From positions 1-40,126 of the forward strand of contig JAJQEA010000213.1 of assembly GCA_021201905.1 (NCBI GenBank): DNA of 40,126 nucleotides. The letters are read 5' to 3'. The DNA is from Clostridia bacterium (GTDB lineage: Bacteria; Bacillota; Clostridia; Lachnospirales; Lachnospiraceae). Under the pieces are notes generated by a model. That model worked only from the letters and a program-made list of their open reading frames with translations, was not told where the DNA came from and made no database searches. The position numbers and the translations under genes were made by a program. Position 1 is the first letter of the stretch, and every line of letters begins with the position of its first letter. This document shows, one piece after another, positions 1 to 40,126 of the stretch.

Positions 1-125
1 TTCCTGCGGGGCGCTGGGGTAAGATGGAGGATTTGCAGGGGTTGGCGGTCTTTCTGGCATCCGATGCATCAGCCTACATTTCCGGCGCCGTGATTCCGGT
101 TGACGGCGGTTTTATGGGGAAATAG
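1..125 (+). CDS. SDR-family oxidoreductase, C-terminal fragment
   Basis: Only the last 40 codons are present; the gene enters from the left edge, reading in the frame that begins at base 3 and ending at TAG 123-125. The visible protein has the usual C-terminal signature of classical short-chain dehydrogenases: PAGRWG, then a DLQGLAVFLASDAS helix, then ISGAVIPVDGGF. This resembles the tail of gluconate 5-dehydrogenase, 2-deoxygluconate 3-dehydrogenase and FabG-type enzymes. The Rossmann motif and catalytic Ser-Tyr-Lys lie outside the window, so the substrate cannot be told. Its last 14 bases overlap the end of the convergent AraC gene, so no terminator separates the two. Confidence 0.85.
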   Translation, partial: PAGRWGKMEDLQGLAVFLASDASAYISGAVIPVDGGFMGK

Positions 126-1035
126 AAGGCGGGCAGTTGGCTTTTCTGTATTCCCCGGGCGTACATCTAAAAAAGCGCACAAACATCTGAGAAAAGTTAC
201 TGGGACTGTTAAACCCGCACATGCCTGCTATGGAGGAAATGCTGCTGTGGGGGTTTCGAAGAAGCATGGAAGCCCCCTGGGTGATTCTGTACTTCAGGAG
301 GTACTGCATGGGAGAGGTCTGGATGGCGCGTTTGAAACACCGCAGGCACTCGCGCTCTCCGATATCCGCAGCCCTGGCAATCCGGGACAGGTCCAGGTTT
401 TCGTGGAAATGTTCGTGGATAAAGCTTATCATTTTTTGGATACGCATATTATCTGTATCCGGAACTGGTTCCCTGGAATCCATTGCGTGGGCATAGTGCA
501 TGTAAAGGGAACAGCAGATCCGGGACAGGTTTTCGCGGACCACAAACTCGTATCCTGTTGGTTCGCCGGAACATGCGTCAAAGGCAGAGGCGAATACGGC
601 AGCGGGATTTCCTTTTCCGTAATCTCCGGCAAGCAGGTCGAGTGGACAGCAGTCAAACATCCCGCACTGAAGAAGCGGAGCTATATACCGCTTGGAAAAC
701 ACAAAATCCTGCCCGCCGGTTACCAAAAGGGGATGAAATACCAGGGAGTGGAGTTCACAAAGGGGCTCTGCGGCGGCAAAATGCAGTATATTGGAATTGA
801 CCACAGCGCCTTCTCCCTGTTTTAGATGAAAGGTCTTACCCGGAACCTGAAGTCTCAGGTGTCCGGACTCAATATAAATAATTTCCAAATCCTCATGCCA
901 GTGCCAGGGAACCACATCCCCGGCACTGTCTGTATATACAGAAGAATATCCTGCGCAGGGGAAGTCAGGCGTCCCATGGGGCTGCAGTTCCCTTCCTGCC
1001 CGGTTTAAATTCAGGGCACAATCCTGTAATGCCAT
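112..1035 (-). CDS. AraC-family transcriptional regulator
   Basis: A 307-residue regulator with an N-terminal cupin sensor (HWHEDLEIIYIESG near residues 45-60) and a C-terminal double helix-turn-helix of the AraC/XylS type over about the last 100 residues, ending in the family signature (CGFNSPSNFSQMF, then FRCTPGEYR). An ATG lies seven codons upstream at 1056, but the one at 1035 follows GGAGG by five bases, so it is preferred. A good sigma-A type promoter lies just upstream. It faces the SDR fragment tail-to-tail and is divergent from the MFS/PHP pair, so it may control either carbohydrate-linked unit; the sequence does not decide. The family assignment is firm, the ligand unknown. Confidence 0.9.
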   Translation of the reverse strand: MALQDCALNLNRAGRELQPHGTPDFPCAGYSSVYTDSAGDVVPWHWHEDLEIIYIESGHLRLQVPGKTFHLKQGEGAVVNSNILHFAAAEPLCELHSLVFHPLLVTGGQDFVFSKRYIAPLLQCGMFDCCPLDLLAGDYGKGNPAAVFASAFDACSGEPTGYEFVVRENLSRICCSLYMHYAHAMDSREPVPDTDNMRIQKMISFIHEHFHENLDLSRIARAADIGERECLRCFKRAIQTSPMQYLLKYRITQGASMLLRNPHSSISSIAGMCGFNSPSNFSQMFVRFFRCTPGEYRKANCPPSISP

Positions 1036-1065
1036 GTCAATCCTCCGATTGGTCATTTTTCTTAT

Positions 1066-1094
1066 ATTATAAGTCGAGATTCAGGTTGAATCAA
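1066..1094 (-). promoter_or_regulatory. Promoter of the AraC-family gene
   Basis: On the minus strand TTGATT (1089-1094) is separated by exactly 17 bases from TATAAT (1066-1071), about 30 bases before the preferred start codon. This is a near-consensus housekeeping promoter; no operator was recognised around it. Confidence 0.7.
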
Positions 1095-1194
1095 GAAGGA
1101 AAAGACGGTATTCTTTTGGTGTGTATTTATTATATGTTTTGCGCCCGGGAGGCGATGGCGGGTCTTTTAGGGTGCTCAGAAACAGGAGGATGCG

Positions 1195-2391
1195 ATGTTT
1201 CAGCTATTACTTGTGATTATTTATCTGGCGTTTATCAGTCTGGGGCTGCCGGACGCGCTTCTGGGTTCGGCATGGCCGTCCATGTACCGGGAGCTGGGGG
1301 CTTCGGTGTCCTATGCAGGCATTATCAGTATGATTATTGCCGGGGGTACCATAATTTCCAGCCTTTTCAGTGACAGGCTTATCAGAGCCTTTGGAACCGA
1401 AAGGGTTACTGTCATCAGCGTTGCAATGACAGCAGCGGCCCTGTTTGGTTTTTCTTCTTCCCATTCCTTTATACAATTGTGCCTTTGGGCCATCCCCTAT
1501 GGCCTGGGAGCGGGAAGCGTGGATGCCGGACTGAATAACTTTGTGGCTCTCCACTATAAGTCCCGCCACATGAGCTGGCTCCACTGCTTCTGGGGTATCG
1601 GCGCAACGGCCGGCCCCTATATCATGGGCTTATGCCTGACCCGGGGCTTTAAGTGGAATTCCGGTTACATGGTGGTGGGAGTGATTCAGATTGCACTGGT
1701 GGCCTGCCTTGTGCTGTCGCTTCCGCTGTGGAAGGTGGGAACGGAGGGAAGCGGCGGTCAGGATGACACCCACAAGCAGATTACACTGAGAGAGGGGCTG
1801 CGCCTACCGGGAGCAAAGGCGGTGCTCACTGCGCTTTTCTGCTACTGTGCTCTGGAGGCCACAACCGGTCTGTGGGCCAGCAGTTATATGGTGCTGCACA
1901 AGGGCATTGCCCCCCAGACAGCGGCAAAGTGGGCTTCGTTTTTTTACCTGGGCATTACCCTGGGCAGGCTGGCCAGCGGTTTTGTTACGGACCGGATGGG
2001 GGACCGGAACATGGTGCGCTGCGGTCAGCTGACCGCCTTTGCCGGAATTGTGCTGCTGCTTCTTCCGGCCGGCGACGGGGCGGTACTGGCCGGTCTTATC
2101 ATGGTGGGACTGGGCTGTGCTCCTATCTACCCCAGCCTGCTTCATGAAACGCCGGATAACTTTGGGGTGCAGTATTCCCAGTCCATGATGGGGATGCAGA
2201 TGGCCTGCGCTTATGTGGGATCCACTTTCATGCCTCCCCTGTTTGGGGTTGTGGCAGAGCGCGTCAGCGTGACGCTGTATCCCGTGTGTCTGGTGGTATT
2301 TGTGGTGTTGATGATTGGGATGACAGAGAGGATGGGGAGGGTTCAGGATGGAAAAGTTAATGGACTTACACATGCACAGCTATTACAGTGA
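1195..2391 (+). CDS. MFS transporter (probable sugar/solute permease)
   Basis: A 398-residue integral membrane protein with about 12 hydrophobic segments and the charged loop between helices 2 and 3 (FSDRLIRAFGTERV), as in major facilitator proteins. A second copy-like loop follows in the C-half (ASGFVTDRMGDRN, about residue 260). The N-terminus (IYLAFISLGLPDALLGSAWP) resembles the FucP/FHS-type branch, which suggests a sugar, but the substrate is inferred only weakly. AGGAGG lies six bases before the ATG. The last 44 bases overlap the start of the PHP gene, so the two are almost certainly co-transcribed and translationally coupled. Confidence 0.85.
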   Translation: MFQLLLVIIYLAFISLGLPDALLGSAWPSMYRELGASVSYAGIISMIIAGGTIISSLFSDRLIRAFGTERVTVISVAMTAAALFGFSSSHSFIQLCLWAIPYGLGAGSVDAGLNNFVALHYKSRHMSWLHCFWGIGATAGPYIMGLCLTRGFKWNSGYMVVGVIQIALVACLVLSLPLWKVGTEGSGGQDDTHKQITLREGLRLPGAKAVLTALFCYCALEATTGLWASSYMVLHKGIAPQTAAKWASFFYLGITLGRLASGFVTDRMGDRNMVRCGQLTAFAGIVLLLLPAGDGAVLAGLIMVGLGCAPIYPSLLHETPDNFGVQYSQSMMGMQMACAYVGSTFMPPLFGVVAERVSVTLYPVCLVVFVVLMIGMTERMGRVQDGKVNGLTHAQLLQ

Positions 2392-3256
2392 TGACGGCGA
2401 ATTCAGTCCAGGGGAGCTGGTGAGGCAGTGCGCCATGAGCGGCATCCGTATCATGTCCATTGCGGACCACAACAGTGCGCGGGCAAACGAGGAGGGCGGA
2501 CAGGCGGCCCTGAGGGCCGGGATTACCTATGTTTCCGGCATAGAGATTGACTGTACGTTCAGGGGAGTGAATCTTCATGTGCTGGGGTATGGAATTGACC
2601 ATACAAGCCATGATTTTGCCTGTATTGAAGATAATATAAGCAGTCAGGCAGCGGCGGCATCCGGCCGGATGCTCTCTGCAACCAGGGAAATGGGATTTGA
2701 TGTGACAGCGGAGGATATGGCGGAGCTGGCAGGAGATTATTACTGGAAGGACCGGTGGACCGGGGAAATGTTCGCAGAGGTGCTTCTGGGAAGGGAGGAA
2801 TACAAGGACCATCCCCTGCTTCTTCCCTACAGGGAAGGCGGAGCAAGAGGCGATAACCCGTTTGTCAATTTTTACTGGGATTTTTATTCCCAGGGAAAAT
2901 GCTGTTACGTTAAAATGGAATATCCTCAACTGGAGCAGGTGGTTGATACCATACACAGGAACGGGGGATATGCGGTGCTGGCACATCCGGGGATTAATTT
3001 AAAAGACCGTGCGGAATTGCTGGATCCCATCCTGGAGACAGGGGTGGATGGAATAGAGGCATTCAGCAGCTACCACTCGGAGGATCAGGCCGCCTTTTAT
3101 CATAAGGCAGCATGCGGCGGCTCCAGGATGATTACCTGCGGAAGCGATTATCACGGCAAGACAAAGCCGTCTATTTCCATAGGCGGCCATGGATGTACGG
3201 TCCCATTTGAGGAAATGGTCCAGCAGCTGGGGCGTATTCTTGGGGAGAACGGTTAA
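2348..3256 (+). CDS. PHP-domain metal-dependent phosphoesterase
   Basis: A 302-residue PHP-family protein. The metal-binding motifs are visible in order: DLHMHSYYSDDG at the N-terminus, SIADHNSA near residue 38, GIEIDC near residue 60, LAHPG near 210, and GSDYHG near 275. These match the YciV/TrpH-type group, whose characterised members cut 3',5'-bisphosphonucleotides or short oligonucleotides; that activity is family knowledge, not shown here. GGAGGG sits six bases before the ATG inside the upstream MFS gene. The pairing with a transporter could mean that the substrate is imported, but this is conjecture. Confidence 0.85.
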   Translation: MEKLMDLHMHSYYSDDGEFSPGELVRQCAMSGIRIMSIADHNSARANEEGGQAALRAGITYVSGIEIDCTFRGVNLHVLGYGIDHTSHDFACIEDNISSQAAAASGRMLSATREMGFDVTAEDMAELAGDYYWKDRWTGEMFAEVLLGREEYKDHPLLLPYREGGARGDNPFVNFYWDFYSQGKCCYVKMEYPQLEQVVDTIHRNGGYAVLAHPGINLKDRAELLDPILETGVDGIEAFSSYHSEDQAAFYHKAACGGSRMITCGSDYHGKTKPSISIGGHGCTVPFEEMVQQLGRILGENG

Positions 3257-3274
3257 CCGAAAAACATATATATG

Positions 3275-3330
3275 GCAGTCACTGGCAATAAGCGCCCCGA
3301 AAGGGGAGGTTGCCGGTGGCTGCTGTTTTA
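3275..3330 (+). terminator. Long GNRA-capped hairpin, probable terminator
   Basis: Bases 3275-3288 pair with 3310-3323 over 14 consecutive pairs including two or three G-U pairs. Inside is a second helix, CCCC-GAAA-GGGG (3295-3306), closed by a GNRA tetraloop. The helix is followed by GTTTTATGTT. It begins 19 bases after the PHP stop codon and most likely ends that transcript, but the stem is longer and more ornate than most intrinsic terminators here and the U-tract is broken. Confidence 0.55.
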
Positions 3331-3517
3331 TGTTCCGGGGAAAACCCAGTGTAGAATCAAATATCAGTGACAAATGTCACTGCTGTAATGACGGACAGCA
3401 TCTATAACCGGACAGGATTATATTTTATAATGAAAACATGAAAAGAGAATATGCATAAACGGTATTGGAAAGACGGAAATGCATAGTTCGTTCCAACGGA
3501 AAGAAAGGGGAATGGGT

Positions 3518-6295
3518 ATGGAGTGGTTTATCATTTTATTGATATGGCTGGTGGCTCCCTTTGCCGAACTGGCTGTCATCATAGTTTTGGCTGTGGCCAA
3601 CAACCGGTATAAGAGAAAAATATGGGAACTGACACAGGGACAGGGGAAAGGCGGGGCAGGTTCCCGGGATGAAGGGCAAGAAAAACCAACCGTATGGCGC
3701 GGACCTGAGAACATAATCGCGGAACCGGAGGTTATTATGGAGCATGCGCCTGCCCGGCAGGTGCCGGAGAAGCACAGGCGCCTGACAGTCAGGGCGCCGA
3801 AATTGGATGCGGGATTCTTACAGGGGACCGCAGCCTTGATCATCGGAGTGATATTTGTGGTGCTGGCCGGATTGATTTTCGCCACCACGGCGTGGCATGT
3901 ACTGCCCAGCATTTGCAAGGTGATTATGGTCTTGGGGTTTTCTGGTTTGTTTTTCGGGGCAAGCCTGGCAGCCGAAAAATATTTTAAGATTGTGCGGACC
4001 GGACAGGCGTTCCACATACTGGGCAGCGTGTTTTTATTTCTTACTGTATTGGCGGCAGGGTATTTTGAACTGTTGGGACCGGAATTTATTTTAAAGGGAG
4101 AAAACCGCTTCCGCGTTCTGCTGGCAGGCAGTATAGCCACGGAAATCGCTCTTTTTTCCAAAATTAGGAGATTTGACAATAAGGTTTATACCCAGGCCTG
4201 CCTGTGGGGAATGACAGTCAGCATGTTCTTTTTGATGGGAGCGCTAAAGCTTAAGTGGACGGACTGCGTGAACGGCATGATGTATTATTCCTTTCTACTG
4301 CTGGGGGTAAGTGAGGTTTTAAGATGTGAGGTCAGCAGGAGAAAACTAAGGACCCAGGACTGCGTAAACGGACCGGCGGACGATTTTATAAGTGGATTTA
4401 TGAATGATTTCGGCTGTTTTGCAAGGCTCCATTTCTGGATCCTAAGCGGAATTATGGCTTATGAGGCTGCGGCAGGGTGGATGGGATTCATAACAGGAAT
4501 GATATATCTGGGAATTTGGAAAATTACATTCTGGGATACCCTGGCATTTGGGCTGATGGCGGCAGGGAACACCCTTGTGGCGCTGCGGCGCAGGAGCCCG
4601 GAGATGAAGGTGCTTCACAGTCTGTCCATGATGATTTTCTTTCAGTGCGCAGGCTTCTGCATCCACGCGGATTATACATATCAGGTATTCCTGGGGGCGG
4701 CTATGACCGCGATATGGTTCCTGGCGGAGAGAAGGTTTGAAAATCCTCTCAGGAATCTGCCGGGCGGATGTATTTTTTCCATTGCTCTGACAGTTGATAT
4801 GGCGGTACTGCTGCTGGATTTGATGTTTGCCTGGGACGGCCTGGGAAATCAACTGATGGCGTCCGCAGTGGTGATTCTGCTGGCAGCGGTCATGGCAGAG
4901 TGGGGAAGGGTGTACCCGGTCCTTCGCTGGAGTGTTCCGTCCGTGCTCTTTGCCCTGACCTTGACCGGATGGACGGTTTTAAACAAAACATTGGGCATGG
5001 ATGTGGGATACGACGTGGTTGTATGGGGGTATGTGCTGATTGTGTCCATATGGGATGCGGTGAAGAAAGACAGGTTCTTTATCCCGATTCTGGTCATTGG
5101 TACGGCTGCTCAGGTGATTGCGGGGCTGGAACAAAAGGAGACTCTCTCCTTTTTCCTTCTTCTGTCTGTATACCTGCTGGTGAAATCCTTTGGCAGGGAA
5201 GGGATGGAGCGGGAACGGTTCATCAAAGGAAGCTGTCTGTATTCCCTGGCAGGTGTGTATATCCTGGCGGAAAGCGTAACCGCAAACAGCGTACTCCGGA
5301 TGATGTGCACAGCGGCGGTATACGGTCTGGAATATGGGACGGTTATCCTGCATGACAGGAGCAAAATCAGGGATATGTTCTGGAATGTTGGGGGCCTTTC
5401 GGTGTTTCTTCTGATGATGGGGGCATTTTACGGCGACGCATCCCTGGCGCTATGGAATATGGTTCTCTGCATGGCGGTATTTGCAGGCATCTATGTGCTG
5501 CTTTACCGGAGCGGCTGTAATTGGCTGCATCTGGTAGCAGCAGCGGCCGTCCTTCCTCTTCCCCTGGTGGCGGCGGCAAGATATGGCCTGACCGAAAACC
5601 AGGTGTACGGTGTCACGGCGGCTCTGCTCATCCTTTCGGGGACTCTGTTCCGGCGGTACAGACCTGTTGTGGCACGCCGGGAAGGGGAGCAAGGGGGATG
5701 GGACGTGGACTGGTTCCACATCCTGGTCATCCTTGTCCTGATTCCCATGGCCGGGGAGGCGGGCCGCGGATGGCAGTGCGCATATATCCTCCTGATGGCG
5801 CTGTATGTACTTCAGTTTGCGGCTTTGGAAACATGGAGAAATGCGGCGTTTACGGTGGCCGCAGCCCTGGCCGCGGCGGCATTCTGGCTACAGCCCTTTA
5901 TCCGGTGGCCGGAGATCATCTGCCTGGAGGTGCAGCTGGTTCCGGCGGCAGGATTTATCTGGGGGCTGGGCCGCATATGGGGACACAGGAGGGAAATAAC
6001 AACGATGCAGACGGTTCTCTACTGCCTGTGCCTGGGAATCATGGCATCGGATGCCTTAACCACAGGATCGGTGTGGGATGCGCTGATACTGGAGGCAGTC
6101 AGTCTGACCGTATTCCTGGGAGCTCATATGAGAAAATGCATGAGATGGATCCGCATTTCCGGCATGGTCATGATACTTGTGGCGCTGTACATGACAAAGG
6201 ATTTCTGGCTCAGCCTGTCATGGTGGGTGTATCTGCTGGCAGCCGGGCTGGGGCTCATTGTCTTTGCCGCGGTGACCGAAATGAAGAAGCGTTAA
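3518..6295 (+). CDS. Very large polytopic membrane protein, DUF2157-like core
   Basis: A protein of about 925 residues. It starts with one hydrophobic segment, has a hydrophilic linker (about residues 35-105), and then has more than twenty closely packed hydrophobic segments to the end. The first block after the linker (GTAALIIGVIFVVLAGLIF, then TTAWHVLPSICKVIM) resembles DUF2157 / SCO7613-C-terminal-type membrane proteins, which have no assigned role. ATGs at 3479, 3512 and 3518 are possible; 3518 is chosen because AAAGGGG lies about seven bases before it. A TATAAT at 3426-3431 may be its -10. The ORF is intact with no catalytic motif seen. The neighbouring sensor kinase has its own promoter, so they need not work together. 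Confidence 0.75.
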   Translation: MEWFIILLIWLVAPFAELAVIIVLAVANNRYKRKIWELTQGQGKGGAGSRDEGQEKPTVWRGPENIIAEPEVIMEHAPARQVPEKHRRLTVRAPKLDAGFLQGTAALIIGVIFVVLAGLIFATTAWHVLPSICKVIMVLGFSGLFFGASLAAEKYFKIVRTGQAFHILGSVFLFLTVLAAGYFELLGPEFILKGENRFRVLLAGSIATEIALFSKIRRFDNKVYTQACLWGMTVSMFFLMGALKLKWTDCVNGMMYYSFLLLGVSEVLRCEVSRRKLRTQDCVNGPADDFISGFMNDFGCFARLHFWILSGIMAYEAAAGWMGFITGMIYLGIWKITFWDTLAFGLMAAGNTLVALRRRSPEMKVLHSLSMMIFFQCAGFCIHADYTYQVFLGAAMTAIWFLAERRFENPLRNLPGGCIFSIALTVDMAVLLLDLMFAWDGLGNQLMASAVVILLAAVMAEWGRVYPVLRWSVPSVLFALTLTGWTVLNKTLGMDVGYDVVVWGYVLIVSIWDAVKKDRFFIPILVIGTAAQVIAGLEQKETLSFFLLLSVYLLVKSFGREGMERERFIKGSCLYSLAGVYILAESVTANSVLRMMCTAAVYGLEYGTVILHDRSKIRDMFWNVGGLSVFLLMMGAFYGDASLALWNMVLCMAVFAGIYVLLYRSGCNWLHLVAAAAVLPLPLVAAARYGLTENQVYGVTAALLILSGTLFRRYRPVVARREGEQGGWDVDWFHILVILVLIPMAGEAGRGWQCAYILLMALYVLQFAALETWRNAAFTVAAALAAAAFWLQPFIRWPEIICLEVQLVPAAGFIWGLGRIWGHRREITTMQTVLYCLCLGIMASDALTTGSVWDALILEAVSLTVFLGAHMRKCMRWIRISGMVMILVALYMTKDFWLSLSWWVYLLAAGLGLIVFAAVTEMKKR

Positions 6296-6320
6296 TGGGT
6301 AGCGGCAGGGAGCAATTCTT

Positions 6321-6349
6321 TTGACACACAGCGGTATAGAGGCTATAAT
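6321..6349 (+). promoter_or_regulatory. Consensus promoter of the kinase/regulator operon
   Basis: TTGACA (6321-6326), a 17-base spacer and TATAAT (6344-6349): an exact consensus housekeeping promoter. It lies 82 bases before the kinase start codon and implies strong constitutive transcription unless repressed. Confidence 0.85.
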
Positions 6350-6430
6350 CAAGGGTACAGGCCATGCCTGCGCCCTGATTGACCTTATGGATAAAATAGA
6401 CGGGAAATCTGCCCGGAGGAGGTTTGGGAT

Positions 6431-8167
6431 ATGCTTGATATCATGCTTAGGATTGCCTATCTTTGTGCCATTGGCCTGTCTCTGTACACATCGGGCTGGC
6501 TGCTGATGAAAGCAGATAAAAACAGGACCACAGGAGCCTTGGCGGTCTGCCAGCTCCTTATCATTATATGGTGTATCCCCCAGTTGTTTTCGGCTTTGCC
6601 TATGACAAAGGGGATGAAGTATCTGGCTTACAGTATTTCCTACATAGGAATCAGCTTCATCGGACCGGCATGGCTGGAGTTTGCGTTTCTCTACAGCCGG
6701 AGAAAACTGGGCCATGGGGCGGAACTGGTTTTGTTCGGAATCTCGGCTGTCAACTATTCCGTTCTTCTGACCAATGAATACCACCATCTGTTTTATGCCG
6801 GCTTCGAGGTGGCTCAGGTGGTGTACGGGCCGGTGTTCTACATCCATATGGCTTATACCTACATCTGTGTGCTGGCCGGTATGGCCGTGGTGCTGGCTGC
6901 TTTTAAAAAGAACCGTGTGGCATTGGCGCATATTGCCGTCATATTACTGGCGGCGGCTATGCCTCTGGCTTTTAACCTGCTCTATATGACTGGGCTGGTG
7001 AGAACGGGCTTTGACCTGACGCCCCCGGCCTTTTCCCTGTCCAGCATCCTTATGCTGCTGGCCGTGTTCCGGTATGACTTCCTGGATGTCAATACCATGG
7101 CCTTTGATAAAATATTTGATTTCATCGCGGAAGGGGTGGTGGTGTATAACAGGCGCGGCAAGATTACCTACTGCAACGGGGCTGCCGGACATTGGCTGGG
7201 GCTGCGGACCGGGGATGATATGGAACCGGTCAGGAGAATCCTGGAGGAAAAGGGCGCAGACCCGGATTCCGCGGATTCCCAGGCGCCTGTATTCACGCTG
7301 GAGGACGGTGGTGAACGGCGGAAGCTGGAAGTCAGGCAGTATATCCACAGGGATAAGAAGGGCGGTATGATTGCGGGAACCGTCATGCTTACGGATGTGG
7401 GAAGATATTACCAGCTTTTGGAGCAGGGGAGGGAACTGGCTGTCACCAACCAGAGTCTTGCCATTGAAAAGGAGCGCAACCGCATTGCCCAGGAGGTGCA
7501 TGACACCGCGGGCCACACGCTGACCATGATAAACTCGCTGCTCAGGCTGATACGGATTGGATATAAGGAGGAGAGAGGCCGGGAACAGGATGGGCGCATG
7601 GAAGAGTATGTGCCTGATAAACATGATGGGCGCATGGAAGAGTATGTGCCTGGGAAACAGGATGTGGACATAGAAGCGTACCTGGCCCAGGCCCAGGAAC
7701 TGGCCGGCAGCGGGATTCGGGAGCTGCGCTGTTCCATTAATCATCTCAGGCAGTCCGCCTCCTACGGGCTGATTTCCCAGGGAGTATACCAGCTGGCAGG
7801 CAGTGTGAAGGAATTTGAGGTGGAGGTGGAAATACAGGGGGAAGACAGGCAGGAGTGCTCCCATTTGTCCACTGTGGTCTACGACTGCCTCAGGGAGGCC
7901 ATTACCAACTGCCATAAGTATGCCCACGCGACCCACATGGATGTGATACTTAAATTCGGATCCAACAGCCTGAACCTGTATATGTTTGATAATGGGAACG
8001 GGTGTCCCCATTTGAAAGACGGAAACGGAATCCGCGGTATACGCCAGAGGACAGAGCAGGCCGGGGGGACGGTACGGATCATATCCGAATCAGGAGAAGG
8101 ATTCCAGATATATATAAGCCTTCCCTATGGAGACAGTGGGAAGGGCGGGCCGGTAAATGAAGCATAG
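6431..8167 (+). CDS. Sensor histidine kinase (7TM N-terminus, HisKA_3, HATPase)
   Basis: A 578-residue kinase. Residues 1-225 hold about seven hydrophobic segments, as in the histidine-kinase N-terminal 7TM sensor domain. Residues 230-330 look like a PAS-type domain (FDFIAEGVVVYNRRGKITYCN). The HisKA_3 H-box is IAQEVHDTAGHT with phospho-acceptor His near 357. The ATPase domain shows REAITNCHKYA (N box), DNGNGC (G1) and GNGIRGIRQR (G2). GGAGGAGG lies about nine bases before the ATG. Between the two dimerisation helices is a 12-residue tandem duplication, annotated separately. The response regulator follows after 21 bases, so the two form an operon and probably a cognate pair. The signal is unknown. 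Confidence 0.93.
   Translation: MLDIMLRIAYLCAIGLSLYTSGWLLMKADKNRTTGALAVCQLLIIIWCIPQLFSALPMTKGMKYLAYSISYIGISFIGPAWLEFAFLYSRRKLGHGAELVLFGISAVNYSVLLTNEYHHLFYAGFEVAQVVYGPVFYIHMAYTYICVLAGMAVVLAAFKKNRVALAHIAVILLAAAMPLAFNLLYMTGLVRTGFDLTPPAFSLSSILMLLAVFRYDFLDVNTMAFDKIFDFIAEGVVVYNRRGKITYCNGAAGHWLGLRTGDDMEPVRRILEEKGADPDSADSQAPVFTLEDGGERRKLEVRQYIHRDKKGGMIAGTVMLTDVGRYYQLLEQGRELAVTNQSLAIEKERNRIAQEVHDTAGHTLTMINSLLRLIRIGYKEERGREQDGRMEEYVPDKHDGRMEEYVPGKQDVDIEAYLAQAQELAGSGIRELRCSINHLRQSASYGLISQGVYQLAGSVKEFEVEVEIQGEDRQECSHLSTVVYDCLREAITNCHKYAHATHMDVILKFGSNSLNLYMFDNGNGCPHLKDGNGIRGIRQRTEQAGGTVRIISESGEGFQIYISLPYGDSGKGGPVNEA
7589..7660 (+). repeat. 36-bp tandem repeat inside the kinase gene
   Basis: Two adjacent copies (7589-7624 and 7625-7660) differ at only a few positions and are in frame. 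Each encodes 12 residues of the form DGRMEEYVPxKx; a third, decayed copy (DVDIEAYLAQAQ) follows. The insert lies in the turn between the two helices of the dimerisation/phospho-transfer domain. Confidence 0.9.
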
Positions 8168-8188
8168 AGGAAAAAGGAGCAGGACCAT

Positions 8189-8824
8189 ATGATAAAAGCA
8201 GTGATTGCCGATGATATCCAGATATTGAGACAGGGGCTCAGGGCCATACTGGAGCAGGACAAGGACATCCGGGTGGTGGGGCTGGCCGCTGACGGCCGGG
8301 AGGCCTGGCAGCTGTGCGGGAAGCACAGGCCGGATGTGGTGCTTATGGATATGCGCATGCCGGAATACGATGGCAGCTATGGGATTACCAGAATCAAGGA
8401 GGACTATCCGGATATAAAGGTGCTGGTCCTCACCACCTTTGATGACAGGGAAACAGTGGACGCCGCTGTGGGAAGCGGTGCGGACGGGTATATCTTAAAG
8501 GAGATGGAGGATGACAAGGTCATCCAGTCCGTCAGGGCTGTATGCGCCGGAATCCGGGTATTCGGAGGCAGCGTATTTGAGGGGATGCGCCGTCAGATGG
8601 CGCCTGGGGGACCAAAGGCAGACCTGGCCAAGGATTTGACGCCCAGGGAACGTGACATCATGCGGCTGGTTGCCAGGGGAATGGACAACCGGGAGATTGC
8701 GGGAGCGCTTTTCCTGGCAGAGGGAACGGTGCGCAATAACATCTCCCGTCTGCTGGAAAAGCTTAAGTTAAAGGACCGGACCCAGCTGGCTGTATTTGCG
8801 GTAAAGCATAATCTGGACGAATGA
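8189..8824 (+). CDS. NarL/FixJ-type response regulator
   Basis: A 211-residue regulator. The receiver domain has the acidic pair D8-D9, phospho-acceptor D54 in VVLMDMRMPE, the switch Thr in VLTTFDD and Lys in GYILKEM. The LuxR-type helix-turn-helix occupies about residues 145-208 (LTPRERDIMRLVARGM, then EIAGALFLAEGTVRNNISRLL). It follows the histidine kinase by 21 bases and is its likely partner. Targets are not evident; the adjacent large membrane-protein gene is one candidate. It converges on the GntR gene with only ten bases between the stop codons. Confidence 0.95.
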   Translation: MIKAVIADDIQILRQGLRAILEQDKDIRVVGLAADGREAWQLCGKHRPDVVLMDMRMPEYDGSYGITRIKEDYPDIKVLVLTTFDDRETVDAAVGSGADGYILKEMEDDKVIQSVRAVCAGIRVFGGSVFEGMRRQMAPGGPKADLAKDLTPRERDIMRLVARGMDNREIAGALFLAEGTVRNNISRLLEKLKLKDRTQLAVFAVKHNLDE

Positions 8825-8834
8825 ACATGGGCGC

Positions 8835-9581
8835 TCAGGCGCATCCGGCCACAGCGTTGACCTGGGTCTTGAAGGATTCCACAGGTATATAGTGCTTGCT
8901 GGATACAAGTACCCGGTGGTTTTCGCCGTACAGTGTCTCCTGGATCAGGATGAAGGAGGCGTGCTGGGAGAGCATGTACTTGACGGCTGTGAAATTGCCT
9001 GTGGTGGTATAGGAGAGCTGGCAGGTGCTGCTGCCGGCATCCTCATATACGCCATGCTCCAGGTATTGGAATAAATCTTCTTTCTCCCTTAAATCTATCT
9101 GTTTTTCGGAAATAACCTCGATGGGAATGAAACTGAGGCTGTAGGCGCACGCCTTTCTGGCCCGTTTATACCAGCGGTCTGCGATCACCACAACAGCGGT
9201 TTTCCGTTTCAGGTTCTGATTGATGGATTCCGTGGGAGGTTCTATGCGGAACTCCATCTCTGTCTCTTCAATAGATCCGGACAGCGTACAGCGGACCGGG
9301 TGCTGCGTGACCTCCAGGCCAGGCAGCTCTGCGCCGGGATTATGTTCGCTGATGAAATTTCCTTTTCCCCGTATGTTGATTACCAGATTATCCTCCTGCA
9401 GCAGTGCCAGAGCCCTGCGCAGGGTCATGCGGCTAACGTCCATCTGCAGGGCCAGCTCCGGTTCGGAGGGAAGCTGGCTGCCCGGAGGATACACGCCGTC
9501 CTGTATCATGGAATACAGGCGGTTATATACTTTCACATGTTTTAATTTCTTTACTTTCTCAGATAATACATCTGCTTCCAT
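8835..9581 (-). CDS. GntR-family (HutC/UTRA) regulator of nucleoside salvage
   Basis: A 248-residue repressor-type protein. The N-terminal winged helix shows YNRLYSMIQDGVYPPGSQLPS, then SRMTLRRALALLQEDNLV and GKGNFI. The C-terminal half is a UTRA ligand-binding domain. An ATG ten codons further upstream (9611) is possible, but AAAGGAT lies at normal distance from the ATG at 9581. It is divergent from the uridine phosphorylase operon, and the space between holds repeated TATACAA elements overlapping both promoters. The simplest reading is an autoregulated local repressor that senses a nucleoside, deoxyribose-phosphate or similar metabolite. The role is inferred from context. Confidence 0.9.
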   Translation of the reverse strand: MEADVLSEKVKKLKHVKVYNRLYSMIQDGVYPPGSQLPSEPELALQMDVSRMTLRRALALLQEDNLVINIRGKGNFISEHNPGAELPGLEVTQHPVRCTLSGSIEETEMEFRIEPPTESINQNLKRKTAVVVIADRWYKRARKACAYSLSFIPIEVISEKQIDLREKEDLFQYLEHGVYEDAGSSTCQLSYTTTGNFTAVKYMLSQHASFILIQETLYGENHRVLVSSKHYIPVESFKTQVNAVAGCA

Positions 9582-9637
9582 AGGTTTATCCTTTCTGTCT
9601 GGCTGTATCACAAAAAATATACAAGTCCCTATTCAAC

Positions 9638-9666
9638 ATCATAATTCCCTGAGGCTGTTTTGTCAA
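9638..9666 (-). promoter_or_regulatory. Promoter of the GntR gene
   Basis: Minus strand TTGACA (9661-9666), 17 bases, TATGAT (9638-9643). A perfect 12-bp palindrome, TAGACATGTCTA (9672-9683), lies five bases beyond its -35 box, and one TATACAA heptamer (9618-9624) falls near the expected transcript start. Both would suit autoregulation. Confidence 0.75.
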
Positions 9667-9766
9667 TAAAATAGACATGTCTAGTTGTATAACAGGGCTG
9701 AATCGGTGAAAAACCATAAAAAAGCACAACTGTATTGTCAATATATACAAAAATGCGCTGCAATAA

Positions 9767-9796
9767 TTGTAAAATATTCCATCTAGATATTATACA
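9767..9796 (+). promoter_or_regulatory. Probable promoter of the udp-nupC-deoBC operon
   Basis: TTGTAA (9767-9772), 18 bases, TATACA (9791-9796). The -10 box is itself within the first copy of the GATATTATACAAGT direct repeat, so a protein bound there would block RNA polymerase directly. The boxes are only moderately close to consensus. Confidence 0.5.
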
Positions 9797-9896
9797 AGTT
9801 AAATGATATTATACAAGTATGCAACAAACAGACAAATGAACAAACAAAAACAAAAGTGTAAGTGCCGGCGAAATGTAAGCAGATGCAAGTAAAAGC

Positions 9897-9967
9897 GCAG
9901 GCTGAGGTTCAGGCAAAGCGCAGACAAAAATACAAGCAAAGATGCAGACAAAAACGCAGGCAAAAAA
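9897..9967 (+). repeat. Degenerate 12-nt minisatellite in the udp leader
   Basis: About six imperfect units of the type GCAGRCAAAAAN start at 9897, 9909, 9920, 9932, 9944 and 9956. The whole stretch 9825-9975 is A-rich with few T residues on the sense strand and should be unstructured as RNA. It is open in the same frame as udp from a GTG at 9862, which would add a K/R/Q-rich segment, but no ribosome site precedes that GTG. Confidence 0.7.
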
Positions 9968-9993
9968 ATGAATCGAGAGAGAGGGTAATTATC

Positions 9994-10773
9994 ATGCAGA
10001 ACTATTCAGGAGAAGAAGGATTACAGTACCATTTACAGATCAGGAAGGGTGACGTGGGACGGTATGTCATCATGCCGGGGGACCCGAAGCGCTGCGAAAA
10101 GATTGCGAAGCATTTTGACAATGGGGTTCTGGTGGCGGACAGCAGGGAGTATGTTACATACACCGGCTATCTGGACGGGGAGAAGGTAAGTGTGACCTCT
10201 ACGGGCATCGGCGGCCCGTCTGCATCCATTGCCATGGAGGAATTGGTGCTGTGCGGGGCTGATACATTCATCCGCGTGGGGACCTGCGGAGGAATGGACA
10301 TGGACGTGAAGGGCGGGGATATCGTGGTGGCCACAGGCGCCATCCGCATGGAGGGAACCAGCAGGGAATACGCCCCCATCGAGTTCCCGGCCGTGGCTGA
10401 CCTGGATGTGACCAATGCCCTGGTTTCCTCGGCAAAGGCGCTGGGATACACGTACCACGCGGGAGTGGTGCAGTGCAAGGATGCGTTTTACGGGCAGCAT
10501 GAGCCCAAACGTATGCCGGTGAGCTATGAGCTGTTAAACAAGTGGGAGGCATGGAAGCGCATGGGCTGCAAGGCTTCTGAGATGGAATCCGCCGCCCTGT
10601 TTATTGCGGCCAGCCATTTGAGGGTGCGCTGCGGTTCTGATTTCCTGGTGGTGGGAAACCAGGAGCGCCAGGAGGCAGGACTGGATAACCCCATTGTCCA
10701 CGATACAGAGGCAGCCATCAAGGTGGCGGTGGAGGCCGTCCGCAGACTGATCCAGGCAGACAAGCAGGCTTAA
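9994..10773 (+). CDS. udp: Uridine phosphorylase
   Basis: A 259-residue NP-I family nucleoside phosphorylase that splits (deoxy)uridine with phosphate to uracil and (deoxy)ribose 1-phosphate. Visible family features are [14 protein letters not shown] near residue 25, [17 protein letters not shown] near 65, FIRVGTCGG near 90, [10 protein letters not shown] near 165 and the sugar-binding [10 protein letters not shown] near 195. Length and the ERQEAG C-terminal loop fit uridine phosphorylase better than DeoD. The start at 9994 follows a purine-rich GAGAGAGAGGG by about eight bases. It is first in an operon with a nucleoside transporter, phosphopentomutase and deoxyribose-phosphate aldolase, giving a complete path from external deoxyuridine to glyceraldehyde 3-phosphate and acetaldehyde. 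Confidence 0.9.
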
Positions 10774-10798
10774 GGAGAAAGGTAAGGGGTGGGGACAA

Positions 10799-12001
10799 AT
10801 GAAGATTGTATTAAACCTTACAGGTATCCTTTTGGTGCTGGCCATCATGTATCTGATTTCCTGGAAGAAGAAAAACATATCCGTCAAAATGCTGGTCAAG
10901 GCAGTGATTGCCCAGTTCCTGATTGCAGTGATTCTGGTAAAGATTCCGGCCGGCCGTTACGTGGTGTCCAGGGTATCGGATGCAGTGACCAGCGTCATCA
11001 ACTGCGGACAGGACGGTTTAAGCTTTGTGTTCGGCTCTCTGGCAGACAGCACCGCTGCCACTGGATCTGTATTTGCCATACAGGTCCTGGGCAACATTGT
11101 ATTCCTGTCTGCCCTGGTAAGTCTTCTTTACTATATCGGAATTCTGAGATTTGTGGTAAAATGGATTGGTAAAGCAGTGGGTAAGCTTATGGGCACCTCC
11201 GAGGTAGAGAGCTTTGTGGCGGTTGCCAACATGTTTCTGGGACAGACCGACAGCCCCATACTGGTGAGCAAGTACCTGGGCCAAATGACGGACAGCGAGG
11301 TTATGGTGGTCCTGGTTTCCGGCATGGGCAGTATGTCCGTGTCCATACTGGGCGGTTATACGGCCCTGGGCATTCCCATGGAGTATCTTCTGATTGCCAG
11401 CACACTGGTGCCGGTGGGCAGCATCATGGTTGCCAAGATGCTTCTGCCCCAGACAGAGGAGGTCCGGGAAGTGGGAAGCGTTAAGATGGACAATAAGGGG
11501 AATAATACCAACGTCATAGAAGCAGTCGCAGAGGGGGCTGTCACCGGTATGCAGATGGCGCTGTCCATCGGCGCGTCCCTGGTGGCCATGGTGGCTCTGG
11601 TGGCAGCGGTGAATAAGCTGTTAGGCGTCTGCGGTATCAGCCTTCAGCAGGTATTTTCCTATGTATTTGCTCCCTTTGGCTTTTTCCTGGGCCTGGATCC
11701 GTCGGAAATCCTGCTGGAAGGAAATCTCCTGGGTAGCAAGCTGGTCCTCAATGAATTCGTGGCGTTCCGGCAGCTGGGCGGCATGATATCCTCCATGGAT
11801 TACAGGACAGGGATGATATGCGCCATTTCCCTGTGCGGTTTTGCCAATTTCTCCAGCCTGGGAATCTGCGTTTCAGGTATCGCGGTCCTGTGCCCTGAAA
11901 AGAAAAGCACCCTTGCCCGCCTGGTATTTAAGGCCATGTTAGGCGGCGTGGCCGTAAGCCTGATCAGCGCCATGGTAGTAGGCCTGGTCACATTATTGTA
12001 A
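10799..12001 (+). CDS. nupC: Concentrative nucleoside transporter (CNT/NupC family)
   Basis: A 400-residue inner-membrane nucleoside:cation symporter. Family marks include MFLGQTDSPILV near residue 145, MGSMSVSILGGYTALGI near 180, the paired GASLVAMVALVAAVN segment and NEFVAF near 318 followed by SLCGFANFSSLGI. Eight or more hydrophobic segments fit CNT topology. It lies 25 bases after udp and 12 bases before deoB, so it very probably supplies the nucleosides that the operon degrades. GTAAGGGG is the likely ribosome site. The specific nucleoside preference cannot be read from the sequence. Confidence 0.93.
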   Translation: MKIVLNLTGILLVLAIMYLISWKKKNISVKMLVKAVIAQFLIAVILVKIPAGRYVVSRVSDAVTSVINCGQDGLSFVFGSLADSTAATGSVFAIQVLGNIVFLSALVSLLYYIGILRFVVKWIGKAVGKLMGTSEVESFVAVANMFLGQTDSPILVSKYLGQMTDSEVMVVLVSGMGSMSVSILGGYTALGIPMEYLLIASTLVPVGSIMVAKMLLPQTEEVREVGSVKMDNKGNNTNVIEAVAEGAVTGMQMALSIGASLVAMVALVAAVNKLLGVCGISLQQVFSYVFAPFGFFLGLDPSEILLEGNLLGSKLVLNEFVAFRQLGGMISSMDYRTGMICAISLCGFANFSSLGICVSGIAVLCPEKKSTLARLVFKAMLGGVAVSLISAMVVGLVTLL

Positions 12002-12013
12002 GGAGGTCGTAAG

Positions 12014-13201
12014 ATGGGAAAATATAAACGTATCTTTGTAGTGGTCCTGGATTCCCTTGGAATCGGGGCAGTGGAGGATTCTCCGGAATATGGAGATGTG
12101 GGGGTGGACACCCTGGGTCATATTGCCCAGAAGGTTCCGGGACTTAAGATTCCGAATCTGAAAAAGCTGGGCATGGTCAATCTGCATCCATTGGAAGGGA
12201 TGGAGCCCCCGGAGCACCCCCTGGGGCGTTACATGCGCCTGAAGGAGAGAAGCCGGGGCAAGGACACCATGACGGGACACTGGGAGATGATGGGGCTTCT
12301 GGTCACCACGCCCTTCCAGACATTTACCAGCCACGGCTTTCCCAAGGAGCTGATAGACGAGCTGGAGAAGAGGACCGGACGGAAGATCATCGGCAACAAG
12401 AGCGCCAGCGGAACAGAGATACTGGATGAGCTGGCAGAGGAAGAGATTCGGGAAGGCCATCTGATTGTGTATACTTCCGCGGATTCCGTGCTTCAGATAT
12501 GCGGCAACGAGGAGACCATGGGACTCGACAACCTGTATCACTACTGTGAGACTGCCAGGGAACTGACCCTGCGGGATGAGTGGAAGGTGGGACGGGTCAT
12601 TGCCAGGCCCTATACCGGCATGAAGAAGGGCGAATTCAAGCGCACCTCCAACCGCCATGACTATGCGCTGAAGCCGTATGGAAGGACTGCCCTCAACGCC
12701 CTCAAGGACGCTGGATTCGATGTGGTGTCCATTGGTAAGATATACGATATCTTTGACGGCGAGGGACTGACACAGTCCAACCATTCCAACTCATCTGTCC
12801 ACGGTATGGAGCAGACCATCCAGTACGCTAAAACGGATTTCAACGGACTTTGTTTCGTGAACCTGGTGGATTTTGACGCCCTGTGGGGACACCGCCGCAA
12901 TCCGGAAGGGTACGGCAGGGAGCTGGAGCGCTTTGATAAGAAGCTGGGAGAGCTGCTGCCCCTTCTGGGGGAGGACGATCTTCTGATTCTCACCGCGGAC
13001 CATGGCAACGACCCCACCTACACAGGCACGGACCACACCAGGGAGCAGGTGCCGTTTATCGCCTATTCCCCGTCCATGGAGGGTGGAAAGGACCTGGGCG
13101 GGGCGGATACATTCGCGGTCATCGGAGCCACGGTGGCTGATAACTTCGGGGTGAAGATGCCCGAAGGCACCATAGGAACTTCGGTTCTGGACGAATTGTA
13201 A
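12014..13201 (+). CDS. deoB: Phosphopentomutase
   Basis: A 395-residue member of the alkaline phosphatase superfamily that interconverts (deoxy)ribose 1-phosphate and 5-phosphate. Metal- and substrate-site motifs are present: [19 protein letters not shown] at the N-terminus, [12 protein letters not shown] near residue 85 (nucleophile Thr), [10 protein letters not shown] near 155 and [19 protein letters not shown] near 330. Length matches the family. AAGGAGG lies seven bases before the ATG and the gene follows the transporter by 12 bases. It connects uridine phosphorylase to DeoC in the same operon. Confidence 0.98.
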
Positions 13202-13240
13202 TCAGGAAGAATGCCCCTGGACAGTTTGGCCCATGGGGCG

Positions 13241-13274
13241 GCTGACGGACAGATAGAGCTGACGGACAGATAGA
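13241..13274 (+). repeat. Perfect 17-bp tandem repeat between deoB and deoC
   Basis: GCTGACGGACAGATAGA occurs twice with no spacer (13241-13257 and 13258-13274), directly before the deoC ribosome site. It is probably a slippage duplication; changes in copy number would alter deoB-deoC spacing. Confidence 0.95.
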
Positions 13275-13288
13275 AAGGATAGAAAATA

Positions 13289-13924
13289 ATGGATAAAAAG
13301 GATATTTTAAGCAGGGTAGACCACACACTGTTAAAGCAGACAGCCACCTGGGAGCAGATAGAGAAGCTGTGCAGGGAAGGCATGGAATACGGCACCGCCT
13401 CTGTGTGCATTCCTCCCTGTTATGTGAAGCGGGCAAAGGATTTTGTGGGGGATAAGCTGGCAATCTGTACAGTGATCGGATTCCCCAACGGCAACATGAC
13501 CACCGCGGTGAAGGTGTTTGAGACAGAGGACGCGGTGAGAAACGGCGCGGACGAAATTGATATGGTCATCAACATCGGACTGGTAAAGGCAGGGCATTAT
13601 GACCAGGTCCTGGATGAAATCAGACAGATTAAGGCGGCCTGCGGCGGCAGGTGCCTGAAGGTCATCATCGAGACCTGCCTTCTGACAGAGGATGAGAAAA
13701 AGGAAATGTGCCGTGTGGTCACGGAGTCAGGGGCGGATTTCATCAAGACATCCACCGGGTTCTCCACGGCCGGAGCAACGCCTGAGGATGTGGCCCTTAT
13801 GAGAAAGTACTCAGGCCCTGAGGTGAAGGTCAAGGCAGCCGGCGGAATCGCCTCCATTGAAGATGCAGAGCGTTTCATAGAGCTGGGCGCAGACCGCCTG
13901 GGAACCAGCAGGCTGATCCCATAG
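13289..13924 (+). CDS. deoC: Deoxyribose-phosphate aldolase
   Basis: A 211-residue class I aldolase that cleaves 2-deoxyribose 5-phosphate to glyceraldehyde 3-phosphate and acetaldehyde. It has the N-terminal [10 protein letters not shown] motif, EIDMVINIG near residue 90, the Schiff-base lysine near residue 153 in FIKTSTGF, and the proton-relay lysine in VKVKAAGGI near 180, followed by GTSRL. AAAGGAT precedes the ATG. It is the last clear gene of the salvage operon, 87 bases after deoB. Its acetaldehyde product would need an aldehyde or alcohol dehydrogenase coded elsewhere. Confidence 0.98.
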
Positions 13925-13964
13925 GCCGGGAATCCCAACTAAATATAAGACGAGGACACGTAAG

Positions 13965-14866
13965 ATGAAGTTGATGGAAAAACATCCATTGGTCATGATA
14001 ATCATAGGAATAGCCGGTATATCACTATCGGCTATTTTTGTTAAATATTCCCAGGCCCCTTCCGTGGTCACAGCCCTTTACCGCTTAATGTGGACCGTGG
14101 CACTGATGACGCCTGTGGTTTTGGGACGGAAGGAATGCAGGCGGGAGCTGATGGACACGGACAGAAAGACGGTTCTGCTGTGCGGGGCCAGCGGAGTGTT
14201 CCTGGCCCTGCATTTTACTGCATGGTTTGAATCGCTGAACCAGACCTCCGTGGCCAGCTCCACTGCCATCGTGTGCACGGAGGTCATATGGGTGGCGCTG
14301 GGATACTGCCTGTTCATGAAAGGGAAAATATCCATGCCGGCCGGCGTGAGCATCCTTGTGACGGTGGGCGGAAGCCTGCTGATTGCATGTTCCGACTATT
14401 CCGCCGGGGAAACCATCTGTACGGGGATGTGCTGGCCCTTGCGGCGGCTGTATTCTGCGCCGTGTATACCCTGATTGGGCGGCAGGCCAGGGGGTACATG
14501 TCCACCACGATTTATACCTACATTGTCTATGTGTTCTGCGCCCTGGCCCTGGGGCTGGCAACTGCCTCCGACGGACTTGCCTTTACGGGATACGGGGTGC
14601 GATCCGTGGTTGTGGGCCTCCTCCTCAGTGTGTGCTCCACCCTTTTGGGACACAGTATTTTCAGCTGGTGCCTGAAATTCTTTTCCCCCTCCTTTGTGTC
14701 TGCCTCCAAGCTGTGCGAGCCTGTGGCCGCTGCTGTTTTTGCCCTTTTCCTGTTTGGGGAAGTGCCTGCTCCCCTGCAGATAGCGGGGGGCGTGGTGACA
14801 ATCGGGGGCGTTCTCCTTTATTCTCAGGTGGAAAAGAGAGAAAATGACGTTTTAAAAGGAAAATAG
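13965..14866 (+). pseudogene. EamA/DMT-family transporter, interrupted by one-base frameshift
   Basis: The N-terminal part reads well from ATG 13965 (SLSAIFVKYSQAPSVVTALYR, first EamA repeat) until the G4 run at 14406-14409. The correct sequence then continues in another frame as HLYGDVLALAAAVFCAVYTL and runs to a stop at 14866, covering the second EamA repeat. Adding one G to the run restores a continuous 300-residue protein, the normal length of a ten-helix drug/metabolite transporter. As written, translation ends at 14474 after 169 residues. It follows deoC by 40 bases and may be the operon's last gene. Real mutation or sequencing error cannot be separated here. Confidence 0.85.
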
Positions 14867-14988
14867 TAAGATAAAATTCACAAAAAAGGTGGAAATTATC
14901 TGGAAAAAATTATATAATAGTGATAATAAGAAACAGTTGCAACCTCCCAGGGGGGATTTACTGGGTTGGACTGGAAGGGGGTATCACT

Positions 14989-15741
14989 ATGAATGAAAAA
15001 ATAGCTCAGTTGCGGAAAATTCTGGATGACAGTACCTATACGGTGGCTCTCTGCGGTTCCGGTATGATGGAGGAGGGCGGTTTTATCGGTATTAAAAAAC
15101 AGGATAAGGCATATGACATCGAGAACCGGTACGGCTACGGTGTTGAGGAAATGTATACCAGTGCATTTTACAATACCCGGCCGGAGCAGTTTTTCGAGTT
15201 CTACAAAAAGGAGATGCTTCACAACGCGCCAAGGGACACAGCCTCCGGCCCGGCCCTGGCGGCCATGGAGAGGGCCGGAAAGCTCCAGTGCGTCATTGAC
15301 AGCAACATCTACGACAAGGCCCGCAGGGGCGGCTGCCGCCATGTTATAAACCTTCATGGAAGCATTTACCAGAACCAGTGCCCCAGATGTAAGAAAAAGT
15401 ATCCCATCGGATATATCGCGGGTGCCAAGCGGGTGCCGATCTGCAGGGACTGCAATGTTCCCATACGGCCCATGATTTCCCTCATTGGGGAGATGGTGGA
15501 CAGTCAGAACATGACCAGGACCACGGAGGAGATAACAAAGGCGGATACCCTGCTGTTGCTGGGGACCACCCTGGCTTCCGAGGTATTCTGCCAGTACATA
15601 CAGTATTTTGCCGGGCGGAACATGGTGATCATACATAAGCAGGAGCACTATCTGGATAAGGACGCAAACCTGGTGATACTGGACCATCCCATGAATGTGC
15701 TGCCGCAGCTGGGGTATGGGGAGGAGAAAACAGAAGAATAA
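14989..15741 (+). CDS. Divergent Sir2-family (sirtuin-like) protein
   Basis: A 250-residue protein with the sirtuin Rossmann/zinc architecture. HGSIYQNQCPRCKKK near residue 120 and PICRDC near 148 give the HG motif and a four-cysteine zinc site, and LLLLGTTLASEVF near 185 is the late NAD-fold strand. Canonical catalytic motifs are altered: the GAGxSxxSGIPDFR loop reads CGSGMMEEGGFIGI, and TQNIDxLH reads DSNIYDKA. It therefore may have a non-deacetylase activity or bind NAD or ADP-ribose only. GAAGGGGG lies seven bases before the ATG at 14989; an upstream in-frame start is less likely. A TATAAT about 75 bases upstream suggests its own promoter. Family firm, activity open. Confidence 0.8.
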   Translation: MNEKIAQLRKILDDSTYTVALCGSGMMEEGGFIGIKKQDKAYDIENRYGYGVEEMYTSAFYNTRPEQFFEFYKKEMLHNAPRDTASGPALAAMERAGKLQCVIDSNIYDKARRGGCRHVINLHGSIYQNQCPRCKKKYPIGYIAGAKRVPICRDCNVPIRPMISLIGEMVDSQNMTRTTEEITKADTLLLLGTTLASEVFCQYIQYFAGRNMVIIHKQEHYLDKDANLVILDHPMNVLPQLGYGEEKTEE

Positions 15742-15779
15742 CAGCAGAACGGATATATTTTCCTTTCGATTTTCTTACA

Positions 15780-15818
15780 TTGGTTTAGAACCTGGGATTA
15801 TATGGTATACTAAACCAA
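15780..15818 (+). promoter_or_regulatory. Inverted-repeat operator over the promoter of the L,D-transpeptidase gene
   Basis: TTGGTTTAG (15780-15788) and CTAAACCAA (15810-15818) form a perfect 9-bp inverted repeat, 30 bases centre to centre, about three helical turns. A probable -10 box TATACT (15806-15811) runs into the right arm. No -35 of quality is seen, so transcription may depend on an activator, or the repeat may be a repressor site. Confidence 0.6.
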
Positions 15819-15849
15819 ATATAAAATAAGTGTAAGGAGATGGAACAGG

Positions 15850-16428
15850 ATGAAATTCAGAACATATGCTGCCGCCGGAGCGCTGGCACTGTGCCTGGCG
15901 GCAGCCGGTCCTCTGAGCGCCCTGGCCGGGCAGAGCGCTGGACCGGGGGCGGCTTACCAGCCTTCTGTCAACGGGATAAACATCTATATCAGCAAGATGG
16001 GGAATACGCTGACGCTGAAACAATATGCCCAGACCATAGGAACCTGGCCCGTAAAGCTGGGACGCCGGTCTGAGACAGGGGACAAGGTGCAGGAGGGAGA
16101 TGAAATCACACCCTCCGGCTCGTTCTATGTGTGCACAAGAAATGACCAAAGCATATGCTATCTGGCTCTGGGACTTTCCTACCCCAATGCAGAGGACGCG
16201 GAGCGGGGCCTGAGAGACGGCCTGATTAATGAGGAACAGTATCATGCCATCGTGGAGGCCAATAAGGCAGGCGTACAGCCGCCCTGGAATACTCCTTTAG
16301 GCGGGGCGATTGAGATACACGGGGACCAGGGCGGAGGAACCTCCGGCTGCATCGCGGTTACAAACGATGTGATGGATATTCTGTGGGAATACTGTCCTCT
16401 GGGAGTTCCTGTAACCGTTGGGCCGTAG
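15850..16428 (+). CDS. Small secreted L,D-transpeptidase (YkuD fold)
   Basis: A 192-residue exported protein. Residues 1-26 form a signal peptide (MKFRTYAAAGALALCL, cleavage near ALA-GQ). The rest is a compact YkuD domain with no LysM or PG-binding module: ITPSGSFYVCTR near residue 90, then IEIHGDQGGGTSGCIAV near 157-173 with catalytic Cys. The usual S/T-H-G-C reads T-S-G-C, a variant also known in YafK-like proteins. It presumably acts on peptidoglycan or anchors something to it. AAGGAGATGG precedes the ATG. A promoter with a long inverted repeat lies just upstream. Confidence 0.85.
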   Translation: MKFRTYAAAGALALCLAAAGPLSALAGQSAGPGAAYQPSVNGINIYISKMGNTLTLKQYAQTIGTWPVKLGRRSETGDKVQEGDEITPSGSFYVCTRNDQSICYLALGLSYPNAEDAERGLRDGLINEEQYHAIVEANKAGVQPPWNTPLGGAIEIHGDQGGGTSGCIAVTNDVMDILWEYCPLGVPVTVGP

Positions 16429-16493
16429 TTATTTGGAAATGCCGTAATCTGCTATCTAATTGAGCGACAAGGGCGGTTTGGAAGGAGAAAATC

Positions 16494-16586
16494 ATGTGCA
16501 GGAATAAAAAGAAAAACAACAATGTCTGGCTCCATGCAAAGCCGGTAAGCTCAGCGGCGCCTGCATGGAGTAATATGGGCCGCTGA
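16494..16586 (+). CDS. Possible 30-codon leader ORF
   Basis: ATG at 16494 follows GGAAGGAG by five bases, a strong ribosome site. It encodes a 30-residue peptide (MCRNKKKNNNVWLHAK at the start) with no signal peptide or known motif. Its stop codon (16584-16586) falls inside the right arm of a 9-bp RNA helix, the arrangement expected of a regulatory leader peptide. It could equally be chance; no homology can be judged. Confidence 0.4.
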   Translation: MCRNKKKNNNVWLHAKPVSSAAPAWSNMGR

Positions 16587-16631
16587 GATAAATGCTGGCT
16601 TTGCTTCCTTGAGAGTGATGAAAATAAGGAG
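16530..16631 (+). promoter_or_regulatory. Candidate alternative-folding RNA leader of the CD3324-family gene
   Basis: Helix A pairs 16530-16538 with 16562-16570 (CTCCATGCA/TGCATGGAG, 9 of 9). Helix B pairs 16550-16558 with 16579-16587 (CTCAGCGGC/GCCGCTGAG, 9 of 9) and is extended by 16536-16543 with 16597-16604 (GCAAAGCC/GGCTTTGC, 8 of 8). A and B cannot coexist except as a pseudoknot. Bases 16605-16610 can then pair with the AAGGAG ribosome site (16626-16631) of the next gene. No U-tract follows, so control would act on translation. Confidence 0.5.
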
Positions 16632-16640
16632 TGAGCCAAC

Positions 16641-16904
16641 ATGAAATACGTCAATGCAAAGGCAGTCCTCCCCCATGCCCTGGTGGAGGAGCTGCAGGAA
16701 TACATACAGGCCGGATATATCTATATCCCGGCCAGGGAAGACCGGCACAGGGCCTGGGGCGAGCAAAGCGGCTGCCGCAGGGAGCTGGCAGAGCGGAACG
16801 CCGGAATCGTGGATGCTTACCGGCAGGGGGTATCCCTGGAGGAACTGGGGGATAAGTACTGCCTCTCTGTCCACGCCATACGGAAAATTGTATATCAGAA
16901 GTAA
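16641..16904 (+). CDS. CD3324-family small DNA-binding protein
   Basis: An 87-residue protein beginning MKYVNAKAVLPHALVEELQ and containing YIYIPAREDRHRAWGEQSG, the recognisable pattern of the CD3324 family of clostridia. Its C-terminal third (VDAYRQGVSLEELGDKY, then CLSVHAIRKIVYQK) is a helix-turn-helix similar to Mor/sigma-like recognition helices. It is likely a small regulator, but no target is known. AAGGAG lies nine bases before the ATG. The gene is preceded by a structured leader and closed by a strong terminator, so it is probably expressed as its own unit. Confidence 0.85.
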   Translation: MKYVNAKAVLPHALVEELQEYIQAGYIYIPAREDRHRAWGEQSGCRRELAERNAGIVDAYRQGVSLEELGDKYCLSVHAIRKIVYQK

Positions 16905-16910
16905 ATGACA

Positions 16911-16939
16911 GGGAGCCGCAGCGCGCGGCTCCCTTTTTT
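16911..16939 (+). terminator. Intrinsic terminator after the CD3324-family gene
   Basis: A perfect 9-bp stem GGGAGCCGC/GCGGCTCCC (16911-16933) with a five-base loop is followed by six T residues. Confidence 0.95.
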
Positions 16940-17011
16940 GCGGGGCTGGAAAGATGATATAGAGCTGGCGTAGAAACCATAGTACAGAATTCTACAGAAG
17001 AAAACAGTAGA

Positions 17012-17040
17012 TTGCATATCCGTTTTCCGGGAGATAGGAT
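17012..17040 (+). promoter_or_regulatory. Promoter of the ceramidase-like gene
   Basis: TTGCAT (17012-17017), 17 bases, TAGGAT (17035-17040), about 35 bases before the start codon. Confidence 0.55.
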
Positions 17041-17075
17041 AGAGTTACCAGAAATAAGAAAAGAGGTGTCTTATC

Positions 17076-18410
17076 ATGCAGACATGTGATATGGTACAGG
17101 CCGGATACGGGGAGGCCGACATCACGCCGGACCGTCCGGCTGAGATGGTGGGATTTTACCGTCCGGATAACCGGTCCCAGGGGGTCAGGGATTCCTTGAG
17201 GCTTCAGGCATTGGTATGGGAGGCGGACGGCGTCAGGGGCAGCCTTATTGCCATTGACAGCCTGGGCTTTACGGTGGAGCTGTCTAATGCTTTACGGGAC
17301 AGGGCCGCGGCGGCGCTTCACACGGGGCGGGAGCAGATTATGGTATGCTTTTCCCATACTCACAGCGCTCCCAATGCCGCGGAGGAACCGGATTATTTTG
17401 AAATGGTATGCAGAAGGGCGGACAGGGCTGTCCGGGAGGCCGCGGGAAATAGGAAACCCGTGGAGGCTGCCTGGGGGATCGGGGAAAACACCGTGGGGAT
17501 AAACAGGAGGAAGGAACCGGACCAGATGGACGGGCGGCTAGGTATTTTGAAGCTGGCAGCGCGGGACGGGAATGGAATGGAGGTCCTTCTTATTCGGGTC
17601 ACAGCCCATGCCAATGTGCTGTCCGGGGATAATTATTTTATCTCCGCGGATTATATGGGGGCTGCAAGGAAACGGCTGGAGGAGGCATATAACTGCCGGG
17701 TGATGATGATACAGGGAGCTGCCGGCGATATCCGTCCCGGATATCACCAGGATAACCTGGAATATGTGGAGGTTCACTGCTGCGAGATGGCGCGGAAGGG
17801 ATTTTCACAGGAGTACAGGAAAAAATATGGGCCCCAGAGCAGCAGGGCCCTGGAACAGATGGCGGAGCGCATATTCCGGTCCGTGGATGCTGTGTATGGT
17901 TCTTTGGTGATGACGCCCTTGGAGCGTCTGGAAATCCGTTCCTCCTTCTGCCGTTTTGCGGCGGATGTGCCGGACATGGAAAGGGCAGGGAAAATTGCAG
18001 AGGAGGCCCAGAGAGAAGCCGGAATTGACGGACGGATGTGGCTGAAGGAGGTGAGGCGCCTTCTGGACGGAGGAATCCGGCGCCAGTACGGGGATATTGA
18101 GATCCAGTATCTCTTTATCGGCCAGGGCTGCCTGTGCGGCGTTCCCAATGAGGCCATGTGCCGGATCGCCGTTGACATCTGGAAGGAGGCAAAGGCGCCC
18201 CTTCTGTTTTTTAACGGCTACACCAACGGATGCAGCAGTTATCTGCCCACCGCAGAGGAGTATGATAAGGGCGGATACGAGGTGCTGTGGTCCAACCTGG
18301 TATATTTTCCCTATCACGGCCGGGTCATGCCTCTTAACAGGGACACGGCCGGGAAAATGGCGGTACAGGTGGTGCAAGATTGGAAGAAGGGAAATCATAA
18401 ACCATCATAA
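17076..18410 (+). CDS. Neutral/alkaline ceramidase-like amidohydrolase, no signal peptide
   Basis: A 444-residue protein with the N-terminal pattern of neutral/alkaline non-lysosomal ceramidases: AGYGEADITPD at the start, GFYRPDN, the zinc ligands in CFSHTHSAPNA near residue 90, a histidine in VTAHANVLSG near 178, and GAAGDIRPGY near 218 in place of the family's NxGDVSPN active-site loop. Known ceramidases cleave the amide of ceramide, but this protein has no signal peptide or membrane anchor, and bacterial relatives often lack proven substrates; a cytoplasmic amide or ester substrate is more likely. It stands alone behind its own promoter, convergent with a sodium symporter. The pair could handle one compound, which is only a suggestion. 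Confidence 0.75.
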   Translation: MQTCDMVQAGYGEADITPDRPAEMVGFYRPDNRSQGVRDSLRLQALVWEADGVRGSLIAIDSLGFTVELSNALRDRAAAALHTGREQIMVCFSHTHSAPNAAEEPDYFEMVCRRADRAVREAAGNRKPVEAAWGIGENTVGINRRKEPDQMDGRLGILKLAARDGNGMEVLLIRVTAHANVLSGDNYFISADYMGAARKRLEEAYNCRVMMIQGAAGDIRPGYHQDNLEYVEVHCCEMARKGFSQEYRKKYGPQSSRALEQMAERIFRSVDAVYGSLVMTPLERLEIRSSFCRFAADVPDMERAGKIAEEAQREAGIDGRMWLKEVRRLLDGGIRRQYGDIEIQYLFIGQGCLCGVPNEAMCRIAVDIWKEAKAPLLFFNGYTNGCSSYLPTAEEYDKGGYEVLWSNLVYFPYHGRVMPLNRDTAGKMAVQVVQDWKKGNHKPS

Positions 18411-18427
18411 GAGCCATGGGTGTCAAC

Positions 18428-18477
18428 AAAAAAAGGGACTGTCCGCCTCCGGCCATACACCGGCGGCAGACAGTCCC
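18428..18477 (-). terminator. Terminator of the sodium:solute symporter gene
   Basis: A long stem (AGGGACTGTC pairs with GACAGTCCCT, then CGCC with GGCG) is followed on the minus strand by a run of seven T residues (A7 at 18428-18434 on the plus strand). There is no T-tract in the plus direction, so it serves mainly the minus-strand gene. Confidence 0.85.
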
Positions 18478-18508
18478 TGCGCTTCTAATCGTATTTCCAA
18501 TTGTCTTT

Positions 18509-19966
18509 CTAATCGTCTTCCTCAGGTGCCAGCTCTGTGGTCTCCTTCTCAGGCGGCATGGCCAGTGAGAAGATGATAAAGCAGATGAAGGCTGCCGCCA
18601 GACCCGGAATGATGGGCTGGCTGAACTTGATGCCGAAAAGCATTCCCTTGGAAACGTGCTCCAGATATGCCACCACGATGGTTCCGGCAATCAGGGAGGC
18701 AATGGTGCCTGCTGTGGACGCCTTCTTCCAGTAATGTCCCATAACATATGGGAAGAAGGAACCGGCTGCCCTCAAGGTGAAGCAGAACATCAGGATGGAT
18801 ACAATGCTCTGGGTGTTGAAGAGGGCAATGAACATGGAGGCCAGGCCCACCAAGCACATGACGATTTTTGTCACCTTCATGACGGACTGGCTGGACGCGT
18901 CCGGCTTCAGCACTGCCTTGTAGATGTCATTGGCAAATATGGAGCCTGCGCCAAGGAGATCGGAGTCAGAGCTGGACATGGTGGCGGAGATAATGTCTGC
19001 GAACAGAAGTCCGCATATAAGGGCCGGCATGGTGTTGATGGCAAGGACCGGCAGGGCGTAACGGGCGCCTACGGACTCAAACTGTGCGGAGCTGAACTTG
19101 CCCATATTGATTAAGGCTAGCGTGATGATGCCCAGGATGGTAGGAACAAAGGCGTAGATAAAGTTTACCAGGGCTGCCAGCCATGCGCCGCCCTTGGCCG
19201 CCTTTTCATCCCTGGCAGCGTAGAACCGCGACACAGCCTCCTGGCCTACGGAGAACGTGACTGTATACATGATAACAAGGGAGATGATTCCAAACAGATC
19301 ATAGCCCTGGAACAGGCTCAGTGTGCCCTCCGGTATGTTGGATGCCACATTTCCCCATCCGCCCGCGTAATTCATGGCAAAGGGAACCGCGATAATCATA
19401 CCGATGACAATCAGGAATACCTGGACAAAGTCTGTCAGCGTAACGCTCCAGAGACCGCCCATGATGGAGTAGACCGTAACCACAACGGCTACGATGATAA
19501 CAGCCACCTGATAGTCAATATTCAGCATGGTGGACAGGATGACGGCGGACGCGATGAACTGTCCGGCAGTAAGTCCCACCAGGGGAAGAAGCATGATGAG
19601 GGCTGTTATGATGCCGCAGGATTTTCCGTAACGCCTGCGGAAATATTCGGGAACCGTCTTGACGGTGGCTGCCCTGAATTTGGGGGCCACGAAGCTGAGA
19701 ATGATAAAGGCGATACCCATGGTGGTTATGTACCAGGACGCGCTGAGTCCGAAGCCTGACATGCCGTTCTGGACCACGCCCAGGGAGCTGCCGCCGCCGA
19801 TTTCCGTGGCTGCCAGGGTACCGGCCATGAGAAGCGGTCCCAGACGGCGTCCGGCCACCATAAAGTCGGTGTTGGTGGATATTTTGGTGGATGAGTACCA
19901 TCCAATCCACAGCATGAAAAGCAGGTAGACGATTACGATGATTGTTACAATTACATTTGAACCCAT
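18509..19966 (-). CDS. Sodium:solute symporter (SSS family)
   Basis: A 485-residue membrane protein with about 13 hydrophobic segments. It shows the SSS signatures DFMVAGRRLGPLLMAGTLAA near residue 35, IGGGSSLGVVQNG near 57, FVAPKFRAATVKTVPEYFRRRYG near 95, and YSIMGGLWSVTLTDFVQ near 165. This is the SLC5/PutP-type fold that couples Na+ entry to uptake of proline, pantothenate, sugars or similar; the substrate is not readable. CAGGAGGGG lies five bases before the ATG. It is divergent from a LytTR two-component pair and convergent with the ceramidase-like gene. The C-terminal tail is acidic (PEKETTELAPEEDD). Confidence 0.93.
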   Translation of the reverse strand: MGSNVIVTIIVIVYLLFMLWIGWYSSTKISTNTDFMVAGRRLGPLLMAGTLAATEIGGGSSLGVVQNGMSGFGLSASWYITTMGIAFIILSFVAPKFRAATVKTVPEYFRRRYGKSCGIITALIMLLPLVGLTAGQFIASAVILSTMLNIDYQVAVIIVAVVVTVYSIMGGLWSVTLTDFVQVFLIVIGMIIAVPFAMNYAGGWGNVASNIPEGTLSLFQGYDLFGIISLVIMYTVTFSVGQEAVSRFYAARDEKAAKGGAWLAALVNFIYAFVPTILGIITLALINMGKFSSAQFESVGARYALPVLAINTMPALICGLLFADIISATMSSSDSDLLGAGSIFANDIYKAVLKPDASSQSVMKVTKIVMCLVGLASMFIALFNTQSIVSILMFCFTLRAAGSFFPYVMGHYWKKASTAGTIASLIAGTIVVAYLEHVSKGMLFGIKFSQPIIPGLAAAFICFIIFSLAMPPEKETTELAPEEDD

Positions 19967-20001
19967 AAAACCCCTCCTGTTAAACTATTTTTCTTACCAT
20001 T

Positions 20002-20030
20002 ATTTTACCATAGGAGCTTCGGCGGAATAA
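20002..20030 (-). promoter_or_regulatory. Possible promoter of the symporter gene
   Basis: Minus strand TTATTC (20025-20030), 17 bases, TAAAAT (20002-20007). The -35 box is poor, which would suit activation by a regulator such as the divergent LytTR protein. Confidence 0.4.
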
Positions 20031-20079
20031 GGACCATTTATGCAGAAAATATACCGAATATGATACTTTGCGGGTGAAC

Positions 20080-20108
20080 TTGACTTATGGCATAAATGCC
20101 AATAAAAT
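20080..20108 (+). promoter_or_regulatory. Promoter of the LytTR two-component pair with a palindrome in its spacer
   Basis: TTGACT (20080-20085), 17 bases, TAAAAT (20103-20108). A perfect 14-bp palindrome TGGCATAAATGCCA (20088-20101) fills the spacer between the two boxes, a classic position for a repressor operator. Confidence 0.7.
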
Positions 20109-20159
20109 ATAGGATAGGCTGTGGGCCGTACAGCAGTTTTATGAGAGGGGGGACCTGGT

Positions 20160-20866
20160 ATGTATAATGTGGCTATCTGTGACGATACAGAGAAGGAGCG
20201 CCTTCAGGCGGCGGAATATGCCGGACGTTTTTTGACCGGGAAGGCATTGAGGTCCGCATAGACACATATGCCTCGGGAGGGGAGCTTCTGGAGTCGGACA
20301 GGGAGTATGATTTGTATCTTCTGGATGTGCTGATGCCCGGAATGAGCGGCATTGACGCCGCACAGGCCCTGGCCGAAGCCAAGGGCCATCCTGTGGTGGT
20401 ATTTATCACCTCTTCCCTGGAATCAGCCGTGGAGGGATACCGGGTGGAGGCGGCGGGATTTATCTTAAAGCCTGTGGAGGAGGAGAGCTTTCGGGCTACC
20501 ATGGAGCGGGTGATGAGGCGCAGGCTGGGAGTGAAGAAGGCTGTCCTGCCCGTGGTACATAACCGGGTAAATGTGGAGCTTCCCCTGGAGCGCCTGGCCT
20601 GGTTCGAGAACAGGCTTCACCGCGTTTTTGTGAAACTGGCGGATGGGGAAATACTGTCCGTCAACCAGAAGCTGTCCGAGCTGCAGCTGGTTCTGGAGCC
20701 CCATTCCCAGTTTCTGCGCTGCCACCAGAGCTACCTTGTGAATCTGGACTATGTGGATAAGCTGGAGGATTCCTGTTTTTACATGAAGGACGGGCAGATG
20801 ATTCCCATATCCAGGAATTTTTATAAACAGAGTAAGAATGCCTACTACCATTACCAGCTGAAATGA
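20160..20866 (+). pseudogene. LytTR-type response regulator, interrupted by one-base frameshift
   Basis: Starting at ATG 20160 the protein reads MYNVAICDDTEKERLQAAEY, the start of a CheY-like receiver. It is lost at the T6 run 20228-20233 and stops after 33 codons. The receiver continues in another frame (phospho-acceptor Asp about residue 56 in YLLDVLMPGMSG, Lys in GFILKPV) and leads into a LytTR DNA-binding domain (about residues 135-235, with FLRCHQSYLVNLDYVDKLE). One extra T gives a full 235-residue AgrA/LytR-like regulator. No other fault is seen in it. It overlaps no neighbour and is followed by its kinase eight bases later. Confidence 0.88.
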
Positions 20867-20873
20867 GGAATTT

Positions 20874-22178
20874 ATGAACAACGCAGCGTGCACTGTTTTT
20901 GTGAATCTGATCAATCTGGCCGTGCACATGATGCCCATTTTTGTGTGCCTGGAGCCGAAGCACAGGGACAGGGAGAACATAGCAGCCATATCCATTTGCC
21001 TGTGGGTCATCATGATATCCATGGAATCCGTTTTCCATATCAGCCCCCAGGTCTTTTTTGTGTTCCGGGGCATATTTTCCTGTCTTTACTTCCTGGTGCT
21101 CCTTATCTTTTTTAAGGGTACCCTGCTTAAGAAAGGATTCCTGTACATATCCGCATGGCTGTTCGCGGTCCTGTCCACATCGTTAAATGAGTTTGCGGCC
21201 TGGATATTAAAGGGGCATGTGTCCCTGACATACGGATAAATCTGTGTGGCGGTATCCCTGCTGTGGGCCTGCGGATTTTATGTGTTTGTACGGTTTTGGC
21301 TGAGGGACAGGGTTAACCGCCTTTTCGACCAGCTCTCCAGGAGATTCTGTTCCCTGCTGCTGACCTATCCGTCTGTTTCCCTGTTCATCCTGTTCATTGG
21401 GAACAATACCATATTTTCATCCCTTTCCCTGGCCGTGCGCGGGCTGGAGGACGTGCTGTTCTATTTGGCGCTGTGCGTCATGATACTGGTGCTGTACGTG
21501 CTGATTCTGAGCAGCACCCTGGAGATCATGTGCCGCCGCAGGACCGAGGAGGAATTGCAGTTTGCCAGACAGCTTATCAGCCAGCAGAGGGAGCATTATA
21601 ACCAGACCCTGGACTATATTGAACAGGTGCGCATCATCAAGCATGATTTCCGCCATCACATCCACGCCCTCCTGAACATGGACCGGGGCGAGCGGACCAA
21701 TTACCTGATGAACCTGAAAAGGGAGCTTGACATGACGGCTGAGATGGTGTTCTGCCAGAACCAGGCCGTAAACGGACTTTTGCAGGAGTATGCCACCAGG
21801 GCTAGGCAGGATGGGGTTGAGTTCACTGCCAGGGTGGACCTATCCGCCCATGTGCCTGTGGATGATCTGACCCTGTGCATTGTCATCGGAAACCTGCTGG
21901 AAAACGCCATGGAAGCCTGCCGCCGCCTGACCGGCCACCGGTTCATCCTGGTCCAGGCCAGATGGCTGGACGACCACCTTATGATGCTGGTGGAAAATTC
22001 CTACAACGGACAGATTAAGAAGAACGGAAGCAGGATTCTGTCCAGCAAGAGGGATGGCGGTCTGGGGATACTGAGCATCAAGCGCATCCTGAACCAGCCG
22101 GGTGACGAGTTCGATGTGGATTACAACGACACCACCTTTACGGCCATGGTGAAAATCGTGGACCGGGCCCTGGGATAG
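20874..22178 (+). pseudogene. GHKL sensor histidine kinase with an in-frame stop
   Basis: From ATG 20874, after TGAGGAA, 121 codons encode four or so membrane segments. Codon 122 is TAA (21237-21239), and the same frame then stays open to 22178, giving 434 codons in all. The downstream part finishes the membrane domain and holds the kinase core: EQVRIIKHDFRHHIHALLNM with phospho-acceptor His, IVIGNLLENAMEAC (N box) and GGLGILSIKRIL (G2). This is the AgrC-like GHKL class, normally paired with LytTR regulators. No ribosome site precedes the GTG at 21246, so re-start is doubtful. The fault is a substitution, unlike the homopolymer faults elsewhere. Confidence 0.85.
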
Positions 22179-22231
22179 GCGGATGATAGAGCGGTTTTGG
22201 AAGGGTTTCGGACAGGTTTCCGCTAAAGGGA

Positions 22232-22259
22232 TTGCATTCTTCCTGAAACCATGTATAAT
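22232..22259 (+). promoter_or_regulatory. Promoter of the TPP-controlled thiD-cytX operon
   Basis: TTGCAT (22232-22237), 16 bases, TATAAT (22254-22259), immediately before the riboswitch. Confidence 0.7.
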
Positions 22260-22273
22260 GGTAGATGTAAATA

Positions 22274-22362
22274 AACGGGGAGCTCACTTAAGTGGGCTGA
22301 GAGTAAGCTGTTCATGCTTAGACCCATTACCTGATTTGGATAATGCCAACGTAGGGACCATA
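22274..22362 (+). ncRNA. TPP riboswitch (THI element)
   Basis: The two conserved halves are clear: GGGCTGAGA (22293-22302 region) and ACCTGATTTGGATAATGCC followed by AACGTAGGGA (to about 22358). A variable arm TAAGC/GCTTA separates them. It senses thiamine pyrophosphate. The terminator that follows means high TPP should stop transcription before thiD. Confidence 0.97.
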
Positions 22363-22376
22363 ACGGACGATTGCCG

Positions 22377-22408
22377 GCGGAGCACCTGTTTTGGTGTTCC
22401 GCTTTTTT
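22377..22408 (+). terminator. Riboswitch-controlled intrinsic terminator
   Basis: GCGGAGCACC (22377-22386) pairs with GGTGTTCCGC (22393-22402) with one G-U pair, followed by six T residues. A further stem, GCGGCGGA/TCCGCCGC (22461-22491), lies between it and thiD and has only a TTTAT tail; its role is not clear. Confidence 0.93.
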
Positions 22409-22523
22409 GATATGCGGGACAATTCTGTATGGTATCAGGCATGGGCGCCGGAGCTTCCCGGCGGCGGATTGGGGGCACCACCTTCCGCCGCTTTATAAAA
22501 TTAATGCGAAAAGGAGAATGACT

Positions 22524-23315
22524 ATGAAAACAGCATTAACAATCGCTGGAAGCGATTCCAGCGGAGGCGCCGGAATCCAGGCAGATATCAAGACCATGAC
22601 CGCTCACGGGGTATACGCCATGAGCGCCATAACGGCATTGACTGCCCAGAATACCACCGGCGTAACAGGAATCATGGAGGTGACTCCATCTTTTTTAAAG
22701 GAACAGTTGGACGATATATTTACGGATATCTTCCCGGACGCGGTTAAAATCGGGATGGTTTCCTCCGGCGGCCTGATAGAGGCCATCGGGGACAGGCTGG
22801 CGTTTTACAGGGCGGCCAAGGTGGTGGTGGACCCGGTGATGGTATCCACCAGCGGCTCCCGGCTCATCAGCGTGGAGGCCATAGAGGCGCTGAAGGAAGT
22901 CCTTCTTCCCATGGCAGACCTGCTGACCCCCAATATCCCGGAGGCAGAGGTGCTGTCGGGAATGGAGATACATAATCCCGGTGACATGGAGAAGGCGGCA
23001 AGGGCCATCGGGGAGGGCTATGGCTGCGCCGTACTCCTTAAGGGCGGCCACCAGCTCAATGATGCCAATGATCTGCTGTACCGGGATACGAAACTGAAAT
23101 GGTTTAACGGCAGGCGGATTGGCAACCCCAATACCCATGGGACAGGCTGTACCCTGTCCAGCGCCATTGCCTCCAACCTGGCCAAGGGCATGGATATGGA
23201 CCTGGCAGTGGAGCGCGCCAAGGTATATCTCTCAGGCGCGCTGGAAGCGCAGCTGGACCTGGGAAAAGGGAGCGGACCTATGAACCATGGATTTGCCATA
23301 CGGGGCGAGTATTAG
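22524..23315 (+). CDS. thiD: Hydroxymethylpyrimidine/phosphomethylpyrimidine kinase
   Basis: A 263-residue ribokinase-fold enzyme that phosphorylates HMP and then HMP-P to HMP-PP for thiamine synthesis. It shows the N-terminal ALTIAGSDSSGGAGIQADIK, VDPVMVSTSG near residue 108, LTPNIPEAEVL near 135, VLLKGGH near 175 and the anion-hole/catalytic GTGCTLSSAIASNLA near 210. AAAGGAG precedes the ATG at 22524; the frame is open further upstream, but that part overlaps the riboswitch terminator. It is the first gene after the TPP riboswitch and is followed 12 bases later by the HMP transporter gene cytX. Confidence 0.97.
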   Translation: MKTALTIAGSDSSGGAGIQADIKTMTAHGVYAMSAITALTAQNTTGVTGIMEVTPSFLKEQLDDIFTDIFPDAVKIGMVSSGGLIEAIGDRLAFYRAAKVVVDPVMVSTSGSRLISVEAIEALKEVLLPMADLLTPNIPEAEVLSGMEIHNPGDMEKAARAIGEGYGCAVLLKGGHQLNDANDLLYRDTKLKWFNGRRIGNPNTHGTGCTLSSAIASNLAKGMDMDLAVERAKVYLSGALEAQLDLGKGSGPMNHGFAIRGEY

Positions 23316-23327
23316 GGAGGGATGAGT

Positions 23328-24551
23328 ATGAAGGAACAGGTAAGTATAAAAGAAAAGGGAACCTCCATATCTGCCAACAGCCTTATATGGTTTGGGGCAG
23401 GGGTATCCATAGCCGAGATACTGACAGGCACATATCTGGCGCCTCTTGGATTTGCAAAGGGGCTGGCAGCCATTGTGCTGGGCCATGTGATTGGCTGCAT
23501 GCTGCTGTTTATGGCCGGACTGATTGGCGGGTATACCAGGCGCAGCTCCATGGAAACAGTGAAGATGAGCTTTGGGCAGAAAGGAAGCCTGCTGTTTTGC
23601 GGGCTCAACGTCCTGCAGCTGGTGGGCTGGACCTCCATCATGATTTACGACGGCGGTCTGGCTGCCAACGGTATTTTTGACGCGGGGCTGTGGGTCTGGT
23701 GCCTTGTGATTGGCGGCCTGATTCTGGTGTGGCTTTTAATTGGAATCAGGAACCTGGGAAAAATCAATACGGCGGCCATGGCGGCTCTGTTTGTGCTGAC
23801 TCTCATTTTGTGCCGGGTTATATTTACAGGTAACGGGGAGCCGTCCGTGGAGGCGGACAGTTCCCTGAGCTTTGGGGCCGCGGTTGAATTGTCCGTGGCC
23901 ATGCCTCTGTCCTGGCTGCCCCTCATAAGCGATTATACGAGGGAGGCCGAAAGGCCCTTTGGGGCAACGGCGGCCAGCGCCGTGGTCTACGGCCTGGTGA
24001 GCTGCTTTATGTATATTATCGGAATGGGAGCAGCCATTTACACAGGTGAATATGATATCTCTGTCATCATGGTCAAGGCCGGGCTGGGAGCGGCAGGTCT
24101 TCTCATTATTGTGCTGTCCACCGTGACCACCACGTTCCTGGACGCCTACTCGGCCGGTGTATCCAGCGTGTCCATCACACACAGGATTAAGGAAAAGTGG
24201 GCTGCAGTGGCAGTGACCGTCGTCGGCACCGCGGCAGCCATGGCATACCCTATGGACAACATTACGGATTTCCTCTATCTCATTGGTTCCGTGTTTGCTC
24301 CCATGATTGCCATTCAGATTGCGGATTATTTTATCATACGCCAGGACCATGAGGCGGAGGCCGCCAATCTGACAAACCTGGTTATCTGGCTGGCGGGATT
24401 TGTGATTTACCGCATCCTGATGCGGGTGGATACGCCTGTGGGAAGCACCCTTCCCGACATGGCGGCCACCGTGGTTCTGTGCGTGGTCTGCAGCCGGGTG
24501 ACGGCCGGTGTCCGCGCGTTTTCCGGACGGGAAAATGTGACAAAAGTGTGA
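23328..24551 (+). CDS. cytX: Putative hydroxymethylpyrimidine transporter CytX (NCS1 family)
   Basis: A 407-residue permease with about 12 hydrophobic segments, beginning SLIWFGAGVSIAEILTGTYL, the start typical of CytX, a branch of the cytosine/purine NCS1 family. LSWLPLISDYTRE near residue 200 is the conserved loop. The family is tied to TPP riboswitches and thiD, from which HMP uptake has been inferred in the literature. GGGAGGG lies five bases before the ATG at 23328; the ATG at 23322 abuts that site and is less likely. With thiD it forms an HMP salvage unit; no thiazole or ThiC/ThiE gene is in view. Confidence 0.9.
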   Translation: MKEQVSIKEKGTSISANSLIWFGAGVSIAEILTGTYLAPLGFAKGLAAIVLGHVIGCMLLFMAGLIGGYTRRSSMETVKMSFGQKGSLLFCGLNVLQLVGWTSIMIYDGGLAANGIFDAGLWVWCLVIGGLILVWLLIGIRNLGKINTAAMAALFVLTLILCRVIFTGNGEPSVEADSSLSFGAAVELSVAMPLSWLPLISDYTREAERPFGATAASAVVYGLVSCFMYIIGMGAAIYTGEYDISVIMVKAGLGAAGLLIIVLSTVTTTFLDAYSAGVSSVSITHRIKEKWAAVAVTVVGTAAAMAYPMDNITDFLYLIGSVFAPMIAIQIADYFIIRQDHEAEAANLTNLVIWLAGFVIYRILMRVDTPVGSTLPDMAATVVLCVVCSRVTAGVRAFSGRENVTKV

Positions 24552-24702
24552 TATTTCTATAAAGTCCTTTACGGGAAGGCATTGCAGGTGTTACAATATG
24601 CTCTGGCAGTCCGGGTGACATAACGCCCGGACGTACATTACGGGAAAAGGGCCGGACAGAGGGACGGCGTACAGTTTTCCCATAAGCAGAGGAGCGGAAT
24701 TT

Positions 24703-25417
24703 ATGAAAAAATGGATGTGTATATGTGCGGCAGCGGTACTGGCGGTTTCAGCCCTGGCCGGATGCAGCACCAGCGCAGGGGGCAGCCACCACAGCGGCGC
24801 AGACAGAGACGGCCAGGGAAGAGGCAGCCAAGGCAGAGACAGCCAAAAAAGAGACAACCAAGACAGCGGAGGCTTCAGAGGGAGCCCAGGATACAGCTTC
24901 AGAGGAAATCCAGGCAGCGGCGGGAAAGCACCATATAAAGATTAACGTAAAGGACTATGGAACCATTTCCGTGGAGCTTTACGGGGACGAGGCCCCCGTC
25001 ACGGTGGCTAACTTCCTGAAGCTGGCAAAGGACGGTTTCTACGACGGACTTACCTTCCACCGCATCATAAGTGGTTTCATGATTCAGGGAGGCGACCCCT
25101 TAGGCACGGGCATGGGCGGTTCCGACCAGGAAATCAAAGGCGAGTTTTCCGGCAACGGGGTGGAAAATCCGCTGTCCCACACCAGAGGGGCCATTTCCAT
25201 GGCACGTTCCCAGATAAAGGACAGCGCCAGCTCCCAGTTCTTCATTGTACATGAGGACAGCACATTCCTGGATGGGGATTACGCCTGTTTCGGATATGTG
25301 ACAGAGGGCATGGAGGTAGTGGATGCCATCTGTGAGGACACAAAGGTGGAAGACAACAACGGTTCCGTTGCAAAGGCCAACCAGCCTGTCATCAAGAGCA
25401 TAGAGGTAGTGGACTGA
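24703..25417 (+). pseudogene. Lipoprotein cyclophilin-type peptidyl-prolyl isomerase, one-base frameshift
   Basis: ATG 24703 follows GAGGAGCGG and begins a lipoprotein signal (AVLAVSALAGCSTSAG, lipid Cys at residue 21). At the G5 run 24778-24782 the frame is lost; as written, it ends at 24945 with nonsense residues. One G fewer gives a 237-residue protein: an alanine/threonine/glutamate-rich linker made of TETAREEAAKAETAKKETT-like repeats, and then a complete cyclophilin domain from about residue 75 (FYDGLTFHRIISGFMIQGGD, then SMARSQIKDSASSQFFI). The enzyme would assist folding of exported proteins outside the membrane. The rest of the ORF is intact. Confidence 0.88.
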
Positions 25418-25440
25418 TAAAGGTCCTGGCATACGAAAGA

Positions 25441-25483
25441 ATCCGGGTTTCCCTGTTTTAGGGACCCCGGATTTTATATTTTT
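25441..25483 (+). terminator. Intrinsic terminator after the cyclophilin gene
   Basis: ATCCGGG...CCCGGAT (25441-25471) with an inner TCCCT/AGGGA helix and a TTTTATATTTTT tail. Confidence 0.85.
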
Positions 25484-25514
25484 ATGAAGAATTCTTACAT
25501 TTTTGATTTTTATA

Positions 25515-25543
25515 TTGAAAATATGGTGAAGGGCTGTTATGTT
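25515..25543 (+). promoter_or_regulatory. Promoter of the second L,D-transpeptidase gene
   Basis: TTGAAA (25515-25520), 17 bases, TATGTT (25538-25543), 80 bases before the start codon. Confidence 0.6.
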
Positions 25544-25622
25544 AAGAAGGCATCCTGCTAATTTGAGGCAGGAGTGGAAGAAAATGCAGTAAATATCAAT
25601 AAAAGGTAGGGCAGGATTGTTT

Positions 25623-27059
25623 ATGCAGAAATCAAGGAAGAGGACATGGATGGGAAGGCTGGCCGCGGCATGGGTGGCAGCGGCTGTGCTTGTGCTGGCA
25701 GGGGCGTTTGTGTCCTTGGCAGAAGAGGGCGGAGATACAACCCGTTTTGTATCCGGTACAAAGGTCAACGGTGTCGGCGTGGGCGGACTGACCGTGGATG
25801 AGGCCAAGGCCAGAATCGAAGGTTTTTACGCCGGTGAATACAATCTCACCATTAAGGAGAGAGGCGGACGCCAGGAAACCATAAAAGGTACGGACATCGG
25901 TTATAAGGTGGAGGTTCCCCAGGGACTTAAGGCTATACTGGATGCACAGAACGCAGCCGGGCGCGTCTCAGGACCGGATGCGGATAACTCCCATACCATG
26001 GCCATGACCGTGACCTACAGCCAGGAAGCCCTGGGGGCAAGGATTAAGGCCCTGACCCTGATAAGCGGCTCAGGCATCACAGTCACTTCCGATGCCCATA
26101 TATCCTCCTATGAGGAGGGACAGCCTTTTTCCATTATACCGGCTGTCCAGGGAAATAATGTGGACGAGGCCAAGACCACGGAGGTGATTACCGCTGCCGT
26201 AAAAGCGGGGCAGAGCTCTGTGGATGTGGACAGCGCAGGCTGTTATTACCAGGTCAATCTATGGGAGACGGATGAGAACCTTGTGGCTCTGTGCGCCCGT
26301 ATGAACCAGTACCGGGACATGAGCGTCAATTATGTGTTTGGCGATGAGAAGGAGACCCTGGGCGGTGAGACCATTGCCACCTGGGTCACAGGAAGCCAGG
26401 ACGGGGTGCCCACCGTTGACCTGGAGAAAATCACCGCCTTTGTGGCAGAGATGGCCTCCAGAAGGGATACGGCCGGAACCGCCCGTATATTCCACACAGC
26501 CACGGGCAAGGATGTGGAACTGACAGGCCCTTACGGCTGGAAAATCGATGTGGCAGGCGAGGTCCAGGCCCTGGCAGCCCTGATTCAGGCCGGCCCCACA
26601 GCCGGTCCGGTGGACAGGGAGCCGGTATACGCCATGGCGGCCGCCAGCCGCACAGCCCCTGACTGGGGCACCACGTACGCGGAGGTGGACCTGACAGGGC
26701 AGCACGTATACATGTTCCAGGAAGGAAACCTGGTGTGGGACGCGCCCTGCGTCACGGGTAATATATCCAAGAATTACGACACGCCCGCGGGCATCTACAG
26801 CCTGACCTACAAGGAAAAGGACAGGATACTGAGGGGAGCCAAGAAGGCGGACGGAACCTATGAGTACGAGAGCCATGTGGATTACTGGATGCCCTTTAAC
26901 GGTGGCATTGGTTTCCATGACGCCACATGGAGAAGCAAATTCGGCGGCACCATCTTCCAGACCAGCGGAAGCCATGGCTGTATCAACCTTCCGCCGGAGA
27001 AGGCCAGCGTGCTCTATGACTTAATTTATAAGGGCATGCCTGTGCTCTGCTACCAATAA
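25623..27059 (+). CDS. L,D-transpeptidase with PG_binding_4-type N-terminal region
   Basis: A 478-residue cell-wall enzyme. It has an N-terminal basic stretch and one hydrophobic segment (residues 10-33, signal anchor or signal peptide ending SLAEE). About residues 40-330 contain two PG_binding_4-like modules (VNGVGVGGLTVDEAKARIEG opens the first). The C-terminal YkuD domain is from about 350, with GIGFHDATW and SGSHGCINLP bearing catalytic His and Cys. It would form 3-3 cross-links or attach proteins to peptidoglycan. The start at 25623 is preferred over an in-frame TTG at 25617 by distance from GGGCAGG. It is the larger of two YkuD proteins in the window, and unlike the first has the full SHGC motif. 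Confidence 0.93.
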   Translation: MQKSRKRTWMGRLAAAWVAAAVLVLAGAFVSLAEEGGDTTRFVSGTKVNGVGVGGLTVDEAKARIEGFYAGEYNLTIKERGGRQETIKGTDIGYKVEVPQGLKAILDAQNAAGRVSGPDADNSHTMAMTVTYSQEALGARIKALTLISGSGITVTSDAHISSYEEGQPFSIIPAVQGNNVDEAKTTEVITAAVKAGQSSVDVDSAGCYYQVNLWETDENLVALCARMNQYRDMSVNYVFGDEKETLGGETIATWVTGSQDGVPTVDLEKITAFVAEMASRRDTAGTARIFHTATGKDVELTGPYGWKIDVAGEVQALAALIQAGPTAGPVDREPVYAMAAASRTAPDWGTTYAEVDLTGQHVYMFQEGNLVWDAPCVTGNISKNYDTPAGIYSLTYKEKDRILRGAKKADGTYEYESHVDYWMPFNGGIGFHDATWRSKFGGTIFQTSGSHGCINLPPEKASVLYDLIYKGMPVLCYQ

Positions 27060-27069
27060 CAGGCATTAC

Positions 27070-27097
27070 GGGCCGGGAACAGTTTCCCGGCCCATTG
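27070..27097 (+). terminator. Hairpin after the L,D-transpeptidase gene
   Basis: A perfect 10-bp stem GGGCCGGGAA/TTCCCGGCCC (27070-27093) with a CAGT loop; the tail ATTGTGT is poor in T, so termination may be incomplete. Confidence 0.65.
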
Positions 27098-27210
27098 TGT
27101 AAAATGTATGTCCCGGTCACGGATTCCAGCCTTATTTTCTACTTGCAAATTGCAGGTTAAGAGAGTACATTATTGGGATGAAATTCATGGAAACAGAGAG
27201 GAATACATAC

Positions 27211-28581
27211 ATGGCCGCAAATGTGACAAAGGATATGACGGAAGGCTCCCCGGTAAAACTGATACTGGGATTTTTTATCCCCATGCTGTGCGGGCTGCTG
27301 TTCCAGCAGCTGTACAATATGGCGGACACCATCATCGTGGGCAAGTGCCTGGGGGTTAAGGCCCTGGCAGCGGTGGGCTCCATCAACTTTATGATTATTG
27401 GTTTCTGCCTGGGCGTATGCAGCGGTTTTGCCATTCCGGTGGCCCAGAAATTCGGGGAAAAGAACGAAAAAGCGCTCAGACGGTTTGTGGCCAACAGCGC
27501 ATGGCTTGCAATTCTGTTTTCAGCGATTATGACCGTGGCCATATGCCTGCTGTGCCGCAACATCCTGGAGCTGATGCAGACGCCTGAGGATATCATCGAT
27601 GGGGCCTACAGCTATATCTTTGTGATATTCCTGGGCATTCCGGCCACCTATCTCTATAACCTGCTGTCCTGTACCATACGTTCCCTGGGAGACAGCACCA
27701 CCCCGCTGATATTTCTGGTGTTTTCATCTGTGATCAATGTGGCCCTGGACTTCTTTACGATCCTGGTCCTTAAGATGGGGGTGTCAGGCGCTGCCTGGGC
27801 CACCATCACGGCCCAGGCCGTGTCGGGAATCCTGTGCCTGTTTTACATGAGAAAGAAATTCACCATCCTCAAGATGAATGATGACGAGTGGAGGCCGGAT
27901 GCCCATTACATGAAGATTCTGTGCAACATGGGAATCCCCATGGGCCTGCAGTACTCCATCATCGCCATAGGAAGCGTAATCCTCCAGACCGCGGTCAATT
28001 CCCTGGGCTCCATGGCGGTGGCCGCGGTGACGGCAGGCAGTAAAATCAGCATGTTCTTCTGCTGTCCCTTTGACGCCCTGGGATCCACCATGGCCACCTA
28101 CGGCGGACAGAATGTGGGCGCCAGGAAGCTGGACCGTATTGACCAGGGGCTGAAGGCAGGGGCCGTCATGGGCTGCGTCTATGCCGTCATAGCCTTTGCC
28201 GTGCTTTATATCTTCGGACAATGGATTGCCCTTATGTTCGTGAATAAGGGGGAGGGGGAAGTCCTGAGAAATACGCGCCTGTTCCTCATCGGAAACAGCC
28301 TGTTCTATATACCGCTGGTGTTTGTCAACGCGGTGCGGTTCATGATTCAGGGGCTGGGATATTCCAGGCTGGCCATTATTGCCGGTGTATGCGAGATGGC
28401 GGCGCGCTCCTTTGTGGGCTTCTGCCTGGTCCCTGTGTTTGGTTACATAGCAGTGTGCATCGCCAGCCCGGTGGCCTGGATCGCCGCGGACCTGTTTCTT
28501 ATACCGGCTTACCGTTATGTGATGAGAAGCCTGAACCAACTCTTTTATGGCAGGAGCAGGGCGGCGGATACCACAGAATAA
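27211..28581 (+). CDS. MATE-family efflux transporter
   Basis: A 456-residue exporter with 12 hydrophobic segments and the MATE marks LILGFFIPMLCGLLFQQLYN and MADTIIVGKCLGVKALAAVG near the N-terminus, and the repeat of that pattern in the C-half (GSMAVAAVTAGSKISMF, then MATYGGQNVGARKLDRI). It extrudes cationic drugs or metabolites using Na+ or H+; the substrate is unknown. ATG 27178 has no ribosome site, whereas AGAGGA lies eight bases before ATG 27211, which also gives the common family length. It stands between two terminators and appears monocistronic. Confidence 0.92.
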   Translation: MAANVTKDMTEGSPVKLILGFFIPMLCGLLFQQLYNMADTIIVGKCLGVKALAAVGSINFMIIGFCLGVCSGFAIPVAQKFGEKNEKALRRFVANSAWLAILFSAIMTVAICLLCRNILELMQTPEDIIDGAYSYIFVIFLGIPATYLYNLLSCTIRSLGDSTTPLIFLVFSSVINVALDFFTILVLKMGVSGAAWATITAQAVSGILCLFYMRKKFTILKMNDDEWRPDAHYMKILCNMGIPMGLQYSIIAIGSVILQTAVNSLGSMAVAAVTAGSKISMFFCCPFDALGSTMATYGGQNVGARKLDRIDQGLKAGAVMGCVYAVIAFAVLYIFGQWIALMFVNKGEGEVLRNTRLFLIGNSLFYIPLVFVNAVRFMIQGLGYSRLAIIAGVCEMAARSFVGFCLVPVFGYIAVCIASPVAWIAADLFLIPAYRYVMRSLNQLFYGRSRAADTTE

Positions 28582-28599
28582 GGGTGATCAGCACATTAT

Positions 28600-28647
28600 A
28601 AAAGCTGCGGTTGAAAATCCTGTGAAGGATAGCGCCGCAGCTTTTTT
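28600..28647. terminator. Bidirectional terminator between MATE and BTAD genes
   Basis: AAAAGCTGCGG (28600-28610) pairs with CCGCAGCTTTT (28635-28645), with an inner ATCCT/AGGAT helix. Six T residues follow on the plus strand, and a CTTTTAT tail follows on the minus strand, so it can serve both convergent genes. Confidence 0.88.
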
Positions 28648-28689
28648 GTTTCGTGAAAGCTATAGATTTGTTATCTGTCAAAATTCTGT

Positions 28690-29925
28690 TTATTCCTGAA
28701 AGCCTGCCGGGGTGCGCTCCCAGGGAAGCACCGGCTGAAGCTTGTAATCAACAACCAGGTCCTTGCGGCTGTAGAGCTTGCGGAAATGGTTCAGTATCCG
28801 CTTCATGACCATCTCGCCCTTTTCCATGGTAACCGTGGGAAGAAGGATGATATACTGGCTGATGCTGTAACGGGTGTACACGTCGCTGCACCGCAGGGAG
28901 TCCCGGATCGCATTGTTCAGATGCTCCATGGCCTTGTTGAGGACCGTTGCCTTGGGAGCACGTCCGTCCAGGTCCACGATGGTGAGGAGACACAGGTAGA
29001 TGGAATCGCCGGTGCGCTCAATGGCCCTGCGTTCCAACTGAAACAGGTCGTGGAATACGGGGTATTCACAGTAAAACGCTCCCCCTGAGGCCTCCTCCTT
29101 AAGAGTCTCCTGGATGGAATCCAGGTTTGTGTTGATGCCCTGTTCCTTGCTGCGGATGGACTTGTATAAATCCTTAAAATGGTCCGACGGCGAGATGGAG
29201 AATTCATTATAAAACAGGTCCAGCGTATGGTTGTATTCCTCAATGGCCTGGCTGGTGTGGCCATCCCTGTAGAGGGAGTAGACAAGATGATAGTGGAATT
29301 CCTCATCAAAAGGCTCTATCCCCACAGCTGTCTGGCAGACAGAGGTTATCTTGGAGAACTCCTCCTTTTTGGTAAGCAGCTCCACTGTCTTATAGACCAG
29401 CTTCTGGTACAGAGAGTGGTAGTATGTACTGATGGGGATGACCCAGGATTCATATTCTGATTTGGGAAGGAAATCCCCCCTGTACAACTCCAGACCCTTA
29501 AGGCACAGCTCCAGGGCTTCCTCCTCGTCCAGGTCCTGGTTCAGGACCTGAGTACAGATCGCTTCAAACTGGTCAATGTCCAGCACGGAGGGGTAATCCT
29601 GCGTCCAGCAATAGGAGCCCCGCTGCTGTACCAACAGCTTCTGGGGAGGAATACCCAGGGGGTCTAACAGCTTGCGGCTGCGGAACATCAGGGTTTTTAA
29701 GGCGCCGCCCGGATTGACGCCGGGGTCGTCGGCCCATACAATGTTGATAAGTTCGCCGGGGCTGATGGATTTTTTCTGGAATACAACCAGATATTCCAGG
29801 AGGCACCAGGGCTTTTTTGACTGGTTGCTGTTGTCGGTTATCTCTTTATCACCAATCCTGAGGGAAAATCCGCCCAGGGTTTTTATATAAATAGTAGGTT
29901 TGTCTTCCATAACGGATGCATTCAT
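28690..29925 (-). CDS. BTAD (SARP-like) transcriptional regulator with degenerate GGDEF-like tail
   Basis: A 411-residue regulator in three parts. Residues 10-105 are an OmpR/SARP-type winged helix (IYIKTLGGFSLRIGDKEI, then KPWCLLEYLVVF). Residues 110-260 are the bacterial transcriptional activation domain of helical repeats (LDIDQFEAICTQVL, GLELYRGDFLPKSEYESWV, LVYSLYRDGHTSQAIEEYN). Residues 285-395 have the strand-helix order of a GGDEF domain (YLCLLTIVDLDG, then SDVYTRYSISQYIILLP) with SISQY where GGDEF would be, so no cyclase activity is expected. AAGGAGAG fixes the start at 29925 rather than 29943. It is divergent from the TWQG-repeat gene, whose promoter carries an 11-bp tandem repeat that could be its binding site. 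Confidence 0.88.
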   Translation of the reverse strand: MNASVMEDKPTIYIKTLGGFSLRIGDKEITDNSNQSKKPWCLLEYLVVFQKKSISPGELINIVWADDPGVNPGGALKTLMFRSRKLLDPLGIPPQKLLVQQRGSYCWTQDYPSVLDIDQFEAICTQVLNQDLDEEEALELCLKGLELYRGDFLPKSEYESWVIPISTYYHSLYQKLVYKTVELLTKKEEFSKITSVCQTAVGIEPFDEEFHYHLVYSLYRDGHTSQAIEEYNHTLDLFYNEFSISPSDHFKDLYKSIRSKEQGINTNLDSIQETLKEEASGGAFYCEYPVFHDLFQLERRAIERTGDSIYLCLLTIVDLDGRAPKATVLNKAMEHLNNAIRDSLRCSDVYTRYSISQYIILLPTVTMEKGEMVMKRILNHFRKLYSRKDLVVDYKLQPVLPWERTPAGFQE

Positions 29926-29964
29926 GTCTGCTCTCCTTTGCAAAAACGGGGTCGTTCTAAGATA

Positions 29965-29993
29965 AGTATACTAATCAGAACCATAATTGTCCA
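29965..29993 (-). promoter_or_regulatory. Promoter of the BTAD regulator gene
   Basis: Minus strand TGGACA (29988-29993), 17 bases, TATACT (29965-29970), about 40 bases before the start codon. Confidence 0.65.
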
Positions 29994-30029
29994 GAAAAAA
30001 AATTCATAAAAAAGCAGCCGGGTGTTCTT

Positions 30030-30063
30030 TTGTAACCGGATTGTAACCGGAGACTGTTATAAT
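30030..30063 (+). promoter_or_regulatory. SARP-type tandem-repeat operator with -10 box
   Basis: TTGTAACCGGA occurs twice in direct tandem (30030-30040 and 30041-30051), followed after six bases by TATAAT (30058-30063). No acceptable -35 box exists at 17 bases. SARP activators of actinomycetes are known to bind direct repeats of 11-bp period set just upstream of a -10 box, in place of a -35. The geometry here matches. Confidence 0.6.
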
Positions 30064-30120
30064 GGTAACAGGTTTAATAGGATTACTATGTCAATTTATG
30101 AAAGAAAAGCAGGTGAATAT

Positions 30121-30981
30121 ATGTCGATTGCAAGAACAGGTACCCTACCGGATTCGTACAAATATGTAAATATAGCCATTGACAGCTATGACGGCCGCCT
30201 GTTGTGCGGAAGGCTCTACTATGACAGCCTGGAGGAGGCAATCCCCTTTGGCTGTATATCGGAGATGGCCATCTGCCTGGAAAAACTGTTCGATGAACTC
30301 CGCTACCCTATGAAGAGCGTGGACCAGAGGTCCTTTGTGGGAATAAACCACGGCGGCCTGTCCTTAAGGAGTGGGGAGGCGGGAGGCAAGAAGCGGCTCC
30401 AGGGAAAACTGGCCGAGTTCTACCTTCATGTGAAATACAGGTTTCATTCCACGTGGCAGGGTGATATAATGGACCTGAGAAACGGCGGCACCTATTCCTT
30501 CAGGAGCTTTCTGGAGCTGATGGAATATCTGGACCGTTCTCTGGGACACGGAAGTGATATCATGCACGGCCTCGGCAAGCGGATGTGCGAGGTGACTGTG
30601 CGCAATTTCAGTCATTTCGTTATGGGCGGGGATGTATCCCATCCGGCAGTGGCGGACCGCCGGGAATTTGCCAGTGAGTTTGAACTCAGGGATGAAGTGG
30701 AACGCCTTCTTCTTCCTCTTCCGGAGGGAGCGGACAAAGGGAACCTCATCAGTCCCAGAAACGTCACGGTCAATGCGGGAGGCTTTGGCCCCATGACCTT
30801 TGTGATAAGGGTCATGTTCAGAAGGAACGCCACCTGGCAGGGAACCATCTGCTGGAAGGAAAAGCGCAGGCAGGTCAGCTTCCGCAGCTTTCTGGAGATG
30901 CTGCTTCTGATGCAGGAGGCGGTGGCTGACAGTGAAGGATGGGACGAAGCCCTTAAAGCGGCTTCCGGCCATATGGGATGA
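30121..30981 (+). CDS. Unrecognised protein with an internal TWQG-SFRSFLE duplication
   Basis: A 286-residue soluble protein with no signal peptide or membrane segment. Two similar modules are visible. The first is near residues 100-145 (FYLHVKYRFHSTWQGDI, then YSFRSFLELMEYLDRS). The second is near 225-275 (FVIRVMFRRNATWQGTI, then VSFRSFLEMLLLMQEA). Each predicts strands followed by a helix; the intact first part may be a third, weaker copy. No function is assigned. Several starts are in frame (GTG 30022, ATG 30088, ATG 30121); the last has AGGTGA at the best distance. Transcription starts near a tandem-repeat operator opposite the BTAD gene, and a sortase gene follows 26 bases later, so a surface-related role is possible but unproved. 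Confidence 0.7.
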   Translation: MSIARTGTLPDSYKYVNIAIDSYDGRLLCGRLYYDSLEEAIPFGCISEMAICLEKLFDELRYPMKSVDQRSFVGINHGGLSLRSGEAGGKKRLQGKLAEFYLHVKYRFHSTWQGDIMDLRNGGTYSFRSFLELMEYLDRSLGHGSDIMHGLGKRMCEVTVRNFSHFVMGGDVSHPAVADRREFASEFELRDEVERLLLPLPEGADKGNLISPRNVTVNAGGFGPMTFVIRVMFRRNATWQGTICWKEKRRQVSFRSFLEMLLLMQEAVADSEGWDEALKAASGHMG

Positions 30982-31007
30982 CAGCAGGAAAGGACACATA
31001 ATCATCT

Positions 31008-31926
31008 ATGGATCAGAAAAAAAGGAAAGAGCAGGATACGGGGCGTCATCATCCTGGTTTTACTGGCCGTCATGCTGGTAAGCGGTGCCATGAGCATTCA
31101 CAGCTGGATGGAGGACAAGAGGACCAGGGAAGAATATGAGAGGCTGGCCGAGCTGGCCAGGGAGACCACGGCCCAGCCGTCCACGGAGGCGGAGACACAG
31201 CCTGGGGAGCCGGAGACAGAGCCCTATGTATCTCCAATCAACTTTGAGGAGCTGATGAAGGAAAATCCGGATACCATCGGATGGATCCGGGTGCCGGATA
31301 CCAACATTGATTATCCCATTGTCCAGGGAGAGGACAATGATTTCTACCTGAACCATGATTTTTACGGCAAGGAGAATATTGCGGGCGCCATTTACCTGGA
31401 TTTTGAGAGCCAGGGAGATTTTGTGGGGCGGAACAATGTGCTGTACGGCCACAATATGAAAAACGGGAGCATGTTCAAGGATGTGAACCGGTACAAGGAC
31501 GAGGCGTATTTCAAGGAGCACCAGTTTTTCAGCATCTACACGCCAGACCGGGAAATCAGGTTAAAGGCAGTGGCCGCCTACTACGGGGAGGTGCAGCCCA
31601 TTGTGCGCAAGACCAGGTTTAAATCCCAGGAATCCTTTGACGCCTTTGTGCATGAGATGGTAAAGCCGTGCAGCTACGGCGGCGAGATTACATATCCGGC
31701 CAAGACCCTGTACACCCTGGTTACATGCAGCTACGAAATCAACGATGCCAGAACCTTCCTGTTTGCCGTGGAGGTGGATGAGGACGGAAATCAAATCCAG
31801 CCTGACGATGTATTCTTACAGCGCATGGATGAGCTGATGGGGGACAAGACACAGGACAAGACCCAAGAGACAGCACAGGAAAACCTTCAGGAAACAGCGG
31901 ACAGTGCAAAGGAAAGCCAACAGTAG
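31008..31926 (+). pseudogene. Class B sortase, N-terminal one-base frameshift
   Basis: The natural start is ATG 31008 (MDQKK), but an A7 run at 31017-31023 puts the next part out of frame. With six A residues the protein reads on into RIRGVIILVLLAVMLVSG, a signal anchor, and gives 305 residues. The frame from 31072 carries the whole catalytic domain: GWIRVPDTNIDYPIVQG, catalytic His in NVLYGHNMKNGSMF, Cys in LYTLVTCSYE, and Arg in NDARTFLFAVEV, all typical of sortase B, which joins surface proteins to the cell wall. A weak internal start at 31072 would give a protein with a shortened anchor. The tail is rich in T, Q, E and K. The upstream purine-rich AGGAAAGGA is about 13 bases from the ATG. 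Confidence 0.85.
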
Positions 31927-31942
31927 GAAATGATTATATATG

Positions 31943-31983
31943 ACAGCCATGAATTCCCAGATAAAGGATTTATGGCTGTTTTT
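31943..31983 (+). terminator. Intrinsic terminator after the sortase gene
   Basis: ACAGCCAT (31943-31950) pairs with ATGGCTGT (31972-31979), followed by TTTTT. Confidence 0.88.
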
Positions 31984-32029
31984 ACAATTATTTATACCTT
32001 TTTCCTGCATAAAAAAACGTATTTGGGTA

Positions 32030-32058
32030 TTGGAAAACAGAACGAGTTATGTTATACT
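32030..32058 (+). promoter_or_regulatory. Promoter of the amino-acid ABC transporter operon
   Basis: TTGGAA (32030-32035), 17 bases, TATACT (32053-32058). Transcription should begin near 32065, leaving a leader of about 170 bases before the first gene. Confidence 0.75.
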
Positions 32059-32061
32059 AAG

Positions 32062-32191
32062 CACGTTAGGCGCATATATGCTTAAGAAAGTAAAGGCGCC
32101 GTGTTTAATAGGGCAAGGTTTTAGCTGTTTGGGATTGCCGGTCATCAGATGACAGTAGAGTCATACCTGTGAGGATGGGTGTGGCTTTTTT
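32062..32191 (+). promoter_or_regulatory. Three-way transcription attenuator / orphan riboswitch candidate
   Basis: Upstream helices: 32062-32064 plus 32069-32073 with 32096-32103 (CAC/GTG and GGCGC/GCGCC), and 32112-32116 with 32135-32139 (GGCAA/TTGCC). Then four switching segments: segment 1 GTCAT (32141-32145) pairs with segment 2 ATGAC (32149-32153); segment 2 can instead pair with segment 3 GTCAT (32160-32164); segment 3 GTCATACC (32160-32167) pairs with segment 4 GGTGTGGC (32178-32185), followed by T6. So 1:2 permits the terminator and 2:3 prevents it. No TPP, lysine, glycine, SAM, T-box or guanidine consensus was recognised. Confidence 0.7.
32078..32152 (+). CDS. Possible 24-residue leader peptide
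   Basis: ATG 32078 to TGA 32150-32152 encodes MLKKVKAPCLIG and so on, ending CLGLPVIR. A weak TTAGG lies eight bases before. The last codons (Leu-Gly-Leu-Pro-Val-Ile-Arg) run through the first segment of the switching hairpins, and the stop codon lies at the start of the second. In classical amino-acid attenuators the leader stop lies at this place. The branched-chain residues could be the sensed ones, but the codon bias is slight. Confidence 0.4.
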   Translation: MLKKVKAPCLIGQGFSCLGLPVIR

Positions 32192-32235
32192 CTTAGACAG
32201 TAAAGCCTGGAACATTTATAAGAGGAGAGATTATT

Positions 32236-33180
32236 ATGAAAATGAGTTCAAAGAAAGTTTTAGGCCTGATTCTGGCCGGCGTCCTTGCTGCCGGTTCCCT
32301 GACAGCATGCGGCGGAGGCGGCACAACAGCCACAGCAGCTGACACAAAGGCAGAGGCAACAACCGCAGCCGGCGATGCCAAGGCAGAGAGTGATGCCCCG
32401 GCAGATACCACGGCGGCGGACAGCGGAGAGAAAAAGACCCTGCGCGTGGCTATGGAATGCGCATATGCTCCTTACAACTGGACACAGCCTGATGATTCCA
32501 ATGGCGCGGTGGCCATTGCGGACAGCAATGAATTTGCTTACGGATATGATGTCATGATGGCAAAGAAGATTTGCGAGGAGCTGGGCTATGACCTGGAAAT
32601 CGTACGTCTGGACTGGGATTCCCTGATTCCGGCTGTCACCACAGGACAGGTTGACTGTGTCATCGCAGGACAGTCCATTACCTCTGAGCGTCTTCAGGCA
32701 GTGGATTTCACTGAGCCATATTACTACGCAACCATCGTTACCCTGGTAAAGGAAGGCAGCAAGTACGCGGATGCCAAGAGCGTTGCGGATCTGGCTGGCG
32801 CTACCTGTACTTCCCAGCAGAGCACCATCTGGTACAACACCTGTCTGCCCCAGATTCAGGATGCCAATGTACTGGCAGCCACTGCCAGCGCTCCTGACAT
32901 GCTGATGTCCTTAAACGCTGACAAGTGCGACCTGGTTGTCACAGACCAGCCTACCGGCAAGGGCGCCCTCATCGCTTATCCTAACTTCAAGATGATTGAG
33001 TTTGGCGGCGGCGACGCTGATTTCCAGGTAACGGATGAAGATATCAACATCGGTATTTCCTTAAAGAAGGGAAATGCAGAGTTAAAGGATGCCATCAACA
33101 GCGTTCTCACAAAGATGACAAAGGATGACTTCTCCAAAATGATGGATGAAGCTATCTCTGTTCAGCCTCTGGCAAACTAA
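32236..33180 (+). CDS. Amino-acid ABC transporter, substrate-binding lipoprotein
   Basis: A 314-residue extracellular solute-binding protein of family 3. The lipoprotein signal ends at Cys25 in AAGSLTACGGGG, followed by an Ala/Thr/Glu-rich linker of about 40 residues. The periplasmic-binding fold then begins LRVAMECAYAPYNW and includes GYDVMMAKKICEELGY, LDWDSLIPAVTTGQVDCVIAG and MSxTSERLQAVDFTEPYY-like sequence (here SITSERLQAVDFTEPYY). In polar amino-acid systems these motifs bind the alpha-carboxyl and amino groups; the side-chain preference cannot be read. GAGGAG lies before the ATG. It is first in a three-gene operon behind an attenuator. Confidence 0.95.
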   Translation: MKMSSKKVLGLILAGVLAAGSLTACGGGGTTATAADTKAEATTAAGDAKAESDAPADTTAADSGEKKTLRVAMECAYAPYNWTQPDDSNGAVAIADSNEFAYGYDVMMAKKICEELGYDLEIVRLDWDSLIPAVTTGQVDCVIAGQSITSERLQAVDFTEPYYYATIVTLVKEGSKYADAKSVADLAGATCTSQQSTIWYNTCLPQIQDANVLAATASAPDMLMSLNADKCDLVVTDQPTGKGALIAYPNFKMIEFGGGDADFQVTDEDINIGISLKKGNAELKDAINSVLTKMTKDDFSKMMDEAISVQPLAN

Positions 33181-33224
33181 ACCGCCGTCAGGCTAAAGTA
33201 TGTTAAAGAGTAAGGAGAAGGGAT

Positions 33225-34028
33225 ATGCCAACAGATTTTTTCGGCCGTGTTATGGTCGTATTCAACCGATACGGTATGTCAATGCTCCAGGGCGCGGGCG
33301 TCAGCCTTAAGATTGCCCTGGTAGGTACTCTGGTGGGCTGCATCATAGGCTTTGCCGTGGGTATTGTCCAGACCATACCAAATGAGCGGGGGGACAACCC
33401 GGTAAAGAGGGCCGTGCTCTGGGTCGTGAAACTGATTCTGAACGCCTATGTGGAGTTCTTCCGCGGTACGCCCATGATGGCCCAGGCCATGTTTATTTAT
33501 TACGGGCTTCTGCCCATGTTAGGAATCAACATGTCCATGTGGGGCGCCGCCTATTTCATTCTTTCCATCAATACAGGCGCTTACATGGCTGAGACAGTCC
33601 GAGGCGGTATCCTTTCCATTGACCCGGGCCAGACAGAGGGAGCAAAGGCCATCGGCATGACCCATGTACAGACCATGCTCTATGTGATTCTGCCCCAGGC
33701 GCTGAGGAATATCATGCCTCAGATTGGCAATAACCTGATTATTAATATCAAGGACAGCTGCGTGCTCTCTGTTATCGGCGTCACGGAGCTGCTGTATAAG
33801 ACCAAGGCTGCCGCAGGAGCCCTGTACATGAATTTCGAGGCATATACCATCACCATGATCGTATATTTCATCATGACATTCACCTGTTCCAGGATCCTGC
33901 GCTGGTGGGAAAACAGGATGGACGGCGCGGACAACTACGACCTGGCCACCACCGATACCCTGGCCCATACCAGCGGCATGTACCGGTTCCCGGATGAAAA
34001 GGATAAAAAGAAGGAGGATGCGCGATGA
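33225..34028 (+). CDS. Amino-acid ABC transporter, permease
   Basis: A 267-residue inner-membrane subunit of the HisM/GlnP type. It shows GAGVSLKIALVGTLVGCIIG, the family EFFRGTPMMAQAMFIYYGLL near residue 80, and the EAA loop GAKAIGMTHVQTMLYVILPQALRNIMP near residue 140 that docks to the ATPase. About five membrane segments. The C-terminal 30 residues are charged. AAGGAGAAGGG lies before the ATG, and the gene follows the binding protein by 44 bases and overlaps the ATPase gene by four, so expression is coupled. Confidence 0.95.
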   Translation: MPTDFFGRVMVVFNRYGMSMLQGAGVSLKIALVGTLVGCIIGFAVGIVQTIPNERGDNPVKRAVLWVVKLILNAYVEFFRGTPMMAQAMFIYYGLLPMLGINMSMWGAAYFILSINTGAYMAETVRGGILSIDPGQTEGAKAIGMTHVQTMLYVILPQALRNIMPQIGNNLIINIKDSCVLSVIGVTELLYKTKAAAGALYMNFEAYTITMIVYFIMTFTCSRILRWWENRMDGADNYDLATTDTLAHTSGMYRFPDEKDKKKEDAR

Positions 34029-34768
34029 AAGGAGACAGTATACTAGAAATCCGTCATTTGAGCAAAACCTTCGGTACCAATCCTGTGCTTAAGGATATTG
34101 ACTTTTCAGTCAGCAGCGGGGATGTGACCTGCATCATCGGCGCGTCGGGTTCCGGAAAATCCACACTGCTCAGATGCCTGAATCTTTTGGAAACGCCTAC
34201 CACGGGGGAAATCATGTACCATGGAACCAATATTGCCGATAAAAAGGTCAATGCGCCCCAGTACCGCTCCAAGGTGGGAATGGTGTTCCAGAGCTTTAAC
34301 CTGTTTAACAACATGACCGTGTTGGAGAACTGTATAATCGGACAGGTGAAGGTGCTTAAGAAGAACAAGACAGATGCCCATAAGAATGCCATGTACTATC
34401 TGGAAAAGGTGGGAATGGCGCCGTATATCAACGCCAAGCCCAGACAGCTTTCCGGCGGACAGAAGCAGAGAGTGGCCATTGCCAGGGCATTGGCCATGGA
34501 ACCGGAGGTGCTGCTGTTTGACGAGCCCACCTCGGCTCTGGATCCCCAGATGGTGGGTGAGGTGCTGGAGGTCATGCGAAAGCTGGCCGGAGAGGGCCTT
34601 ACCATGATTATCGTCACACATGAAATGGCTTTTGCCAGGGATGTGTCCAGCCATGTGGCGTTTATGGCAGGGGGAGTGATTGTGGAGGAGGGAGAACCCT
34701 CTCAGATATTCGGAGCCCCCAAACAGCTTCAGACTCAGGAGTTTTTAAGCAGATTTATGCATGGGTGA
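34025..34768 (+). CDS. Amino-acid ABC transporter, ATP-binding protein
   Basis: A 247-residue ATPase of the GlnQ/HisP type. Walker A GASGSGKST near residue 39, Q-loop VGMVFQSFNLF near 83, signature LSGGQKQRVAIARALAM near 140, Walker B LLFDEPTSALDPQ near 160 and the switch histidine in IIVTHEM near 195 are all intact. The ATGA overlap with the permease gene points to translational coupling. It ends the operon and a bidirectional terminator follows. Confidence 0.97.
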   Translation: MKGDSILEIRHLSKTFGTNPVLKDIDFSVSSGDVTCIIGASGSGKSTLLRCLNLLETPTTGEIMYHGTNIADKKVNAPQYRSKVGMVFQSFNLFNNMTVLENCIIGQVKVLKKNKTDAHKNAMYYLEKVGMAPYINAKPRQLSGGQKQRVAIARALAMEPEVLLFDEPTSALDPQMVGEVLEVMRKLAGEGLTMIIVTHEMAFARDVSSHVAFMAGGVIVEEGEPSQIFGAPKQLQTQEFLSRFMHG

Positions 34769-34779
34769 TGTATAAAACG

Positions 34780-34820
34780 AAACGGAGCAAAGGCAGAGGT
34801 GCCTCGGCTCCGTTTTATTT
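34780..34820. terminator. Bidirectional terminator after the ABC operon
   Basis: AAACGGAGC (34780-34788) pairs with GCTCCGTTT (34807-34815) around an inner AGGCA/TGCCT helix. TTTTATTT follows on the plus strand, and TTTCGTTTTAT on the minus strand, so it can also end the small-protein transcript. Confidence 0.88.
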
Positions 34821-34869
34821 AGTTGTGCTGTCCTGGTCTGTGCATCCCTGGGTTGCTCTGCCCGGCCCC

Positions 34870-35034
34870 TTATTCCTTGTCCGATGAAACAGCCTTGGTG
34901 ACATATGGATAGAGGTCCTCATAGGCTTCCTTTTCCGCCTCATCCTGGGGCAGGGCGGGAATCAGGCCGGTGCAGTCCATGGTGGAGCAGGCTTGTATGT
35001 CAACATCGAAATCGTCTTTTTCCTTGCGATCCAA
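34870..35034 (-). CDS. 54-residue acidic small protein with TTG start
   Basis: A minus-strand frame of 54 codons begins at TTG (35032-35034), with AAGGAGGTG about eight to ten bases upstream, and ends at TAA 34870-34872. The peptide is acidic, has two cysteines five residues apart (ACSTMDCTGLIPALP near residues 15-29) and continues DEAEKEAYEDLYPY. Similar CTGLIP-YEDLYPY small proteins seem familiar from clostridia, but no function is known to me. It follows pyrG by 69 bases in the same direction, separated by a hairpin. No ATG start is in frame upstream. Confidence 0.7.
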   Translation of the reverse strand: MDRKEKDDFDVDIQACSTMDCTGLIPALPQDEAEKEAYEDLYPYVTKAVSSDKE

Positions 35035-35055
35035 TAGGGATTCACCTCCTTGTGA

Positions 35056-35091
35056 TGCGCTTATGATTGAAACTTAATCATAGTTTGCGCA
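35056..35091 (-). other. Stem-loop between pyrG and the small-protein gene
   Basis: TGCGC (35056-35060) pairs with GCGCA (35087-35091), and TATGATT (35062-35068) with AATCATA (35076-35082). No T-tract follows in either direction, so it is more likely an mRNA processing or stability element than a terminator. Confidence 0.6.
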
Positions 35092-35103
35092 AAGGGAGAT
35101 GAT

Positions 35104-36711
35104 TCATACTGGCAAATTCTTTAAAGCGGCCTCTATGAAGCCTTTAAACAGGGGATGGGGCCGGTTGGGCCTGGATTTAAGCTCCGGATGGGCCTGGGTG
35201 GCAATGAACCAGGGATGGTCCGGAAGCTCTATCATTTCCACAATCCGTCCGTCGGGTGACAGTCCGGAGAGCATCATGCCGCAGTTGGTAAGTACGGTGC
35301 GGTAGTCGTTATTGACTTCGTAGCGGTGCCTGTGGCGCTCATAGATTGTGGTTTCGCCGTACAGCTCATATGCCCTGGACGCCTTGTTCAGGACGCAGGG
35401 ATAGGATCCCAGCCTTAAGGTGCCGCCGATGTCCTCCACACCGTTCTGTTCCGGCATCAGATGGATGACGGGATGGGTGGTGGCGGGATTCAGCTCCACG
35501 CTGTGGGCATCTGCGTATCCGGCCGCATTTCTGGCAAACTCCACAATGGACAGCTGCATTCCCAGGCAGAGTCCAAGGAATGGTATGCGGTGTTCCCGGG
35601 CATACTGGATGGCGTGAATCTTTCCGTCAATGCCGCGGTCGCCAAAGCCGCCGGGAACCAGGATACCGCTTACATCTTTGAAGATTTCAGGGGCATTTTC
35701 CGGCGTGACTGTCTCGGAATCCACCCATTTGATGTGGACGGCTGCACGGTTGGCAACGCCTCCGTGTTTCAGGGCTTCCACCACGGAAATGTAGGCGTCG
35801 TGGAGCTGGATGTATTTGCCTACCAGGACCACGGTCACTTCCTTCTCAGGATGCTTCCAGGCCTCTATCATGGCCTTCCAGTCTGTCAGGTCCGGCTCAG
35901 GGCAGGGCAGATTCAGACATTCACAGGCGGACTGGGCCAGATGCTCTTCCTCCATTATAAGGGGTACTTCATAGAGCACGTCCACATCCAGGTTTTGGAG
36001 TACGTGATGTTTGGGAACATTGCAGAATTGGGCGATTTTCGTCTTTATGCCGTCGTCCAGGGGGAGTTCGCTGCGGCAGACAAGGATATCGGGCTGAATG
36101 CCCATTCCCTGAAGGTCTTTTACGCTGGCCTGAGTCGGCTTGGTCTTAAGCTCCTCTGAGGCTTTCAGGTAAGGAATGAGAGTGACATGGATGATGCAGG
36201 TGTTGCCTGGGCCTGCCTCATGCTGGAACTGGCGTATGGCCTCCAGGAAGGGCTGGCTTTCGATGTCGCCGACCGTGCCGCCGACCTCGATGATGGCGAT
36301 TTCCGTCTCGTTTTCCGTGTAGTTGCGGTGGAAACGGCTTTTGATTTCGTTGGTAATATGGGGGATTACCTGTACGGTTCCGCCGCCGAAGTCTCCGCGG
36401 CGTTCCTTTTGCAGGACCGTCCAGTAGACCTTGCCTGTGGTGACGTTGGAATTCCTGGTGAGGCTTTCGTCGATAAAGCGCTCATAGTGGCCTAAGTCCA
36501 GGTCTGTCTCAGCGCCGTCATCCGTCACGAAGACTTCTCCGTGCTGGACCGGGTTCATGGTGCCGGGGTCGATGTTGATGTAGGGGTCGAACTTCTGCAT
36601 GGTCACCTTGTAGCCTCTGGCCTTTAACAGGCGGCCGAGAGATGCCGCGGTGATGCCTTTTCCCAGTCCAGAGACTACGCCGCCGGTTACGAATACGTAC
36701 TTGACTGGCAT
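35104..36711 (-). CDS. pyrG: CTP synthase
   Basis: A 535-residue enzyme that makes CTP from UTP, ATP and glutamine. The N-terminal synthase domain begins [18 protein letters not shown] and has [11 protein letters not shown] near residue 45 and [11 protein letters not shown] near 145. The glutaminase domain has [12 protein letters not shown] near 355, nucleophile Cys in FLGLCLGMQ near 385, and the His-Glu pair in [16 protein letters not shown] near the end. AAAGGAGG fixes the start at 36711; the open frame upstream is not coding. It has a divergent promoter relationship with ftsH and is followed by the 54-residue small protein. Confidence 0.98.
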
Positions 36712-36755
36712 GATGGGGATACCTCCTTTTCTTGTTGTGGGTGTCGTGTGACTTG

Positions 36756-36815
36756 TTTGATATAGTATCAAAAAAATAACTGAAACATTATACATCCTCA
36801 TTGAGAATAAATCCA
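36756..36815 (-). promoter_or_regulatory. pyrG promoter and inverted repeat
   Basis: Minus strand TGGATT (36810-36815), 17 bases, TATAAT (36787-36792). Just downstream, TTTGATA (36756-36762) and TATCAAA (36766-36772) form a 7-bp inverted repeat separated by three bases, placed in the early transcript. It may be an operator or an RNA hairpin. The GGGC-type start used for CTP sensing in Bacillus subtilis pyrG was not seen. Confidence 0.5.
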
Positions 36816-36856
36816 GGACTTTTTGTAAAAATTTAAGAAAATTAATTGTTCTTTTC

Positions 36857-36885
36857 TTGATTTATGGGGAGACTGACACTATAAT
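36857..36885 (+). promoter_or_regulatory. Promoter of ftsH
   Basis: TTGATT (36857-36862), 17 bases, TATAAT (36880-36885). Near-consensus, 65 bases before the start codon. Confidence 0.8.
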
Positions 36886-36949
36886 GGTAGAGAATGGGTT
36901 TTTGCTGGAAATTGATAGATGACCCATTCAGAGGGAGAATTTGTACAAT

Positions 36950-39130
36950 ATGGATAATAATAACAAACAGGACCTGAATATGAAAAGTAACTGGCAGACC
37001 ATAACCATGCTGGTGGTTGCAGCCATACTTACATTTATCGTGGTCAGCAGTATGAACAACTATCTGAATTCCAAGAAACGTCAGGAGTTGTCCTATAATG
37101 AGTTCGTTCAGATGGTGGAAGCCGGAGAGGTGGACTCCATCAAGGTGGGCAGCACGGAAATCACGGTCATCCCTAAGAAGGGTAATACTAAGTATTCCCA
37201 GAATCTGGATTATTATGTGGTGAGACTGGAAGGCGATTATGACTTTGTCAACAGGATACTGGATAATAACGTGGTTACCAACCGTGAGAAGAGCGACAGC
37301 AGCACCCTTCTTTTGGTCCTGCTGAATTACGCAGTCCCATTCCTGTTCCTGCTGTTCCTGATGAACTTTACCATGAAGCGCATGGGCGGCGGCGGAATCA
37401 TGGGCGTGGGCAAATCCAACGCCAAGATGTACGTCCAGAGGGAAACCGGCATCACCTTCAAGGATGTGGCCGGTGAGGACGAGGCCAAGGAGTCGCTGAC
37501 GGAAATTGTGGATTTCCTCCACAACCCGGGCAAATATACCAAGATTGGCGCCAAGCTGCCCAAGGGAGCCCTTTTGGTAGGCCCTCCCGGAACAGGTAAG
37601 ACCCTGCTTGCAAAGGCAGTGGCGGGCGAGGCCCATGTGCCCTTTTATTCCCTTTCCGGTTCTGATTTTGTGGAGATGTTCGTGGGCGTGGGCGCGTCCC
37701 GTGTCCGTGATTTGTTTAAGAACGCCACCGAGAATGCGCCATGTATTATCTTTATCGATGAGATTGACGCCATTGGACGCAGCCGCGACAGCCGTATGGG
37801 CGGCAACGACGAGCGTGAACAGACCTTAAACCAGCTTCTTTCGGAGATGGATGGATTTGATTCCACCAAGGGACTTCTGGTGCTGGGCGCCACCAACCGT
37901 CCTGAGGTCCTGGACCCGGCCCTGCTCCGTCCCGGACGTTTTGACCGCCGGGTGGTGGTGGATAAGCCGGACCTTAACGGGCGTATCAACATACTTAAGG
38001 TACATTCCAAGGATGTGCTCCTGGATGAATCCGTAGACTTTAAGGAGATAGCCCTGGCCACCTCAGGTGCTGTGGGCGCGGACCTGGCCAACATGATGAA
38101 TGAGGCTGCCATCAACGCGGTTAAGCACGGGCGCAATGCCGTGTCACAGAAGGATTTGTTTGAGGCAGTGGAAGTGGTCCTTGTGGGTAAGGAAAAGAAG
38201 GACCGCATCATGAGCAAGGAGGAGCGCCGTATCGTATCCTACCATGAGGTGGGCCACGCTCTTGTAAGCGCGCTCCAGAAGCATTCCGAGCCGGTGCAGA
38301 AGATTACCATTGTGCCGAGGACAATGGGCGCTCTGGGATATGTCATGAACGTGCCGGAGGAGGAGAAGTACCTCAATACGAAGAAGGAGCTGGAGGCCAG
38401 GCTGGTGGAGCTGATGGCCGGACGCGCCGCCGAGGAAATCGTATTTGAGACAGTGACCACGGGAGCAGCCAACGATATCCAGCAGGCCACCAACCTGGCA
38501 AGAGCCATGGTTACCCAGTATGGTATGTCTGATAAATTCGGTCTCATGGGCCTTGAATCCCAGAAGAACCAGTATCTGACAGGCCGGGCCGTATTAAACT
38601 ACGGCGATGCAACGGCAGCTGAGATTGACCAGGAGGTCATGAAGATATTGAAGGATTCCTACGATGAGGCAAAGCGTCTCTTAAGCGACAACAAGGATGC
38701 CATGGACCAGATAGCCGCATTCCTCATTGACAAGGAGACGATCACCGGTAAGGAATTCATGAAGATATTCCGCAAGGTTAAGGGCATTCCGGAGCCGGAG
38801 GAAACAAAAGAGGGTGAGGATGAAGGCGCGGCTTTGCAGGAGCCTCATGCAAACCTGGAAAGCCAGGGAGAACAGGCGAATCAGGGAGAACGGGTGAACC
38901 CGGAGGACCAGGCGAGTTCGGAGGAACAGACGGCCCGGGGAGAGCAGAGGAGCCAGGAGGAACAGGCGAATCCGGAGAACCAGATGAACCCGGAGGAACA
39001 GATGAATCCCCAGGCACAGGCAAATTCGGGGAACCAGACAGGACCGGAGGATTCAGACGGATACAAGGATTCAGAGAATAAACCGGAGGACACAGTGTGG
39101 AGTCATCCCGGAAACGACAGTAACCGGTAG
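36950..39130 (+). CDS. ftsH: ATP-dependent zinc metalloprotease FtsH
   Basis: A 726-residue membrane protease of quality control. Two membrane segments flank a small external domain (first at about residues 15-35, second near 120-140). Walker A GPPGTGKT lies near residue 211, Walker B IIFIDEID near 270, the second region of homology [22 protein letters not shown] near 310, and the zinc site HEVGH near 432. The last 85 or so residues are an unusual hydrophilic tail rich in E, Q and N ([19 protein letters not shown]), with no predicted fold. The start is uncertain: ATG 36950 is 12 bases from GAGGGAG, TTG 36941 is closer, and ATG 36980 is also possible. Confidence 0.97.
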
Positions 39131-39147
39131 AATTATGTGATAAAAAT

Positions 39148-39193
39148 AACAGGCACCGAAGCTGCAAGAAAGCAGTGACGGCGCCTGTTTTAC
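39148..39193 (+). terminator. Intrinsic terminator after ftsH
   Basis: AACAGGC-A-CCG (39148-39158) pairs with CGG-C-GCCTGTT (39179-39190 region), around a GCTGC/GCAGT helix, followed by TTTTA. Confidence 0.85.
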
Positions 39194-39270
39194 TGTATGG
39201 ATGGTATGGTCTGAGTATCCCGGGATGTCCGTAATTTTTAGCAGAAAATGGTAAGACAGCCGGATTGCCC

Positions 39271-39299
39271 TTGTACCGGGGAGGATTATTTAGTATAAT
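39271..39299 (+). promoter_or_regulatory. Promoter of the phosphoribosyltransferase-like gene
   Basis: TTGTAC (39271-39276), 17 bases, TATAAT (39294-39299), about 50 bases before the start codon. Confidence 0.7.
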
Positions 39300-39348
39300 A
39301 ATACATATAGAAACCGTTGTCCGTACCATTGTAAAAGGGGGCGTTTTT

Positions 39349-39990
39349 ATGGATAATAAGTATGTAAAGATACATACCACCGGCTGTAATGCACCGCTTA
39401 AGGTTACACCGGGACACTTTGCCACCAACCATGCCCATATCAATTATTATCTGGATATGACCACCTTAAAGACCAGGCTCAGTGAGGCCCAGGAGATTGC
39501 AAGGTGCCTGTCGGGGCTGTTCCTCTATGACACTGTGGTGGATACCATTGTGTGTCTTGAGGGAACCCAGGTCATCGGCAGTTTCCTGGCAGAGGAACTG
39601 ACCAGCGCCGGAGTTCTCTCCATGAATGCCCATAAGACCATCTACATTGTGACTCCGGAGTTCAACAGCAACAGCCAGATGATATTCAAGGAGAACATTC
39701 TTCCCATGATTCGGGATAAGAATATCATTATCCTGACCGCGTCCGTGACCACAGGTCTGGCACTGAACAAGGGAATCGAGTCCATCCGGTATTACGGCGG
39801 CAATCTGAGAGCTGTTACCGCTATTTTCAGCACATTGGAGGATCTCAACGGATACAGGATTACGTCTATTTTTGGCAGAAAGGATTTGCCTGATTATACG
39901 TATTATGACTACAGGGACTGCCCGCTGTGCAAGGAGGGAAGGAAGCTGGATGCATTGGTGAACGCCTATGGGTATACCAGTTTGCAGTGA
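39349..39990 (+). CDS. Orotate phosphoribosyltransferase-like (PRT-fold) protein
   Basis: A 213-residue cytoplasmic protein often annotated as orotate phosphoribosyltransferase in clostridia. It has ARCLSGLFLYDTVVDTIVCLEGTQVIGSFLA (a substrate-hood/early PRT region) and NIIILTASVTTGLALNKGI near residue 128, where a type I PRTase would carry its acidic PRPP loop (DD-xxTG). Here the two acidic residues are replaced (TASVTTG), so catalysis on PRPP is doubtful. The C-terminus has a CPLC pair (YRDCPLCKEG). AAAAGGGGG precedes ATG 39349; the upstream open frame overlaps the promoter and is rejected. It stands alone between two terminators. Confidence 0.75.
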   Translation: MDNKYVKIHTTGCNAPLKVTPGHFATNHAHINYYLDMTTLKTRLSEAQEIARCLSGLFLYDTVVDTIVCLEGTQVIGSFLAEELTSAGVLSMNAHKTIYIVTPEFNSNSQMIFKENILPMIRDKNIIILTASVTTGLALNKGIESIRYYGGNLRAVTAIFSTLEDLNGYRITSIFGRKDLPDYTYYDYRDCPLCKEGRKLDALVNAYGYTSLQ

Positions 39991-40028
39991 TGATATGGGA
40001 TATAAGAAAATAGGAAGATAGGCCAGAA

Positions 40029-40060
40029 GGCCGGGGAGCGTCGCTTCCCGGCCTTTTTTT
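40029..40060 (+). terminator. Intrinsic terminator after the PRT-like gene
   Basis: GGCCGGGGAGC (40029-40039) pairs with GCTTCCCGGCC (40043-40053) with one G-U pair, followed by seven T residues. The remaining 66 bases to the window end are A/T-rich with no gene visible. Confidence 0.95.
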
Positions 40061-40126
40061 GATGGAAAATTTATTCTGGTTAATTGATGGATTTTTTAAT
40101 TGATTCAGATATATAAAAGTATATAC

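Follow-up and report, generated by a model that had tools for sequence, protein, structure and literature searches.

What reads the terminator in front of the amino-acid ABC transporter operon in this stretch of Lachnospiraceae DNA? In the window, by which we mean the whole stretch of 40,126 nucleotides that was analysed, the operon encodes on the + strand a family 3 amino-acid substrate-binding protein (SBP, 32236..33180; PF00497, with TIGR01096 as the best NCBIfam model, below cut-off), an amino-acid ABC permease (33225..34028; PF00528, with TIGR01726 above cut-off) and an amino-acid ABC ATPase (34025..34768; PF00005). Upstream of it is a promoter-like site (32030..32058, +), composed of the −35 element TTGGAA (32030-32035), a spacer of 17 nt and an extended −10 element TATACT (32053-32058) preceded by TG. 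Since a scan of 6 kb gave 8 promoter-like sites, against 5.7 in shuffles, our promoter call rests on conservation across 8 relatives, all of which keep the −10 TATACT in an alignment anchored on that −10. The stretch downstream of 32058 is therefore probably transcribed, as a leader of about 127 nt (32065..32191, +) that runs from a start at about 32065, as inferred from the −10, through the end of a T-run. A class B sortase gene (31072-31926, +) lies directly 5' of the leader promoter. Judged by its named relatives, the genome is Enterocloster-like.

The preliminary description had read this leader as a three-way transcription switch of unclassified type. The coordinates of the upstream helices, the pairing segments and the terminator all proved correct on the sequence. 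From 5' to 3', and all on the + strand, the leader contains hairpin P1 (32069..32100, arms 32069-32073 and 32096-32100), hairpin P2 (32112..32139, arms 32112-32116 and 32135-32139), segment 1 (GTCAT, 32141-32145), segment 2 (ATGAC, 32149-32153) and segment 3 (GTCAT, 32160-32164). Segments 2 and 3 form the 2:3 hairpin, and an intrinsic terminator (32157..32191) follows, with hairpin arms at 32160-32167 and 32178-32185 and T6 at 32186-32191. The reading as a transcription attenuator before an amino-acid ABC transporter, in which segment 3 is common to the 2:3 hairpin and the terminator, thus stood. The 1:2 pairing, the third element of the proposed switch, is present but weak: in 2 of 8 relatives one of its five pairs is broken (U-A to G-A) without compensation.

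Could P1 and P2 be the ligand-binding part of a new riboswitch, as the preliminary description had suggested, forming an aptamer for lysine or another ligand that steers the terminator? It had recognized no known class, and an Rfam 15 search agreed. The sole gathering-score match in the window was a TPP riboswitch (RF00059, 56 bits, 22266-22375, +). The covariance model of the lysine riboswitch (RF00168) gave no match in the leader, no other Rfam 15 family (T-box included if it is part of that release) reached its gathering score there, and at E up to 10 there were 7 matches in 31930-32260, none overlapping 32062-32191. With its terminator, the leader outperformed its shuffles in folding (z −2.75), 2 of 200 being as good. 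The part from 32065 to 32156, with the terminator excluded, folded no better than shuffles (z −0.51; 61 of 200), which argues against an aptamer.

Conservation of the upstream half speaks on both sides. A search of 61 genomes gave the leader in its entirety in 8, every one from the window's genus and the window's own genome among them, and seven full-leader rows form a single clade in the SBP tree (support 98/86). In favour of an aptamer, one P1 pair shows a double-sided change in 3 of 8 relatives, four P1 pairs are kept in all 8, and CUGUUU and CAUCAGAUGACA are invariant in all eight full leaders. Against it, P2 shows no double change and loses two of its five pairs in C. porci (L008). In the leader alignment the P2 and 1:2 rows are each 95% paired, again with no double change. 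Covariation was thus seen in a single P1 pair, and neither in P2 nor in 1:2; with an upstream part confined to one clade and one covarying pair, a new riboswitch was not borne out, and we regard it as unlikely.

Lysine is nevertheless suggested by the homologous operons. We took the relatives' transporter loci as the best 80 of 219 relatives from a scan of genome contigs. In a cmscan of 19 homologous loci a lysine riboswitch preceded the gene in 9, which had been preselected for a motif, and 10 were negative; this is a point in favour of a lysine aptamer. When these best 80 loci were scanned for the lysine motif, 4 were flagged, all within those 9. Of the proteins encoded at the 9 loci, two (L041, L043) are distant and sit on long branches. 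Since lysine riboswitches precede homologous operons, lysine or a related amino acid is plausibly the substrate of the transporter. At L030, L032, L034, L115, L117, L124 and L129, in other Clostridia, such a riboswitch stands upstream of the SBP gene of a homologous transporter operon, and other relatives of those operons have hexaloop terminators or plain leaders in place of the lysine riboswitch. All 17 genomes of the genus contain lysine riboswitches; the window's genome has two, before dapA-like and AgcS-like genes (named by eye).

Leader-peptide attenuation, the second mechanism suggested earlier, is very improbable. The window contains a frame with Lys codons (MLKKVK...), two 5-codon frames are shared, one by all 8 leaders and the other by 7 of them, and an ATG frame (MT..) occurs in 7 of 8, in two different lengths. 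However, the Lys frame is full-length in one leader of eight, with a different frame end in L002, and the shared frames sit in invariant sequence without a Shine-Dalgarno sequence common to all. No conserved frame with a Shine-Dalgarno sequence was found over the 8 leaders, and the peptide proposal was not sustained.

What the earlier reading overlooked is that the 2:3 hairpin is a hexaloop hairpin, probably of ANTAR type. According to Ramesh et al. (2012; PMC3369931), the hexaloops of ANTAR targets follow a rule of A at position 1 and G at position 4. In the window the 2:3 element is a mini-hairpin, AUGAC[AGUAGA]GUCAU (32149..32164, +), in which AC/GU closes a loop of 6 nt; it is a predicted antiterminator and a predicted protein site. 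As in ANTAR targets, it overlaps an intrinsic terminator, the GUCAU at 32160-32164 being common to the hexaloop hairpin and to the terminator 5' arm. The predicted stability is about −17 kcal/mol for the terminator versus −3.4 for the mini-hairpin. The terminator is thus favoured by ~13 kcal/mol, and a helper would therefore be needed for the mini-hairpin to prevail.

Among 15 related leaders, G4 occurs together with A1 in 10 and together with G1 in 2, so that R1 with G4 is found in 12. The three that fail are the window, whose loop AGUAGA has A1 but A4, L056 (GAGAAA, without A1 and G4) and L008 of C. porci, with a 5-nt loop. Loop position 4 in the window is 32157, an A where 12 of the 15 leaders carry G. 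GAC and GUCA are invariant in all 15, so that GAC[loop]GUC and the terminator extend beyond the full-leader clade. Sisters that lack the rest of the leader keep this hexaloop-terminator half, a further point against an aptamer upstream. In 13 distinct rows the outermost 2:3 pair is A-U in eight, G-U in two and G-C in one, with two misses, and the next-outer pair is U-A in eleven, with two misses. Covariation of the 2:3 hairpin in the 15 leaders was not above shuffles (184 of 500). An Rfam search of 15 hexaloop-pattern loci gave a single match, a tRNA.

Many homologs elsewhere in Lachnospiraceae, and in Blautia, have a short leader in which this same loop falls within a terminator close to the promoter, on the 5' arm of its hairpin. 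The 81 SBP leaders contain 42 C-G-closed hexaloops that overlap a terminator arm, and 18 of them are of the A1/G4 type (binomial 1.7e-11 against 1/16, a value that ignores base composition and kinship), and three of these 18 (L059, L077, L124) look incidental. Within the window's genus, a GAC-type pattern gave 18 matches, and its reversed control likewise 18. This transporter is the one place in the genus at which the GAC-type unit is seen to recur, with nine of the 18 matches, spread over 9 of 17 genomes; the other nine matches lie elsewhere. Among glnA-like leaders of the genus, a well-placed A1/G4 hexaloop was seen by eye in 2 of 7 (L209, L210); by eye, none was found in the glnA-like leader of the window's own genome.

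We also searched for a second hexaloop. None of the eight full leaders has an A1/G4 hexaloop with a stem of at least 3 bp upstream of 2:3, and in the other 7 leaders the search gave one 3-bp candidate, in the L057 transcript. The upstream 85 nt were considered as the first ANTAR hairpin: a by-eye candidate, A[RCUGUU]U in the P2 loop, has G4 in 8 of 8 leaders, but position 1 is G in 5 of them and several have stems with mismatches, and it was not accepted. Two overlapping hexaloops are possible in the Blautia-type leaders L095, L101, L113, L116 and L119, namely UGC[AAAAGC]GCA and GC[AAUGGA]GC or GC[AACGGA]GC.

We then examined whether the hexaloop-terminator unit extends over the family, using 150 same-family genomes. 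A loose pattern matched in 89 of 150 genomes versus 43 of 150 for its reversed control, coding matches included, and 30 fetched loci of this pattern included glutamine synthetase III, P-II and ammonium-transporter genes. Our argument is therefore based on a strict pattern (TATANT, 4-34 nt, GCAANGRVGC, 6-36 nt, GYBYCTTTT), sharpened on loose-pattern matches from the same genomes and itself requiring a −10 within 34 nt. It matched 47 sites, which lie in 38 of the 150 genomes, and its reversed control matched none. All 47 sites were kept, including chance-like ones (e.g. G064, G168), and an overlapping double match in G023 was counted once. The stem has at least 4 bp in 33 of the 47. Stem positions 3-5, which are free in the strict pattern, covary, with 107 of 141 cells paired against a shuffle mean of 81.6 (0 of 5000 shuffles as high).

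Variants of the loop were rarer. A base other than A at position 1 was matched at 12 sites, spread over 11 of the 150 genomes, against 6 matches for the reversed control; five of the 12 have a stem of at least 4 bp, all five being G1. A base other than G at position 4 was matched at 11 sites, again spread over 11 of the 150 genomes, against 4 matches for the reversed control; one was an A1/G4 site rematched, and a stem of at least 4 bp was present in 1 of the 9 others listed. As judged from these patterns, loop positions 1 and 4 matter in the family-wide unit.

Of 30 strict-pattern loci fetched, 6 had no central match and 1 had no ORF, leaving 23 with a downstream ORF. Eighteen of these ORFs are nitrogen, glutamine or amino-acid-uptake genes: glutamine synthetase III (GS-III, 4), ammonium transporter (4), glutamate dehydrogenase (2), glutamate synthase (1), PurF (3), AsnB (1), CarA (2) and the amino-acid carrier AgcS (1). 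The remaining five are SpoVT, a CPA2 antiporter, 2-dehydropantoate reductase, a Na+/H+ antiporter and a RelA/SpoT-like gene. Single-hexaloop terminator leaders were found at L151, L155, L162, L164 and L222-L251, before genes that include GS-III, ammonium transporter, P-II, PurF, CarA and AsnB. One such leader, L228 (G138:C31), precedes the gene for stage V sporulation protein T. From the −10 to the base of the 6-bp stem the spacing is 5-10 nt in 31 of 47 strict sites, and TTGACA lies 16-17 nt 5' of the −10 in 6 of the 13 sites listed. This spacing implies that most of the transcripts have no second upstream hairpin, if that promoter is used.

Is a suitable protein encoded? The window's genome has one ANTAR gene (G000:C336; PF03861, E 1.4e-16), directly behind a glnA-like gene (named by eye). 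Each of the 17 genus genomes has one or two ANTAR genes, and 131 of 150 family genomes have at least one. Among the genomes tested, an ANTAR gene was present in all 23 that have the hexaloop-terminator unit in their SBP leader (from 33 loci labelled by eye), and also in 15 of the 17 that do not have it there. The loose pattern was more frequent with ANTAR than without it (85 of 131 versus 4 of 19 genomes, p 0.0004); for the strict pattern the association was not significant (36 of 131 versus 2 of 19, p 0.16). Sixteen of 45 strict sites lie at most 40 kb from an ANTAR gene, two of the 47 sites being left out as their genomes lack ANTAR, and this linkage may reflect nothing more than the clustering of nitrogen genes. 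Fifteen genus genomes have a match to the leader region. In 10 of them a single contig carries both the SBP leader region and the ANTAR gene, at a distance of 10-27 kb; in one the distance is 63 kb, and in four, the window's genome included, the two are on different contigs.

Because an A1+G4 hexaloop, its overlap with a terminator and nitrogen genes make up the published signature of ANTAR targets, we lean towards reading the leader as a nitrogen-responsive transcription attenuator of ANTAR type. This reading covers the hexaloop-terminator half, and the first 85 nt of the leader stand outside it. Computation supplies the competing folds, the conservation of the loop among relatives, the occurrence of the loop-terminator unit in front of nitrogen genes across the family and the ANTAR gene in the genome, and on these a mechanism can be proposed. 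By default, the nascent RNA would fold the terminator and the transporter would be off. Under nitrogen limitation, the presumed signal, the glnA-linked ANTAR protein would grip AUGAC[loop]GUCAU; the gripped hexaloop would keep segment 3 out of the terminator, and transcription would continue, if control runs in this direction.

A real nitrogen-regulon element of the same hexaloop-terminator design could also be read by a factor other than an ANTAR protein. The single hexaloop, the 5-10 nt spacing that leaves no room for a first hairpin and the strict pattern's lack of a significant tie to ANTAR are consistent with this, but the loop rule at positions 1 and 4, the nitrogen genes and an ANTAR gene neighbouring a glnA-like gene weigh against it, and we think such a factor improbable.

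The A at loop position 4 bears on the window's own copy. Sister species have AGUGGA (L002) or AAUGGA loops. Because position 4 is A in the window, ANTAR binding is predicted to be weaker there than in the sister species, and this copy may be weakened. An assembly error may also account for the A4, as one genome of the window's species was seen. In this genome the element might instead be no more than a terminator that leaks or is decaying, with a basal level as its effect. In PMC3369931, a change of the same type, G56A in loop 2 of the EutV target eutP, reduced induction, and in the same genus L066 and L067 have no such terminator in the part of the leader covered. The stem, the −10 and the terminator of the window are nonetheless intact and conserved, and we find a decayed element rather unlikely. 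Under the preferred ANTAR-type reading, the sister species offer a natural comparison at loop position 4, a base important in laboratory mutants of the EutV target.

For the family as a whole, we tentatively propose, with somewhat less confidence than for the ANTAR-type reading of the window leader, that Lachnospiraceae run a nitrogen regulon through a minimal attenuator, with one A1/G4 hexaloop near the transcript 5' end that overlaps a terminator, a glnA-linked ANTAR protein as its reader and no second hairpin. Its genes would be those for GS-III, ammonium transporter, glutamate synthase and dehydrogenase, glutamine amidotransferases and amino-acid importers. If this is true, a large gut-bacterial family has a nitrogen regulon under RNA-binding antitermination, and the rule of two hexaloops for ANTAR proteins is put to the test. 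A search of a library of open-access papers pointed to no single-hexaloop ANTAR target.

Compared with known systems, the element resembles the targets of EutV (eut), NasR (nasF) and AmiR (amiE), as described in PMC3369931, in the 6-nt loop, which has A1 and G4 in 10 of 15 relatives, on a short stem, in the overlap with the terminator 5' arm, in the nitrogen genes and in the ANTAR gene in the genome; the AC/GU closing pairs of the window hairpin are like those of eutP P1. Unlike those targets, one hexaloop was found in the window leader instead of two, the family-wide unit stands close behind the −10, and the window loop has A4. The known target comprises two hexaloops, and deletion of P1 ablated eutP induction (PMC3369931); as one hexaloop was found where two are required and P1 is essential in eutP, the window leader is by definition not a member of the ANTAR targets, though it may work alike. 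The lysine riboswitch (RF00168), which heads homologous operons in other Clostridia, is absent from the window leader. In clostridia, the glnA-linked ANTAR regulator is NitR/GlnR. As in that system, the ANTAR gene of the window's genome is directly behind a glnA-like gene, whereas in the present case the target RNA precedes the operon of an amino-acid transporter.
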